Positions 1-64,000 of a stretch of 64,000 bases of DNA are shown here, piece by piece. Both the position numbers and the translations under genes were made by a program. Under the pieces are notes generated by a model. It was not told the DNA's origin and did no database searches. It worked only from the letters and a program-made list of their open reading frames with translations. How positions within the stretch are numbered: position 1 is the stretch's first letter; each line of letters begins with the position of its first letter. Origin of the DNA: Sipunculus nudus (lineage: Eukaryota; Annelida; Sipuncula; Golfingiida; Sipunculidae); assembly GCA_026874595.1 (NCBI GenBank), contig CM049318.1:13125241-13189240 (forward strand), in the 5' to 3' direction.

Positions 1-383
1 CCAAACGGCAAACAATGTTCATGTGAACCGTTGAACAATGAGCAAGGCTCCCCCCCCCCCCCATTTCTTCAAAGAAATAACCTCTTTTTAGTTTGTAAGT
101 TAATTATTTTACTTTCTATAAATGGCATTATGATATCCACGATGCAGATGGTTGAGATTTGCTCACAAGCGGAAGTTTCGAGTCCATCCCATGTCCGTTG
201 TTACCGACAATGCAGAGGTTAGTCAACACGGTCCTCTCGCCATCTCATGTCATGGTGACAGTTCAAGGATATTGATAATAAAATTTATCTGACGGGTTAT
301 CAGATGGGATTTCATTTATATCATTCATCATGTCAATTTTCCATTACTTTATACTTTGCAAGACGTGTGAATTTTCCCCACAG

Positions 384-658
384 ATTGCTGTCCTATGACA
401 GGAACAAGAACTTCGGTGCCCAACTGGGCGACAGTTCACCCACACTCAAGATGAACCTGCCTCCTTATGATGAATACAGAGATCTGAACACTGGAGCTGT
501 GGTGGGTTTACTTTTTTTTACCAGGGCCCATCCAAAGAGAGACTTTTTAAAAGTTATTCATATGAAGCACACACAAACATTCTGTGTAACAACAAAAAAA
601 AACCTCAACCATTTTTATTTTTAACCATAACTTTAAAACAGGTAAGAAATGATGATCA

Positions 659-718
<60 letters not shown>

Positions 719-1323
719 ATAAAAACAAATGCATGCAGTGAAGATAATTATGACAAATATTTTCTAGTGGGACTACTTGGTCTGTTCGAATTGGCATATT
801 CATTCTTTTCCTATTCCTGAGCTGATTCAGCAAATGCTAATCTATATTATATTACTATTATAAGATGATACTTTAAATATAAACATTGAATTTACAAGGA
901 AATATGACCTCTGCACATACAAAGATCTACGTTATTTTGACAAGAATACAATATATTATACAATATATACAGACACTTTTAATTGTACAAATCATGAAAA
1001 TGGATGTTTTGTTTTATAATTTCAGATACCAAGAGTGACTGAGGCTGCTGCTAACCAGTACCTGATGCCGTTTGATAAGGAACTTCGTGTAAAAAGACAA
1101 GCTCTGGGAATCAGGCTTCCTGAGATATGTCCGCTGGTCTCAAGTTGATGAAACTATCTATACTAGGGACATCTTTAAGGCAGAAATGAAAAAAAATGTG
1201 ACATATAATGTAGACCTGAGTGTGGATAAATGTGGAAATGTCAAGCAGTCTCAATGTGAATGTGCGTCAGGCATGGGTCCACATGTCAGCTGTAAGCATA
1301 TACTGTGTCTACTTTTCAGTTTA
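384..1323 (+). pseudogene. SWIM zinc-finger protein fragment, two exons with a frameshift
   Basis: Two exon-like blocks are visible. The first, 384-501, follows a ccccacag acceptor and ends at a gtgggt donor. The second, 1026-1323, follows ataatttcag and ends at a gtaaagt donor. Both junctions are in phase 0, so the reading frame carries across. The second block contains a SWIM-type zinc finger, C-x-C-x9-C-x-H, in the stretch CECASGMGPHVSCKH at 1258-1302; SWIM fingers are usually DNA- or protein-binding. One extra base in the A-run at 1091-1095 shifts the frame; with one A fewer, the exon would be open throughout. This could be an assembly homopolymer error or a true pseudogene. The rest of the protein is not in the window, and I cannot say whether it is a host gene or a domesticated transposon protein. 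Confidence 0.6.
661..716. repeat. (AT)28 microsatellite
   Basis: Uninterrupted AT dinucleotides, lying in the intron-like gap between the two SWIM exon blocks. The rest of 717-1025 holds no recognisable feature. Confidence 0.95.
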
Positions 1324-1339
1324 GTAAAGTTTAGTTATG

Positions 1340-1477
1340 CAGGGTCACAAGCTGGTCAAAGGCTGGCCACAGCTTGGTCACAGCTGGTCACAACTTGGTC
1401 ACAGCTGGTCACAAGTAGGTCACAACTGGTCACAGGCTGCTGGTCACAGCGGGTCACAGATTGGCAACAGGGGATCA
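1340..1477. repeat. GGTCACA minisatellite (10-11 bp unit)
   Basis: About twelve imperfect copies of a TGGTCACAGC-like 10-11 bp unit, starting just after the SWIM exon donor. Each copy contains GGTCA, the core of a nuclear-receptor half-site. The array is open in two forward frames, but this is a by-product of the repeat and not evidence of coding. Confidence 0.8.
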
Positions 1478-2261
1478 CACTTAATGATTAAAAAAGCCAA
1501 GGGAGATCATTATAGTAAAGGTAATCAGGAATGAATGTACTCTTGAGTATACATGTAGATGTATTATATATAGTCATTATTATGCATATGAGTCTAATTA
1601 CAGTTATTAATTATTTATGCATAGCTAATTAAAGTTGCCTTATTACAGTATTGGTGCTAGGATAGTCCGCACTATGAGCACAGGGTTGTCAACACATTTT
1701 CAACAGCTGAGGCCAATCATCATATAATAGGGGTATATTTATCTTGGTAGTGGACAGCAATGCATGGGTATGGAAGGAAATAGTTGTTTAGTCTTTATAT
1801 TATACATTTATAATCTGAAAGAGAGATAGCATATTTTGATACCAGATATTTTGTAGTTTGATACACTTTTATATATGACATATTGTTCAAGTATTTTGGA
1901 ACAACTTTAAAAAACGTCTTAATTATATTTGCTGCTGCAGTTTGTCAGAGATTATGAGTGTGTGTGCATACATAATTATCCCATATATTGAAACCGACAT
2001 TATGTCCCACGGCCCTGGTTGATTAATCACTTCATTATCTGAAAACATTTAATAAATACAATTGTCCAATGCATTTCCTGACATTTTAAACTTAACTGGA
2101 ATAAGTAGAGTATAAGTTAGGGACAATAACCCCCAGGCAGCAGAATGCAACCTCAGACACAGGGTTAATTTATCCCCAGCGGGGTAGACGCAAGACACTT
2201 TTAGTCTGGGAAATCCACTGATCCAAAATAACCCGAGATGGAGAGAGCTTGAAACTTTCAT
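1478..2261. other. no gene recognised
   Basis: AT-rich DNA. Short ORFs here show no domain, splice context or composition suggesting coding. Confidence 0.5.
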
Positions 2262-2725
2262 TATATTTTGCGTCCAAATACAGGAGCACTGTGTACATAT
2301 AGATCATTATAAATATGTATAAATAAGGAGGGAAACACAGTTTTCGCATCCATCTATATTTGATAAGGCAACATCAATATTAATTAAACCTTACCTCTAA
2401 AACTATCCTGATAGACGAGATTGAGGGCACAACAATTTGTTTATAACCATTGGTCCATTTTAATTATCATTCGACGTGTGTCCAAATATCGTCTCAAAAT
2501 GCATGTGACATCGCATGTTTCATACAAAATATGCCCGTATTGTCATTTTTCGCGCAGTTCTTTGCATCCCGAATGGAAATTCCAAAACAGCATCATAGTG
2601 TCTGGGAATTCCAAGGGAAACTTTTACGAAAATCGTTTATCTCATGTTTATTCAGGCTGTTCACATACCGCATGTCGGCGAGAGCAATTCTGAGAGTTGA
2701 TCACTGATAACCTCTGGATAATGTG
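2262..2725. repeat. dispersed repeat R1, copy 1
   Basis: Aligns by eye with 4755-5335 in the same orientation. Shared landmarks in order are: an ATACAGGRGCACT block, a GGGAAACAC block, TATATTTGATAA followed by GGCAACATCAATATTAAT, TCAAAATGCATGTG, CCAAGGGAAACTTT, and TGATCACTGATAACCT. Many substitutions and indels separate the copies, so the duplication or dispersal is old. It lacks an ORF and obvious terminal repeats. Confidence 0.75.
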
Positions 2726-2750
2726 GGCACAACGCTCAGCGCTTAATAGG

Positions 2751-2781
<31 letters not shown>

Positions 2782-2806
2782 TTATGTGCATGTGTGTGTG
2801 TGTGTG
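2751..2806. repeat. (CT)n and (TG)n microsatellites
   Basis: A CT run at 2751-2774 and a TG run around 2788-2806, directly upstream of the SINE-like sequence. Confidence 0.9.
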
Positions 2807-2839
2807 TGAGGGGGTAACACAAAAGCGGACCGAACTGCC

Positions 2840-2985
2840 TCGCTAGTGAACCTTGCTTTTCTAGCAAAGCGGTTGGAACGCCGGACATGTGCGCCACCGA
2901 CATGGGTTCGAATCCCAGATTGGCCCAGTATTTTTCCTGGACAATTTGTCTTCGTAACAGTGTGTATATGTATTGTACCATCCTA
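2840..2985 (+). mobile_element. tRNA-headed SINE-like sequence
   Basis: Contains an RNA polymerase III A box, TAGCAAAGCGG at 2862-2872, and a perfect B box, GGTTCGAATCC at 2905-2915, at tRNA-like spacing. The body continues past the tRNA-like head into unrelated sequence, as SINEs do. The tail near 2990 is AT-rich. No clear target-site duplication was found, so the ends are approximate. Confidence 0.6.
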
Positions 2986-3600
2986 GCTTAAATTTAATAA
3001 AATTGATGATTGATAGACGTTTTAAGGAGAACTCGGATTGTAACAAGGTCATACTGTATATAAGAGGAATAGCTTAAACTTTATTACATACATTTGAAGC
3101 TGTCTAAAAGACCAGCTGTCAATTAAGACCATATTCAAACGCTGTCACGCTGTTGGTTATAATTGACCGGTCTATAATAAGACCACCTGTGAATTAAACC
3201 CACTTCTGATTACACAAGTTTTAATGTATTAGAAATATCACTCAAACTACTGACCCGAACTTTTTTCACGTATGAAACTGATAGTATTCCGAGTAGACTG
3301 TTTTAAGTAATTGGTTCAGTCTTCCTGCCGTAATACAATCTGAATGAACGATACAAGAGCTGCGAACTGTTGCTTCAAAGAGATCATGCTTCTTTGTGAT
3401 GGAGGCTAGTGCGTGCATAGAAATATTGACTGCTAGCTAGCTGTGTCGATTTTACATATAGAGAATAAGGTACAATCGACTGCCCTGCCGTAGCGCGTCT
3501 TTTATAGAATCTGAATTGTTTACCAGTGGTGTTCTCCGACTGACTTTTTGCCAAAACTCCTGCGACGCGACTTTATATAGAAACTGAACCACCAGAGCGC
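2986..3600 (+). repeat. dispersed repeat R2, copy 1
   Basis: Matches 58280-59145 in the same orientation through many blocks: ATGATTGATAGA, GGAGAACTCG, AGAGGAATAGCTAAA-like, TGTCTAAAAGACCA, CTGTGAATTAA, CACATATGAAACTG-like, TCAGTCYTCCNGCCGTAATAC, GATGGAGGCT-like and TTCTCCGACTGACTTT-like. The copies differ by many indels; copy 2 carries an internal triplication. Coding potential is absent. Confidence 0.75.
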
Positions 3601-3799
3601 GCTTCAGGCTGTCTGTACAAACAGTAGTTTGGCAAAAAAAAACTTTTGAAAACTGATTGAATCCCTCTGAATCTATAAATCATTCCCAAACACTCTGGTA
3701 GTGACTGATATCGTATAACTAACAGTCTCACACACGGTATGACTCATTCCCGTGTTGCATCATGTTTGGAATATCCGAAACAGCGTGTAAACATAACTT

Positions 3800-4128
3800 C
3801 TGGACACTTTCCGTGACTGCAGGGGTAGAATGGGACGGTAGAGAGCTAGTGTCAGTCGGAGCGGTGTCATTTGATGTATCGGGACAGGCGGACATTGTTA
3901 GTGACTGCAGGAGTACCTGGGGACGGTAGAGAGCTAGTGTCACCGAGACAGCGCGACAACATAAAGGGACAGACGTGGACACTGTGTCCTACCTTATATG
4001 CAACGGGACAGGAGGACATATACATATCCATGTATTTGGACAGACAGACGGGCATTGTCCGTGACTACTGGGGTAATGTCAGCCGGACGGCGCGACAAAG
4101 TTACAGGACAGACGCGGTCATTGTCCCC

Positions 4129-4133
<5 letters not shown>
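3800..4133 (+). repeat. imperfect tandem repeat, about 125-bp unit
   Basis: Two and a half diverged units. Landmarks that recur are GTGACTGCAGG, GACGGTAGAGAGCTAGTGTC, GCGCGACAA, GGGACAG, and CCTACCTTATAT. The last unit runs into the AT microsatellite, so the microsatellite may have grown from the TTATAT of the unit. Confidence 0.7.

Positions 4134-4191
<58 letters not shown>
4134..4191. repeat. (AT)n microsatellite
   Basis: About 29 AT dinucleotides, continuing from the end of the preceding tandem repeat. Confidence 0.95.
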
Positions 4192-4196
<5 letters not shown>

Positions 4197-4754
4197 ACAC
4201 AGGGGAAATTTTTTACGCATAGGGTCTGCGAGAATTTAGGGATTCGGGGTAAGGTGATATCTCACTTTGAGAGATCCACTGTATGAATCACTATATACTT
4301 CTGCAAACTAGCCTGAGCTTTTGATTCTAAGTCATCTCCAAGCCTACCCGTGTTCATTGCTCGCTAACCGAAGAAGAACGGTTTGATATCGAAAGGCGCG
4401 CCAGTGGTGTTCCTGTCTATAAAATCTACTTCTGCTACATGAACACTCGGTGGACGTGTTGCTTTGCTGCATGCTCACAACAGTCCCGCCAGAGAGAACA
4501 GGCAGGGTGGTTCCAAGCCTGCCTCTCATTCAACTTACTACGAACGTCATAGTAAGCCAGTGTGTTCAGACGTTTAAAAACGTGACACGTTGCACTTGAT
4601 GCACCCTGAACGTGACCGTGAGAACACGTTGTATACTTTAGCCACAGCTGTCTAGTGGTGTTGTTCGCCATATACACATGCAGACTGGGGAATCCACATG
4701 CAGATCTAAAAGAAACCCGGGAGTGGAGCGCTGTACAGAGCGTACCGTTGTACT
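4192..4754. other. no gene recognised
   Basis: Mixed-composition DNA with only short, unsupported ORFs on both strands. Confidence 0.5.
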
Positions 4755-5335
4755 GGGCGTCTCAATACAGGGGCACTATGTATGTTATTAATCCTAAAAT
4801 CTTATGCTTGTATAGTAGTAGATAAATAAATCAGGTGGGAAACACCATTCTCAATTATCTATATTTGATAAAGGCAACATCAATATTAATAGGTATATAA
4901 GTTATATGACCTTCTATAATACTCTTCCGAAAAATGAGATTCTTCCTAATTTTTTTTTTTTTTTTTTTTTTTTTGTGAAACTTATGTCGAGATCTCGAGA
5001 TAAATATTTTTTTCTGTGTCCTAAATCAGCCACCGTACAAAAGTGCATTGTAAGCATGAGTTATTTTAATTGTCAATAAATATTTGTCCATGTATCGTGT
5101 CAAAATGCATGTGTATGACATCGCATATTTCACCTACGCCCGTTTTGTCCTTTGTTCGTGCATTTCTTCCATGCATGATGAATGGAAACCCCAAAACACC
5201 AATAATAATTTCTTGGAATACCAAGGGAAACTTTGACGAAAAATCCTTATTATATATTTATTCACATACCGCGTGTTGCGACAAGAGAAACTTCGGAAGA
5301 TGATCACTGATAACCTTCAAAATGGGTGCGAGTAT
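4755..5335. repeat. dispersed repeat R1, copy 2
   Basis: Second copy of the 2262-2725 repeat, same orientation. It differs by insertions, including a 25-base poly-T at 4950-4974. Confidence 0.75.
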
Positions 5336-5348
5336 ATACGGCCCTCAG

Positions 5349-5395
5349 CAAGGGCGTAGCCAGGCTTGAGGGGGGGGGGGAGGAGGCCGAAATAT
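5349..5395 (+). mobile_element. hAT-like terminal sequence fragment
   Basis: CAAGGGCGTAGCCAGG followed by a G-run resembles the CAGGGGCGTAGCCAGG-type terminal inverted repeat that I recall from many animal hAT elements. I found no opposite terminus in the window and no transposase, so this is at most a remnant. Confidence 0.4.
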
Positions 5396-5423
5396 TTGGC
5401 ATGCAGAGGCAATTTTAACACAC

Positions 5424-5473
5424 ACATATGTATATATACATATATATATATTTATATATTTGTGTAGTTAGTA

Positions 5474-5508
<35 letters not shown>

Positions 5509-5538
5509 TTATATATATATATATGTATATATATATAT
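5424..5538. repeat. AT/GT-rich simple sequence
   Basis: Imperfect ATATGT and AT runs, ending exactly where the possible LTR begins. Confidence 0.85.
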
Positions 5539-6263
5539 TGTTACAGGTGCTCTTTTTATTGTGTGACACGGGCGTAACTCATGTTGTAGCGCTCTTGCCT
5601 GGCCGCTTGTTACATTCTATGTTTAATCGGTACTGGTTCAACTCTTGTTGTCATGCTGGCTTTAGGCGAGGTCACGTGTACACCATGGTGTGTAGAGGCA
5701 CGGCGATGTTTTTCTTGATGATTCTTGTAACGCGTGTTTACTGTGCTGTGTAAGATCTTTAAGACTGTTCGAGAAGTGGAAAATTCTCGGCTTGGGGTGA
5801 AGAGTATATAAAGGGGCTGTGTTTTGGAGCCGAGAAGAGAGCAGCAGAGAAGATTTCTAGCGGACGCAGAAGCGTGCGTCAATTTCTGGGACCTTATCCG
5901 ACGAGTGCGGCAATTATAGATTTTCTTCAGACTTTCTCCTGGATTTTGTGCATTTGGACTCCAGTTTACTTTCTACATTGTTACAAGAGCTTTACACTGG
6001 ACTGTCATTTCCGAGAGTATACATTTTAAAGAACTTATCGTTGTGATAGTGTTGGTATCCAGGTTCTGTGCACATTGTTTATTTTTCTGTGTGATTGTAT
6101 CGATTTGTTGTTTTACCGCTATTTTACTGTATAAATGTATTGATTTAATGTATTGTAATGTTTGATTGTTTTAGGAATAAATTATGTTTTTTTTTGTTAA
6201 CAAAAAAAAAACACTGACTTCTTTATTCATTCCCCAAGACATTTCACGCTGCCTAGTGTTACA
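5539..6263 (+). mobile_element. possible solo LTR
   Basis: The 725-bp segment starts TGTTACAGG and ends GTGTTACA, giving the TG...CA ends of an LTR. Inside are a TATA box, TATATAAA at 5805-5812, and a polyadenylation signal, AATAAA at 6176-6181, followed by a T-rich and A-rich stretch, which is the U3-R-U5 order. Only one copy is in the window and no pol-like sequence adjoins it. The 5-bp flanks do not match, so the ends or the solo-LTR reading may be wrong. An ordinary TATA promoter with a short exon is the main alternative. Confidence 0.5.
5805..5812 (+). promoter_or_regulatory. TATA box of the possible LTR
   Basis: TATATAAA followed by GGGGCTG, with transcription expected to start near 5835-5845. 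Confidence 0.5.
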
Positions 6264-7708
6264 GGATCTGATTTTTTTATCTCCATGCAAAATTTGTGTT
6301 CTAGGAGAGCTAGGGTAATGAATTTTATCTCAAAAATTAAAACAAAACACATTTTTTATACATGCTATACAAGCTTACATGATCACTAAACCCTGTAAGT
6401 GTATGGTTCTTATCTTAGTGGATACACGGAGCAACAACTGGGTCTACGTGTGAACCTGTAAATCAAAGGAATTTGCTTTAATGTAGGTTATTAACAAATC
6501 ACATAAGATAATAAAAATATTTATTCAAATTTAGTTCACTCGACTTTTGTTCTAAATTGACAGGTGATTATTTCGCTGGAAACAAGATTAACCCTGCTGT
6601 TTGCAGACGCCACCCGTACATCCATAGAATACGTTTTCAACACGACCTGTGGTACGTGCACGCTATGTTCACCGGTCGCTTCCTCCTGATATGATTAATC
6701 ACACGTGTGCTCCTGATGCAACACATCTAACACATTTCTCGATCACATGTACCACATACTGTTTAGGATGCACTGGATCTCATTTTTCATACAAGCTGTG
6801 TGCAACTGCGACAGCGGCATTTTCAATGTAAAAAGAAAAACATTATTTTATGTCACGCCACATGGCGGGACAGCGGGCAGAGACAGACGTTATAAAACGT
6901 CCATGAACGGCTTGCCACGACTCCATGCAGGCATTGTTTACCAGGATCTCACACACACCAGCAACGTCTCGTTATTGGTATGATGGATGGCACCTCCTCC
7001 TCTCGCGTAACATACCAGTTGTCTGAAATGTGTAATAGGGATACGTCTGAGAGAGCAGACGAAAAACGGAGAGCAGATGGAGGCGTCACGGACGTCTCGG
7101 TGCTCGTCGCGATGATGGATGGTGCCTTCCCCTCTCCTTCGCCCCGCAGACTAGCTATTTACTGCCTGTGCCGCTTAACCAACAATCTGCTCGTCAAGCA
7201 GTACATACTGTAGCTAGCCGCCGGCAGGACGAGTGTAGGCCTGTAACCACAAGAATATATATGCGCCTGTTGACAACCTTGACGCGCAAAGGGCGGTAAC
7301 GTGCTGAGTCATACGTTCCGCGTGCAATAAATATCAAACACATTTGGTGCGAACGTACACCGCTAGCTAGTAGCTACATCGGCCCTGGACGTCAGTGTAA
7401 AAACATCATAACAGATCATATGTTTTTCAGTTTTGTTTCATTTTGCATGAATCAAGTTATCTTTCATACAGATCTGGGCACATAAGGATAGCTTATGACA
7501 TTAGGAGGTCACAATTATCACAAATAATTATCACACTCATTGTATTCACAAAGAAACAAATATTCCAAATCACATGTGAAATGAATTGAGCAGCGCTATA
7601 TACACAAAATACCTTCATGTTACGGCACTTATCTTTATTTTGGAACTTCCTTTTTTATTTATATATATATTTTTTTTGTCTGAAATAGTTATTAACCTGA
7701 GGTTTTTT
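6264..7708. other. no gene recognised
   Basis: Several ORFs of 60-80 codons occur but lack domains or exon borders. ATGATGGATGG is duplicated at about 6980 and 7111, within a diverged local repeat. Confidence 0.5.
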
Positions 7709-10150
7709 AGCTCAGCTGACTTTCAGTCATGCTGGGCTATAGCGATGGGTTTTTGTCCGTCGTCCTTCCGTCTGTCCGTCCGGCCGGCCGTCCGGCCGGC
7801 CATCCGTCCGTTAGCAGGGCACAAATCGTAACCGTAGGGGCTAGGGCCATGAACCCTATGCAGTCTTAGAGGTTATAAAAAGATCTCCTTGCAAACCTGA
7901 AATTAGGTCACTGCGACCTATATTCTCGAAGTTATGGGGTGTGTTTGCACCCCACAGAAATAACTCTTTGAGACAAAATTTTCATCCCAAACCTTCCATC
8001 TTTCACATACAGCTCACCTGCCAACAGGGGAAGAACCATAATTTTTTTTAGGTCAAAAGGTCAAAGGTCAAGGTCACAGGGGCCTCTTCTTTGAAAAGCC
8101 TGTGGATGCATTTTAAGCCAACCCTTTCATCCCAATTCTTTGATTTTTCACATATAGCTCACCTACTAAGTTGGAGAAGCATCCTATAGATTTTGAGGTC
8201 ACAAGGTCAAAGGTCAGGGTCACAGGATCCACTTCTTTGAAAAGGTTGTGGACACATTTCAAGCTAGACTTTTCATTCAAAACCTTCCAGCACTGATATC
8301 GCTTCTCTGCCAACAGGGGAAAAGACCTGTTGATTTTGAGGTCAAAGGTCAAGTTCACAGCACCCACTTCTTGCGTGGAGTCATTTTCAGGCAAACTTTT
8401 CAATCTGTACCTTCCATCTGTCATATATGGCTTACCTACAAATAAGGGAAGAAGCCTATTGATGTTGAGGTCAAAAAGTCAAAGGTCAAGGTCACAATAT
8501 TTAATTGTTCTAAATGCTTGTAAGCATATTTCAAGTGTAACTGTTCAACCCAAACCTTCAGTCTTTCACATATGCCACATCTATGCATCACTCACTTTGA
8601 CTCAAACTTCATATTTATGGGTCTTTTTGCTTGAATAAATAACTTATTGATTTTGGGGTCAGCTGGTCAGCAGGTTAAAGGTTGCAGGTCAAAGTTATTC
8701 ACCCATTGGTTGCCAAGTAATAACACCAGATTTAAGTGGTTAGTAGTTACCCATCATTTAGAAAGAATCCAGTTGATATATGGGCAAAAGGCCAAGGTCA
8801 TAGGTCAGGGATGTTCACAATTACTTTTTTTATAGACCATCTCTATTTTTCTTGTATATATAAAGATCCCACTCCAGCTGGTACATCTCCCTGTGTGGCT
8901 GTAATTGTGAGTGACACTGGTGACATATGACTCCCTTTTGTATCAGCCTATTAAGTGATAAGGCTCAGTGATAAGTACCTCGTTACTTCATAACAAAAAC
9001 ACTGTTGTCAGAATGCTTCAGCCAGGCATTAAGACTATGAGAGTATAGTATTAAGGTTGAGCTACTGATTTATAAGATGATGGGAACATTTTGCAGTTTA
9101 TTTTATGGAATCCTAGCAATAAACTTTAGTTTCCTAGATATCTGAATATTTTAATATATATCACCACATATAATAGCAAGTGTTTGTTCTCATAATATGT
9201 GGATGTGTACCTTGATTTAGGATGGCTTTTTGTTTTATTTCAAGACTCTTAGTCATGCTTTCTGCATTTCTTTTCTTTCAGGTTTGGCAGTTTACCTACC
9301 CTGCTGACCCCATTGAAAAGCAGAGTGATAATAAAAAATATTTGACTTACACTTTTTACATTTGCATATCTATAAATCTGATATGAGGGCCTGGACATGC
9401 CTTTTGAATTATTTTTGGCATTCATTACTGGATAATTTGCCCAAGTTTGGTCTCTTATTGGAGAATGTGGGATATCAAATGTCATACTTGTCAGAAATCC
9501 ATAATGTCTGCCAGTTAGCCACCTTATAAATTCTTTCTCCAGTGCAGTTTCAGTAATTTTTCTTTAATGTTTGGTCCGATTTAGAGAATGTTTGTTGTCT
9601 GATTTCAGACTTGTCAGAAGTCCAATATGGCCACCAGGCAACCATCTTTTAATTCCTTTTGATCATATTATCTCAAGAACAGTTAAAGTGAATGCAGTTG
9701 GATGTATATTTATGTAATCTTGTAAAGGATTGGGTCAAATATTTCTGAATAAATATTACCATCATTTATAAAAGTGCAGTATAGTTGGCTTGTATTGAAT
9801 AAAAATTCATACAGAAGCACCTGCTTCTCAATAATTCTTTCATGTATTTCCTTGATTTTTGCTATATATTTTCATCTTATATTTTCCCTTTGTGGTGTTC
9901 CTTTGAGACTGACAGGTTTCAAGCAAGCTGTTGGAATAGTTCCTGATAGCTTAACAATCATGCATTTTCCTCAGACCATCAATTCACTGTGTTTTAACCA
10001 GACATAGGTGATATATATTTCTGTTGTCATAGAAATTTTCAACAAATTGGCAAATTTGTTCTTCAAAATTTGACTGGAAGTTGTGAATCTCAGTCCATGA
10101 TGTCACAGGTCATGCTTGGCAGCTGAGCGTCATGACCCATGGGTCACTTG
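7709..10150 (+). mobile_element. hairpin-ended element, type 1, copy A
   Basis: Starts after a T-run with AGCTCAGCTGACT, which can pair with the following AGTCATGCTGGGCT to form a hairpin. GTCCGTC-rich DNA follows, then repeated blocks containing AGGTCA. The 3' end is GCTGAGCGTCATGACC, CATGGGTCACTTG, and then T's; it contains the perfect palindrome TGACCCATGGGTCA. There is no credible ORF, so it is non-autonomous. The design of 5' hairpin, internal repeats, 3' hairpin and CTTG between T's resembles Helentron-associated elements by my recollection; this is inference. Confidence 0.7.
8050..8076 (+). promoter_or_regulatory. cluster of AGGTCA direct repeats
   Basis: AGGTCA occurs at 8050, 8058, 8065 and 8071, giving spacings of 2, 1 and 0 bases. 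Similar clusters recur near 8198, 8336 and 8467 within the same element. These match nuclear-receptor direct-repeat half-sites in form; whether anything binds is unknown. Confidence 0.5.
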
Positions 10151-10974
10151 TTTTCTTCACGGCGTGCAATAAAACAACCACACCACCTGTCAGGACTCGG
10201 CGTTTGATTGTTGTTGGTCACTTAATTATTGCAGGTGCTCACATGACACGGTGAAAATTCAAAACACAGATTATAAAAATTAGTATTTTATCCTGTGTAG
10301 GCCCTACAACACTATACTATTTGGCATATATGAACATATTACATGTATTATATAAAGTTATTAACGAAAGTGGCGCTACGTGTATTTTACATGATTAAAA
10401 ATTAATTCATTAATTTTAGTATATTAACTACTCAATTCAGCTTAAAGTTTATGGATTATACCGGGATGTACACAAAGAGGTAATTAAATTGTGTAAACCA
10501 AATTTATTTAGTAAAGAATAAATAAATACATAACATGGGGGACAAGAATCGATTTTGCTTTCAGCTAAATAAAATAAATCAAGTCGATGTGTGTTGGCAC
10601 TCACGGTCTTAAGTTGCCTTTGCGACTCCGGGCTCAAATAGGGATAGCTCATATATAATTATGATATTAATTATGAGTCAAGGGTCATAATTAGCATGCA
10701 TATTTATCACATAAAACTGCTTTTCACCAGGAAGGACATTAAAATGCAAGATTACACGATAATATTTATTAACCAAAGGACTTTTTTTCAGAACTTACAA
10801 TTCAAATGACATCCAGGTCAAACGATACAAGCACATCAATTTCAATTCGAAACAAAAATCCACGGGCAAATGAAAGAACATGCATATAATATAAGTGCTA
10901 TATTATAGATCTAAAGTGAATGGGTATTTCAAAGACAACTAATAACGATTTCAGCGTCCTGGTTCACGAGTGGT
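10151..10974. other. no gene recognised
   Basis: AT-rich DNA with no supported ORF or repeat. Confidence 0.5.
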
Positions 10975-11292
10975 GTTTCCATCTCAATATGTTATATATA
11001 GTAATTGGAGACCTCTATATACACCCGGTTTCCATCTCAATATGTTATATATAGTAATTGGAGACCTCTATATACACCCGGTTTCCATCTCAATATGTTA
11101 TATATAGTAATTGGAGACCTCTATATACACCCGGTTTCCATCTCAATATGTTATATATAGTAATTGGAGACCTCTATATACAACCGGTTTCCATCTCAAT
11201 ATGTTATATATAGTAATTGGAGACCTCTATATACACCCGGTTTCCATCTCAATATGTTATATATAGTAATTGGAGACCTCTATATACACCCG
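10975..11292. repeat. 53-bp minisatellite, six copies
   Basis: GTTTCCATCTCAATATG recurs at 10975, 11028, 11081, 11134, 11187 and 11240, exactly 53 bp apart. Copies are nearly identical; one differs by an A in the ACAACCGG variant near 11181. Near-identity implies recent expansion or ongoing homogenisation. Confidence 0.95.
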
Positions 11293-12790
11293 GCTTCTGT
11301 CGTAAAACGCGTAACATCGCACTAAGGCACTGAACGTGGCTGTTGCACTCTCTACAATCGACCCATTCTGGAATAGCCGTGACGTCACATGATTGTATGT
11401 GCCTGTGGGTAATGAATCGACACTCGTACATGCCCATTGTAACCATATCGCCAGACAGGAAACTCCAGTGATCTAAAAATAACCACGTCACGAGCTGAAA
11501 CCTTGCCATCGGCTGCAGCCGCAGACGGGATGCGTGCAGACGCTGACCCAAATACTTGTTTAACATATAGTCCTCACAGTACGTCTCCACGCTCAAGGTC
11601 GGACTGACGCATTATTTTCACTATAAATTATCATTGTAAATAAAGGTGAATTGCATGCATACCTGACCACAAATTGACAGTTTTGGCACATAGGTTTGCC
11701 GATGACGAAAAAACTTGCATAACTGGGTAACCCGGTTAATACGGTCCAAATGGCCGAAACTGCAAGTATGTTACAATGGCTATGGGTCTCGAAACAGTGT
11801 CGTTCACAAGATCGAGTTCGGCTCTCGAATGGCATGGCTGGGTCTCCGCTGCTGGGATCGGTGGAGGGAATGAGGGTTGCTTCTGCCTTTGCGGCTGTGG
11901 GTGCTGTAGCTTTCCAAAAGTCACCGGCTCGGGATGTACGGTGACGGCTTCTCGCGGCTCTGCTTTGCTTGGTGTGGCATGGCGTCTGTTGGCTCATAGA
12001 ACGTGCTTAAGGAGAGCACAGGGCTGAGGTCTTGACCACAGCAACCTGTAGCTGCTCGACGAACGTAAACTTCTTCAGTCAGTCAGGCACATTGGTCTGA
12101 GAGACCAAACTGAACTCTGTTGACCAATGTGGAGAAAGTGGCGCCTCATGTGACTCGTTTGAGAACTATGAGCCTAGTTCTATCTCAGTCTGAAGATGGC
12201 AGCACCTCCTGGAGCAAACTGTGGGAAAGGCACACCTCTCACAGCATCTTTGTGTCAATTTTTTTTCTCTGCAGATAAAAAAATTATCTTTGCATGATTA
12301 AAAAGTTAAAATCCTATATTATCCAATGATCAAAGCCACATGTTAATGGCCCTTCTATTAGTTTGAGTGTCACACTCTTCAGCCCAGCCCTGTCATATCA
12401 CATTTAGTCCGGTGGACCTACACTAAATTGCCAAGTGCTCTAATTGTCGCTCACACCTACAATGAAACGTCACATGCCCCATGATGCAAAGGAAGCCGTG
12501 TAACTTATTTTATACGGACATTGAATTTGTAACTTTAAAACGTTTGCAGTGTCCTAGCATCTCTTATGGAAAACTAAACTGCGACATATTAGCCATATGA
12601 AGTGACTTATCACAATAGGTTTCGAATGTTTTGGTCGAAAGAGACACGGGCCCTACTGCATGCTCACAGCAGACATAAGCAGTATAATAAGGACCGTTAT
12701 ATAGGTACAAGTCTGTGTAGTATGATTGTTTCTGTAATCATCAAGGAGTGTAGACCTGTGAGCGTTTATGAAAATATTTGCTTAATAGCT
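11293..12790. other. no gene recognised
   Basis: ORFs of 115 and 134 codons on the minus strand (11249-11997) overlap the minisatellite or have unremarkable composition. No domain, splice context or homologue is recognised, so they are left unannotated. Confidence 0.45.
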
Positions 12791-14237
12791 TACCCTGACT
12801 GAATGAAATGAGATAACCGAGATTATTATATGGACTTTCTCCCTTTCACAATTACATATGCAGCTTTCAGGCTTATCCGTGTAAGTGTAATACAACTTAT
12901 TATTTATTAAGAATACTCTCAACCCACCTTTTTCGCAGGAAAACAACCATCATAATTTTTTAAAAACAAGCATGTCTTCGTTCAGAACACAACGTCATTT
13001 ATCTGCAAAACTTCCCAACATAACAGCCACAACAAAGAAAAGGATTCAAACGTGAACAGTTCAGCCTAGAAATCGTCTGTAACATGCACAGTGACACAGG
13101 AAAGCACACACACAACAACACACGTAAGAGCCACAATCAGCTGGCCCGCCAGTTATGCCTTTTAATGAAGCAACAAAATAATCCTTGGCCGCTACTGACT
13201 ACGTTAAATGAAAGGATTGTTTTAAATTAATTAATATAAAAAATGCATTTAATTTGAATTAGGCCTATTGAAATGTTAAGCGTTAATTCTATTAAATATG
13301 TAGTTTATGTATTTTGTGGATTCCAGAATTATTTAGGAAAGAGTAAATTATTTACATGGGGTAAAACAAATTATGAACATAATAACATTAATCTGTTGCA
13401 TACGGAGGCAAAAACTCAAATTGTATTTACCTTTTATATTATACCCTTTAAATCTGATCAGGTAACATGCACACCGAAAAGCAAACAGGACAACACAGTG
13501 CCGCAGTCAGATGACCCGCCAGTTAAAATTATGCCTTTTAGTTTAATGAAGCCACAAATAATCCTTGGACGATACTCCGTTATATCCCGAGGTAAAAATT
13601 ACATCCATCTATCACTCGAACAATTAAAAATACTCCATCTCTAGTTAATCCAATCAAAAAGTTCAGGCTGCTACTTTCCGGGTAGGCCTACTGTGTCCGC
13701 CATGTCCAGTCCGTCCGCCTCGTCCCGGCCGTGTAGTCCGTCCTCCCCGTCCGCCTCGTCCAGTCCGTCCTGGCCGTCCGCGGTGTCCCTGCCGTCCGCC
13801 TCGTCCCGGCCGTGTAGTCTGTCCTCCCCGTCCAGTCCGTCCGCCTTGTCCCGGCCGTCCGCGATGTCCTGTCCGTCCCGTGCGCTCTGGTGTCTGTGTG
13901 ACCAGATAATCAAATGATGTAACGGGCCGGGTGCATTCCGCCAGCTCCTCCGTTACTGTTCTCCGGAGTCCGTGTGCTCAGTGTACAGCCGCACAAGCGG
14001 AGCCAATCATGAAAACAAATGACACCGACTACAACCCAGCTCTACATGAGTACCGCTTTCAACGAGCGACTAATCTTAACTAATCAACACGCGGCGCTCC
14101 GATAGATCTGTCCTCCCCGCCAGCCAACCACACACTGTACGATGAGCCACTGTATACCCATTGCCGGCTCCACTGATCGCGTGATGTTATCTTGTTGCTG
14201 CAACTGGAGACAAATAAACATAGCGTCCCTAGTTGTA
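12791..14237 (+). repeat. tandem segmental duplication, unit 1
   Basis: Starts TACCCTGACTGAATGAAATG and ends with GCGTCCCTAGTTG. The same landmarks in the same order recur in 14238-15591. It contains two related internal blocks (13081-13205 and 13464-13580) that share a CACAGGAAAGCACAC-like block, CCGCCAGTT, ATGCCTTTTA, and ATAATCCTTGG. A GTCC-rich minisatellite lies at 13694-13893. A 123-codon ORF at 13273-13644 is disrupted in unit 2 and is not supported as a gene. Confidence 0.85.
13694..13893. repeat. GTCC-rich 9-bp minisatellite
   Basis: Built of variants of CCGTCCGCC and TCGTCCCGG. On the minus strand it is open and would encode an Asp/Gly-rich DGxDxAD repeat, but there is no start context and its partner in unit 2 is shorter, so coding is not supported. 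Confidence 0.8.
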
Positions 14238-15591
14238 TACCCTGTCTGAATGAAATGAGATACCCGAGATTATTATGAAGTTTCTCCCTTCCACAAATGC
14301 ATATGCAGCTTTTAGGCCAAATCCGTGTAAGTGTAATACATTTTATTATTTATTAAGAATACTCTCAACCCACCTTTTCGCAGGAAAAAAAAACGATCAT
14401 AATTGTTGTAAAAGAAGCATGTCTTCGTTCAGAACACAACGTCATAATTTGTCTGCAATAACCTCCCAAAAATTACAGCCACAACAAACGAAACGATTCA
14501 AACGTGAACAGTTCAGCCTAGAAATAGGCTGTAACATGCACAGTGGCACAGGAAAGCACACACACAACAACACACACGTGAAGGGCCACTAACAGCTGGC
14601 CCGCCAGTTATAAATACCTTAAATGAAGCCACAAAACATCCCTTCGCCGCTACTGACCACGTTAAATGAAGGGATTGTTTAATATTTTATATAAAAAATG
14701 CATTTAATTTGAATTATTGAAATGTTAAGCGTTAATTCTATAAAATATGTAGTTTATGTATTTTGTGGATTCCAGATTTTTTTTAATTAGGAAAGAGTAA
14801 ATTATTTACATGGGGTAACACCCATTATACCCTTTGAAATCTCATCAGGTAACATGCACACTGAAAAGCACACAGAACAACACAGTGCCGCAGTCAGCTG
14901 GCCCGCCAGTTTAAATTATGCCTTTTAGTTTAATGAAGCCACAAATAATCCTTGGACGATACTCGGTTATATATCGAGGAAATAGTCAACCCATCACTCG
15001 AACAATTAAAAATACTCCATCTTTAGTTAATCCAATCACAAAGTTCAGGCTGCTACTTTCCGGGTAGGCCTATACTGTGTCCGCCATGTCCCGGCAGTCC
15101 GCCTCATCCAGTCCGTCCGCGGTGTCCCTGCCGTCCAGTTCGTCCGCCTCGCCCCGGCCGTGTAGTCCGTCCTCCCCGTCCAGTCCGTCTGTCCCATCCC
15201 GTTAGCTTTGGGGTCTGTATGATCAGTACCAGGCCGGGTGCAGTGCCCGCTAGCTCCTCGGTAACTGGTCTCCGGAGTCCGTGTGCTCGGTATAGCCTAT
15301 GTGTTCGGGGATAATGTGTATTCACGGCCAACCGCACAAGCGGGACCAATCATGATAACAAGTGACCGGTGACAGCGACCACAATCTAGCACAACATGAG
15401 TACCGCTCTCAACGAGCGACTAATCTAAACTGATCGACAAGAGCACTCCGTTGGTTCCGTCCTCCCCGCCAGCCTAACACACACTGAACAACGGGCCACT
15501 GCATACCCGCTGCCGGCTCCACTTGTCACGTGATGTGATCCTGTTGCTGCAAACGGAGACAAATATACATACATAGCGTCCCTGGTTGAAG
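14238..15591 (+). repeat. tandem segmental duplication, unit 2
   Basis: Second copy of 12791-14237, slightly shorter. A segment of about 65 bp present after 13375 in unit 1 is missing near 14820, and the GTCC-rich array (15078-15200) is shorter. Visible divergence is a few percent with several small indels. Confidence 0.85.
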
Positions 15592-16107
15592 CCTTCCCGT
15601 CCGTCCCGTCGGTCCTCTGAAACGGAGACCTCCCCGTCTGTTCATCTCAACGGGACCGGAGTACTCATGCAGTACCCTCTGAAATGGAGGACACAAGAAC
15701 ATTATAAATAGACCTCCGTTTCCTTCAGGCAGACCATGCGTTGGTGAGCAGTTGGCCTGAGCGGACGTCCACGTGAAGCGGACAGTGTGATTGGTTCGAG
15801 CACCTGCCAATCATCCAGCACGGGACTTGGGACCAATGATCTGGCGGTGAAACGGGTACATTTGGTGACACTGTAGGCGTAGCTTCATGCTGTCATTACA
15901 AATTTGTAGGTATGTATTTGTAAACTGTAGGGCTTTTCTGTATATACTTAATACCTGAATGTCACATCCGAAATATGTTGTGTGTATGCAGGATATATAA
16001 AACACAAACAGCATCCACGTGCATGACGTAAATTGTTGAATCATCGATGTCGGGGGACTGCCTATAAAATGGTCTCAATAACTTGTTTATCTCAATATAT
16101 TTCTCTT
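15592..16107 (+). promoter_or_regulatory. TATA-containing segment, promoter-like
   Basis: TATAAATAG lies at 15703-15711, followed by ACC, a short C/T-rich stretch and TTGGTGAGCAG, a donor-like site near 15740. It sits downstream of GC-rich tandem repeats, like the candidate promoter at 56012. No ORF follows that I can support. Confidence 0.3.
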
Positions 16108-16145
16108 TTGCCATTTTTGTTTGTTTATTATAACAAAAATGGCAA
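16108..16145. repeat. perfect 14-bp inverted repeat
   Basis: TTGCCATTTTTGTT at 16108-16121 is exactly complementary to AACAAAAATGGCAA at 16132-16145, with a 10-base AT-rich loop. It could be a foldback remnant. Confidence 0.85.
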
Positions 16146-17174
16146 TCTGTATATATATTGCGCTACAGAGCAGTATACATATTTTTTTATATTAATAAAT
16201 TAGTTGCAACTAATGTGTGCCTTAAGTTCGCTTCCTCTGAATAAAACCCCCAAGTAATATTACTAATGATAAATTATATATTAATATAAATTTAAAAATC
16301 GGGCCAGCTTGTAAAATGATTTAAATTAAATGGTTGATAATTTCCTTTCTTCACCTGCAGTGCCTTCTGTTTCGTTTATTAGAAATTACTACTGGGATTG
16401 GAGCTACGTTCATTTATTATGCTCTTTTTTAATACACTGAATAGCTAGGTGACCTAGCATATTTTGAGTAACCCAAATTACAATCTGGAAGTACAATCCG
16501 CACGACAGCCTCTCATATTATAATATAAAACCTAACCACTGCTAGTAATATGGCTGGTAACAGACACATCAGCACAACAGATCTATTTAAAAGTTGTAGA
16601 TGCTGGGTTATTTACGTAAACTTAATACTTACATAAAGTTACAAGTTAGACACAATCAGTGCACTGGAAAAGCTTGAGCCGGGCCTATTACTACGCTCCC
16701 AAGGCAGCGGAAGTCTTACGCTTCTAAAGAAGCAACTGATTTTCCATATAGTCAGTTGGCCTATAGTTAAAGCGCTGTGTAAAGAGCGTAATGAATACTT
16801 TAAAAAAAGCATTTGCATTGCATTTAAATGTATTCATATTCAGTAAAACATATTGAATACACTCTTATTTTACAAATTTCTTTCTTGAATTTTCATTTGA
16901 TTTGATACTGTAATAAACCTCTCACACTGTGCATGTTAAACCCCTTTACCTAACTGAGAAATATTTAAAGATTCATTATTATGTATTTATGTAATCATGA
17001 GGTCTGTGGTATGAGATAATTTCTTGGAAACTCTTTAAGTGACTTGCTATCATGTAGAAACCTCAACATTTAAAAGCTGTTGTTTGTTGCTATGAATATC
17101 CTAAAAATTGGTGTTGGGAGTCACTTGAAGGTAATTGATCATTAACTCATATTAGCAATTGATGATCGGCTGTA
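16146..17174. other. no gene recognised
   Basis: AT-rich DNA without supported features. Confidence 0.5.
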
Positions 17175-17316
17175 AGTCACTGTTATGGGTGATACATAAT
17201 TGTAATGATAATTAATGGGGTGGTGTATCAAACATTTGGTACCACCAGATGTTTGACACATCGCCCAATTAATTTTTCATAACAGTTACTTATCACCCAT
17301 AATACTAGTAGTCACT
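17175..17316. mobile_element. foldback (MITE-like) palindrome
   Basis: The left arm from 17175 (AGTCACTGTTATGGGTGATA) matches the reverse complement of the right arm ending at 17316, with small gaps. The centre is around TTGGTACCACCA. Nearly the whole 142 bp can fold into one imperfect hairpin. It carries no gene. Confidence 0.7.
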
Positions 17317-18249
17317 TTTGAAAAGTGTTGGAATCACTTGTAATTTTATGAACAGTCATAAATAAAAATTGGTTGACCTCAAGTAGTATGAAACTTCTGA
17401 TCAAATACAGACCTGTACATCCTCATTTAATTGATATATAGGCCTAATATTTCTAGCAACTCTATAGCCTACATGTGTATATAGTAAACCTTAGTGTGAA
17501 TCTGACAATAAACCCATTACTCTAAATTTTTTTCACATAAATTTTAAGACTGCATGCTACCAGTATGCCTCATTATAAAGCCTAACCTTTGTGAAAAACT
17601 CCGCACTTGATTATGGATATGCAAGGTGGATCATTGGATTACATCAGCTGACTGATCATCTATTATAATTGATCAATGGTCCCAATAGTTCTAAATTGGT
17701 AAATATAAAGGTAGATGGCTGATGGCTTAGGGTGAAAATCGCTCATATCTTAGGGATGGTTAAGTACATTGGCCTGAAATTATGCATGCTGATTGTCAAT
17801 GTAAAATCTGCTAAATTCTAGGATTATTGTGACCTCATAACTTTAGAAGTACTGAAGATTTTTTTTTTATTCAAATTTGAAACACCAGCTCTTTCTGCCA
17901 AAATATCAAGAGTTTTAAAACCAGTGACCCTGACCTTGATCCTCAAGGTTAAATCTGCTAAAATCTTGAATCATTGTTTTAAGGTAGTGCATATTTTTAG
18001 ATTACTCCATATGTTTTGGAATGGCCCATGGGGACAGACAAAAACAAAGCCATTCAAGTTTAACTGGTTACAAAACTTGTAGCACCACTTACAATAAATT
18101 TCATGTGGTATTTATCTGTAGATATTATTTTATGGTAAAAATTGCTCAGTTAATTATGGAAATTTATGAGTTTCTCCAAGGTTTTAAAAAACTCTTCTCT
18201 ATTTCTTAACCAATTTTATTTTGTTTAATTTGATAAGTCCTGGTTTTTT
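17317..18249. other. no gene recognised
   Basis: AT-rich. Some phrases (AAATCTGCTAAATTCT, repeated with variation near 17805 and 17953) suggest old internal repeats of the neighbouring element families. Confidence 0.45.
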
Positions 18250-18598
18250 AGCTCAGCCAACTATTAGTCATTTGAGCTATAGTCATGCTCCATTGTCCGT
18301 CGTCCGTCTGTCCATCTGTTAGACTGGCACGTTCTGAAACCCTTAGACCTACGAATCCACAATTCGACATACAGTTAGATGTCCCCAAAATCTCCTACCA
18401 TACCCAAAACTGGGTCAATATGACTTAATTCCTTAGAGATATTAAGGAAAAACCTCAAATTTCCATTAAAAATCTATTATCACACTTCAGGACTGCCTAA
18501 TATCAAAACCACCTATCTGTTTTCTTAAAATTTACCAGAAGTAGTCTCCTATATATTTCCTAAATACATGCCAGAAATTAAGTCCTCTAAGTGTAAAT
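18250..18598 (+). mobile_element. hairpin-ended element, type 2, copy 1, 5' part
   Basis: Starts AGCTCAGCCAACTATTAGTC after a T-run, then GTCCGTCGTCCGTCTG, TGGCACGTT, and a conserved block ending ATGCCAGAAATTAAGTC. At 18599 it is interrupted by a type 3 element; the continuation of type 2 resumes at about 20237. Confidence 0.7.
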
Positions 18599-20236
18599 AG
18601 GGCCCCGCTTGAAAAGCGGGTGCCCTATAGTTATCGACCTGTCCGTCTGTCTGTCTGTCTGTCCGTCCGTCCGTCTGTCCGTCTGTCCTTCCGTCCGTCC
18701 AGAAATTCTTTTCCGGATGATAACTCCAGTTAGGATTGACGGATTGAGTTCAAACCTGAAGTATGTATTAACCATCAATTATGGAAGATCCCTATCGATT
18801 TTGGGGTCCGGAGGTCGAAGGTCAAAAAAGTTATTCACAGTCAGATGTTAAATTTTAGGTCCCTCTTTCAGCAGGGCAGAAATCATAATTGTGACCATAA
18901 TTGTTTGTTCCACCTTAATAGTAGGACAGGTCCTCATGTCAACAGCAACGAGGCATGATATATGGTTATAGTCAGCCAATTTTCTGTAAGTTATGTGGTA
19001 AAAACCATTACTGAACACCTAGTAAGGTTGCACTCTCTTAGCAAATATGAATGTAAAAGGACACACATTGTTAACACGAAAACTCGTAACAAGTAATACA
19101 TATAAGGTCCACAGACTCACAGCAGTGATGAACCTTTTGATGAACTACATCATGTTTGAAGATGGGTGACCTTGATGGATTTTCATGGTCACAGAGGTGA
19201 TAATGCTAAAATGATGTTAACCAAATTGCTCGCAAACAATTTGATTAACACTCACTGAACTTGCACCAGTAATGTTTGTTATGAAGGGCTAGGTCAAGTT
19301 TGAAGATGGATGACCTTGACAAAGGCGATAATTCTCAAATGATGTTAATTCAATAACCTGCAAAGAATTTGATGAACAATCCAATTTCTTTTCTGCATAA
19401 TAACTCCCCTAACATATGATGGATAGGATTCAAACATAAGATGTATCACCCATGGCTTAAGGGAGAGGCTTATTGATATTTGGGTCCGAAGGAAAAATAA
19501 AGTAATACCCAGTTGGTGACAGTTGCTGGTGTCTCCCTCACTAGGCCAGAAATGGATGAATCTTTTTCGAGTCACTCGTGTACAGCGGCATTACATTTTC
19601 ACAGCATATTTTGTACAGACAATTTGAAGATTCCCCAGAAAAGGATACACTGGCCCAACGCACCACAGTGGCTCTCATTTAGACCATGTTTGGACAAATC
19701 TATCTCCACTTCCAACATCTCAAGGAATTTGGACCTATCATAGTGACCATCAACAAATTTACATTGATATTCATATGTAGCCATTCTACACATCACGGCG
19801 CATCTGTAGACCCAAGCTCAGGAACAGCTGAATCTCAGTTCAAGAGAATGACCATTTTATCACTACTAACCAACAGCTGACTCTCTCTAATACTACAAGC
19901 CTCACATATAATAAGGCCAATTCAACATACAAATACTGGAAAAATATTTGACACAGTCCAGCCAAGACTTCAACCAAGAATAATTGGCACAGGTAATACA
20001 GAAATACAGAAACTAAAAATGCATGCAGTTCTTTTATATCATTATTTTGATAGCTTTGAACATTTTCACTTTACCATATCTTTTCTTCCAGTTTATACAT
20101 GTCAGCTGTTCTTTACAGGTTCTTTAATTTTCAAATATCACTCTTTCAGCCCATGCTACCAAAGAACACCAAATTCACAGTACTTCAATTTATAATGACT
20201 TCATCTTTAGCAGGGCCCTTACTGACCTGACAGTTT
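18599..20236 (+). mobile_element. hairpin-ended element, type 3, nested in type 2
   Basis: Starts GGGCCCCGCTTGAAAAGCGG-like sequence; CCCGCTT and AAGCGGG form a perfect 7-bp stem. GTCTGTCCGTCC repeats follow, then blocks with GGTCAAAGG-like and GTGACCTTGATGGA motifs, the latter repeated near 19168 and 19309. The 3' boundary is inferred from where type 2 sequence resumes, not from a visible terminus. A 65-codon minus-strand ORF at 19599-19796 is unidentified. Confidence 0.55.
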
Positions 20237-20545
20237 TCTAGTTTCTTTAAGTTATTGGCCCAAACATAATGGACTTTGTAAAAAATCAGGAAAAATATTT
20301 ACTCGCTTAACATGAAAAATATTGAAACTAGAGACTTTATTCCAAAGTATATTTTGTTGTTTAATTAAGATTCAATTGTATACCCAAAATTAGATCTGAA
20401 TTTTGTAAATTTTTTAAGTTATTAGCATAAAAATAAAATCAGTACCTTAAATTTTGCCCAACTTTGACCATTGCACGTTTTTTTCCTGTGAGTACTATTG
20501 ATTTAATTTTCACAGCATGTACACGTAAGTATATAATTTGTTTAA
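20237..20545 (+). mobile_element. type 2 element, copy 1, continuation
   Basis: Carries the module beginning TTAAGTTATTGGCCCAAAC and ending near TTTTCACAGCATGTACAC, which directly follows the CCAGAAATTAAGTC module in the intact type 2 copies at 23797 and 51695. Confidence 0.7.
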
Positions 20546-22654
20546 ATCTGAAATTTGAAAATAAAAGCTTGAAAATTAGGCTAGTTGTTGATTTTTTTCT
20601 TGAGGCTCTATCGTAGTCATTTGCTTTGTCCAGATGCAGGGTCCCCCTCCAGGTCACTAGAAGTCAGCTATGCCAGGGTTTCTGATTTGTTAGTCACTGA
20701 GGGAGAACCCCTGTTATTCTCATATCACCACCCCAATCCACCCCCCCCTCCATCCCACCCCCCAACCCCCATCCCCGGCAAACCCAACATACCAAGTGTT
20801 ATGCAGCAACTGTTATTGTTTTCACTGTGTCTCCTTATTTGTAATGCTGTTTTAACTCCAATAAAAAAAAGTTTCCTTGAAAAAGTATTCAAGGTGTAAT
20901 CCAGAAGATGCCATGTTGTGTTAATGTTGCATTTTTAAAGAAATCAGTTTTCCTTTAAATGATTGTAACATATATAATTAAACCCATATGCATAAATTTG
21001 TAAAATATGAAGCAAATTATAGATAAATAAAGGCACAATTTAAAATTGTGAAATCTGAATCAAGTATTATTTTTAGATATTAATTGTTTTGAAAATTTAA
21101 AAGATACCTTTTTTGGATGTGGGGTTATCTGACAAGATTTAGATGTATAATGATGCAGTATAGAATTATGAATCAACTTTCATATTCAGATATATATGTT
21201 ATATTGGAAATGTATAGAAAAATAATCATATAATAAAAAAAATTGATGTGATAAAAAACTGAGGATCTAATACAAACATTTGTTCATTATTTCCCTACTT
21301 CAGCAGAACTGGACATCAGGCTTTGCCCAAAAGTGTTTTTACGCCCTCCAATCTCCACCCCCCCCCCCCCCCCCCCCCGTCTCTGCCGCTATTGGTTCCT
21401 GCACACTGGGACATTACTTTTTATTGCAAATGTGTAAAATTTATTCAATTCAAAAAAATAATTGGATTAGAAAAAATTAAGATCTTATTGAAACATATTC
21501 TTGCCTCAGGAGATGGAACATTAAGTGATCAGCTCTGTCTGTCCATCATCTCTCTGTTATCAATAAATTATGAAATTTTTCCTATAAGCACTGTTGAAAT
21601 AACTTTCAGATGCTGTAGTGTATGGAATTCAGCTATTTCAGTCTAAAATTTGAAAGCAACTTATATAATCATTTGTGTATTATTGCAGAAGTTAAACTTT
21701 AAAAAAAAATGATATAATAAATAAGAAATCTTTGAAACTTCATATTTTATCAGCTTTGTTTGTCTACCAGTCTATCGTTTTTTTTAAATATTAAGTAATT
21801 ATGAATATACATTTTTATCCAGTAAGCATTGTTGAATTAAGTTAAAATCCTATGTATATACACTCAAATAATACAGATATGTTGTAGCTCCCATCATTAC
21901 ATCCCCCCCCCCCCCACCACCACCACCACCACCAAGTCCTTTCATCTGTGGACTGGGGACATTAGTTATATTTCAACTGTATACATTTCATAAAATAAAA
22001 AGAATACATACATTTAATAATATATATTTAAAAAAATAGATTCAATTGAACAAATGTGTAAACTACTGAAATTTTAAAAATATATTTGCCAGATAAATAA
22101 ACTACTAGACAGAGTAATCTTATCTGTTAAACTTATCATTTCTTTTTATTTTCCAGACTGTAGAGAGTGATGAAATTGCAAGAAAAGTTTGAGGCCAGAG
22201 TGGTTTGAAATCAAAACAGTACCAGCGAACAACCTCAGGTAATACCTACAGATACAGCATCTTAGTGTGTACCTGTCACTTAATTGTATAAAAATAGACA
22301 TGGTATTTTTGACTGTTTTCACTGCCTTTAGCTGAGTTCACTTAGCTGAATCGATGACCTGAATTCTGTTGGGTTGTTCTTCTGTATGAAAGGCATGTTT
22401 GAATATTGTTTGACTGTATGTTTCTTTTTTAAACCAACTGAGACACCATCACTTATCGCATTGGGTTTACTGCATCCGTTTATAGTGTTTATGATATGCA
22501 ATGAACAGATGGTAACTGTGCGGCAACATATGACACATACAAGCTCAATCAGCTGACGATAAATCTTTTTGTCCTTTTAGATAAAATTTATGCCTTCAAA
22601 TCTGAGTTATATTTAAGCCAAATATAAAAATTATCAAATCATAATGTTTTTAAT
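20546..22654. other. AT-rich, homopolymers, one weak exon-like block
   Basis: Poly-C at about 21358-21378 and a C13 run plus (CAC)n at 21903-21934. At 22157-22238 a block between tattttccag and CTCAG/gtaata looks like an internal exon, but it holds an in-frame stop in the likeliest frame and I cannot identify it. Confidence 0.45.
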
Positions 22655-23045
22655 TAGGACTCCACTTGAATAAGTGGGTGCCCTATAGTTATCATCCTGC
22701 CTCTCAGTCTGTATGTCCATCTGTCCGTCCTTCCACAAATTTGTTTCCGGGTGATAACTCCAGTTTGAATGGACATATTGATTTCAATCTTGACTTATAT
22801 ATGGGGCCATCGCTAAAGCAGGAACCCTGTGGATTTTAAGGTCATGTGGTCAAGGTCACAGGACCCATATCTTTAAATAGTTAGGAATGCATTTTACGTC
22901 AAACTTTTGATCCCAGATTTGCGATCTTGTACATATAGTTCACCTGCCAATAGTGAGGATCCCTATCAAATTTTGCATCACAAGGTCAAACTTGGCCTCC
23001 CAGACCTTCCATCTTGTATCACTTAGCCCACTCTGGAAGTGTATT
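22655..23045 (+). mobile_element. hairpin-ended element, type 3, copy 2, truncated
   Basis: Begins TAGGACTCCACTTGAATAAG then TGGGTGCCCTATAGTTATC, matching 18599 and 30751. CACTT/AAGTG forms the start hairpin. AGGTCA-type motifs follow. It appears cut off near 23045 before any CTTG terminus. Confidence 0.65.
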
Positions 23046-23069
23046 GGCCTGTCTGTATTCTAGTTGATT

Positions 23070-23457
23070 TTGGACTCTCACACACCATTTTCCAGCCACC
23101 TATCATGGTTGCCACTCATTTCAAATATTTATTGCATCTAAGAGGCGCCGACTTTTCCACCATGTCAATTATCTGATCTAGGTCTGGTCCAGTCATGTTA
23201 CATCCATGATCTATAAACATATTATCCATGATCCACGCACCCATCCTGATTTTACCAAACTAACCCATCACATCTGATTTTCTGCATTTTAATTCATTAA
23301 ATGAGGACATAGGAAATTCACGGTCCTTCCACTTTTGTTTAAATAAAACCATTCTGTAATTAATAAAAAGTCTTCTGTCTTTTCGAGCACCTAACTGGAA
23401 TCTAGGAAGCTCTATGACTGCCCGGGGCAGGGCTATGCTGAGCTCTCTGGATATCAC
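23070..23457 (-). pseudogene. decayed coding sequence, unidentified
   Basis: Read on the minus strand, one frame runs about 130 codons with only two stops (after KSDVMG and after CNKYLK). Its composition is protein-like: RKDRRLFINYRMVLFKQKW, then KDREFPMSSFNELKC, then a G..RMGAWIMDNMFIDHGC segment and DLDQIIDMVEKSAP. I do not recognise the family. It lies between two transposable-element remnants, so an element-derived protein is likely, but a host pseudogene cannot be excluded. Confidence 0.5.
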
Positions 23458-23661
23458 AGCTATATAAAAGATGAAAAACGTCTAAAAAAACGAACAAGTT
23501 TTGCAAATATAAACTTCTGGCAGGTGTAGACTGTAATTCTCATGCCATCAGGGACACTCGGCATTAAAAACTACACAAGCTTTCATTCACTTTCCTGGAC
23601 TTTAAGAAACTCAGGGCTGCCCCTTTAGCTCCAAGGTCCCTTTTTACAAAAGAGGATCTGC

Positions 23662-23689
23662 GGGGGGGGGGGGGGGGGGGGGGGGGGGG
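23662..23689 (+). repeat. poly-G run of 28
   Basis: An uninterrupted G28 tract, followed at about 23754 by a poly-C/poly-T stretch. It may be G-quadruplex-forming; its length is also prone to assembly error. Confidence 0.9.
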
Positions 23690-23796
23690 TCCAGACCCCT
23701 CTTTTTCTATTGCCATTTTTAGGGTTTCAGTCCAAATTTTACGGCCTGGAACTCCCCCCCCCCCCTTTTTTTTTTACAGAACTGGGGACCTTTTTA

Positions 23797-24520
23797 AGCT
23801 TAGCTGACTATAAGAGCTATAGTCATGGTCCTTTCACTTTGACCATCTTTTGTCCAGCTTGACAGCCATTAACAGGGCACATTTGAAACCGTCAGCCCTA
23901 CAAATCCAAAATTTGACAAAGTTAGATGTCCCTAAGTTCTCCTACCAACTCTGAAATTGGGCCACTGCCACTTCATTCCTTTGAGAAATTAGATAAAAAC
24001 CTCTGTCTTTCAGTTAAACCCTTATGTTACAATTAAAAACTGCCCACTGCCCAATTATATATTCACAATTCATATAACAATTCCTGCATATATTTCCTAT
24101 GTACATGCCAGAAATTAGGTCAATATTGCGTAAATCTTTTAACATTATGTGCCCAAAGGCAATGCACTTTGTCAAAAATCATGAAGTATATTTACTCACT
24201 TAACATAATAACTTTTCAAGCTAGAGAGCTAAATTCAGGCATATATATGTACATTCAACTTAGTTTAACTTGTATACCAAAGTTTTGATCAAAATTCTGT
24301 AATTTTTAGTTTGAATTTAAAATCATTTCATTAAATTTTGCCCAACTTTGACTATGGCACATTTTTTTCCTGTACATACATTCATTGAATATAATCTGAA
24401 ATTTGAAAGGAAAACATTTTTGCCTGTAAGCACTGTTGATTTAATTTCAGAGGATGCACATATATGGATTTAAGCTTTCAAGGTCTTAAATTTGATGTCA
24501 TTGGTAATATTTGAGTCTGC
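23797..24520 (+). mobile_element. hairpin-ended element, type 2, copy 2
   Basis: Starts AGCTTAGCTGACTATAAG after a T-run. Contains both type 2 modules in order: the CCTACAAATCCAAAATT block to ATGCCAGAAATTAGGTC, then the GGGCCCAAA-like to TTAATTTCAGAGGATGCAC block. The 3' terminus is not seen; it merges into DNA before the Gypsy fragment. Confidence 0.65.
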
Positions 24521-24767
24521 AGAAATCCCTACATACCAGATTTGCTGCCGTTTTCAACCAGGTCTGCTTAATGGATATACTTTGTTGATGGTATTACTTT
24601 ATGAGGAGTAGTTTGGTGTAGATTTCAGTCTTCTTCAAACTTACATCCAGCAGAATAGGCCAGAAGCCTCTGTCAGTTCTGAAGTAGTGCACTGCAAGGT
24701 AGTGTCATTGAGCGTGGTTCCAGAGCGAGCATATAAGAGCACCAGGGTACACAATGCACTGTCAGCA

Positions 24768-25196
24768 GTATGATACTTGGCCCTGACTTTTGCCCATTGC
24801 CATTATCATTAAGTTTCAATGAAGTGCCAAGTTACCTTGAGCGGTATGCTGAGTGGTGGAAAAATTCCATGCAGGGTACATTTGAAAATGCCAGGAAATG
24901 TTTGCAAAGTGCAGTCATGAGGCAAAAACAGAATAATGACCATATTGGATTCAAGTAGGCACCTTGGTATACAAATTATAAGAACTACCCTCCAGCAACC
25001 AGAGAGAACTTTATACAAGGACTGACTTGCCCATACCTTGTGATAGAGAGATTGATGATTTGGTTTTCAAGATACCAAAGAGTTAATGGAGAAAACTTAA
25101 CTGTTCACCTCAAACAAGCCCATTTTGAAGAGGACGCTGAAGAATGGTTGAATCGACTGGAAGTCCTAGCCCGAGTGGGCTGTACCAGAGAGGTTT
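24768..25196 (+). mobile_element. decayed Ty3/Gypsy pol fragment (integrase C-terminal part)
   Basis: A plus-strand frame from 24770 reads through a helical segment (YLERYAEWWKNSMQGTFENA) and on past a TAG at 24956. It then has a Y-K-x-Y-P-P-A block, a GLTCPYLVIERL block, and RVNGENLTVHLKQAHFEED. This order matches the region at the end of Gypsy integrases just before the polyprotein terminus. A local frameshift lies near 25055-25075, where the alternative frame reads DDLVFKI, and the frame ends with TAG near 25196. It is a dead copy with no LTR or other pol domain nearby. Sequence at 25200-25470 is unidentified. Confidence 0.75.
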
Positions 25197-25471
25197 AGTG
25201 GGGATCGTGGTGGTTGTAACCAAATATCACTGGATCATGATGTTACAGCTACACAGCCTGCACAGGAATAGGAAAGCAAAGAAGCTATGGTACTTCAGCA
25301 CTCCATGATCTGTTGGAGAATGGAGCAAGTGATCAAAAGAACACACTACTTAAGGATAGCCAATAAAAATGCATCAAGTCTCTGGTCCTGGCACTTCATT
25401 TGTCTTTAAATTAAAGGTAAGAGAAGCAGGTAAGTCAGGGGTTTTACAAGTACTTGTTTATGATGTTTATT

Positions 25472-28009
25472 AGCTCAGCTGACTATAAGTCATCTGAGCC
25501 ATAGTCGTGGTCCATTGTCAGTCTTTTGTCAGTTTGTCCGTCTTGCTGTCCGTCTGTCCGTCTGTAGATGTGGCACGTTTTGAAACGGCAAGACATAGGA
25601 ATCCAAAATTCAGCATATTTTCACACTTCAGGACTGCCTAATATCAAAACCACTCATCTGGTTTTATTCATATTTACCATAAATATTCCTCTATATAGTT
25701 CCTATGTACATGCCAGAAATTAAGTCAGTATTATTTAATTTAAAAAAGTTATGGGCCCAAACATAATGGACTTTGTAAAAAAATCAGGAAAGATATTTGT
25801 CACTTAAGACCAAAAGTGTTAAAGGTAGGGACTTTTTTTCAGTAATACAACTTTAATTGATCAAAATTTAATTGTATACCAAAAATTAGATCAAAATCTG
25901 TTAAATTTTTTTAAATATTGGCAAAAATATAAAATTGGTACCTTAAATTTTTCCCAAGTTTGACCATGGCACGTTTTTTCCCGTAAATACTGTGGATTTA
26001 ATTTTCACAGCATGTTTTTGTTAGCATTTTGTCTGCTAACACCAAAAATTTGAAACCAGTTGATCAAAAACTGTAGATTTTATTCAAGTTTTCAAGCACC
26101 ATGTTACATCAAGTTCACTTCAAGCTAGTGTTATGCAGTTTGCTAGAGCTCAGCTCCCCAGCTTTAGCTCTAAGTTCCTTAAATTTAGCATACAGTTAGA
26201 TGTCTCCAAAATCCCCTACCATGCCAAGAATTTTATCACTAGGACTTAATTCCTTCGAAATATTAATGAAAAACTTCATTTTTCCATTAAAAACCCATTG
26301 TTACACTGTAAGACTGCCTAATGTCAAAATCATTGATCTGACTTTGATCATATATAATATACATATTTTTCTATACATTCGCTATGCACATGCCAGAAAT
26401 GATGTCAGTATTGCGTAATTGTTTTAAGTTGTGGGCCCAAACATAATGCACTTTTTAAAAAATCAAGAAATATATTTACTCCCTTAACAAGAGGATCGCT
26501 GATTTTTTGTCAGGGATGTAAAATTATTTAATCAAGATTCAATTGAATACCAAAATTTAGTTCTGAATTTTTCAAATTTCATACGTTATTAGTATAAATA
26601 TAAAATTAGTACCTTAAATTTTGCCCAAATTTGACCATGGAACGTTTGTTTCCTGAGAGCACTGTTGGTATAATTTTCATATCATGCACCCATAAGGATT
26701 TCATTTTTGTAGTTTAGAAAGCTGAAAGAAATTGGCCAAATATTGTAGCTTTTATTAATGTTTATATGAGACCATGTCAGACCCAGGCTCAATCCAGCCC
26801 CTCTTCAGTCACCTGTATGTTGACCTTGTTGACCTTTCATCAGATTATGCATGCTTGAGCGAAGCATACACTGGGGCAGCCAGGCAGCTTATGGCCAGCC
26901 ACAGTTGATCCAGGTGTCCAACCCAACTCATATAGTAGTTTTGAAAAACAGCATAACAATAAACAATAAATAAATAAATCTTTTATTGGTTTTTAATAAC
27001 AAAGAAAATTAATTGAAAAGGAATTTGTTAGATGATGAGTAACAGGAAATTAACTTGCAGTTACTGATGATGTAAGAATCTTGTATAGATGGATAGAATA
27101 TCAATGTCAATGTTTTTCCAAATAACACCATGCAGTCACCTATGGTATTTTTCAGTTCAGTTTTAATGATAAAAAAAATTAATCATATTATTCATTACTA
27201 ATAATAGGGATGATATGAAGGAAATTAATGATAGACAAAGATGCAGTTGATAATATTAATCTAGATTCCTACTCTGTCTAGTGTGTAGATTGATGTGAAC
27301 GAAGTCCAAAGTGAATATGTTACATTTATTTTTTTTTTAATATAAATTAAAGCCATAAAACCAGGTACTTATGATCATTATTTAAATTTGTGAATTTTGT
27401 ACATTCTGGATTCTCAACATCATTGTTTGGCTAAAACTGAATAAATACTAGACATGGTGCGAATGCTTTGCAAATGTATTTGATTAAGAATATGAATATG
27501 CACTGCATTATAAAATTTCTTGCATAGTAATGGGAATTCAGGTAAAAATGAAAGTATTTGAATACCAGAGCAGATACTTTCAAAATGTATTCATGAATGT
27601 ATTCATGAATATATTCTATCATATTATTTTAATAATCATTTAAGTTATATTTTATTTTTTTAAATCATATGATTTTCTTATTATTTATTTTAATAAAAAT
27701 TATATTGACACAATATTTGGTATTAAATTTTAATAAATAGTTAAACTCTTTTATTATATCTGCTGCTTATAAGTTATATCGCTAAGTCAAAATCTGTGTG
27801 ACGATAGCACTCTATTTGTTAATAAAATAAGTGAAATCAATCCTCCTCCCTGTCTCCAAAGATACTATCCAAATCATAAATAAGCTAAACACCAAAAACT
27901 TATAATACAGCTTATATTTATTACCACACAAAACCAGCATGTGCCTCATTTCCAAATCATATTTTTTATCATATTAAACAGCTGAGCGCCGTATTCCATG
28001 GGTCCCTTG
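25472..28009 (+). mobile_element. hairpin-ended element, type 2, copy 3, with both ends
   Basis: Starts AGCTCAGCTGACTATAAGTC, which pairs with the following ATCTGAGC, then GTCCGTCTTGCTGTCCGTC. The pair of type 2 modules occurs twice in tandem (25575-26130 and 26185-26760). The 3' end is GCTGAGCGCCGTATTCCATG, then GGTCCCTTG, followed by T's. The middle (26760-27960) is AT-rich with (AATA)n at about 26963 and may include unrelated insertions. It carries no credible ORF. Confidence 0.65.
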
Positions 28010-28131
28010 TTTGTTTTTGTTTTTGAGACCGTCGGATGACAGCAAATATGTCAGCCTCTCAGCTGTTGTTTCATCCAGTGTCCAGAAACACAGTGTGATT
28101 ATTGATCATGATTGGTTTCATCAGTTTTTTT

Positions 28132-30219
28132 AGCTCAGCTGACTGTAAGTCATCTGAGCTATAGTGATCACCCTTTGTCCGGCGTCCGTCCGGTTGTCCG
28201 GCTGTCTGGCCATCCGTCCATTAACAGGGCACAAATCATAACCGTCAGACCTAGAAACTTCTCACTGTACATCAAGGGGGGTCCTTGGAAATCAAAAATT
28301 AGGTCATGGTGACCTATATTTTGAGACCTACAGGCGGAAAACATGATTTTGAGAACCCAGACAGTCAGACGGGGCACACATTGTATCCATTATGCGTAGA
28401 AACCTCATATCCGACATTTTGGGAGATCCTCGGCAATTGTCCTTGGAAACCTGAAACTAGGTCACTGTGACCTATATTCTGCGACGATGTCATATGAGCA
28501 CCCTGAGTGTCAGATGGGGACAGATCGTATCTGTGAGGCGTAAAATCTTCTAAAACAATTTCCTGGGGGTTTCCTGACAAATCTTCTTGAAAACCTGAAA
28601 TTAGGTCATGGTGACCAATATTTTATGACCTACAGGCTGAAAACATGGGTTTTAGCATCCAGACAGTCAGACAGGGCACAAATTGAATTGATATGGCCTA
28701 GAATCCTCCAACATGACATTAAGAGAGGTCCTATGCAAATCTCCTTTGGAACCCTAAATTAGGTCATGGTTACCTATATTTTGTGACCTACAGGCCGAAA
28801 ACACGATTTAGAGCACCGAGAAAGTAAGGCAGGGCACACATTGTATCCATTAGGCTCCTGGGCAAATGTCCTTGGAAACCTGAAACTAGGTCTTTGTGAC
28901 CTATATTCTGCGACCTTTACAGAAAAGATGTCATATGAGCACCTTGAGTGTCAGTTGGGGACAAATAGTATCTGTGAGGCCTAGAATCTTCCAAAACAAT
29001 TTTCTGGGAGTTTCTAGGCAAATCTCCTTGGAAACCTGAAATTATGTCACTGACCTATATTCTACGACCTATAGGAAAAAAAAATTAAAACAACCTAAAT
29101 GTCAGATGGTTACAAATCGTATCTGTTAGGCCTAGAATCTTCTTACACAGTTTCCTGGGAAGCTCTAGTGAAATTAGGTCATAATGAACTACATTTTGTG
29201 ACCTAAAAGACAAAAACCTGATTTTGAGCCCCTTGAATGTCAGATGGGCACAAATCATATCCTTCTAGGCTTAGATCTTCTAATGCAACATCCTGGGAGG
29301 TCCTAGGCAACTCTCCTTGGAAACCCCAAATTAGGTCATGGTTACCTACATTTTGTGACCTACAGGCTGAAAACAGGATTTTGAGCACCAAGAAAGTAGG
29401 GCAGGGCACACATTGTATTTGTTAGGCCTAGATTCTTGTAATGTATAATTCTGAGACACCATTGGCAAATGTCTTTGAAAAACTGAAATTAGGTCACCAT
29501 GACCTATATTTTGCGACTTTTTAGAAAAAGAAGTCATATAAGCACCCAGACAGTCAGTCAGGGCACACATTGTATCTGCTAGGCCTAGAATCTTCTAATG
29601 AAACATTCTGAGATGTTCTTGGCCAGTATCCTTTGAAACTGAAATTAGGTCAGCATGAGCTATATTTTGCACCCTATCAGAAAAGATGTCATGTAAGCAC
29701 CCAGACAGTCAGACAGGGTACAAATTGTATTCATTAGGCCTAGAATATTTTAACATAAAATTCAGGGAGGTCCTTAAAAACCTTAAATTTAGGTCATGGT
29801 GACCTATATTGTGTGACCTATGGGCTCAAAAATGGTTTTGTGCACCAAGACAGACAAGGCACAAATTGTATCCCTTAGCCCTAGACTCTTCTAACATGAC
29901 ATTCAGGGAAACCCTTGGCAATTCTCCATATAAACCTGAAATTTGATCATATTCTGCTAGCTATGGACCAGAAAGATGATTTTGAGCACCCAGACATACA
30001 AAGTACAAATTGATCTCTTTTCCTTGGAACCCTCTATTGTAAAATCCAGGGGGGGCCTGGACAGGTCTCCTATGAATCCTGAAATTTTTATTTTGTGACC
30101 ATTTTTTTCAACACTGTAACTTTAGCCATAGGCTATTCTCACAGACAATAAATAACCTTAATAAAAAACATTAGCATTCAGTCAACATTAGCTGAGCGTC
30201 ATAGCCCATGGGCCACTTG
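28132..30219 (+). mobile_element. hairpin-ended element, type 1, copy B, complete
   Basis: 5' end AGCTCAGCTGACT-GTA-AGTC, then ATCTGAGCT: a 13-bp stem with a 3-base loop and one mismatch. Then GTCCGGCGTCCGTCCGG. The body is about twelve diverged tandem units of about 150 bp, each with GGGCACAAATTGTAT-like and AAATTAGGTCATGG-like segments. The 3' end is AGCTGAGCGTCATAGCCC, then ATGGGCCACTTG. Flanks are TTTTTT on the left and TTAAGACTGG on the right. The flanks resemble TTTCATCAG...AGACTGGTGG, which is uninterrupted inside another element at 38110-38140. Confidence 0.75.
28301..29805. promoter_or_regulatory. series of GGTCAnnnTGACC palindromes
   Basis: Exact cores occur at 28301-28315 (AGGTCATGGTGACCT), 28459-28473 (AGGTCACTGTGACCT), 28603-28617, 29491-29505 (AGGTCACCATGACCT) and 29791-29805. 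This is the published consensus form of an oestrogen response element. Other units carry one-base variants. Binding is not shown; they recur because the element's internal unit recurs. Confidence 0.6.
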
Positions 30220-30248
30220 TTAAGACTGGTGGTGCCACTTTTATTTTA

Positions 30249-30750
30249 TTATGCTCATCATATGAGGGGAGTATTTTGGTATACCTACCGTCCATCCGTA
30301 TGTCTGTCCGTCTGTCCGCCTGTTAATTTTTAGTGTCGCTACGATAACTTACCCGGGCTTTGATGGATTTTTCGCAAAACTCAGTATAACTGCTTACCAA
30401 CAGATTATCTCACCTGAGTTAGATTATGGGCAACATCCACACATTTAATTAGGTAACGGGTCACCACACTTTGGAGGCACCTTGGTGACTTACAAAAATT
30501 CTATGGATATTTTTGAAACTCATTATACATATATACCAATAGAGTTCTCACCTGAATTACTTTCTCATCAAAATTTCAAAGCATATTTAATGAGGTCAGA
30601 GGTCACCAGATACACGACAGGCGTACTATGCACACATGTTTCTACTTTAGATGCATTTTTCCTATATTTTGGGGCTGCCAAATTATATTGATACTATCAG
30701 ATTTGCAACTCTGGTTTCTTCTGTGTCCTGAAACCTTGTTTTGTGTATTA
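30249..30750 (+). mobile_element. hairpin-ended element, type 4
   Basis: Starts TTATGCTCATCATATGAGGG, where CTCAT and ATGAG form a hairpin, then GTCCATCCGTATGTCTGTCC. It has the same start-hairpin plus GTCC-rich design as types 1-3 but a different sequence. Truncated by, or abutting, a type 3 element at 30751. Confidence 0.5.
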
Positions 30751-31467
30751 GGGCCCCACTTGAATAAGCAGATGCCCTATATTAATTACCTTCTCCACTC
30801 ATTTGTTCAACTTTCTGTATGTCCATTAAATTTGTTTCCTTATGATAATTCCAGTTTGGATTGACATATGGATTTCAAACTTGACTTATATATGGCCCAC
30901 CTCTAACACAATAACTCTATTGATTTTGGGGTCGTGAGATCAAGGTCACAGGATCCACATATTTAGAAGACTGCAGATGCATTTTAAGCTCAACTTTTCA
31001 TCTCAAACCTTCCATCTTGCAAATTTAGCTGACCTGCCAATAGGGGAAGGACCCACTTCCTTAATAAGATTGTGGAGGCATTTTAAGCCAAACTTTGAGT
31101 TTCAGTCACTAGGTTTAAGGTCAAGGTCACAGGGCCCATCCATTGGCAAATTAGTTTATGGATGAAAACTCCAGTTTTGGCAGACAGGTTGGCTTCAAAC
31201 TGATCTTGGGCCCATATTATGAAAAAAACTCATAAACCTATCACAAGTGTCGAGACCTATGGGTCCCTAGATTTCATGGCAATCATGTAAGAGTTTTAGT
31301 TTGGCAGTCATATATCTTCCACTTTATTATCCCTAGATAACAGGGCCATTTCCTCTTTTCCAATACTAATACATGTATTTAAAAACAATAACAATAGAAA
31401 TAAATTTATTTTACAATTGCTAAAATTGTACAAGATTCAACTGAGTGCCATGATCCATTGTCCCTTG
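30751..31467 (+). mobile_element. hairpin-ended element, type 3, copy 3, with both ends
   Basis: Starts GGGCCCCACTTGAATAAGCA and continues with GCCCTATATTAATTACC. Body blocks contain GGTCAAGGTCACAGG. The 3' end is AACTGAGTGCCATGATCC, then ATTGTCCCTTG, followed by T: the same end design as types 1 and 2. 717 bp, no ORF. Confidence 0.65.
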
Positions 31468-31528
31468 TTCATTCCAGAGATCAGGATCATAAAAACTACG
31501 GAACAGACAAATAAGCAAGTGGTTAAAG

Positions 31529-32224
31529 ATGGCTAGTGAAGAGGACATTAGTGACAGTCTATGAAAAGGAGGCATCCTTGATCTCAGAGGGGGGGGATTC
31601 TGACAGTGGCCAACTGGATATGCAGGAGGCGGAGACCTACTCTGGCCAGTCAGGCACAGGGTCGGCGCAACAATCTATTGAGTCCCAGGGAGCTGGAGAG
31701 AAGTCTGGACTACTCAACTGGTTAAGGCAACTACCTGTTACTGAGCAATCAGGCAGTCCAGGGACAATAGAGAATGTGGCTTCTCCTAAAAGTCGATTGT
31801 GGAGGGTGAGAAGACTGAGAAATCTTCCAACCCCTGGTTGGGTGATGACACAGGGGACTCCTGACTGGTGCTTGAAATGTCGGGTATGCCACTGTGTAGC
31901 GCCAGGACCAAGTACCTGTTCTAGGATGAAGGGCTTGGGGAAGGACCCAAGGCTATATCACGTGCCCCATTACTGCTGTCCAGGATGCCCCCGCCGTCAT
32001 GTTCGTCTGGAGATGGTGTGACGTCCAATGAAGAATCTGGAGGCCCCATCAAACAATGTGCCCCCACATGGTGCGATGATGCCCAATCCCCAGCAGTTGT
32101 TTCAGAAAGGGGAGATTCAAGGCTTGTTGAACCAGTTGGATATGCAACGGAGATTGAAAAAGAGGGTGGAACAAGAGAATGATGTTTTGAAGAAGGAGAA
32201 CGACTGTTTGAAGAAAATTTTCTA
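31529..32224 (+). pseudogene. frameshifted ORF with C-terminal coiled coil
   Basis: An ATG at 31529 (MASEEDISDS) is followed by a stop after eleven codons. A different frame then stays open to 32021 with acidic, Ser/Gln/Gly-rich sequence (GGDSDSGQLDMQEAETYSGQ). A third frame ends in a convincing coiled coil from about 32090, with KKRVEQENDVLKKENDCLKK before TAA at 32222. Several frames in series suggest a pseudogene; the G8 run near 31590 could also be a base-call error. The layout (leader, acidic protein, coiled coil, purine-rich tract just after) would fit a gag-only retroelement, but I cannot identify the protein. Confidence 0.4.
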
Positions 32225-32287
32225 AGAAGCCTGTGGGAAGATGTTTACATGTGAGGCAGACAGGAAGTAGATGGGAACGAGGGAAGA

Positions 32288-32691
32288 TGAGCGCCTTGCC
32301 TCATTGTTTACTTGCTGATTAATGCTTTTAATTTGAATAAAATCCATTTTCTTAGATATCCATACAACACACAAGAGACGTGTAGACAGGTGAAAACTTA
32401 CGGAGATTACTTTTCTCATGACACCTAACTTCTCGTTTGGTGTCGCTGTCATCTTTTCATAACTCTTATACATCTTTTATTGTAATTAATATTACTGGAT
32501 TTTTATACTAATTTATGTGTTTGCAGAAAAGAACCATGTAGTAAGACAAGGCAGTTTCTCAAGTAAAAGTATGAAGTAATATTGAAGCCTGTCATACTTT
32601 TGTTAAAACTAATTATAATAAAACATCTTTCACTCCAATGTGTTCACTGGTTGTTTGGCTTCTCATTAAGTCCAGTAGGTGACACCACAAT
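32288..32691 (+). mobile_element. possible LTR downstream of the coiled-coil ORF
   Basis: A purine-rich tract (GGGAACGAGGGAAGA) immediately precedes TGAGCGCC. A polyadenylation signal (AATAAAACATC) lies near 32620. The segment ends GTGACACCACA. This matches a polypurine tract plus LTR in plus orientation. There is no second copy in the window, and an ordinary 3' UTR with an intron (acceptor tgtgtttgcag near 32526) explains it as well. Confidence 0.3.
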
Positions 32692-32741
32692 TGGTACAAC
32701 GTGTCAGCACTTTCCACAATGATAGTGATACAATGTGGGGT

Positions 32742-33437
32742 TGGGGATGTCCCCACACTGTATCACAAGCAGTTGCTGATGTTGGTGGCTGACAATGTTC
32801 CAAGACCAGTTTGATGACAGAAGTCTTTATTCAATAGCAAGCGATCTGGGACAGTCTCTCTCTCTGAGAGAGCCGCCCAGCCTCCCTGACTCTCTCTCTC
32901 TCTCTCTCTGACTCTCAGCGCGCACTACAGATAGTTTTGTTACAGAGCTTTCACGTGACATATGAGATGTACATATCCATATTTCTGCATTTCGTCATAA
33001 AAGCTCAACCTTATTGGATGACTCAAAGTAGGTCACAATTACATCAGAGTTGTAAGTGTTCCTCCTAACTTACGTGAGATCTGATTGGACAAAGGTCTAT
33101 GGACAATCCCAAGTCTGACCTGACATGCATACAGTTATAGACTGACCTACAATGCTATTTCCAAACTCTATAAACATAATCTGCCTGCCTCATCATAGAA
33201 ACCAATTTAGAGCTAATTTGTGAGAGAACATTTAGGCTCTACAAACATACTGAATTGCCATTAGATACTTGGTCGTCTGATGAACATTAATAATTCTTTG
33301 GCTCTGTCTGAATATCAGAACAGACTGAAACCAAGATTGATTTTCATTTGCCTCTAAAGTAAATTTAAGATGAAATATTGAAATATTCCTTTAAATATAT
33401 GTCAAGTCACATATACACCCTTTCTCACTCCATAACA
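32742..33437 (-). repeat. LTR (3' copy in element orientation)
   Basis: 696 bp, including a CT-rich tract at 32855-32920. TG...CA ends on the minus strand. Confidence 0.8.
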
Positions 33438-35536
33438 TATCCCTCTGGTATTCAGAATGAGGCTCCGGCCTCATTGGCTAAGTCGGAGAAAAATGAGTTA
33501 TTTCAAGAAGGATAACCGGAATGTAGATGACAGAAATACATAATGTGTAAAGATCAAGATATACTGCATAAGTCTGAATTAACTGCAAGATCAGGTACCT
33601 TAACAGTGAATAGAACTATATATGTAGCTAACACCAGCAAAAAAGGTGATGGATATATGTTGGTAGAGAGTAAAGTATTACATCACTGAAGTGTAATAGA
33701 TTACACATATCAATATAGCCGGAAATACATTAACATGTCACATTTCGTGATGTTACAGTGTAAGGAAAATGGTAGTGCATGTTTTAAATTATTAGAAGTA
33801 CAACTACAATGCTGTAGCAATAGCTAAATAAGCTGAGAAACTACATATATAAGTCTATAGCTTTACATACATGTTCTAAAGACATTTTTTTTTGTGAATT
33901 GACAATCCTTAACTATCTTAAAGAGAAAATGCTGATTTGTAAGAAAATCAGGAACAACATCGCAACTATGATGACATAATTAGACATCCGAAGATGACAA
34001 CATCAGATTATATAAGTATGACAGCATCTAAATAGTATTAATGAATAAACATCTTAATAGATATGATTATAGCATCATGTTCATAATGAATGCACAGCTA
34101 GAATATACAAGTACTATGCATACCGTGTAAGCAATGGAATAATTCAAAGTATGTGAACCATTCTAGCATACAGTAAGTGATGTTACATAAAGATGTTCTG
34201 TCAAACAGGCATGTGCATTTAAAAAAAATGACAAGCGATTTGCTAACAATGCCTGACATTAGTCTATACCTGTAGCTAATCAAAATATTTCCATTGAGAA
34301 ATGGATAATGAATTCCTAATCTGACAAAGTTTATATACTCTTGTGCCTAAGAGTTTAACACATACATATGTACAGACTATCTGCTCTGTGTGTTGATCAG
34401 TACCTATGATTCAAAATACATTTGGCTTTCATACTTGCCATTGGGACAAGTTGACTTGTGAATAATGGAAGGTGGATTTGCTAATTCCTTTAGCATAACA
34501 CAACTGGTGTACCTTACCAGCGGATAAGTACATGACAGAATGATGTCATTCCTAATGACAGATGAATTTTGTACATATATTCCCATTGATTACCATTTTT
34601 TGTGCATGAACAAGGCGAAAGTTGTGTGAAAATGTAATGATAATGAAAATAAATCCCTGACAATTGCACGTATCGATCTAACCATATATGGATTTTGATG
34701 GTAGTGTTATTGCATGCTATTTATGTGTAAGATCAAACATACATCTGTAGAGTGATGATGTAAATTAAAAGAATACTGTTAATGATCGAAACCTTGTCAT
34801 TCCACATCTTGGTTTATGGGTTAACAGTATCATGAATGCATGACCAGAATGCATTTGCTCATGAAACATGTCTGTCATAGTACGCGTAAATGTGAATTCC
34901 TATGAGAAGAATTCCTGTGTTAACCTACATATCTTGCCTGGCATTTCCAGCTATTAATGAGGTTAACCATATCAAACCCTTGTTTGAGGCAATAATGTGA
35001 CCACAGGTCAGTGCATTATAGATTTTTGGAGTCATCACACTCCCCAGTTTGTCCAAATTCCCTATATATTGGGGGGCTTCCAATGAACCCGTGTTTGAGG
35101 ACCAAACTGTGACAATTGAAAATAAGCATCGCATTGTGCTTTGGTTACACAATGTGCAACCATTCCATTAAAATTTATAGCCAAGAAAGCATTTCGATAC
35201 CTGATGATTTGGTATGGAACAACACATGAGAAAATCTCAATATAAATGAATGCTAACATGCTGATGGTTTTGCATATTGCTCTACTCTAGGAATTCTTTA
35301 ATGTGAATCAATACAGTCATTTTGGTGACATTACATGTAAACATCTTAGATAGACATAACTGCATCAAATCCAATATTGATAGTTCTACACTGTTTAATG
35401 TGGTTTTGTAAACTTATTCCTAACCTATCAATTAGACAGAGACATTAAATTATATCATATTACAACTATGACACAGCAATAAGAGAGAGTTATAGATTAC
35501 TACATTCATATGAATATTTTTTTTTGGTGTTTAGTT
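33438..35536. other. internal region of LTR element, no ORF
   Basis: AT-rich with no coding stretch over 75 codons and no recognisable gag or pol motif. The last codons before the polypurine tract on the minus strand (SDLANEAGAS) are reminiscent of a pol C-terminus but too short to call. Confidence 0.5.
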
Positions 35537-36310
35537 TTACAACATATTCATGCAAAATATTATGAAATGCCCCAAATTTACATTGGGCATGTAAAATTCA
35601 GAGTCTCTGGTTTTGTTTTTCATTACCTCAGGAAATCTTGTCTTCTTTGGGTCTTCTGTTGTCTTCTCTGCTGACTTGGCGTCTTTTTTCTTGCTGGAGT
35701 CATGGTATGGAAGGTGATGCAGAAGATAGCGGTAGAACGGCAAATCTGCTTCTGGTAGTTGCAGGAACATAGCGAGGACTTGTTGTCACACCAAAACACA
35801 GTGCATGTGGTATGGCCAGTAGTATTGTTGACATAGGCCTGAAGCTGGCTTGTCCCGATATTGATTTTTTTTGGTGGCTGGTCAGGAACAATGATGATCT
35901 CAGGCTTATTTCACAGCACTTTTTGAAGTGAAAAAAGTCATTTTTGCAACTTGAAGTCACGGTTAAAGCATTGCGCTGGTTTACAGTGTCCTTTTGGTTT
36001 AAAGATACAGAGAGAGTCTTTGATCTTCTCAAGCAGAGCACTGAGAAACTGCAGCCAAGTTAAAGTTTGAAGAGAGAGTTCTTAGCAAAAGTTTGATACC
36101 TTCAGCAGCAGAGATGACATTCTTGATGTTAGGCTGTGATCCGGTACCTGGGTTGAAGTACCAATGCATGGGTTGGTAGACAAGTCAATGGCACCTGTGG
36201 TTGCGAGAGGGGATCTTCATTCTTCACTCCAGCTGGAAGCATTGTCGGTTTTTCTGGCGCTGATGTGCTTGAAGTGAATCCCGGTTCATCCACCATAATG
36301 ATAAAAAGGT
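35537..36310 (-). pseudogene. broken coding sequence inside the LTR element
   Basis: Starting just inside the 5' LTR on the minus strand, a frame reads MVDEPGFTSSTSAPEKP and on. Others follow in series: a helical block (IKNVISAAEGIKLLLRTL), a Lys-rich block (EKIKDSLCIFKPKGHC), then PPKKINIGTSQLQAY, and finally a stretch ending SKKKDAKSAEKTTEDPKK followed by a donor-like CCTGAG/GTAATG. At least three frame changes and stops separate these. It could be a gag relic or a captured host gene piece with lost introns. I do not recognise the family. Confidence 0.4.
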
Positions 36311-36317
36311 GGGGTGA

Positions 36318-37013
36318 TGGGGATGTCCCCACACTGTATCACAAGCAGTTGCTGATGTTGGTGGCTGACAATGTTCCAAGACCAGTTTGATGACAGAAGT
36401 CTTTATTCAATAGCAAGCGATCTGGGACAGTCTCTCTCTCTGAGAGAGCCGCCCAGCCTCCCTGACTCTCTCTCTCTCTCTCTCTGACTCTCAGCGCGCA
36501 CTACAGATAGTTTTGTTACAGAGCTTTCACGTGACATATGAGATGTACATATCCATATTTCTGCATTTCGTCATAAAAGCTCAACCTTATTGGATGACTC
36601 AAAGTAGGTCACAATTACATCAGAGTTGTAAGTGTTCCTCCTAACTTACGTGAGATCTGATTGGACAAAGGTCTATGGACAATCCCAAGTCTGACCTGAC
36701 ATGCATACAGTTATAGACTGACCTACAATGCTATTTCCAAACTCTATAAACATAATCTGCCTGCCTCATCATAGAAACCAATTTAGAGCTAATTTGTGAG
36801 AGAACATTTAGGCTCTACAAACATACTGAATTGCCATTAGATACTTGGTCGTCTGATGAACATTAATAATTCTTTGGCTCTGTCTGAATATCAGAACAGA
36901 CTGAAACCAAGATTGATTTTCATTTGCCTCTAAAGTAAATTTTAGATGAAATATTGAAATATTCCTTTAAATATATGTCAAGTCACATATACACCCTTTC
37001 TCACTCCATAACA
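36318..37013 (-). repeat. LTR (5' copy in element orientation)
   Basis: Partner of 32742-33437, same length and orientation, nearly identical. On the minus strand it precedes the broken coding sequence. Confidence 0.8.
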
Positions 37014-37788
37014 ATAGGTTCACCATATGCTGCAGTTTCATTCATTACTGGCTACAAATCAGAAACACTGTAGAAGTCGACTCAGTTATGGTTGTGCCAG
37101 TAGGTAGAGGCACACCACATGTAGCGGAGTCAGTATAATAGACCCTTTCCATTTCACCAACGAGACCTATCAGAGATATCTGACATGCATGATTCGGGGT
37201 TAGTAGCATACACATCAGCATGGCAAAAGCGGTTTTGTTTTTGGCCCTTTTGCTGTGACATAACCTGTAACATCCTTGACAACGGTGTGAACCTAAATGA
37301 AACAGATTTTATCTTGAAACGTTATGTTTTGACAGTATCTATATCTGACAATCCATGCTACGTACATCCACAAATAATAATATATGTTCCTTTATTTTGG
37401 TCATATTACAAAAATATATAGCTATCTAGCTCAAATATAGTTGCATTCTACCTAGTATTTATTAATATAAGACACCTGTTTGTTTACCTGTAGACCCGAA
37501 CCCTGCTCAAACACATACTGTTTGCATGCTCATGAAAAGGTCTATTACTTGACTGTGTCAACATTTCTTAGGTTGGTGCCTTGCTTGGTGGCTGGCTTTG
37601 ACTCTCATGGCTCAGGGAACAGTAGTATGTCTATACAACTATTGAACAACAACAGCAGGATATGTTCTTATAATACAAGTGCCCTGCCTGTTCCTGCTAC
37701 ACATGCAAGAATTGTCAGAAAAAAACAATTCTTTAATAAATTTACACATAATCAAATATATTGGTGACAGGTAAATAGCTCCTTTTTG
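37014..37788. other. no gene recognised
   Basis: Two ORFs of 78 and 95 codons (37185-37767) show no supporting context. Confidence 0.45.
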
Positions 37789-38486
37789 AGCTCAGATGAC
37801 TGTAAGTCATCTGAGCTATAGCGATCACTCTTTGTCTGTCGTCTGTCCGGCCATCTAGCCGTCTATCCGTTAACAAGGCACAAATTGTAACCACTAGACC
37901 TTGAATCTTCTCACTTTACATCCAGAGAGGTCCATGAAAAATCTCCTTGGAAACCTGGAATTAGGTCTCTGTTTCCCATATTCTTCAAGCTATGGAGCTC
38001 AGAAGTACCCCCCAGAATAATGAAAAATTTGATACAAAAGCTCAAATATCTGAACAACTAATGCATTGATCACCATGATTCTTTGCATGGATATTTATCA
38101 TGGAGTGTTTCATCAGTTTCTGCAGACTGGTGGCGCCACCTGTATTTTTTTTTTTTTAACAATTTTTTTACTATATTTTTGAGACCTTAGAAGATGCCGT
38201 CATCTGTTAACAGGACACAAATATTAATGACTGGACTTAGAATCTTCTGTTTGACATGCAGGGAGACACATGAAAAGTCTCCTTGGACTGAAATTAGGTC
38301 TCTGTTACCCAAAACCTGTGAGCTGTGGGGCTTCTACCCCCCCCCCCCCCCAAGAATAATGGAAAATTTGATACAAAAGCTCAAGTATCTGAACAACTAA
38401 TGCATTGATCACTATAATTCTTTGCATGGATATTTATCATGGAGTGTTTCATCAGTTTCTGCAGACTGGTGGTGCCAACTGTATTT

Positions 38487-39286
38487 TTTAGCGAACCTGT
38501 GAGCTTAAGCGATGGTGCGGGGTCATCCGTCGTGCGTCGTCTGTTGTGCGTCATTCTTTGTCCATAGCAATCTCTCAAAAACCGCAGAAGCTAGCACCGC
38601 CAAATTTTGCAAATAATCAGTTATCTGAAAAACTCTATCAGATTATGTTGATTTTTTTTCTAACTGCATTTTCTTAGATTTTATGGGGGAAAAGCTAAAA
38701 AAAGCTTTAAAATCTTCTACTCCAAAACTGTCAAGGCAAATTGTCCAATATTTCACAGAAATGATCCCTGGAACAATCTCTCTCAAGTTTGTTCGAATGG
38801 TTCCATTTCAGAGATTTTTGGCTGAGTTACAGGAGGTTGAACTTAGTCATCTGTCCAAAAAGGCACACAAAAATATAAATCTCAGAAACGGCTAGAGCTA
38901 TAATCACCAAATTTTATACCAATGTTTGTCACATATGTCATATCTGAAATTGTGGTATTGGTGGCGCCACCTACATTGATGTGTTTTTTAACAAGCGAAA
39001 ATGTAATTTTAAACTCTTCTAGCTTATACACTGATTTATGATGAAACTGTTAAGCTGATTGGTTTAAACTTTACAAGAATTATTCTATGGTAGGGTTCTG
39101 CCAGTTTTATAAGAATAATTTGGGTAAATACAGCTGTAAAAAAGCATTGTAGCCAATTGAAAAGGCTTTCTGTGTTTGAAAACAGATTTGACAACATGCT
39201 GAGTTTCAGCAGCCAAGTCAAGAGGTCACTCAGTTCAAACAGGTGGGGTCCAGACATCACCATGGCAACTTAACTGGTTCTGGCGG
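38487..39286 (+). mobile_element. hairpin-type element, type 5, nested
   Basis: Starts TTTTTAGCGAACCTGTGAGC and continues with CGTCGTGCGTCGTCTG, the same design as types 1-4. Its 3' end is not found; it may run further right. Confidence 0.4.
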
Positions 39287-39355
39287 GTGTCTAGACAATG
39301 TGTCTAGACGTCTAGACACAGCGTCTAGATGTCTAGACACAATGTCTAGATGTAT
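39287..39355. repeat. TCTAGAC short tandem repeat
   Basis: The palindrome-containing motif GTCTAGAC/TCTAGA occurs eight or more times within 69 bp, alternating with ATG/ACA spacers. Confidence 0.85.
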
Positions 39356-40285
39356 AGATCTCGCATAGCTCTTCATCATAGGTAAATATGGTGGCACCAA
39401 CTGCAACCACTTATGCACAGCACCATCTGTTCATCTGCCTTGGGATAAAATCACTCATATCTCAGCAGTGGTTTGACTTTTCCACCTGAAATTTTGCAGG
39501 TTTATACATCCTGGAAAATTTTCTGATTTTATGACAGGTGGCTCCACCTACATTAACGTTTAAGCTGCAGACATCCATGCTAATATGCAAAACACCTCAC
39601 TCTATTCCCCTTGCCTCTTAATCCATGCCTCACTTCACTGGTCCCACTCTGATTTCTGCTGATACACATAGTCGCTTTTCGACTACCCATATTCTGCTTT
39701 TAAAATGTCCTAGTCTGGAACTTGGAGGTTGGAAAAGTCCATTTTGCTGAAATCATAATGACTAAGGTAGATATGCTGGACGTAAAGGCCCAGTTCCGGT
39801 ATAAAAGGAGAAGTGGAGCCACAGCCGAGCCAGTATACAACCTGTCACTGCAGTGCTCACACAAACCTGGCTTCAGGAGCTTTTATGTGGATTTTATCAA
39901 AATTACTTACCTGTTTGTCCCCAAAATTGTCTGTGAGAAACATCTCTTGTAAAGATATCATTTTATTCCTTCAATAAACACAAAGGATTAGTTTTAAGTG
40001 AAAATTCCAAAGTTTTGTACACAGCAGCCAACACAAATTTGAATTTACCGGTCCTAGCTTTGGGGTATCCAGTATCACAACAGAGGTACACATGTGACAG
40101 CTTGGAAACCCCCTTTCCCCTGCTTACTGCACATACCACAGGCCAGACACTGAGACAGGCCTTGCTCTGACCCAGCGATCACCTTATCACAACAGAAGCT
40201 CAGCTGCTGATAAGGCTGGCTACTACAGTTTATATAACAGTCATGATAGCATGATAATGCAGATAGTGTAGTACTTGATGAATTA

Positions 40286-40876
40286 ATGTGTTACTATGTA
40301 AAACATATGTCTTTGATATTGTCAGTTTTATTATTCTGTATTAGATCCATTTGTGACCCATGTTCATACTCATATACATGGAGCATGAAGCACTGTGATG
40401 GTTCAGCTGACAAACTGAGGGCAAATATGCGAGGCCTTGTAGAACATTATAAGGGGAACCATGCTAACTGCTTTCCAACTACTAGATGCAAGGAAGAAGG
40501 TGCCCTTTATGAAACAAAATGTTTGATTACAGACCATAAAGCAGACCAGATGCTAATGAAAGGCATCACAGGCCTCAGGGTGTACAAGAATGCTGAAGAC
40601 TTTATATTGTGCCAGAACACCCATTATGTTGAGTCCTTTAACAATGCCTGCTTAATTTACCATGATAAAAAATTAAGGATCTCATTTGACTATGATGAGT
40701 ATCAACGCCGCAGCAACATGTCAGTAATTAAGTGGAATGAAAACGTGGACAGAGAAATTACATCAGTGTCTAACAGAGTGTCTGTTAAAAAACCACAAAG
40801 ACAACAGGGACAGAAAATTTTAAAAGAAAAACAACTTGCATTCTTTGACACAATTTGGGAACATTTGATAATGTAA
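40286..40876 (+). CDS. C-terminal part of an unnamed, probably transposon-derived protein
   Basis: 196 codons, ending TAA. The convincing part starts at residue 20 (RSICDPCSYSYTW), right after a possible acceptor (ttctgtattag), so the N-terminus is probably on lost or unseen exons. Landmarks are KHCDGSADKLRANMRGLVEH (36-54), Cys/His residues at 62-68, CQNTHYVESFNN at 109-120, and WNENVDRE at 150-157. From memory, a widespread animal family of long, often transposon-linked proteins has the same order: a C-GD-W/H block, a QTS-x-x-E-[AS]-F-[HN] motif and an HYNEN motif. Its function is unknown to me. The region 39650-39950 also holds a 76-codon ORF with no recognised domain. Confidence 0.5.
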   Translation: MCYYVKHMSLILSVLLFCIRSICDPCSYSYTWSMKHCDGSADKLRANMRGLVEHYKGNHANCFPTTRCKEEGALYETKCLITDHKADQMLMKGITGLRVYKNAEDFILCQNTHYVESFNNACLIYHDKKLRISFDYDEYQRRSNMSVIKWNENVDREITSVSNRVSVKKPQRQQGQKILKEKQLAFFDTIWEHLIM

Positions 40877-42581
40877 ACACACTTATTATGACAGTTATAT
40901 GCATAAACAATGAAGTTTTACACTTGGAATATATCTATATAGAGTGTTAAAAAATGTCCACACATTAAATCCACATGGTTCAGGTACATGGTTATTTTTA
41001 CTTTTTCTAAACAGCTTGCAAACAAAGCAAACAATATCCCCTTCATTAGCTTTCTATCCCTGGTCCTCAGTTTTACACTGATACACAGAGGGGACATTGA
41101 TATACCCCATGCAGCCAGGCTGGGAAATTCCCTAAGGTGCCCCAAGGCACACTGGATACTTAATCACATGGCGAGTCTCAACTAGCTTCACTTGGGATGG
41201 GATCACTCCAGTGGGGTTCCACCGGAATTTGGTCTTTAAAAGGATCAATATTAATTTTTAAAAATAAACCTCCATTCATACTCCTAAACTTTGCACAGGT
41301 TCGCATTAGGCCTGTAGACCTTGTTTTATTGTTAACTATTTTTTTATCTATTTTTGAGACCTTAAAAGATGTGGTCATCTGTTAACAGGGCACAAATCTT
41401 AATGACTAGACCTAGAACTTTCTTTCTTGACATGATGGGAGGCCCATGAGAGGTCTTATTGGAAACCTGAAATTAGGTCTCTTTCACCCATATTCTCCAC
41501 GAGCTATGGGGCTCAGAAGTACCCCCCAGAATGATTAAAAATTTGATACAAAGGCTCTGGTATCTGAACAGCTAGTGCATTGATCGGCATTATTCTTTGC
41601 ATGCATATGCATCATGGAATGTTTCTTCAGTTCCTGCAGACTGGTGGTGCCACCTGAACTTCTTTGATTTTTTACGCATTTTTATCTTTATTTTGAGACC
41701 TACAAACATGTGGTGGTCTGTTAACAGGGAACAAATCATAACTATTTGACCTGGAATTTCTTTTTGACATCCTGGGAGGTCCTTAAGAACTCCGTGGAAA
41801 CCTGAAATTAGGTCTCTGTTACTCATATCCTCTGAGCTATGGGTCTTAGAAGTACCTCCCAGAATAACTAAAAATTTGATACAAAAGCTCCAGTATCTGA
41901 ACAACTATTGCATTGATCACCCTGATTTTTGCATGCATATTCATCATAGAGTGTTTCATCAGTTCTTGCGGACTGGTGGCACCACCTAAATTTTTTTTTT
42001 TAATTTTGACACTTTTTTTCTCTATTTATGAGACTTTCAAAGATGCGGTCATCCCATAACAGGGCTTAAATTGTAACCATTGGTGCTAGAAGCTTCAAAC
42101 TTGATATCCAGGGAGATCTGTGAAAAGTCTCCTTGGAAACGCGAATTAAGGTCTCTGTTACCCATAATTCCTGAGCTATGGGGCTCTGAAATACACCCCA
42201 AAATAATTGAAAATTTGATACCAAATAGGGCACAAATCGTAACAATGGGGCCCAGAATCTTCTAACTTGACATCCATCCTGAGAGTTCCTCAAAAGTTCT
42301 CCCCAGAAACTTGAAATTGGGTCACAGTGACGTATATTCTCAGAGTTTCGGGATATGTGTGAGCCCCCCCCCCCCCAGAAATAATGCAAAATACACACAA
42401 ATTGCCAGATTTCTCATGAAAGGCCGGTTGGATTGTCATCAAATTTGTTGTGCTTATGGGTCTTGATGAACTTAAGCTAATGTGCTTGAACAATGATGCC
42501 ACCTATCTTAATTAGGTGTCTGTGCAAGGACATATTATCAACGTGTCAGTTGGCTGAGCGTCATGACCAATGGGTCACTTG

Positions 42582-43637
42582 TTAAAATGCACATGATAAA
42601 TTAAGTTGCATAAAGAGTCACTACCACATAATTCCAGGTTCTTTTTCTCCATGTGATACAAAGTAAAACATCAGGCATATCATAAAGGTCTCTAGTTTCT
42701 CCATGTGATACAAAGTAAAACATCAGGCCTATCATATAGGTCCTACAGATCTGGTCCAACCAAAGAACTAACAATCGGCCACATTAATTAAAATAAGGTT
42801 GTTTCTGATTCCTGTTTATTTGAGTTTTAGTGTCAAAGGATGACAAATAACAAAAGGTGCAAAGCGCAAAACTAATAAAAATAATGTATAATACATTTCA
42901 CAATGATATTCAACCCAGCTTATCCCATATGGGACACTAGTAGGCAGTTTACGGTACTCTTTATTAACAATTGTGAATCAAACATTATGCAGTAACATTC
43001 CTACTTGCAACTTAACAGTGATCATATGGTGTCCTGCAGATCATATGATGTCCTGCAGATATAGTATTTTATATATTTCTATTACAAAGTTCTTGGTCTT
43101 GTACCATTGTTTTCCCATAGGACTGCATTAAAATTATTTACATCAGATTACAAATGTTTACACCAAAATAACTCCTGTTTGATTCTGCTCAGTATTTAAT
43201 TCAATACGCAGTTCAACCCTGGTATTATTTAATTGGTGGTTGCTTGGCTCGTTCTTCCTATTCATCAGTAATGCCAACAGGGATCTATACATTTTGTTAA
43301 CCTGGGACCATCGTTACAAACACTGAGAAAGCCACACATGAATTTCTTATTTTCCCTTGAATTACATCCACCATAACAGTGCAGTATTTCACTCTTGATC
43401 ATTGAATGCACTTGACAAAACTTGTCCCGATTTATTTTTGTTATGCTTAGCTGCCTGGAGCTTTCTTTGTTAATTTCTGGACAAACACTGGCAAAATATA
43501 ATGATCTTGAATTAAGGCTACATCCATGATCTCATTTCCGGCCTGTCTGTACAGTGGAATACTGTTCCTTTGCAACTTTACACCTTGGGACTTTACTCGT
43601 TGATACTGTGTCCATGTTACATAAACAAAGCTTACAG
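42582..43637. other. no gene; two short tandem duplications
   Basis: A 52-bp unit beginning TCTCCATGTGATACAAAG is duplicated at 42646 and 42698. GATCATATGRTGTCCTGCA is duplicated at 43021-43060. No ORF is supported. Confidence 0.6.
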
Positions 43638-43980
43638 ACTGGTTAGGTTAGACTGGTTCAGGGGCCTGGACAGCTAAGTATTAAAATGCTCGGCCTTCTA
43701 TGCTGGCAACCTGGGTTCAATCCCCAGTGTGGCTATGAGATTGGGTTGTAGTGACCCGTCCAAGGGTGGTGGTTCTCTCTGGGTTCTCCGGCTTCATTGA
43801 CCTCTCTCACTGCACTGATGTAACTGGATCTATTGTCAACTTGCTTTTGAGTTCGGACCTTCTTTCACAGACTCAAACTTCTCCTTGAAGGTGCTGGTGC
43901 AGATATAGCTTTGGCTATGTGCTGGGACCAGCCCTGGCACCAACTTCATTTCAATAATTATAATAATAAAACTGGTTAGG
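43638..43980 (+). mobile_element. SINE with 10-bp target-site duplication
   Basis: The body 43648-43970 is flanked by ACTGGTTAGG at 43638-43647 and again at 43971-43980. The tRNA-related head has an A-box-like AGCTAAGTATTAAAATGC and a B box GGTTCAATCCC at 43714-43724. The middle contains GGTTCTCTCTGGGTTCTCCG, which recalls the conserved central domain shared by several mollusc and vertebrate SINEs. The tail is (TAA)n-rich. No ORF, as expected. The exact duplication makes this a secure insertion. Confidence 0.85.
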
Positions 43981-44064
43981 AAAACATGTTGCATCAAACA
44001 TTCCAATATATCATATTAACATTCTGGTCCTACACTAAGGTCATCACTTCCATCAAACCTAGTC

Positions 44065-44460
44065 TATCTTAAAGGGGCCCAATCACCTATCTGACCTTCA
44101 TAAACTAAAGGTAATCCCTTGGAGCTTTTATAAAAATAGGCCAGAAAACGTTGGTGTCACAACACACAGGCTGTTTTTTTTTTTGTTTATATCAACGTGG
44201 TGGTAATATTTTGTCGTTCACCAAAATAAAACAAAGTCAACAAGGGCATTTGGCAGCAAGTCAGATAAACCAGAGCTTTGCAAATGGCATTTTGCAACCT
44301 ACCACCTTAGGTTACATGTTTCACCTTTGTAAACATTGCTGTGTTTACAAACATGTTGTTGATAAAAAAAAGTTCATACATCCTTCACGAAGGCCTTATA
44401 CGAACTCTTCACAGCCAAATTTACTCTTTAGATCATTAATATATACACAGAGGAAGCTAG
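44065..44460 (+). repeat. dispersed repeat R3, copy 1
   Basis: Matches the reverse complement of 59230-59600. Landmarks in order are GGCCCAATCACCTATCTGAC, GAGCTTTTATAAAAATAGGC, GTTTATATCAACGTG, AACATTGCTGTGTT, TTCATACATCCTTCACGA, AGGCCTTAT, and GATCATTAATATATACACAG. A 154-codon ORF (44151-44615) lies over it but is not preserved in the other copy. Confidence 0.8.
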
Positions 44461-45584
44461 CCCTGACAACCCAACTCAGTAGGCAATTGGATAATTGGGC
44501 TGGTAAGCCTACTCGAGACGTGGTACAAGTTATATCTAGGAATGTATCGCAGTGGTCTAGCATCAGGTTGCATTCATATCATGGTAAACGGCCCATAATC
44601 TCAATATTATGCTAAAAAATAATGAATTTACACAATAGAATACATGAGAGCTCACAACCCAAACTAAAACACTGTCTCCATGGACACGAGTCATTTCCTG
44701 TATCGCCTGCAGGCTGCCAGCGTCCTGTAACCCGTGCAAGCCATGCTTGTGTTCATGCGGTCATAAATTTAACAAACACGCAAAGGGTTTAACAATGTGC
44801 TGGGTTAAGGAACTTTTCTCGCTCATTTTTGGTATTATTAGAAGGTACACAAAAAATACCAACGAAACAAACTTCTTTATTTCAAAACATGAAACAATAC
44901 AGACAGATTATTTCACAACCTCTCATTGGTCCTAACACTCCAGCAAAGACTCGTGTCTGCATGTAAGCAACTCGGCGACATTTGTTCCTAACCATGACAT
45001 CATTTAGCGCTTTCACGATGAACAAATGATTGAGTTGACCTGACAGGTCACATTATAATAAAATTATCAATCTTTGAGGTTACCTTACAAACTTGAAGCA
45101 TTGTGAGTCTTGCGGTTATCCTGTTCATACACTGGATCTTAATATATACACAATATACTAGTATATCATGCCTAAACAAGTAAGTCTCTCCGACAAGGCC
45201 AATTTCCAAAAGTATACTAACTAAACCCAGAATATGGCATATATGTAAGATAACTATTTGGTAGTCATATTAGTTGCTGGCTGACAAGAAATGTGTCATT
45301 CACAGCCTATAAATCACAATGCTTATATGTGGGTACACTCCATAAGCAGCGGTTATGCTATGCTTATCCATTCGCTGTAACCACTGCATACTGTAATCCG
45401 TCAGATTTTGCCACCAGGCAGTGCTGTGTCTGTGGAATTTCCTATTGCATAACATTTAACCGACCCCCTTTTGAATACACAGGATGCAATATTCACCTTT
45501 CTGGACAGTCTCTATACTGACTTGAAGGTATGGCCTGAGTTCACCTAATTATCCCCCACTGTTTGCAAATTTCCTCTCTTGCAG
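44461..45584. other. no gene recognised
   Basis: ORFs of 62 and 75 codons at 44747-44935 and 45293-45520 lack domains and context. Confidence 0.45.
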
Positions 45585-45715
45585 TGCTGCACAACGAGAT
45601 CTGTATAGGTGCAGCCATCTTTGTTTACACGCTAAGCCAATAAGATTTTGTTTTACGAGATTCCCATTGGCACAACCATCTTTGTTTGCACGCTGAGCCA
45701 ATCAGGTTTTATTTT
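45585..45715 (+). promoter_or_regulatory. tandem CCAAT-containing duplication upstream of the TRIM gene
   Basis: Two diverged copies of about 62 bp, each with CATCTTTGTTT, CACGCT and GCCAAT. Their position some 450 bp before the TRIM exon and the CCAAT boxes suggest a promoter-proximal role, but there is no TATA box and an element fragment (45880-46092) lies between. Confidence 0.35.
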
Positions 45716-45879
45716 ACTCAGCTTGATGTTTGGCTGCTTGCCAAACCTGAAGAATCTATCCATTTGTCACAGTATGTGAGTGGAAGGTTTCCTCGAGGTC
45801 ACGTGCTGTGTATCCTGGCTGTTTTGACTACTGGATAATCTAGTATATAACGTGTATAGTAACCATCCAGCCGGATGCT

Positions 45880-46092
45880 TGGCAAGAAACAAATCCTAAG
45901 CTTTAGACCTAGGATGTTCATGGGGGCACTGAAAATCACTGTCCTTATGGAAAAACAAAAACTTTCATGTAGTTGGGTTATGTGACCTCTCCTTGTAAAC
46001 CCCAAATTATGTCACATTATATATATGGGCTCATGACCTTTAGAAATATGTCATATTCAGCTGGTCATCATGGCCCATTCGTCATTTCTTGA
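45880..46092 (+). mobile_element. 3' fragment of a hairpin-ended element
   Basis: Contains CTTTAGACCTAGGATGTTC, AAACCCCAAATTATGTCAC, and an end CAGCTGGTCATCATGGCCC, then ATTCGTCATTTCTTG, resembling the ends of types 1 and 2. The 5' hairpin is absent. Confidence 0.5.
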
Positions 46093-46150
46093 AATTTATG
46101 CAATGTAACGTTAGGAGATGTGCTTCATTTCTTTCTCTCTCTCATTACAG

Positions 46151-48025
46151 AAAGACAACATTATGGCGTCATTGAGTACCAGACAGCTGCTTGAATGTTC
46201 CATCTGCCTTACAGAGAAAGTTGGCAAAACACCGCGATCACTTTGCTGTCTACATTCTTTCTGTCATAACTGCCTTGTCACTTTGTTTGATGCCACCGCC
46301 ACCCGCAATAACACAGGGGGCCTGTTAAAATGCCCGGTGTGCCGTCGTGTCACTCGTATACAAGGTGGGGTTGAAAGCTTACCTGTTGACTTCAGACTTC
46401 AAGATATGGCTGATTTAATCAATCAGACTCAAGACGCATGTCAGTGCCGCCCATGCCAACAAAAAGGTATCACCAGTCTGGCAAAATCTGCATGTATGAA
46501 GTGCAACTCTGTTTATTGTGAAAAATGTTCAGTAGAACACACAAAAGTTGCCTTGTTCTCCAAACATAAGATGGTGAATGCATTTTGAGAGCAGCACGGA
46601 AGGCCATTTAGTTATATCTGTGAGACATGCATGGCCGGGATTTGTTCAGACTGCATAACTGCAGGGGCACATGCCAATCATGTTCACACGAAGGTGAAAT
46701 GCGGACGTAAATTGGTGACCAAAAAGATGACAGCCACTATTACTAAAATGAACAATGCTACGCAAATTCTGGAACAGTATATCAACATTAAAAAAGAAGA
46801 AAGTGAAGTTAAAAGGCCAAGATTTGAGGCGCAAATAAAGTTACAAGGAGAAAGAGTGAAGGCTAATGTTGATAGGATGGTTGAGGAAACTATCAGGCAG
46901 CATGAAGAGAATCAGTCTGCGTCATTTGAACGATTGTTTCAAGTCTACCACGAAGCTTGTGACAAGACCGCACAGATTGGGGCAGCAGAAGCATTACTCA
47001 GCATGGATTCAGGGGACTTCTTGGCAAATTTACATTCTGTTGATGCTAGCCTTCAAGCAGAGATGAATCAGATAGAAAAACTAGGAAAATCTCTCCCGGA
47101 CCCTTCACTCCATTCACATACTGAATGTAGTTTGAGGCTGGTTAGCAAACGTGCTGGTTCACAGGCCAGATGTGGTTTGGATTGTGTCTTGGCAGGATTG
47201 GAGAGACCAAGATTGCAAAGAATGCTTGATATTGACTGTTCCGTCACCCTTCCTGAACAGCAAAGTCCTTTCTGGGTCAGTGTCACTTCAGATGGGTCCG
47301 CTGTGGTGAGCCATCGGCAAGGTAATGTCGTTCATAAAATCAAAATTTGTGGAATGCCGTCTAAGATCTATGATGGCCATCGTGTGTGCGGCACCTGTGT
47401 TGATGATGAAGACAATATATACATAGCACAAGATAATGGCTGTGCAGTCATCAAACGTAATCCGTTGGGGAGATCTTTCATAATGAAACTGAATTCTGCT
47501 TTACAGCGCATCAGTGATATCAAAGTCAAAGGCAATGACCTCTTTTTATCAAGTGGAAGTGGAATCTTTACCCGCTCACTCTCCAGTCATGGAGGAGAAG
47601 AAGTCTTGAATTTACCCAATTCTCATTACTTCACTATTACTGAAAACCCTCTCTCTGAGGTCAAATTTATCGTCACAACCTGGGACACACATGAAGTCAA
47701 GTTTTATGATACCAATGGCAATGAGATAAACCAGATGGGAGACCAGAGCAGACCTGAACTTAAATTCAGCGCCCCAATGGGTATCACACAACTTGCAAAT
47801 GGCCATTTCCTTGTTGCTGATTATCATAACAGTAGAATTGTGGAGTTTCTCATTGATGGTAGTTTTGTCAGAGACCTGTTGTCAAGAGATAATGGTTTGC
47901 GTTTCCCAACTGGTATTGCTTATATACATCCATATCTGTGGGTTTGTGAAAGCAATCGTACCGAAAACTTGAGGAAGATCAAACTTTTCAAATTTGTTGC
48001 TCCGCCTTCACAGACACGCCAATAA
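46151..48025 (+). pseudogene. TRIM-type RING/B-box/coiled-coil/beta-propeller protein with one in-frame TGA
   Basis: TRIM proteins with this layout are usually RING E3 ubiquitin ligases, with the propeller binding RNA or protein. The exon starts after a pyrimidine-rich acceptor (ctctctcattacag). ATG 46163 has G at +4 and gives 620 codons. The RING finger spans residues 12-60 (CSIC, CCLHSFCHNC, CPVC). B-box 1 spans 93-135 (CQCRPC, CMKC, CEKC). B-box 2 spans 142-173: C153, C156, C161, C164, H170 and H173 are present, but its first Cys position, codon 142, is TGA (46586-46588). A coiled coil covers about 185-280 and an NHL-like propeller about 355-610, with repeats such as FSAPMGITQLANGHFLVADY. 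The frame is otherwise intact to TAA at 48023, so decay is either very recent or absent. Alternatives are selenocysteine, readthrough, a polymorphic null or a base error. Confidence 0.85.
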
Positions 48026-49200
48026 ATAGTTGGTTGTTATTTACAAGCCTACCACAGGCGACTACAGACTGAACGTCCTGCCGTTGTCTTCTGAGAGGCC
48101 TTAGGAGACATGGCGGACAAACTTGAACTGTATATTATGCATGAAATAGACTTGAACTTGTCTTCAAAACTGAACTTTATATTGTGCATGGACTAGAATA
48201 TAACGCTATTGCCTTATATGTGACTGCGGACTCTAACTTAATCTGGTGTCTGTGGGCTTCATTCTGCAGTAACCATGGATGTTTGGGAAAATTACTGGAA
48301 TGCAAATCACTAACCTTCGTTTTCTATCTTGATCATATTTTGTGCTATAGAAGTCTTGTTCCCTGCTCTGGAAAGAATTGGACAAGATCTCAATGTCAAA
48401 TATGCAAGAGTAATGAAACGGGGGGAAAACAAAATTTCATATAAATGTTTATAATCTGGTCACTGTTTATGCTATAGAGATCTAGTATATAGCTTTGGGT
48501 GGCATAAGACAAGCTTTTAGGGATACAATTGATCTCGTATGTGTTTAAAGAGAATGAACAGGACTTTCATGCTGGACAGTGCCATATTTGTTCTTACACT
48601 GACACTTGATATATGATATTCCGCAACCGAGAATTGACGAGATTCAAGCAAATGTTCACCTGATATACTGAGCTTTTATTGTAGAAAGAATTGGCAGGTT
48701 GTTTTGGGAGGCACGGAATAAGCTTTCAGTTATGAAGTTGCGGGTATCTCTTAACATCTCCAGTTTTTGGTTGAAAGGGGAAAAAATGAACAGATCATTG
48801 TAATGTGGTGCAAAATGTACAGATTTACATTGCATTGTATAGCCTTTGAAAACTTCTTGATTCTTTATTTTATCACATCTCGTAAATCTTTACCTAAATG
48901 TGAATTCTTTGATATCTTTACCTTTGCCTGTGTGGGAGGGCTGGCGACTTCGGCTTGGAAAGGGATAGAGGAATTAGGGTTTCAATACACGACTGTATAT
49001 AGATTACTGGACGATTTTGTGTATAGATTATTGAACATATATGTGTAATCAAGTGTTGATATTCAGATCCTAGTATATACAAGAAGTTACATTGGTTACT
49101 AATTAACTGTTGATTGAGCGGATTATTTAGGATTTAGACGAGTCTTTTATCTGTTTCTTTAAAAAAATCATTCATACTATTAAAGTTTTACTGATAAAGT
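48026..49200 (+). other. probable 3' UTR and flank of the TRIM gene
   Basis: No coding stretch follows. AATAAA overlaps the stop codon (48021-48026) and ATTAAA lies near 49180 as a possible distal polyadenylation signal. I saw no convincing SECIS element by eye, but such structures are easy to miss. Confidence 0.4.
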
Positions 49201-50216
49201 ATTCTGCGCTGCTGTTACATTATCTTTTCTACGGTCTGTTGGTTTCTAGTTTCCGCTTTATATTAACTTTCTACCGAGTTTCGCTTTTCTTACCTAAATC
49301 CTGCTTCTCTAACACCACTGTATTTACTCTGTCTGTCTGACTGTCTCTCTCTCTCCGACATTTTCTAACATTTAAACACCGACTCAGGGCTAACATTAAC
49401 AGAGATTCAATGGATACACTTAAGTAAATATTCAAATTATACCAGCCGGATATGGCATAGTCCATGATATAACTTGCTCCACTGGTCAAAGGAAACCTAG
49501 TTATCTCATTCGCAAAACCTAATTACCTGTAGACATTATTACTTGCTTGTGATATTTCGTCCATCAATAGAGACTGATTCTGGATATCACGATCCACTCT
49601 GTGCTTATATAATTTTATATATATGTGTGTGTACATATTCTCTGATAAGGTGTTTAGCATTGGGATTTGAGTGCCATTTACCTTTACACCCGGATAAAAA
49701 CCTGGATCTGTTGTGTCTTTTGTTTAATAAATGCGCCTTTTACACATATCTGACTTTGAGTTATTATCTGTGGGAATTAATCAAGTGTGTGTCTGTGTGT
49801 TTATTTGAAATAAGTGCTTTTGCCCACAAAGGACTTTAAATACTTGCCTCATTAAATAGTTATGCACTATACTCAACTTTATCTAATGACGTTACATGCA
49901 AAGTACATGCGATTTGTCCTCACATTTGAATGTTGATGGTGCACGGTGAACTGTTCTTTTGTGTCACAAACACTGTTGCCCACCATTATAAACAAACTAT
50001 AATAGTACCAAATTATAAGCAGAGGTATTTATAAACAGAGGTATTTTCTAAAATACTTGGACTTTTCTAAAATATGTATAAATAGTGCGTAAATTATGCT
50101 TCATTTGTTGATCAAAGAAATACTATAAATCACACTGTCCCTCATCGGTGCATATTTTGCGGGTAAACCACAAATGTGACATTCTGTTCACATGTAGAGC
50201 AGTGTTGACAGAGACC
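49201..50216. other. no gene recognised
   Basis: Short ORFs only. The window before the minisatellite is AT-rich and featureless. Confidence 0.5.
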
Positions 50217-51690
50217 AGCACTTCTGTAAATGTTCTACCGCCTAGGTCAAAGTGCAGATCCTCAATCTCCAGGTCAGAGTGCAAGTCGTATGTGTCAGTA
50301 GGTCATTCTTCATTCTCCGGATCAAAGTGCAAGTCCTTACTCTCCATGTCTGTGTGCCATTCCTCATTCTCAAGAGTCAAGAGTGCGCGTCTCTGCTCTC
50401 AAGTTCAGACTGCAAGTCCTCACTCTTCGTGTCGAGTGCAAATCCCCACTTTTCCAATCTCTCAGAGTCAAGTGTGCAAGTCCTCATTCCAGGCCAAAGT
50501 GAAAGTTTTCACTCTCCCAATCTCTCTTGGTTAGAGTACCCTCCTCACTCTCCTGGCCAGAACGCAAGCCCTTACTCTCAAAATCTCTCCAGGTCAGAGT
50601 GCAGTCCTCACTTTACTGGCCAGAGTGCAAGACCCCACTCTTTATTTCAGAGATCATGTCCTCACTTCAAGGATCATCGGGGCAATCCCCACTCTTCCAA
50701 TCTCCCGGGCAGGGTCTGCTTTCTCCGTGTCAGAATCTCCATTTTTTTCAAATCTTTCAGGTTCAGAGTGCAGGTCCTCATTCTGTGTTTCAGAGTACTA
50801 TCTTCCTTTCTAGTCGGTGCAAGTCCTCGCTCTCCCTGGCTTTCCAGGTCCGACGAGAGGTAGTAACTCTCTATTTCTCTAGTGCAAGTCCTCACTCTCC
50901 AAATCTTTCTAGGTCAGAGTGGACTTCTCACTCGCCTGGACAGAAAACAAGCCCTTATTCTCCCAATCTCTCCAGGTCAGAATACAGACCTCTCTCTCCT
51001 GACCAGAGTGCAAGACTCCACTCTCCTGGTTATGGGGCAAGTCCTCACCCTCCGCTTCAGAGGTCATGTCCTCACTTTAAGGGTCAGAGTGCAAGTCCCC
51101 ACACTTCCAGTTTCTCAGGTTCAAGAGTGTTAGTTCTCATTCAAAATCAAGTGCAAGCCACCACTCTCTGTGTCAGAGTCCCCTTTTTTCCAAAATCTCG
51201 GGGACAGAGTGCAAATGCTCATTCTTTGATTCAGAGTACACATTCCCATTCTAGCCAGAGGGCAAGTCCTTACTCTCCCAATCTGTTGAGATCAGAGTGC
51301 ATATCCTCAATCTCTCTTTGGTCAGAGTGCAAGTCTTCACTCTCCAGGTTAAGTGCAATTCCTTACTCTCCCAATCTTTCCATGTCAGAAGAGAGATACT
51401 TACTCCCTGGGTCAAGATCCAAGTTCTCACTCTCCCAATCACTCTAGGCCAGAGTGCACCACTCACTTTAATGGCCAGAATGCAATACTTTGTTCTCCCA
51501 GTCACTCGAGTTCAGAGTGCATGTCCTCACTCGCCCAATCTCTCGGGGGTCAGAGTGCAGTAATCACTCTCCTGGCCAGAGTGCAAGACCCCGCACTGCT
51601 GGTTATGGTGCAACTCCTCTCCGCTTCATAGCTCATGTCCTCATTTCAATGGCCGAATGCAATTTCCAATCTCCGAATCAGATTCCCCAT
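50217..51690. repeat. diverged minisatellite with higher-order structure
   Basis: Units of roughly 36-40 bp with the core AGAGTGCAAGTCCTCACTCT and spacer CCCAATCTCTCCAGGTC. Blocks of about 400-500 bp recur in the same internal order (near 50507, 50907 and 51430): CTGGCCAGA, a TTCAGAGRTCATGTCCTCA segment, a CCATTTTT-like segment. Forward ORFs of 203 and 306 codons overlap in different frames over it. That is expected of a stop-poor repeat whose unit length is not a multiple of three, so I do not call them genes. Confidence 0.8.
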
Positions 51691-51694
51691 TTTT

Positions 51695-52320
51695 AGTTCA
51701 GCTGACTATAAGTCAACTGAGCTGTAGCGAAGGTCCTTTGTCCGTCGGCGTCCGTCCTTCGGCTGTTATCCATCGGCTGTCCGTCCTTCTGTCCGACCGT
51801 TAAACTGGCACGTTTTGAAACCGTTGGACCTACGAATCTAAAATTCGGCACACAGATGTCCCCAAAATCTCCTACTGTACAGAAATCTGGTCAATATGAC
51901 TTCATTCCTTCGAGATACCCTCAGTTTTCCATTAAACCCCCATTATCGCACTTCAGGACAGCCTAATATCAAAACCACTGATCTGTTTTTGGTCATATTA
52001 AGTTTCCATATTTTTCTATACATTTTCTATTCACATACCAGAAATTAGGTCAATATTGCGTAATGTGTTGAAGTTATGGGCCCGAACTTAATGCACCTTG
52101 TAAAAAAATCAGGAAATACATCTACTCACTAACATGAGAATTGCCTAAGCTAGAGACCTTTTTCAGGGATATAACTTCATTTAATCAAAATTTAATTGTA
52201 TACCGAAAATTAGATCTGAATTTTTCAAATTTTATAAGTTATTACCATTAATATAAAATCAGTACCTTACATTTTGTCCAACTTTGACTGTTGATTTAAT
52301 TTTCATAAGAAAAAGCAGGA
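51695..52320 (+). mobile_element. hairpin-ended element, type 2, copy 4
   Basis: Starts AGTTCAGCTGACTATAAGTC after a T-run that itself ends the minisatellite unit (CCCCATTTTT), so the insertion went into the array. GTCCGTCGGCGTCCGTCC follows, then both type 2 modules. It stops near 52320 without a CTTG end. Confidence 0.7.
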
Positions 52321-52470
52321 ACTTCAAAATTAGTCATGCATGCTGTGCACTACCGATGATAACCGTTTTCTTTTCCCGAATACAGATGGCGCTCCTCTGC
52401 AGTGTAAGTGATCGGGGATGGATCCATGAAGTGAAATCTTATTCATTTCACAATTACGTCACGTTTAGTT

Positions 52471-52558
52471 GCTCCAGTTGCACAATCGGTTAGCGCGCCG
52501 TACTTATAATCAGTTATGAGGCATGCGGAGGTTGTAAGTTCGATCCTCACCCAGAGCA
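52471..52558 (+). tRNA. tRNA-Ile (UAU anticodon)-like gene with intron, possibly a pseudogene
   Basis: Starts GCTCCAGTTGCACAATCGG and ends CCAGAGCA. The anticodon stem CCGTA/TGCGG pairs fully around the loop CTTATAA, which is split by a 14-base intron after position 37, the canonical site; animal tRNA-Ile(UAU) genes typically have an intron there. The B box GTTCGATCC is good. Mismatches occur in the acceptor stem (two), D stem (one) and T stem (one). A TTTTT at 52562-52566 would end Pol III transcription. The fold is largely intact, but the mismatches suggest decay. Confidence 0.7.
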
Positions 52559-53735
52559 AGATTTTTAATACCAGTAGAACACCATTCTCCATAATGATGA
52601 TCAATGAAATCAAGGCCAAATGATCCAATTCGGGCGTTCTCAGACGTTCTGTGCGCGCACTTTACATCAAAGGAGTAGAAACATGAAAGAAGGAACGGGG
52701 AGACACATCTATTGGAAGTTTGAAAAATCTTTATTTGAGATTATGCGCAGTTCACCCACTAGGTGGCATGCACATAATTCGCATGTTTTCCCCAAAGAGC
52801 ACATGATGCAAACTATAACACATTTAGCGGTGTGAACAGGAGTATATAAGCGCTTTTAGCAATAAATATTGACAGTTACCATTATATTTTAAAGTAATTA
52901 TCTTAAAATATCCCCGCGTTTAACTTTTTCAAGCTTAGCATCAGGTGGTTGAAACAAATCAAGGGACTGGGTTAAAGTAATATGTAATGGTAACAGTGAT
53001 ACAAAAGTACAGGTTTTCAATGTTGTAGAAGTGAACAAGATATTTTAATCTGTAATAGTATTATAGTAATTGGACGCCAAGAAATAGAATAATACTATTT
53101 CTTTTTCTATTTAAACCCTTGACTGAAGCAGATGAGGGATGATGTATTTGTCTCATTGTTCGGAAACAGTGAATTAAGGGTTCAAGTTAGAGCTAGATGT
53201 CGCCATGGTCCAGTGGGCACTGGGCACCAGGCGTTGGATTTAGTTGATTACCAGTGAGATAAACCCTGGGCCTGTTTGTAGTTTTATTAACTAGGCTTGG
53301 TCAGTAAACACTGGAGCAGTGTTTGTCAGTTTACACAATTTGTGGGGAAATTTATTTTCAGCAGAGGCTAGTCAGGTCTGCTGATGTTGAACATGAGTAC
53401 TTCAAAGGTCGACTGTTTCATAGTCATAACCTCTGATGAGTTCATTTTTGGTGCCACAGACCGTGAATAAGGCCCTATTTATACTCACCAGTATTGCAGT
53501 TTAAGTACCGTGAATTGAACAAAGCTTGCTTAGTGGGCTTGAGCATCGAATTTTTATCAGGTGTAATTAATTAACACTTCCTCAAGGTGGAGTAATCTAT
53601 TAAGATGTAATGAATTGGTGGTGGGCACCTAATTCACGCTATTCTGTGTTTTGTTGACCATGAATAAGCTGAATTTGAATTCAGCACCAAGCAACAGGGA
53701 CTATGTGTGCATGATATATTCTTAAATTTAAAGTT
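52559..53735. other. no gene; TATA-like site
   Basis: TATATAAGCGC at 52843 is followed by AATAAATATT at about 52861. There is no partner structure, so no promoter or LTR is called. The rest is featureless. Confidence 0.4.
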
Positions 53736-53747
53736 AATATATATATG

Positions 53748-53806
<59 letters not shown>
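53736..53806. repeat. (AT)n microsatellite
   Basis: AT dinucleotides, interrupted once by GTTA near 53747. Confidence 0.95.
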
Positions 53807-53809
<3 letters not shown>

Positions 53810-54231
53810 AGGCGGAAACCGGGAAGTTTCTGAGATACACAGGCAGGAAAAACTAGATTTACATCCATGCTTTGGAGTATCTTGATATAAGAAGTGGGTT
53901 TGTTGAACTGATTGTATTTATCCCGTAGCCCCGTCGGCTTAGTTCGTTACAATGCCAATATATGCTAATCACAGAGACAATGTATACAGGGTATTCTGAA
54001 TGTCTTTATGAGAATATGAAAGGACGTATATGTTATATGTGTATTGTATATTTAGTAAGAGTAAAACTTACTAAGTCCCTCTGCACCACAGGGTCTCGAG
54101 ACCGCAGGCTCCCCCCCCCCTCCCAAACCCTCCTTTAAAAGGGGATTCTCCTACAATTACTCACAAAGGATTTGGAGTCACGATTCTCCACCATCACAAC
54201 AACCAACTTCCATATCCATAAGTTAGCTTAT
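53807..54231. other. no gene recognised
   Basis: Contains a C10-plus tract near 54111. No ORF or repeat is supported. Confidence 0.5.
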
Positions 54232-55980
54232 TTCCGGAGTCCGCCTGCCTAGTATCCACTTGGGACCTCCTCCTGGATTCAGCCTGTTATCCGGAGTCCG
54301 CTTGTGATCTCTGGAGTCCACCTGCATGGTCTCCGCTTGGGACCGGAGTCCGCTTGTGATCTCCGGAGTCTGCATGGTCTCCGCTTGGGACCGGAGTCCA
54401 CTTATGATCTCCGGATTCCGCCTGCATGGTATCCGCTTGGGACCTGAGTCCGCTTGTGATCTGGAAATTCTGCCTGCATGGTATCCACTTGGGACCGGAG
54501 TCCGCTTTTGATCTCTGGAGTCCGCCTGCATTATCTCTGCTTGGGACCGGGGGCTGCTTGTGATCTCCAGAGTCCGCCTGCATGGTATCCACTTGGGACC
54601 GGAGTCTGCTTGTGATCTCCGGAGTCCGCCTGCATGGTCTTAGCTTGGGACCGGAGTCAACTTATGATCTCCGGGGTCCGCCTACATGGTCTCCGCTTGG
54701 CACTGGAGTCCGCTTGTGATCTCCTGAGTCCGCCTGCATGGTCTCCGCTTGGGACCGGAGTCCGCCTGTGATCTCTGGATTCCGCCTGCATGGTCTCCTC
54801 TTGGACCTGGAGTCTGCTTGTGATCTCCGAAGTCCGCCTGCATGGTCTCCGCTAGGGAACGGAGTCCGCCTGTGATCTCTGGAGTCCGCCTGCATGGTCT
54901 CCGCTTGGGACCGGAGTCCCCCTGTGATCTCCGGATTCCGCAAGCATGGTCTCCTCTTGGACCTGGAGTCTGCTTGTGATCTCCGGAGTCCGCCTGCATG
55001 GTCCCCGCTTGGGAACGGAGTCCGCCTGTGATCTCCGAAGTCAGCCTGCATGGTCTTCGCTTGGGACAGGAGTCTGCTTGTGATCTCCGGAGTCCGCCTG
55101 CATGGTCCCCGCTTGGGACCGGAGTCCGCCTGTGATCTCCGGATTCCGCCTGCATGGTCTCCTCTTGGACCTGGAGTCTGCTTGTGATCTCCGAAGTCCG
55201 CCTGCATGGTCTCCGCTTGGGACCGGAGTCCGCCTGTGATCTCCGGATTCCGCCTGCATGGTCTCCTCTTGGACCTGGAGTCTGCTTGTGATCTCCGAAG
55301 TCCGCCTGCATGGTCTCCGCTTGGGAACGGAGTCCGCCTGTGATCTCCGGAGTTCGCCTGCATGGTCTCTGCTTTGGACCGGAGTCTGCTTGTGATCTCT
55401 GGAGTCCGCCTGCATGGTCTCCGCTTGGGACCGGAGTCCACCTGTGATCTCCAGAGTCCACCTACATGGTCTCTGCTTGGGACCGGAGTCCGCTTGTGAT
55501 CTCCGGAGTCCGCCTGTGATCTCCGGAGTCCGCCTGTGATTTCCGGATTCCACCTGCATGGTCTCCGCTTGGACCTGCAGTCTGCTTTTGATCTCCAGAG
55601 TCCGCCTACATGGTCTTCGCTTGGGAACGGAGTCCGCCTGTGATCTCCGGAGTCAGCCTGCATGGTCTTCACTTGGGACCGGAGTCCGCTTGTGATTTCT
55701 GGAGTCCGCCTGCATGGTCTCCGCTTGGGACCGAAGAACGCTTGTGATCTCTGGAGTCCGCCTGCATGGTCTCCGCTTGGGACCAGAGTCCGCCTGTGAT
55801 CTCCGGAGTCCGCCTACATGGTCTCTGCTTGGGACCGGAGTCCGCTTGTGATCTCCGAAGTCCGCCTGTGATCTTCGGAGTCCTCCTGCATGGTCTCCGC
55901 TTTGGACCTCCGCCCCGGAGTCCGCCTGGGATCTCCAGCGTCCGCCTTGGACTTCGGGAGACCTCATGGGACCTCCGCAG
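54232..55980. repeat. 52-bp GC-rich tandem array, about 33 units, higher-order A-B-C pattern
   Basis: The unit GCCTGCATGGTCTCCGCTTG + GGACCGGAGTCCGCCTGTGA + TCTCCGGATTCC is 52 bp. Between 54733 and 55370 distinct variants A (CTTGGGACCGG), B (CTCTTGGACCTGG) and C (GGGAACGG) recur in the order A-B-C or A-B. The unit has no stop on the minus strand in any frame and 52 is not a multiple of three, so minus ORFs of 336, 259 and 172 codons overlap in different frames. These are treated as by-products. Confidence 0.9.
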
Positions 55981-56011
55981 ACCGTCTCTTGGCTGAAGGG
56001 TCCAAATATAG

Positions 56012-56179
56012 TATAAATAGACCGGCAACCACAGATTCATTCGCCGGAGAGTAGTCACACACACACACATATATATATACAACGAGACAGAGCATGAAAG
56101 CTTGACTGGTTGGATTGTTGGCAAACATTCAACTTACAGTCCACAGAAAATATCTTTCGCGCTCTATGAGACTGCAAGC
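56012..56179 (+). promoter_or_regulatory. TATA box and candidate first exon after the 52-bp array
   Basis: TATAAATAG at 56012-56020, only about 30 bp after the last array-like unit. About 160 bp downstream, GCAAGC/GTGAGTAC at 56174-56187 looks like a splice donor (GT at 56180). The intervening DNA has no long ORF, so this would be a 5' UTR exon. It resembles the TATAAATAGACC context at 15703. No downstream exon was identified. Confidence 0.4.
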
Positions 56180-56287
56180 GTGAGTACGTATCAGTTTGAA
56201 GGTATGTTTATTTTTTGTGCCTTTGTAAATTATTTATACGTTAGCCCGCTGGCCTAAATTGATATTGTTTAAATTTACATGTAGCGG

Positions 56288-56332
56288 TACAGATTACAAC
56301 TTAGGCGGTCACAGATTACAACTTAGGCGGTC
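56288..56332. repeat. direct repeat, about 23 bp, two copies
   Basis: ACAGATTACAACTTAGGCGG then TC, twice in tandem, nearly exact. Confidence 0.85.
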
Positions 56333-57429
56333 AATGTGGACCGTATTGAATCTTTTTAGATGTTAACGTCCCCAGCTTGGAACAAATCTTATATCTTAGT
56401 TAACATATATAAGTTGAACGTTTGCTTCATTCTACACGAGGGGTCGCCCCCTACATGTGTATCATACATATGAATACGGACACAAAACACGCTGATCAGC
56501 AACCATGGGTAGTTAAGAATACCATTTTTGTAAATCATCGAATTAAAGCAATACAAATTTTAAATCATGTTTACATGTTTTAACAGTTGTTGGTCAGTGC
56601 AAGCAAGGTTATACAAAAATACGCTGGTCAGCACTTCGGTCTCCACGGGTGAAGTATTGTTTTGTAAAAAATAAACCAATACACAGTAAAGATGAAAGAA
56701 GGATAATATTTTCTTCATATCAGCACTATATTTGAATTCTGAAATCCATTATGCATACTAAGCGAAGATTTGCTGTAAAATTACTAGACATAAAAATAAG
56801 TATGAATTAAGATCAAATGGAACGGATATAAGCATACACAATTATGTTTTATCACTTGAAGATGAAAAGATTAATTAAAATACTTATCTGTGAATCTCGA
56901 GTCGTATCGATTTTATATTTTGCTCATTCTCCGATCAACCTATAAACACCAACATCGTTGAGATTAACTTAGGTATTCAATTTGTACCCCCCCCCCCCCC
57001 ACAGGTTTTATGTTTTCATATTATTTCATAAGGCAACTGGTGTGGCATTGCAGATATCTTAAATCACTGTTTCTATCTGTTATAAAATTAACTTTAATCA
57101 GCTTGTCCGAATTTTGACCTAGACCAGCTATAGCATGTTTATGTATTTCATTAAATGGCATGCCTGCGTGTGCACAAAGCTAGGTGCTATTGTTTATACA
57201 CGTCATGTCTGCTATCTGATTGGCCCCTGCTGTGGTTTTGCATCCCCCCCCCCCCCTACACTATACTGTTGTCAGGTATAGGTACAGGTACATACCCTTT
57301 TCTATGTACCTCCAGTTTATAAGGCTAGCCTAACAACTAAGTATACGCACATCTGCAGAATTCCATTTTGGGATTTCCATTTAGGCCACTATCACACGTT
57401 TTCTCTCATTCTATATCCTGGTGTTAACT
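56333..57429. other. no gene recognised
   Basis: AT-rich. C-runs at about 56986-57000 and 57245-57256. No ORF is supported. Confidence 0.5.
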
Positions 57430-57700
57430 AGGCCCGGTGACTACTGCACCCGCGGGTACTGAGTGTGTAATCGTCCCCATTGCTGGGTCATACCACCGAG
57501 GAACCCCCGAAAGGCACTCTCATTTGTGAGTGAAACACGGCTGTTGGGCATTAAGCCTGCAGTGCGCTCACCCTGGATTTGGGCCGACCGTGAAAAATTT
57601 CACAACCGTTCTGAGATTCGAACTCACGATCTCCCGGCTTTGAATCCTGTACTCTGTCCATGAGCCACAGAAGTCGGTATCCCAGGAAAGCTCGCCTGCT
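57430..57700 (-). mobile_element. tRNA-headed SINE-like sequence
   Basis: On the minus strand, an A box TGGCTCATGGACAGAGT (57651-57667 complement) is followed by a B box GTGAGTTCGAATCTC (57613-57627 complement). The body then carries CTTTCGGGGGTTCCTCGG, similar in character to the central domain of the SINE at 43648. Target duplications were not located, so the ends are approximate. Confidence 0.6.
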
Positions 57701-58279
57701 ATAACTCCCCTACGTGCATACCATCTGTAACAAGGGCTCAACTCACCGTGCATCACTGACAATCAACCTTCCTCATTTCATTTTGTTCCTTTAGCCATGA
57801 CAAATTTAAGATAATTCAACAGTTCTAACAGACATGTAAAGGACGTTTACCTGGAAAAAAGCTTATCCATGCTGATTACAGATATCTAGCTTTCAAATTC
57901 CTCAGGTATAGGCAACTTCAAAATCATAAAAAAAAAACAATAATATGATTGGGCTCTACATATTTCAGGTCATTATTTAGCAGAAATGTAAGTTTATCCC
58001 GAAGTCTACATACTTCACCCATTTTCGTATTCCATGCGATGATATGACCTTGGTGGTTATTGTGTTGACAGGACAGTGGTATCGTCCGCCGTGCTCTAAT
58101 GCCACACATGAGCGGTACAGCCTCACTGTAGGCCTACCCACACACCATACACTGCGTCAGCCACCGTTAAGCGCTGACTGCGGACCCACGTTGCACCTAC
58201 GTTGTCTGCAGCTGTAACGGAGGTTTAAATTTTGCAATTATTTTGTAATGCATCTTTATTGTAATTTTTGACGAATGTA
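57701..58279. other. no gene recognised
   Basis: Short ORFs only, without support. Confidence 0.45.
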
Positions 58280-59145
58280 TTTGGCCATCCTAGCTCCAAT
58301 TCAAGAAAAATTATGATTGATAGATATTTTAGGTTTGGGGAGAACTCGAATTATATATAATTAGTCATACTTAATTAGAGGAATACAGTCTAACGCCAAA
58401 ATCTGAGCCCTGGAGAGTGCCGCGATAAGTTATTATACCTATTTGTAGAATCCATGTTTAATAAATAAGTTTATAAGTTATGAGTTTGATTAGAGGAATA
58501 GCTAAATCTTAATTACATAGACTGGAACCTGTCTGAAAGACCACCTGCCTATTAGGACCACACGTGAACGAACCGACAGCGATCACGTTGGTTATGACTG
58601 ACCTGTCCATAAGGACCACAATTGATCGAACCGAAAGTGATCACATTGGTTATGACTGACCTGTCTATTAGGACCACACTTGAACCAACCGAAAGTGATC
58701 ACACTGGTCATGAGCGACCTGTCTAATAAGACCATCTGTGAATTAAGACCACTCTTGACCAGTCCCACGGGTCTGATTACACAGGTATCACTGTACTAAA
58801 TGTATAAGTCAAACTATTTATTAGAACTTTTTCACATATGAAACTGGTATTCCTAGTAGAATTTGTTGTTAAAAAATAATCAAAAATGGTTCTAATAGTG
58901 ATAACTGGGTCCTTTTCTTATATTTTCGATATCGAAAAGTGGAATCTATATGTAACTGGCTCAGTCCTCCGGCTGTAATACCATCTGTATGATGAGCTGG
59001 AGGTCTCTTGCTTCAGAGAGTTCCTACTTCATTGTAGTGGAGGCCTTTGCGTGCAAAAAAAGGAGTTCCTGACGGCTGTGGTGCGTATATAAACAGAATC
59101 TGAATTTGTTGGCACCTGTGTTCTTCGACCGACTTTGCTGCCCCG
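58280..59145 (+). repeat. dispersed repeat R2, copy 2, with internal triplication
   Basis: Partner of 2986-3600. Between about 58540 and 58740 a unit of about 62 bp (AGGACCACA, GAACGAACCGA-like, AGTGATCACRTTGGTTATGA, CTGACCTGTC) occurs three times; the first copy of R2 has it once. The 3' part shares GCGTGCA, ATCTGAATT and TTCTTCGACCGACTTTG-like segments. Confidence 0.75.
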
Positions 59146-59229
59146 CTTGAAACTTGTCGTTTTACTTCAGAGCACCGCTCTGCATTAGATCACATCAGTG
59201 TCCCCTGTTTTATGAGCTTAGCTTTCTTC

Positions 59230-59600
59230 ATATTTTAAAGGTGCCCATTCAGCTACCTTTTAAAAAAAATTATGTGATTTCTTGCTTCATCTGTGTATAT
59301 ATTAATGATCTAAGGGTAATTTTGGTTTTGAAATGTTCTCATAAGGCCTCGTGAAGGATGTATGAATTTGTTTATGAAAAAACAATGCAACACAGCAATG
59401 TTGACAATTGGGAAAAACAAGTACTCAATTTGTTTTTTATTATTTTGGCGGGCCACCACATATCATAAACACGTTGATATAAACAAAACAGGCAGCTTGT
59501 GTGCGGTGATATCCACGTTTTCTTGCCTATTTTTTATAAAAGCTCAAAGGTATAACGTTTAGTTTGTAAAGGTCAGATAGGTGATTGGGCCTCGTTAACT
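59230..59600 (-). repeat. dispersed repeat R3, copy 2 (inverted relative to copy 1)
   Basis: Reverse complement matches 44065-44460 through the landmarks listed there, including GATCATTAATATATACACAG and GGCCCAATCACCTATCTGAC. The copies are diverged by substitutions and small indels. Coding capacity is not shared. Confidence 0.8.
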
Positions 59601-60148
59601 CTGGTCACAAGGACAAAGGAACCAGAAATATATTGTTTTGCATTCTATGGCACGAAGGAATATTTGTAAATTGTAAGGCAAAGTGTATAATTTGTTTCAT
59701 ATGTGTACATCATTTATAAAGTTATAACGGGGGTGGGGAAGGGTGGGGGGCAGGATATATGAACTGAGGCTTCGATGCAGACATTTAGTCTTTTCTCCAG
59801 GTGATAATAGTGATAACATTACAAAACAAATCACAAAAGTGCCAGCAATATACAAAAATCGCATTACGACTATTGTTTTTGCATTTATATTCAATCTATA
59901 GATGTAATCTTCTTAAAAATATTTTTTGTTCCACATGTAATTTATTCACTTGTCTATTAATTGAACTCTTGCAATTGTAAAGATCTTTTTAACACAATGA
60001 AATATGAACTCGACAGAATTAAACGTTTACATAAAAAAATACCATATTATTAATTATCATACGTAACACCCGAAATTCCAGTTTCGTTAACAATTACATT
60101 GCCATCTGTGTGTTTCATGTGATTATTTTAATATATCTATTCTTTTTA
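59601..60148. other. no gene recognised
   Basis: AT-rich with a G-rich tract at about 59728-59752. Confidence 0.5.
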
Positions 60149-62935
60149 ACGTCGTTTCCACCGCTCCTGTGACCTGAATAAGTCACGTTCACTGGTAACC
60201 AACATGATAAATCATTCCTGTCTGACACGCCATATGTCCTTGAAACGTGGATGTCTGCGGCGTTTCTTTAAAACGTCGTTTCCACCGCTCCTATGACCTG
60301 AATAAGTCACGTTCACTGGTAACCAACATGATTAATCATTCCTATCTGACACGCCATATGTCCTTGAAAAGTGGATGTCTGCGGCGTTTCTTTAAAACGT
60401 CGTTTCCACCGCTCCTTTGACCTGAATAAGTCACGTTCACTGGTACACAACATGATAAATCATTCCTGTCTGACACGCCATATGTCCTTGAAACGTGGAT
60501 GTCTGCGGCGTTTCTTTAAAACGTCGTTTCCACCGCTCCTATGACCTGAATAAGTCACGTTCACTGGTAAACAACATGATTAATCATTCCTGTCTGACAT
60601 GCCATATGTCCTTGAAACGTGGATGTCTGCGGCGTTTCTTTAAAACGTCGTTTCCACCGCTCCTATGACCTGAATAAGTCACGTTCACTGGTACACAACA
60701 TGATTAATCATTCCTGTCTGACACGCCATATGTCCTTGAAACGTGGATGTCTGCGGCGTTTCTTTAAAACGTCGTTCCAACCGCTCCTGTGACCTGAATA
60801 AGTCACGTTCACTCGTAAACAACATGATTAATCATTCCTGTCTGACACGCCATATGTCCTTGAAACGTGGATGTCTGCGGCGTTTCTTTAAAACGTCGTT
60901 TCCACCGCTCCAATGACCTGAATAAGTCACGTTCACTCGTAAACAACATGATTAATCATTCCTGTCTGACACGCCATATGTCCTTGAAACGTGGATGTCT
61001 GCGGCGTTTCTTTAAAACGTCGTTTCCACCGCTCCAATGACCTGAATAAGTCACGTTCACTGGTAACCAACATGATAAATCATTCCTGTCTGACACGCCA
61101 TATGTCCTTGAAACGTGGATGTCTGCGGCGTTTCTTTAAAACGTCGTTTCCACCGCTCCTATGACCTGAATAAGTCACGTTCACTGGTAAACAACATGAT
61201 TAATCATTCCTGTCTGACACGCCATATGTCCTTGAAACGTGGATGTCTGCGGCGTTTCATTAAAACGTCGTTTCCACCGCTCCTATGACCTGAATAAGTC
61301 ACGTTCACTGGTACACAACATGATTAATCATTCATGTCTGACACGCCATAATCCCTGAAACGTGGATGTCTGCGGCGTTTCTTTAAAACGTTGTTTCCAC
61401 CGCTCCTGTGACCTGAATAAGTCACGTTCACTGGTACACAACATGATTAATCATTCCTGTCTGACACGCCATATGTCCTTGAAACGTGGATCTCTGCGGC
61501 GTTTCTTTAAAACGTCGTTTCCACCGCTCCTATGACCTGAATAAGTCACGTTCACTGGTACAAACCTGATAAATCATTCCTGTCTGACACGCCATATGTC
61601 CTTGAAACGTGGATGTCTGCGGCGTTTCTTTAAAACGTCGTTTCCACCGCTCCTATGACCTGAATAAGTCACGTTCACTGGTAAACAACATGATAAATCA
61701 TTCCTGTCTGACACGCCATATGTCCTTGAAACGTGGATGTCTGCGGCGTTTCATTAAAACGTCGTTTCCACCGCTCCTATGACCTGAATAAGTCACGTTC
61801 ACTGGTACACAACATGATTAATCATTCATGTCTGACACGCCATATGTCCTTGAAACGTGGATGTCTGCAGCGTTTCTTTAAAACGTTGTTTCCACCGCTC
61901 CTGTGACCTGAATAAGTCACGTTCACTGGTACACAACATGATTAATCATTCCTGTCTGACACGCCATATGTCCTTGAAACGTGGATGTCTGCGGCGTTTC
62001 TTTAAAACGTCGTTTCCACCGCTCCTTTGACCGGAATAAGTCACGTTCACTGGTAAACAACATGATGAATCATTCCTGACTGACACGCCATATATCCTTG
62101 AAACGTGGATGTCTGCGGCGTTTCATTGAAAACGTCGTTTCCACCGCTCCTGTGTCCTGAATAAGTCACGTTCACTGGTAACCAACATGATTAATCATTC
62201 CTGTCTGACACGCCATATGTCCTTGAAACGTGGATGTTTGCGGCGTTTCTTTGAAAACGTCTTTTCAATCGCTCCTGTGACCTGAATAAGTCACGTTTAC
62301 TGATAAACAACATGATTAATCATTCCTGTCTGACACGCCATATGTCCCTGAAACGTGGATGTCTGCGGCGTTTCTTTAAAACGTTTCCACCGCTCCTGTG
62401 ACCTGATAGACACATTCACTAGTAAACAACATGATTAATCATTCCTGTCTGACACGCCATATGTCCTTGAAACGTGGATGTCTGCGGCGTTTCTTTGAAA
62501 ACGTCGTTTCCACCGCTCCTGTGACCTGAATAAGTCACGTTCACTGGTAAACAACATGATAAATCATTCCTGTCTGACACGCCGTATGTCCTTGAAACTG
62601 AATGTCTGCGGCGTTTCTTTGAAAACGTCGTTTCCACCGCTCCTGTGACCTGAATAAGTCCAGTTCACTGGTAAACAACATGATTAATCATTCCTGTTTG
62701 ACACGCCATATGTCCTTGAAACATGGATGTCTGCGGCGTTTCTTTGAAAACGTCGTTTCCACCGCTCCTGTGACCGGAATAAGTCACGTTCACTGGTAAA
62801 CAACACGATTGATTGTTCGTGACTGACACGCCATATGTCCTTGAAACGTGGATGTCTGCGGATTTTCTCTGATAACGTCGTTTCAACCGCTCCTGTGACC
62901 TGAATAAGTCATGTTCACTGGTAAACAACATGATT
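60149..62935. repeat. 124-bp satellite array, about 22 copies
   Basis: ACGTCGTTTCCACCGCTCC recurs every 124 bp from 60149. Copies are nearly identical in the middle and more diverged from about 62250 rightward. Each monomer contains ATGATTAATCAT (perfect palindrome), GTGAC...GTCAC, GAAACG...CGTTTC, and AAACGTCGTTT, so it can form several small hairpins. ORFs over it are artefacts. Confidence 0.95.
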
Positions 62936-63925
62936 ATGCGCAAAAATGAAGGATATCTCACGACAGGAGATCGCGCGAAGCAGACGTGGAACCGGGCCAA
63001 ATTGCAAATCTTCCTTGTGAACGAAAGGGAAGCGCCCGAGGCACACATAAATGGGAAAGGCCAAGAATAAGGCAAAAAAAGGAACAGATGTCTACTGGCT
63101 GGGGAGATCGCGAGGCAGACTTGGTACCGATCAAATTCCACACACCTTTGACAGAAATGTTTCGGGACAAGCGCATAAGCGAAGAAGATGAACCGGGCCA
63201 GAAACCCCGCGTCTATGTAAAGGACAGGAGAGAGAGCGAGGCAGACACTGAACCAGGCCAACTATCACGCAAAAATGAAAGGATGTTTAGCGACAGGCGA
63301 ACCTGAAACAGACTTTGAACCGAGCCAAAAACCACACCATTCTGTAAAGGACGGGGGAGAACACGACTTGGTACCTATCATCTTCCACGCACGTATAAGG
63401 AATATTTCGGGACAAGAGGGCGCGCGAATCCGACTTTGAACCGCGCCAATACCGACGCCTGTATGTAAAGGACAGGAGGGAAAGCTAGACTGACCTGGAA
63501 CAAGGCCAGCTGCAACGCAAACATGAAAGGGATGTCGATCTACATGAGAGCGCCAAGCACACTTGGAACCGGGCCAAAACCACACCTCTCTGAAATGGAC
63601 AGGGGACAGCACGACTTGGTACCGATCAACTTCCACGCACCTATGAAAGGGTTGTTTCGGGAAAAAAAAGGACATGCGAAGCAGACTTGGAACCGGGCCA
63701 ATAATAACACCTCCGTATAAAGGACAGGAGAGAGCACGACTTGGTACCGGTCTACCTCTACGCACCTATAAAAGTAATGTTTCCGGACACGAGCGCGAAG
63801 CAGATTTGGATCCGGGCCAACTACCACGCATCTATGTAGGCGACATGAGAGACCGCGAGGCAGAATTGGAACTGTATGGGCTACAACGCAAATATGAAGC
63901 CTCGCATAACCCCAGTGTTGATTAG
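62936..63925. repeat. diverged tandem array, about 60-66-bp unit
   Basis: Begins abruptly inside the last satellite monomer (AACATGATTA/TGCGC). Units share GGACAGGAGAGAGC, GAAGCAGACTTGGAACCGGG-like, a CCAACTACCACGCA-like segment and TATGAAAGG. Two alternating types (TTGGAACCGGGCCAA and TTGGTACCGATCAA) imply a two- or three-unit higher-order repeat. Minus-strand ORFs of 198, 166 and 139 codons are by-products. Confidence 0.8.
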
Positions 63926-64000
63926 CAGGAAGACGACGGCGTGTTCCGTATACTCTCACTGGTCTACTTGTAAATCGGTTAATCCGTACTCCACATACTC

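Follow-up and report, generated by a model that had tools for sequence, protein, structure and literature searches.

The locus described here raises the question of what an in-frame TGA means when it occupies a zinc-binding position of an otherwise open TRIM-NHL gene: a plain loss of function, an error in the assembled sequence, or a codon that is still decoded. The window, that is, the whole stretch of 64,000 nucleotides of Sipunculus nudus DNA that was analysed, corresponds to C13:13125241-13189240, and the genome searched for relatives of the gene was the window's own assembly, 1.43 Gb in 153 contigs. Very probably, the TGA is a recent nonsense mutation in one copy of a tandemly duplicated TRIM-NHL gene, which would make this copy a young pseudogene or a segregating null allele.

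In regard to the gene itself, positions 46163-48025 of the forward strand hold one open exon that runs from ATG to TAA over 620 codons plus the stop and is broken by a single internal stop, the TGA at codon 142 (46586-46588). The preliminary description had counted 141 codons before this TGA and 478 after it, and both counts were confirmed in the sequence. The assignment to TRIM-NHL genes follows from the reading of the frame, from Pfam and from sequence relatives in the PDB. The upstream frame of 141 residues (46163-46585, forward strand) carries a RING domain (PF00097, residues 12-60, 25.4 bits at a cut-off of 21), with TRIM2 and TRIM56 as its sequence relatives in the PDB, followed by a probable B-box 1 at about residues 95-135. 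The Pfam match of the latter is weak (PF22586, 18.2 bits at a cut-off of 27), and it is recognized by its Cys/His pattern, which is shared by 17 or more of the 20 distant paralogues compared. B-box 2 (46580-46690, forward strand, residues 140-176 on read-through) scores 29.9 bits with PF00643 (cut-off 24.1) only if codon 142 is read as Cys; taken by itself, the piece after the TGA reaches 24.0 bits and narrowly misses the cut-off. According to the Pfam model and the paralogue alignment, the remaining ligand positions of B-box 2 are kept, and the spacing read from the translation, 142-x2-H145-x7-C153-x2-C156-x4-C161-x2-C164-x5-H170-x2-H173, fits the motif given earlier, so that the TGA indeed stands for the first zinc ligand. 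Beyond it, an ORF of 464 codons starting at Met157 (46631-48025, forward strand) holds the rest of B-box 2, a coiled coil presumed from its position, and the NHL part, with one repeat detected by Pfam (PF01436, residues 536-562, 30.1 bits at a cut-off of 20) and with TRIM2, TRIM3, TRIM71 and Drosophila Thin as sequence relatives in the PDB.

No special cause has to be invoked for a TGA at a Cys codon. Both TGC and TGT lie one step from TGA, which makes the position unremarkable: elsewhere in the frame there are 251 one-step routes to a stop, 30 of them at Cys codons, and among the 252 routes counted with codon 142 included, 18 (7%) fall at zinc-ligand Cys codons.

The gene belongs to a large family. 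Matches to the TRIM-NHL protein in the genome amount to at least 92 scored for the downstream part and at least 150 for the upstream part; in 149 of the latter 150, frames of at least 560 codons were found 78 times and frames of fewer than 300 codons 31 times, where some of the short frames may reflect introns or another architecture. Nine copies form a cluster on one strand, at 13.17-13.64 Mb of C13, with the window gene as its outlying member. Over the aligned gene, the eight other copies are 96.6-99.0% alike among themselves and 87.9-88.5% identical to the window copy. One of the eight, L046, aligns with each of the seven others over about 7-9.5 kb including the gene, mostly at 90-97%, which identifies these eight as recent segmental duplicates. 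Outside the gene and a flank of about 300-350 bases on its upstream side, alignment of the window copy with the cluster is confined to pieces, at 65-78%. An excerpt of one published source places NHL-bearing TRIMs, with TRIM2, TRIM3, TRIM56, TRIM71 and TRIM32, in subfamily C (classes VII and X) and presents TRIM genes as prone to rapid tandem expansions (PMC3503706); for bivalves, a tabulated excerpt of another source gives B-box and RING orthogroups (PMC8382680).

Among the eight other copies of the cluster, two carry frameshifts. In the numbering of L046, the first (L040, G000:C13:13246453-13248263) has a 1-base deletion near 621 and another near 1802, and the second (L047, G000:C13:13642848-13644707) has a 1-base insertion near 358 and a 1-base deletion near 1684, as well as its own in-frame TGA at a different codon, ahead of its frameshifts. 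Three of the nine cluster copies, the window copy included, are thus interrupted, so that a nonsense change in this cluster comes as no surprise.

At the site of codon 142, all eight other cluster copies have TGC (Cys), the codon of the two frameshifted copies being placed by DNA alignment. The comparison was extended to 20 full-length distant paralogues (24-30% identity), chosen from 81 matches outside the cluster by score and long open frames; 19 of them have TGC or TGT, and the remaining one, L063 (G000:C12:11173500-11176000), has TAC. To offset this choice, 21 distant loci that matched best in the N-terminal part were added, frames with interruptions being admitted; 8 of these loci had already been read, and the 13 additional distinct loci all have TGC or TGT. 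Among the distant paralogues, TGC or TGT is thus found in 32 of 33 and TAC in one, and, with the eight close copies, the 41 distinct paralogues read comprise 40 with Cys, one with Tyr and none with TGA. The proposal, made in the preliminary description, that a Cys codon was recently turned into a stop is therefore supported, the disabling change being private to the window copy and missing from its sisters. L063, a TRIM-NHL paralogue of full length in which Tyr replaces the first zinc-ligand Cys of B-box 2, shows that a gene whose frame is otherwise open can lose this ligand.

That the gene was under purifying selection in the past is clear from its comparison with the six cluster copies that have no stop before codon 600 (four of which end a few codons before the end of the window frame). 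Against these six sisters, dN/dS is 0.320-0.352 at a dS of 0.250-0.263, with 0.229-0.271 ahead of the TGA and 0.345-0.378 beyond it, values which span the whole divergence and not the time since the stop arose. Being well under 1, dN/dS marks the long frame as a product of selection, beyond what chance would give. On the protein tree, the summed branch of the window copy from the node shared with the sisters is 0.104, compared with 0.069-0.079 for the six sisters, a mild excess that may come from constraint already relaxed ahead of the stop, or simply from variation in rate. The window copy shares a mean identity of 0.280 with the 20 distant paralogues, and the sisters 0.282-0.284; 94 columns are conserved in 17 or more of these 20, of which 81 are retained by the window copy and 81 or 82 by each of the six sisters. 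Up to residue 173, the only Cys/His column at which the window copy deviates is H42, where the sisters deviate as well.

No second lesion, either stop or frameshift, was found in the window gene across 46163-48025, suggesting that the stop arose late. In a simulation of neutral decay with 60% transitions and 0.11 indels per substitution (a rate taken from the ratio between recent cluster copies, three quarters of the indels being assumed to shift the frame), the chance of seeing no second lesion fell to 0.043 after 25 substitutions (0.013 per site) and to 0.1% after 60. If the branch of the window copy is about half of dS (some 0.13) and no selection acted later, the stop would have arisen in about the last tenth of that branch. 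The assumed indels weigh heavily in this bound: when stops are the only lesions counted, the frame escapes another stop with a probability of 0.39 after 25 substitutions and of 0.036 at 100 (0.054 per site), and the bound loosens to about 0.05 per site, or roughly two fifths of the branch.

What the interrupted gene would produce can be predicted from its structure. A pyrimidine tract followed by CAG at 46140-46150 (forward strand) is a probable 3′ splice site of a putative 5′-UTR intron, and since its AG is found at the same place in all nine cluster copies, the window gene may still be transcribed. Downstream, a possible 3′ UTR of about 48026-49750 would result if the AATAAA at 49726-49731 (forward strand) serves as the poly(A) signal; ATTAAA motifs occur at 49179 and 49851. 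Ribosomes would be expected to stop at codon 142. Exon-junction-dependent mRNA decay should not be triggered here, as the coding region is one exon and the only putative intron lies upstream. The mRNA may therefore yield a stub of 141 residues with RING and B-box 1. TRIM proteins act as dimers, and a stub that has neither coiled coil nor NHL part would not be expected to function like a normal TRIM. With unbroken paralogues still present, the animal probably tolerates losing this copy.

Several features were observed in the remainder of the window. A satellite with a 52-bp unit in about 31 copies occupies 54291-55868, where the window is richest in GC, and the long minus-strand ORFs at 54662-55672 are probably not genes, as they lie inside it. 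Another tandem array, with a 124-bp unit in about 23 copies and 94% match, is found at 60140-62936, followed by an array with a 125-bp unit at 63555-63787. At gathering cut-offs, Rfam gave a single match over the whole window, a tRNA at 52471-52558 (33.1 bits at a cut-off of 29), which was not called by ARAGORN and may be a tRNA-derived SINE. For an ORF of 196 codons at 40286-40876, a Pfam search up to E 0.1 gave no match.

Alternatively, the TGA could be an error of base calling or assembly, the gene of the animal being intact with Cys at codon 142. Such an error would agree with the single base that separates codon 142 from that of all eight sisters, and equally with the otherwise undamaged state of the gene. 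However, the contiguity of the assembly suggests modern long reads, in which few such errors would be expected, and the different breaks in the two frameshifted copies speak for gene loss as a common event in this cluster. We therefore consider an error unlikely, though deserving of some weight, and the nonsense mutation probably an allele of the animal.

Against the nonsense mutation it can also be argued that a recoded gene would likewise show an otherwise open frame. One such possibility is that UGA readthrough, or reinitiation at Met157, still provides a useful product. The 464 codons open from Met157, with the dN/dS of 0.345-0.378 that covers this pair of branches, would suit a translated downstream part. 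The context of the Met157 AUG is divided, with a favourable G at +4 and an unfavourable T at -3, and reinitiation after a frame as long as 141 codons is usually poor. Furthermore, a sense codon in 41 of 41 paralogues means that no such mechanism was inherited, and leaky or split translation appears highly improbable. A literature search for stop codons or readthrough in TRIM B-boxes gave nothing relevant, as judged by titles and abstract openings.

Selenocysteine inserted at codon 142, yielding a selenium-containing B-box, was also raised as a possibility in the preliminary description. An in-frame TGA with an open frame beyond it, as expected of a selenoprotein gene, is present in the window copy, and it falls at a Cys position. 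Moreover, the animal probably makes selenoproteins, since its genome contains a glutathione-peroxidase exon with a TGA in the context VNVASK-TGA-GFTDKNY, which we take to be the selenoprotein motif of this enzyme; a search for the SelK family gave one partial exon. Decoding of UGA in eukaryotes requires a SECIS element, according to an excerpt of PMC2746813. In 48026-52000, a stretch that contains the likely 3′ UTR, no SECIS was found by Rfam or by a strict stem scan, a negative that is weak without a positive control. The Rfam search, extended to E 10 over 45600-52000 by a method without validation on a true SECIS here, gave a single match, a snoRNA far below its cut-off. The strict scan of 48026-52000, likewise with no validated positive control, returned 0 candidates, where 50 shuffles gave 0.78 on average (range 0-5), and a looser scan returned one weak candidate at 48530, whose stem is missing from the minimum-energy fold of the surrounding 85 bases.

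The SECIS_1 model had no match at E up to 0.001 over the whole genome (150 of 30,293 candidates scored) and none in 14 control genomes. Three pieces downstream of the glutathione-peroxidase exon held no SECIS by Rfam, the last exon of that gene not being found. In L071, the best stem-scan candidate (L071:1175) lies within a stable hairpin with SECIS-like features at L071:1166-1230, downstream of glutathione-peroxidase exons. This hairpin is possibly due to chance and is not tied to the glutathione-peroxidase gene; with 7 candidates over the 8,000 bases of L071, the strict scan is non-specific.

A stronger argument than these SECIS negatives is the complete lack of TGA among the 41 paralogues. 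Taken together with the lack of a SECIS match in searches that had no working positive control, it leaves the proposed selenocysteine very unlikely, to a degree at which we give it next to no weight. The same near-negligible probability applies to a lineage-specific selenocysteine that replaced the zinc-ligand Cys of B-box 2 and relies on a SECIS that escaped the scans through its divergence or its distance downstream. Judged by titles and abstract openings, the literature searched contains no selenium-containing TRIM. The TGA would have wider importance only if it were fixed, common to other species and decoded, and no finding points in that direction.

Compared with known systems, the window copy resembles eukaryotic selenoproteins in having an in-frame TGA where relatives have Cys. 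It differs from them in that no SECIS was found for it, no paralogue shares the TGA, and the position is a structural zinc ligand. Its architecture is that of TRIM-NHL proteins, with RING, a probable B-box 1, B-box 2 and NHL part in the same order, although the window copy is interrupted and belongs to a large expansion in its own genome. The nonsense mutation favoured here has its counterpart in duplicate pseudogenes and null alleles of birth-and-death families, which share with it unbroken sisters, a private lesion and past constraint. The window copy differs from these in having one lesion only so far, which suggests that it is very young or polymorphic. As a nonsense allele, it would represent a further case of gene loss in a fast-duplicating TRIM array of the invertebrate type.
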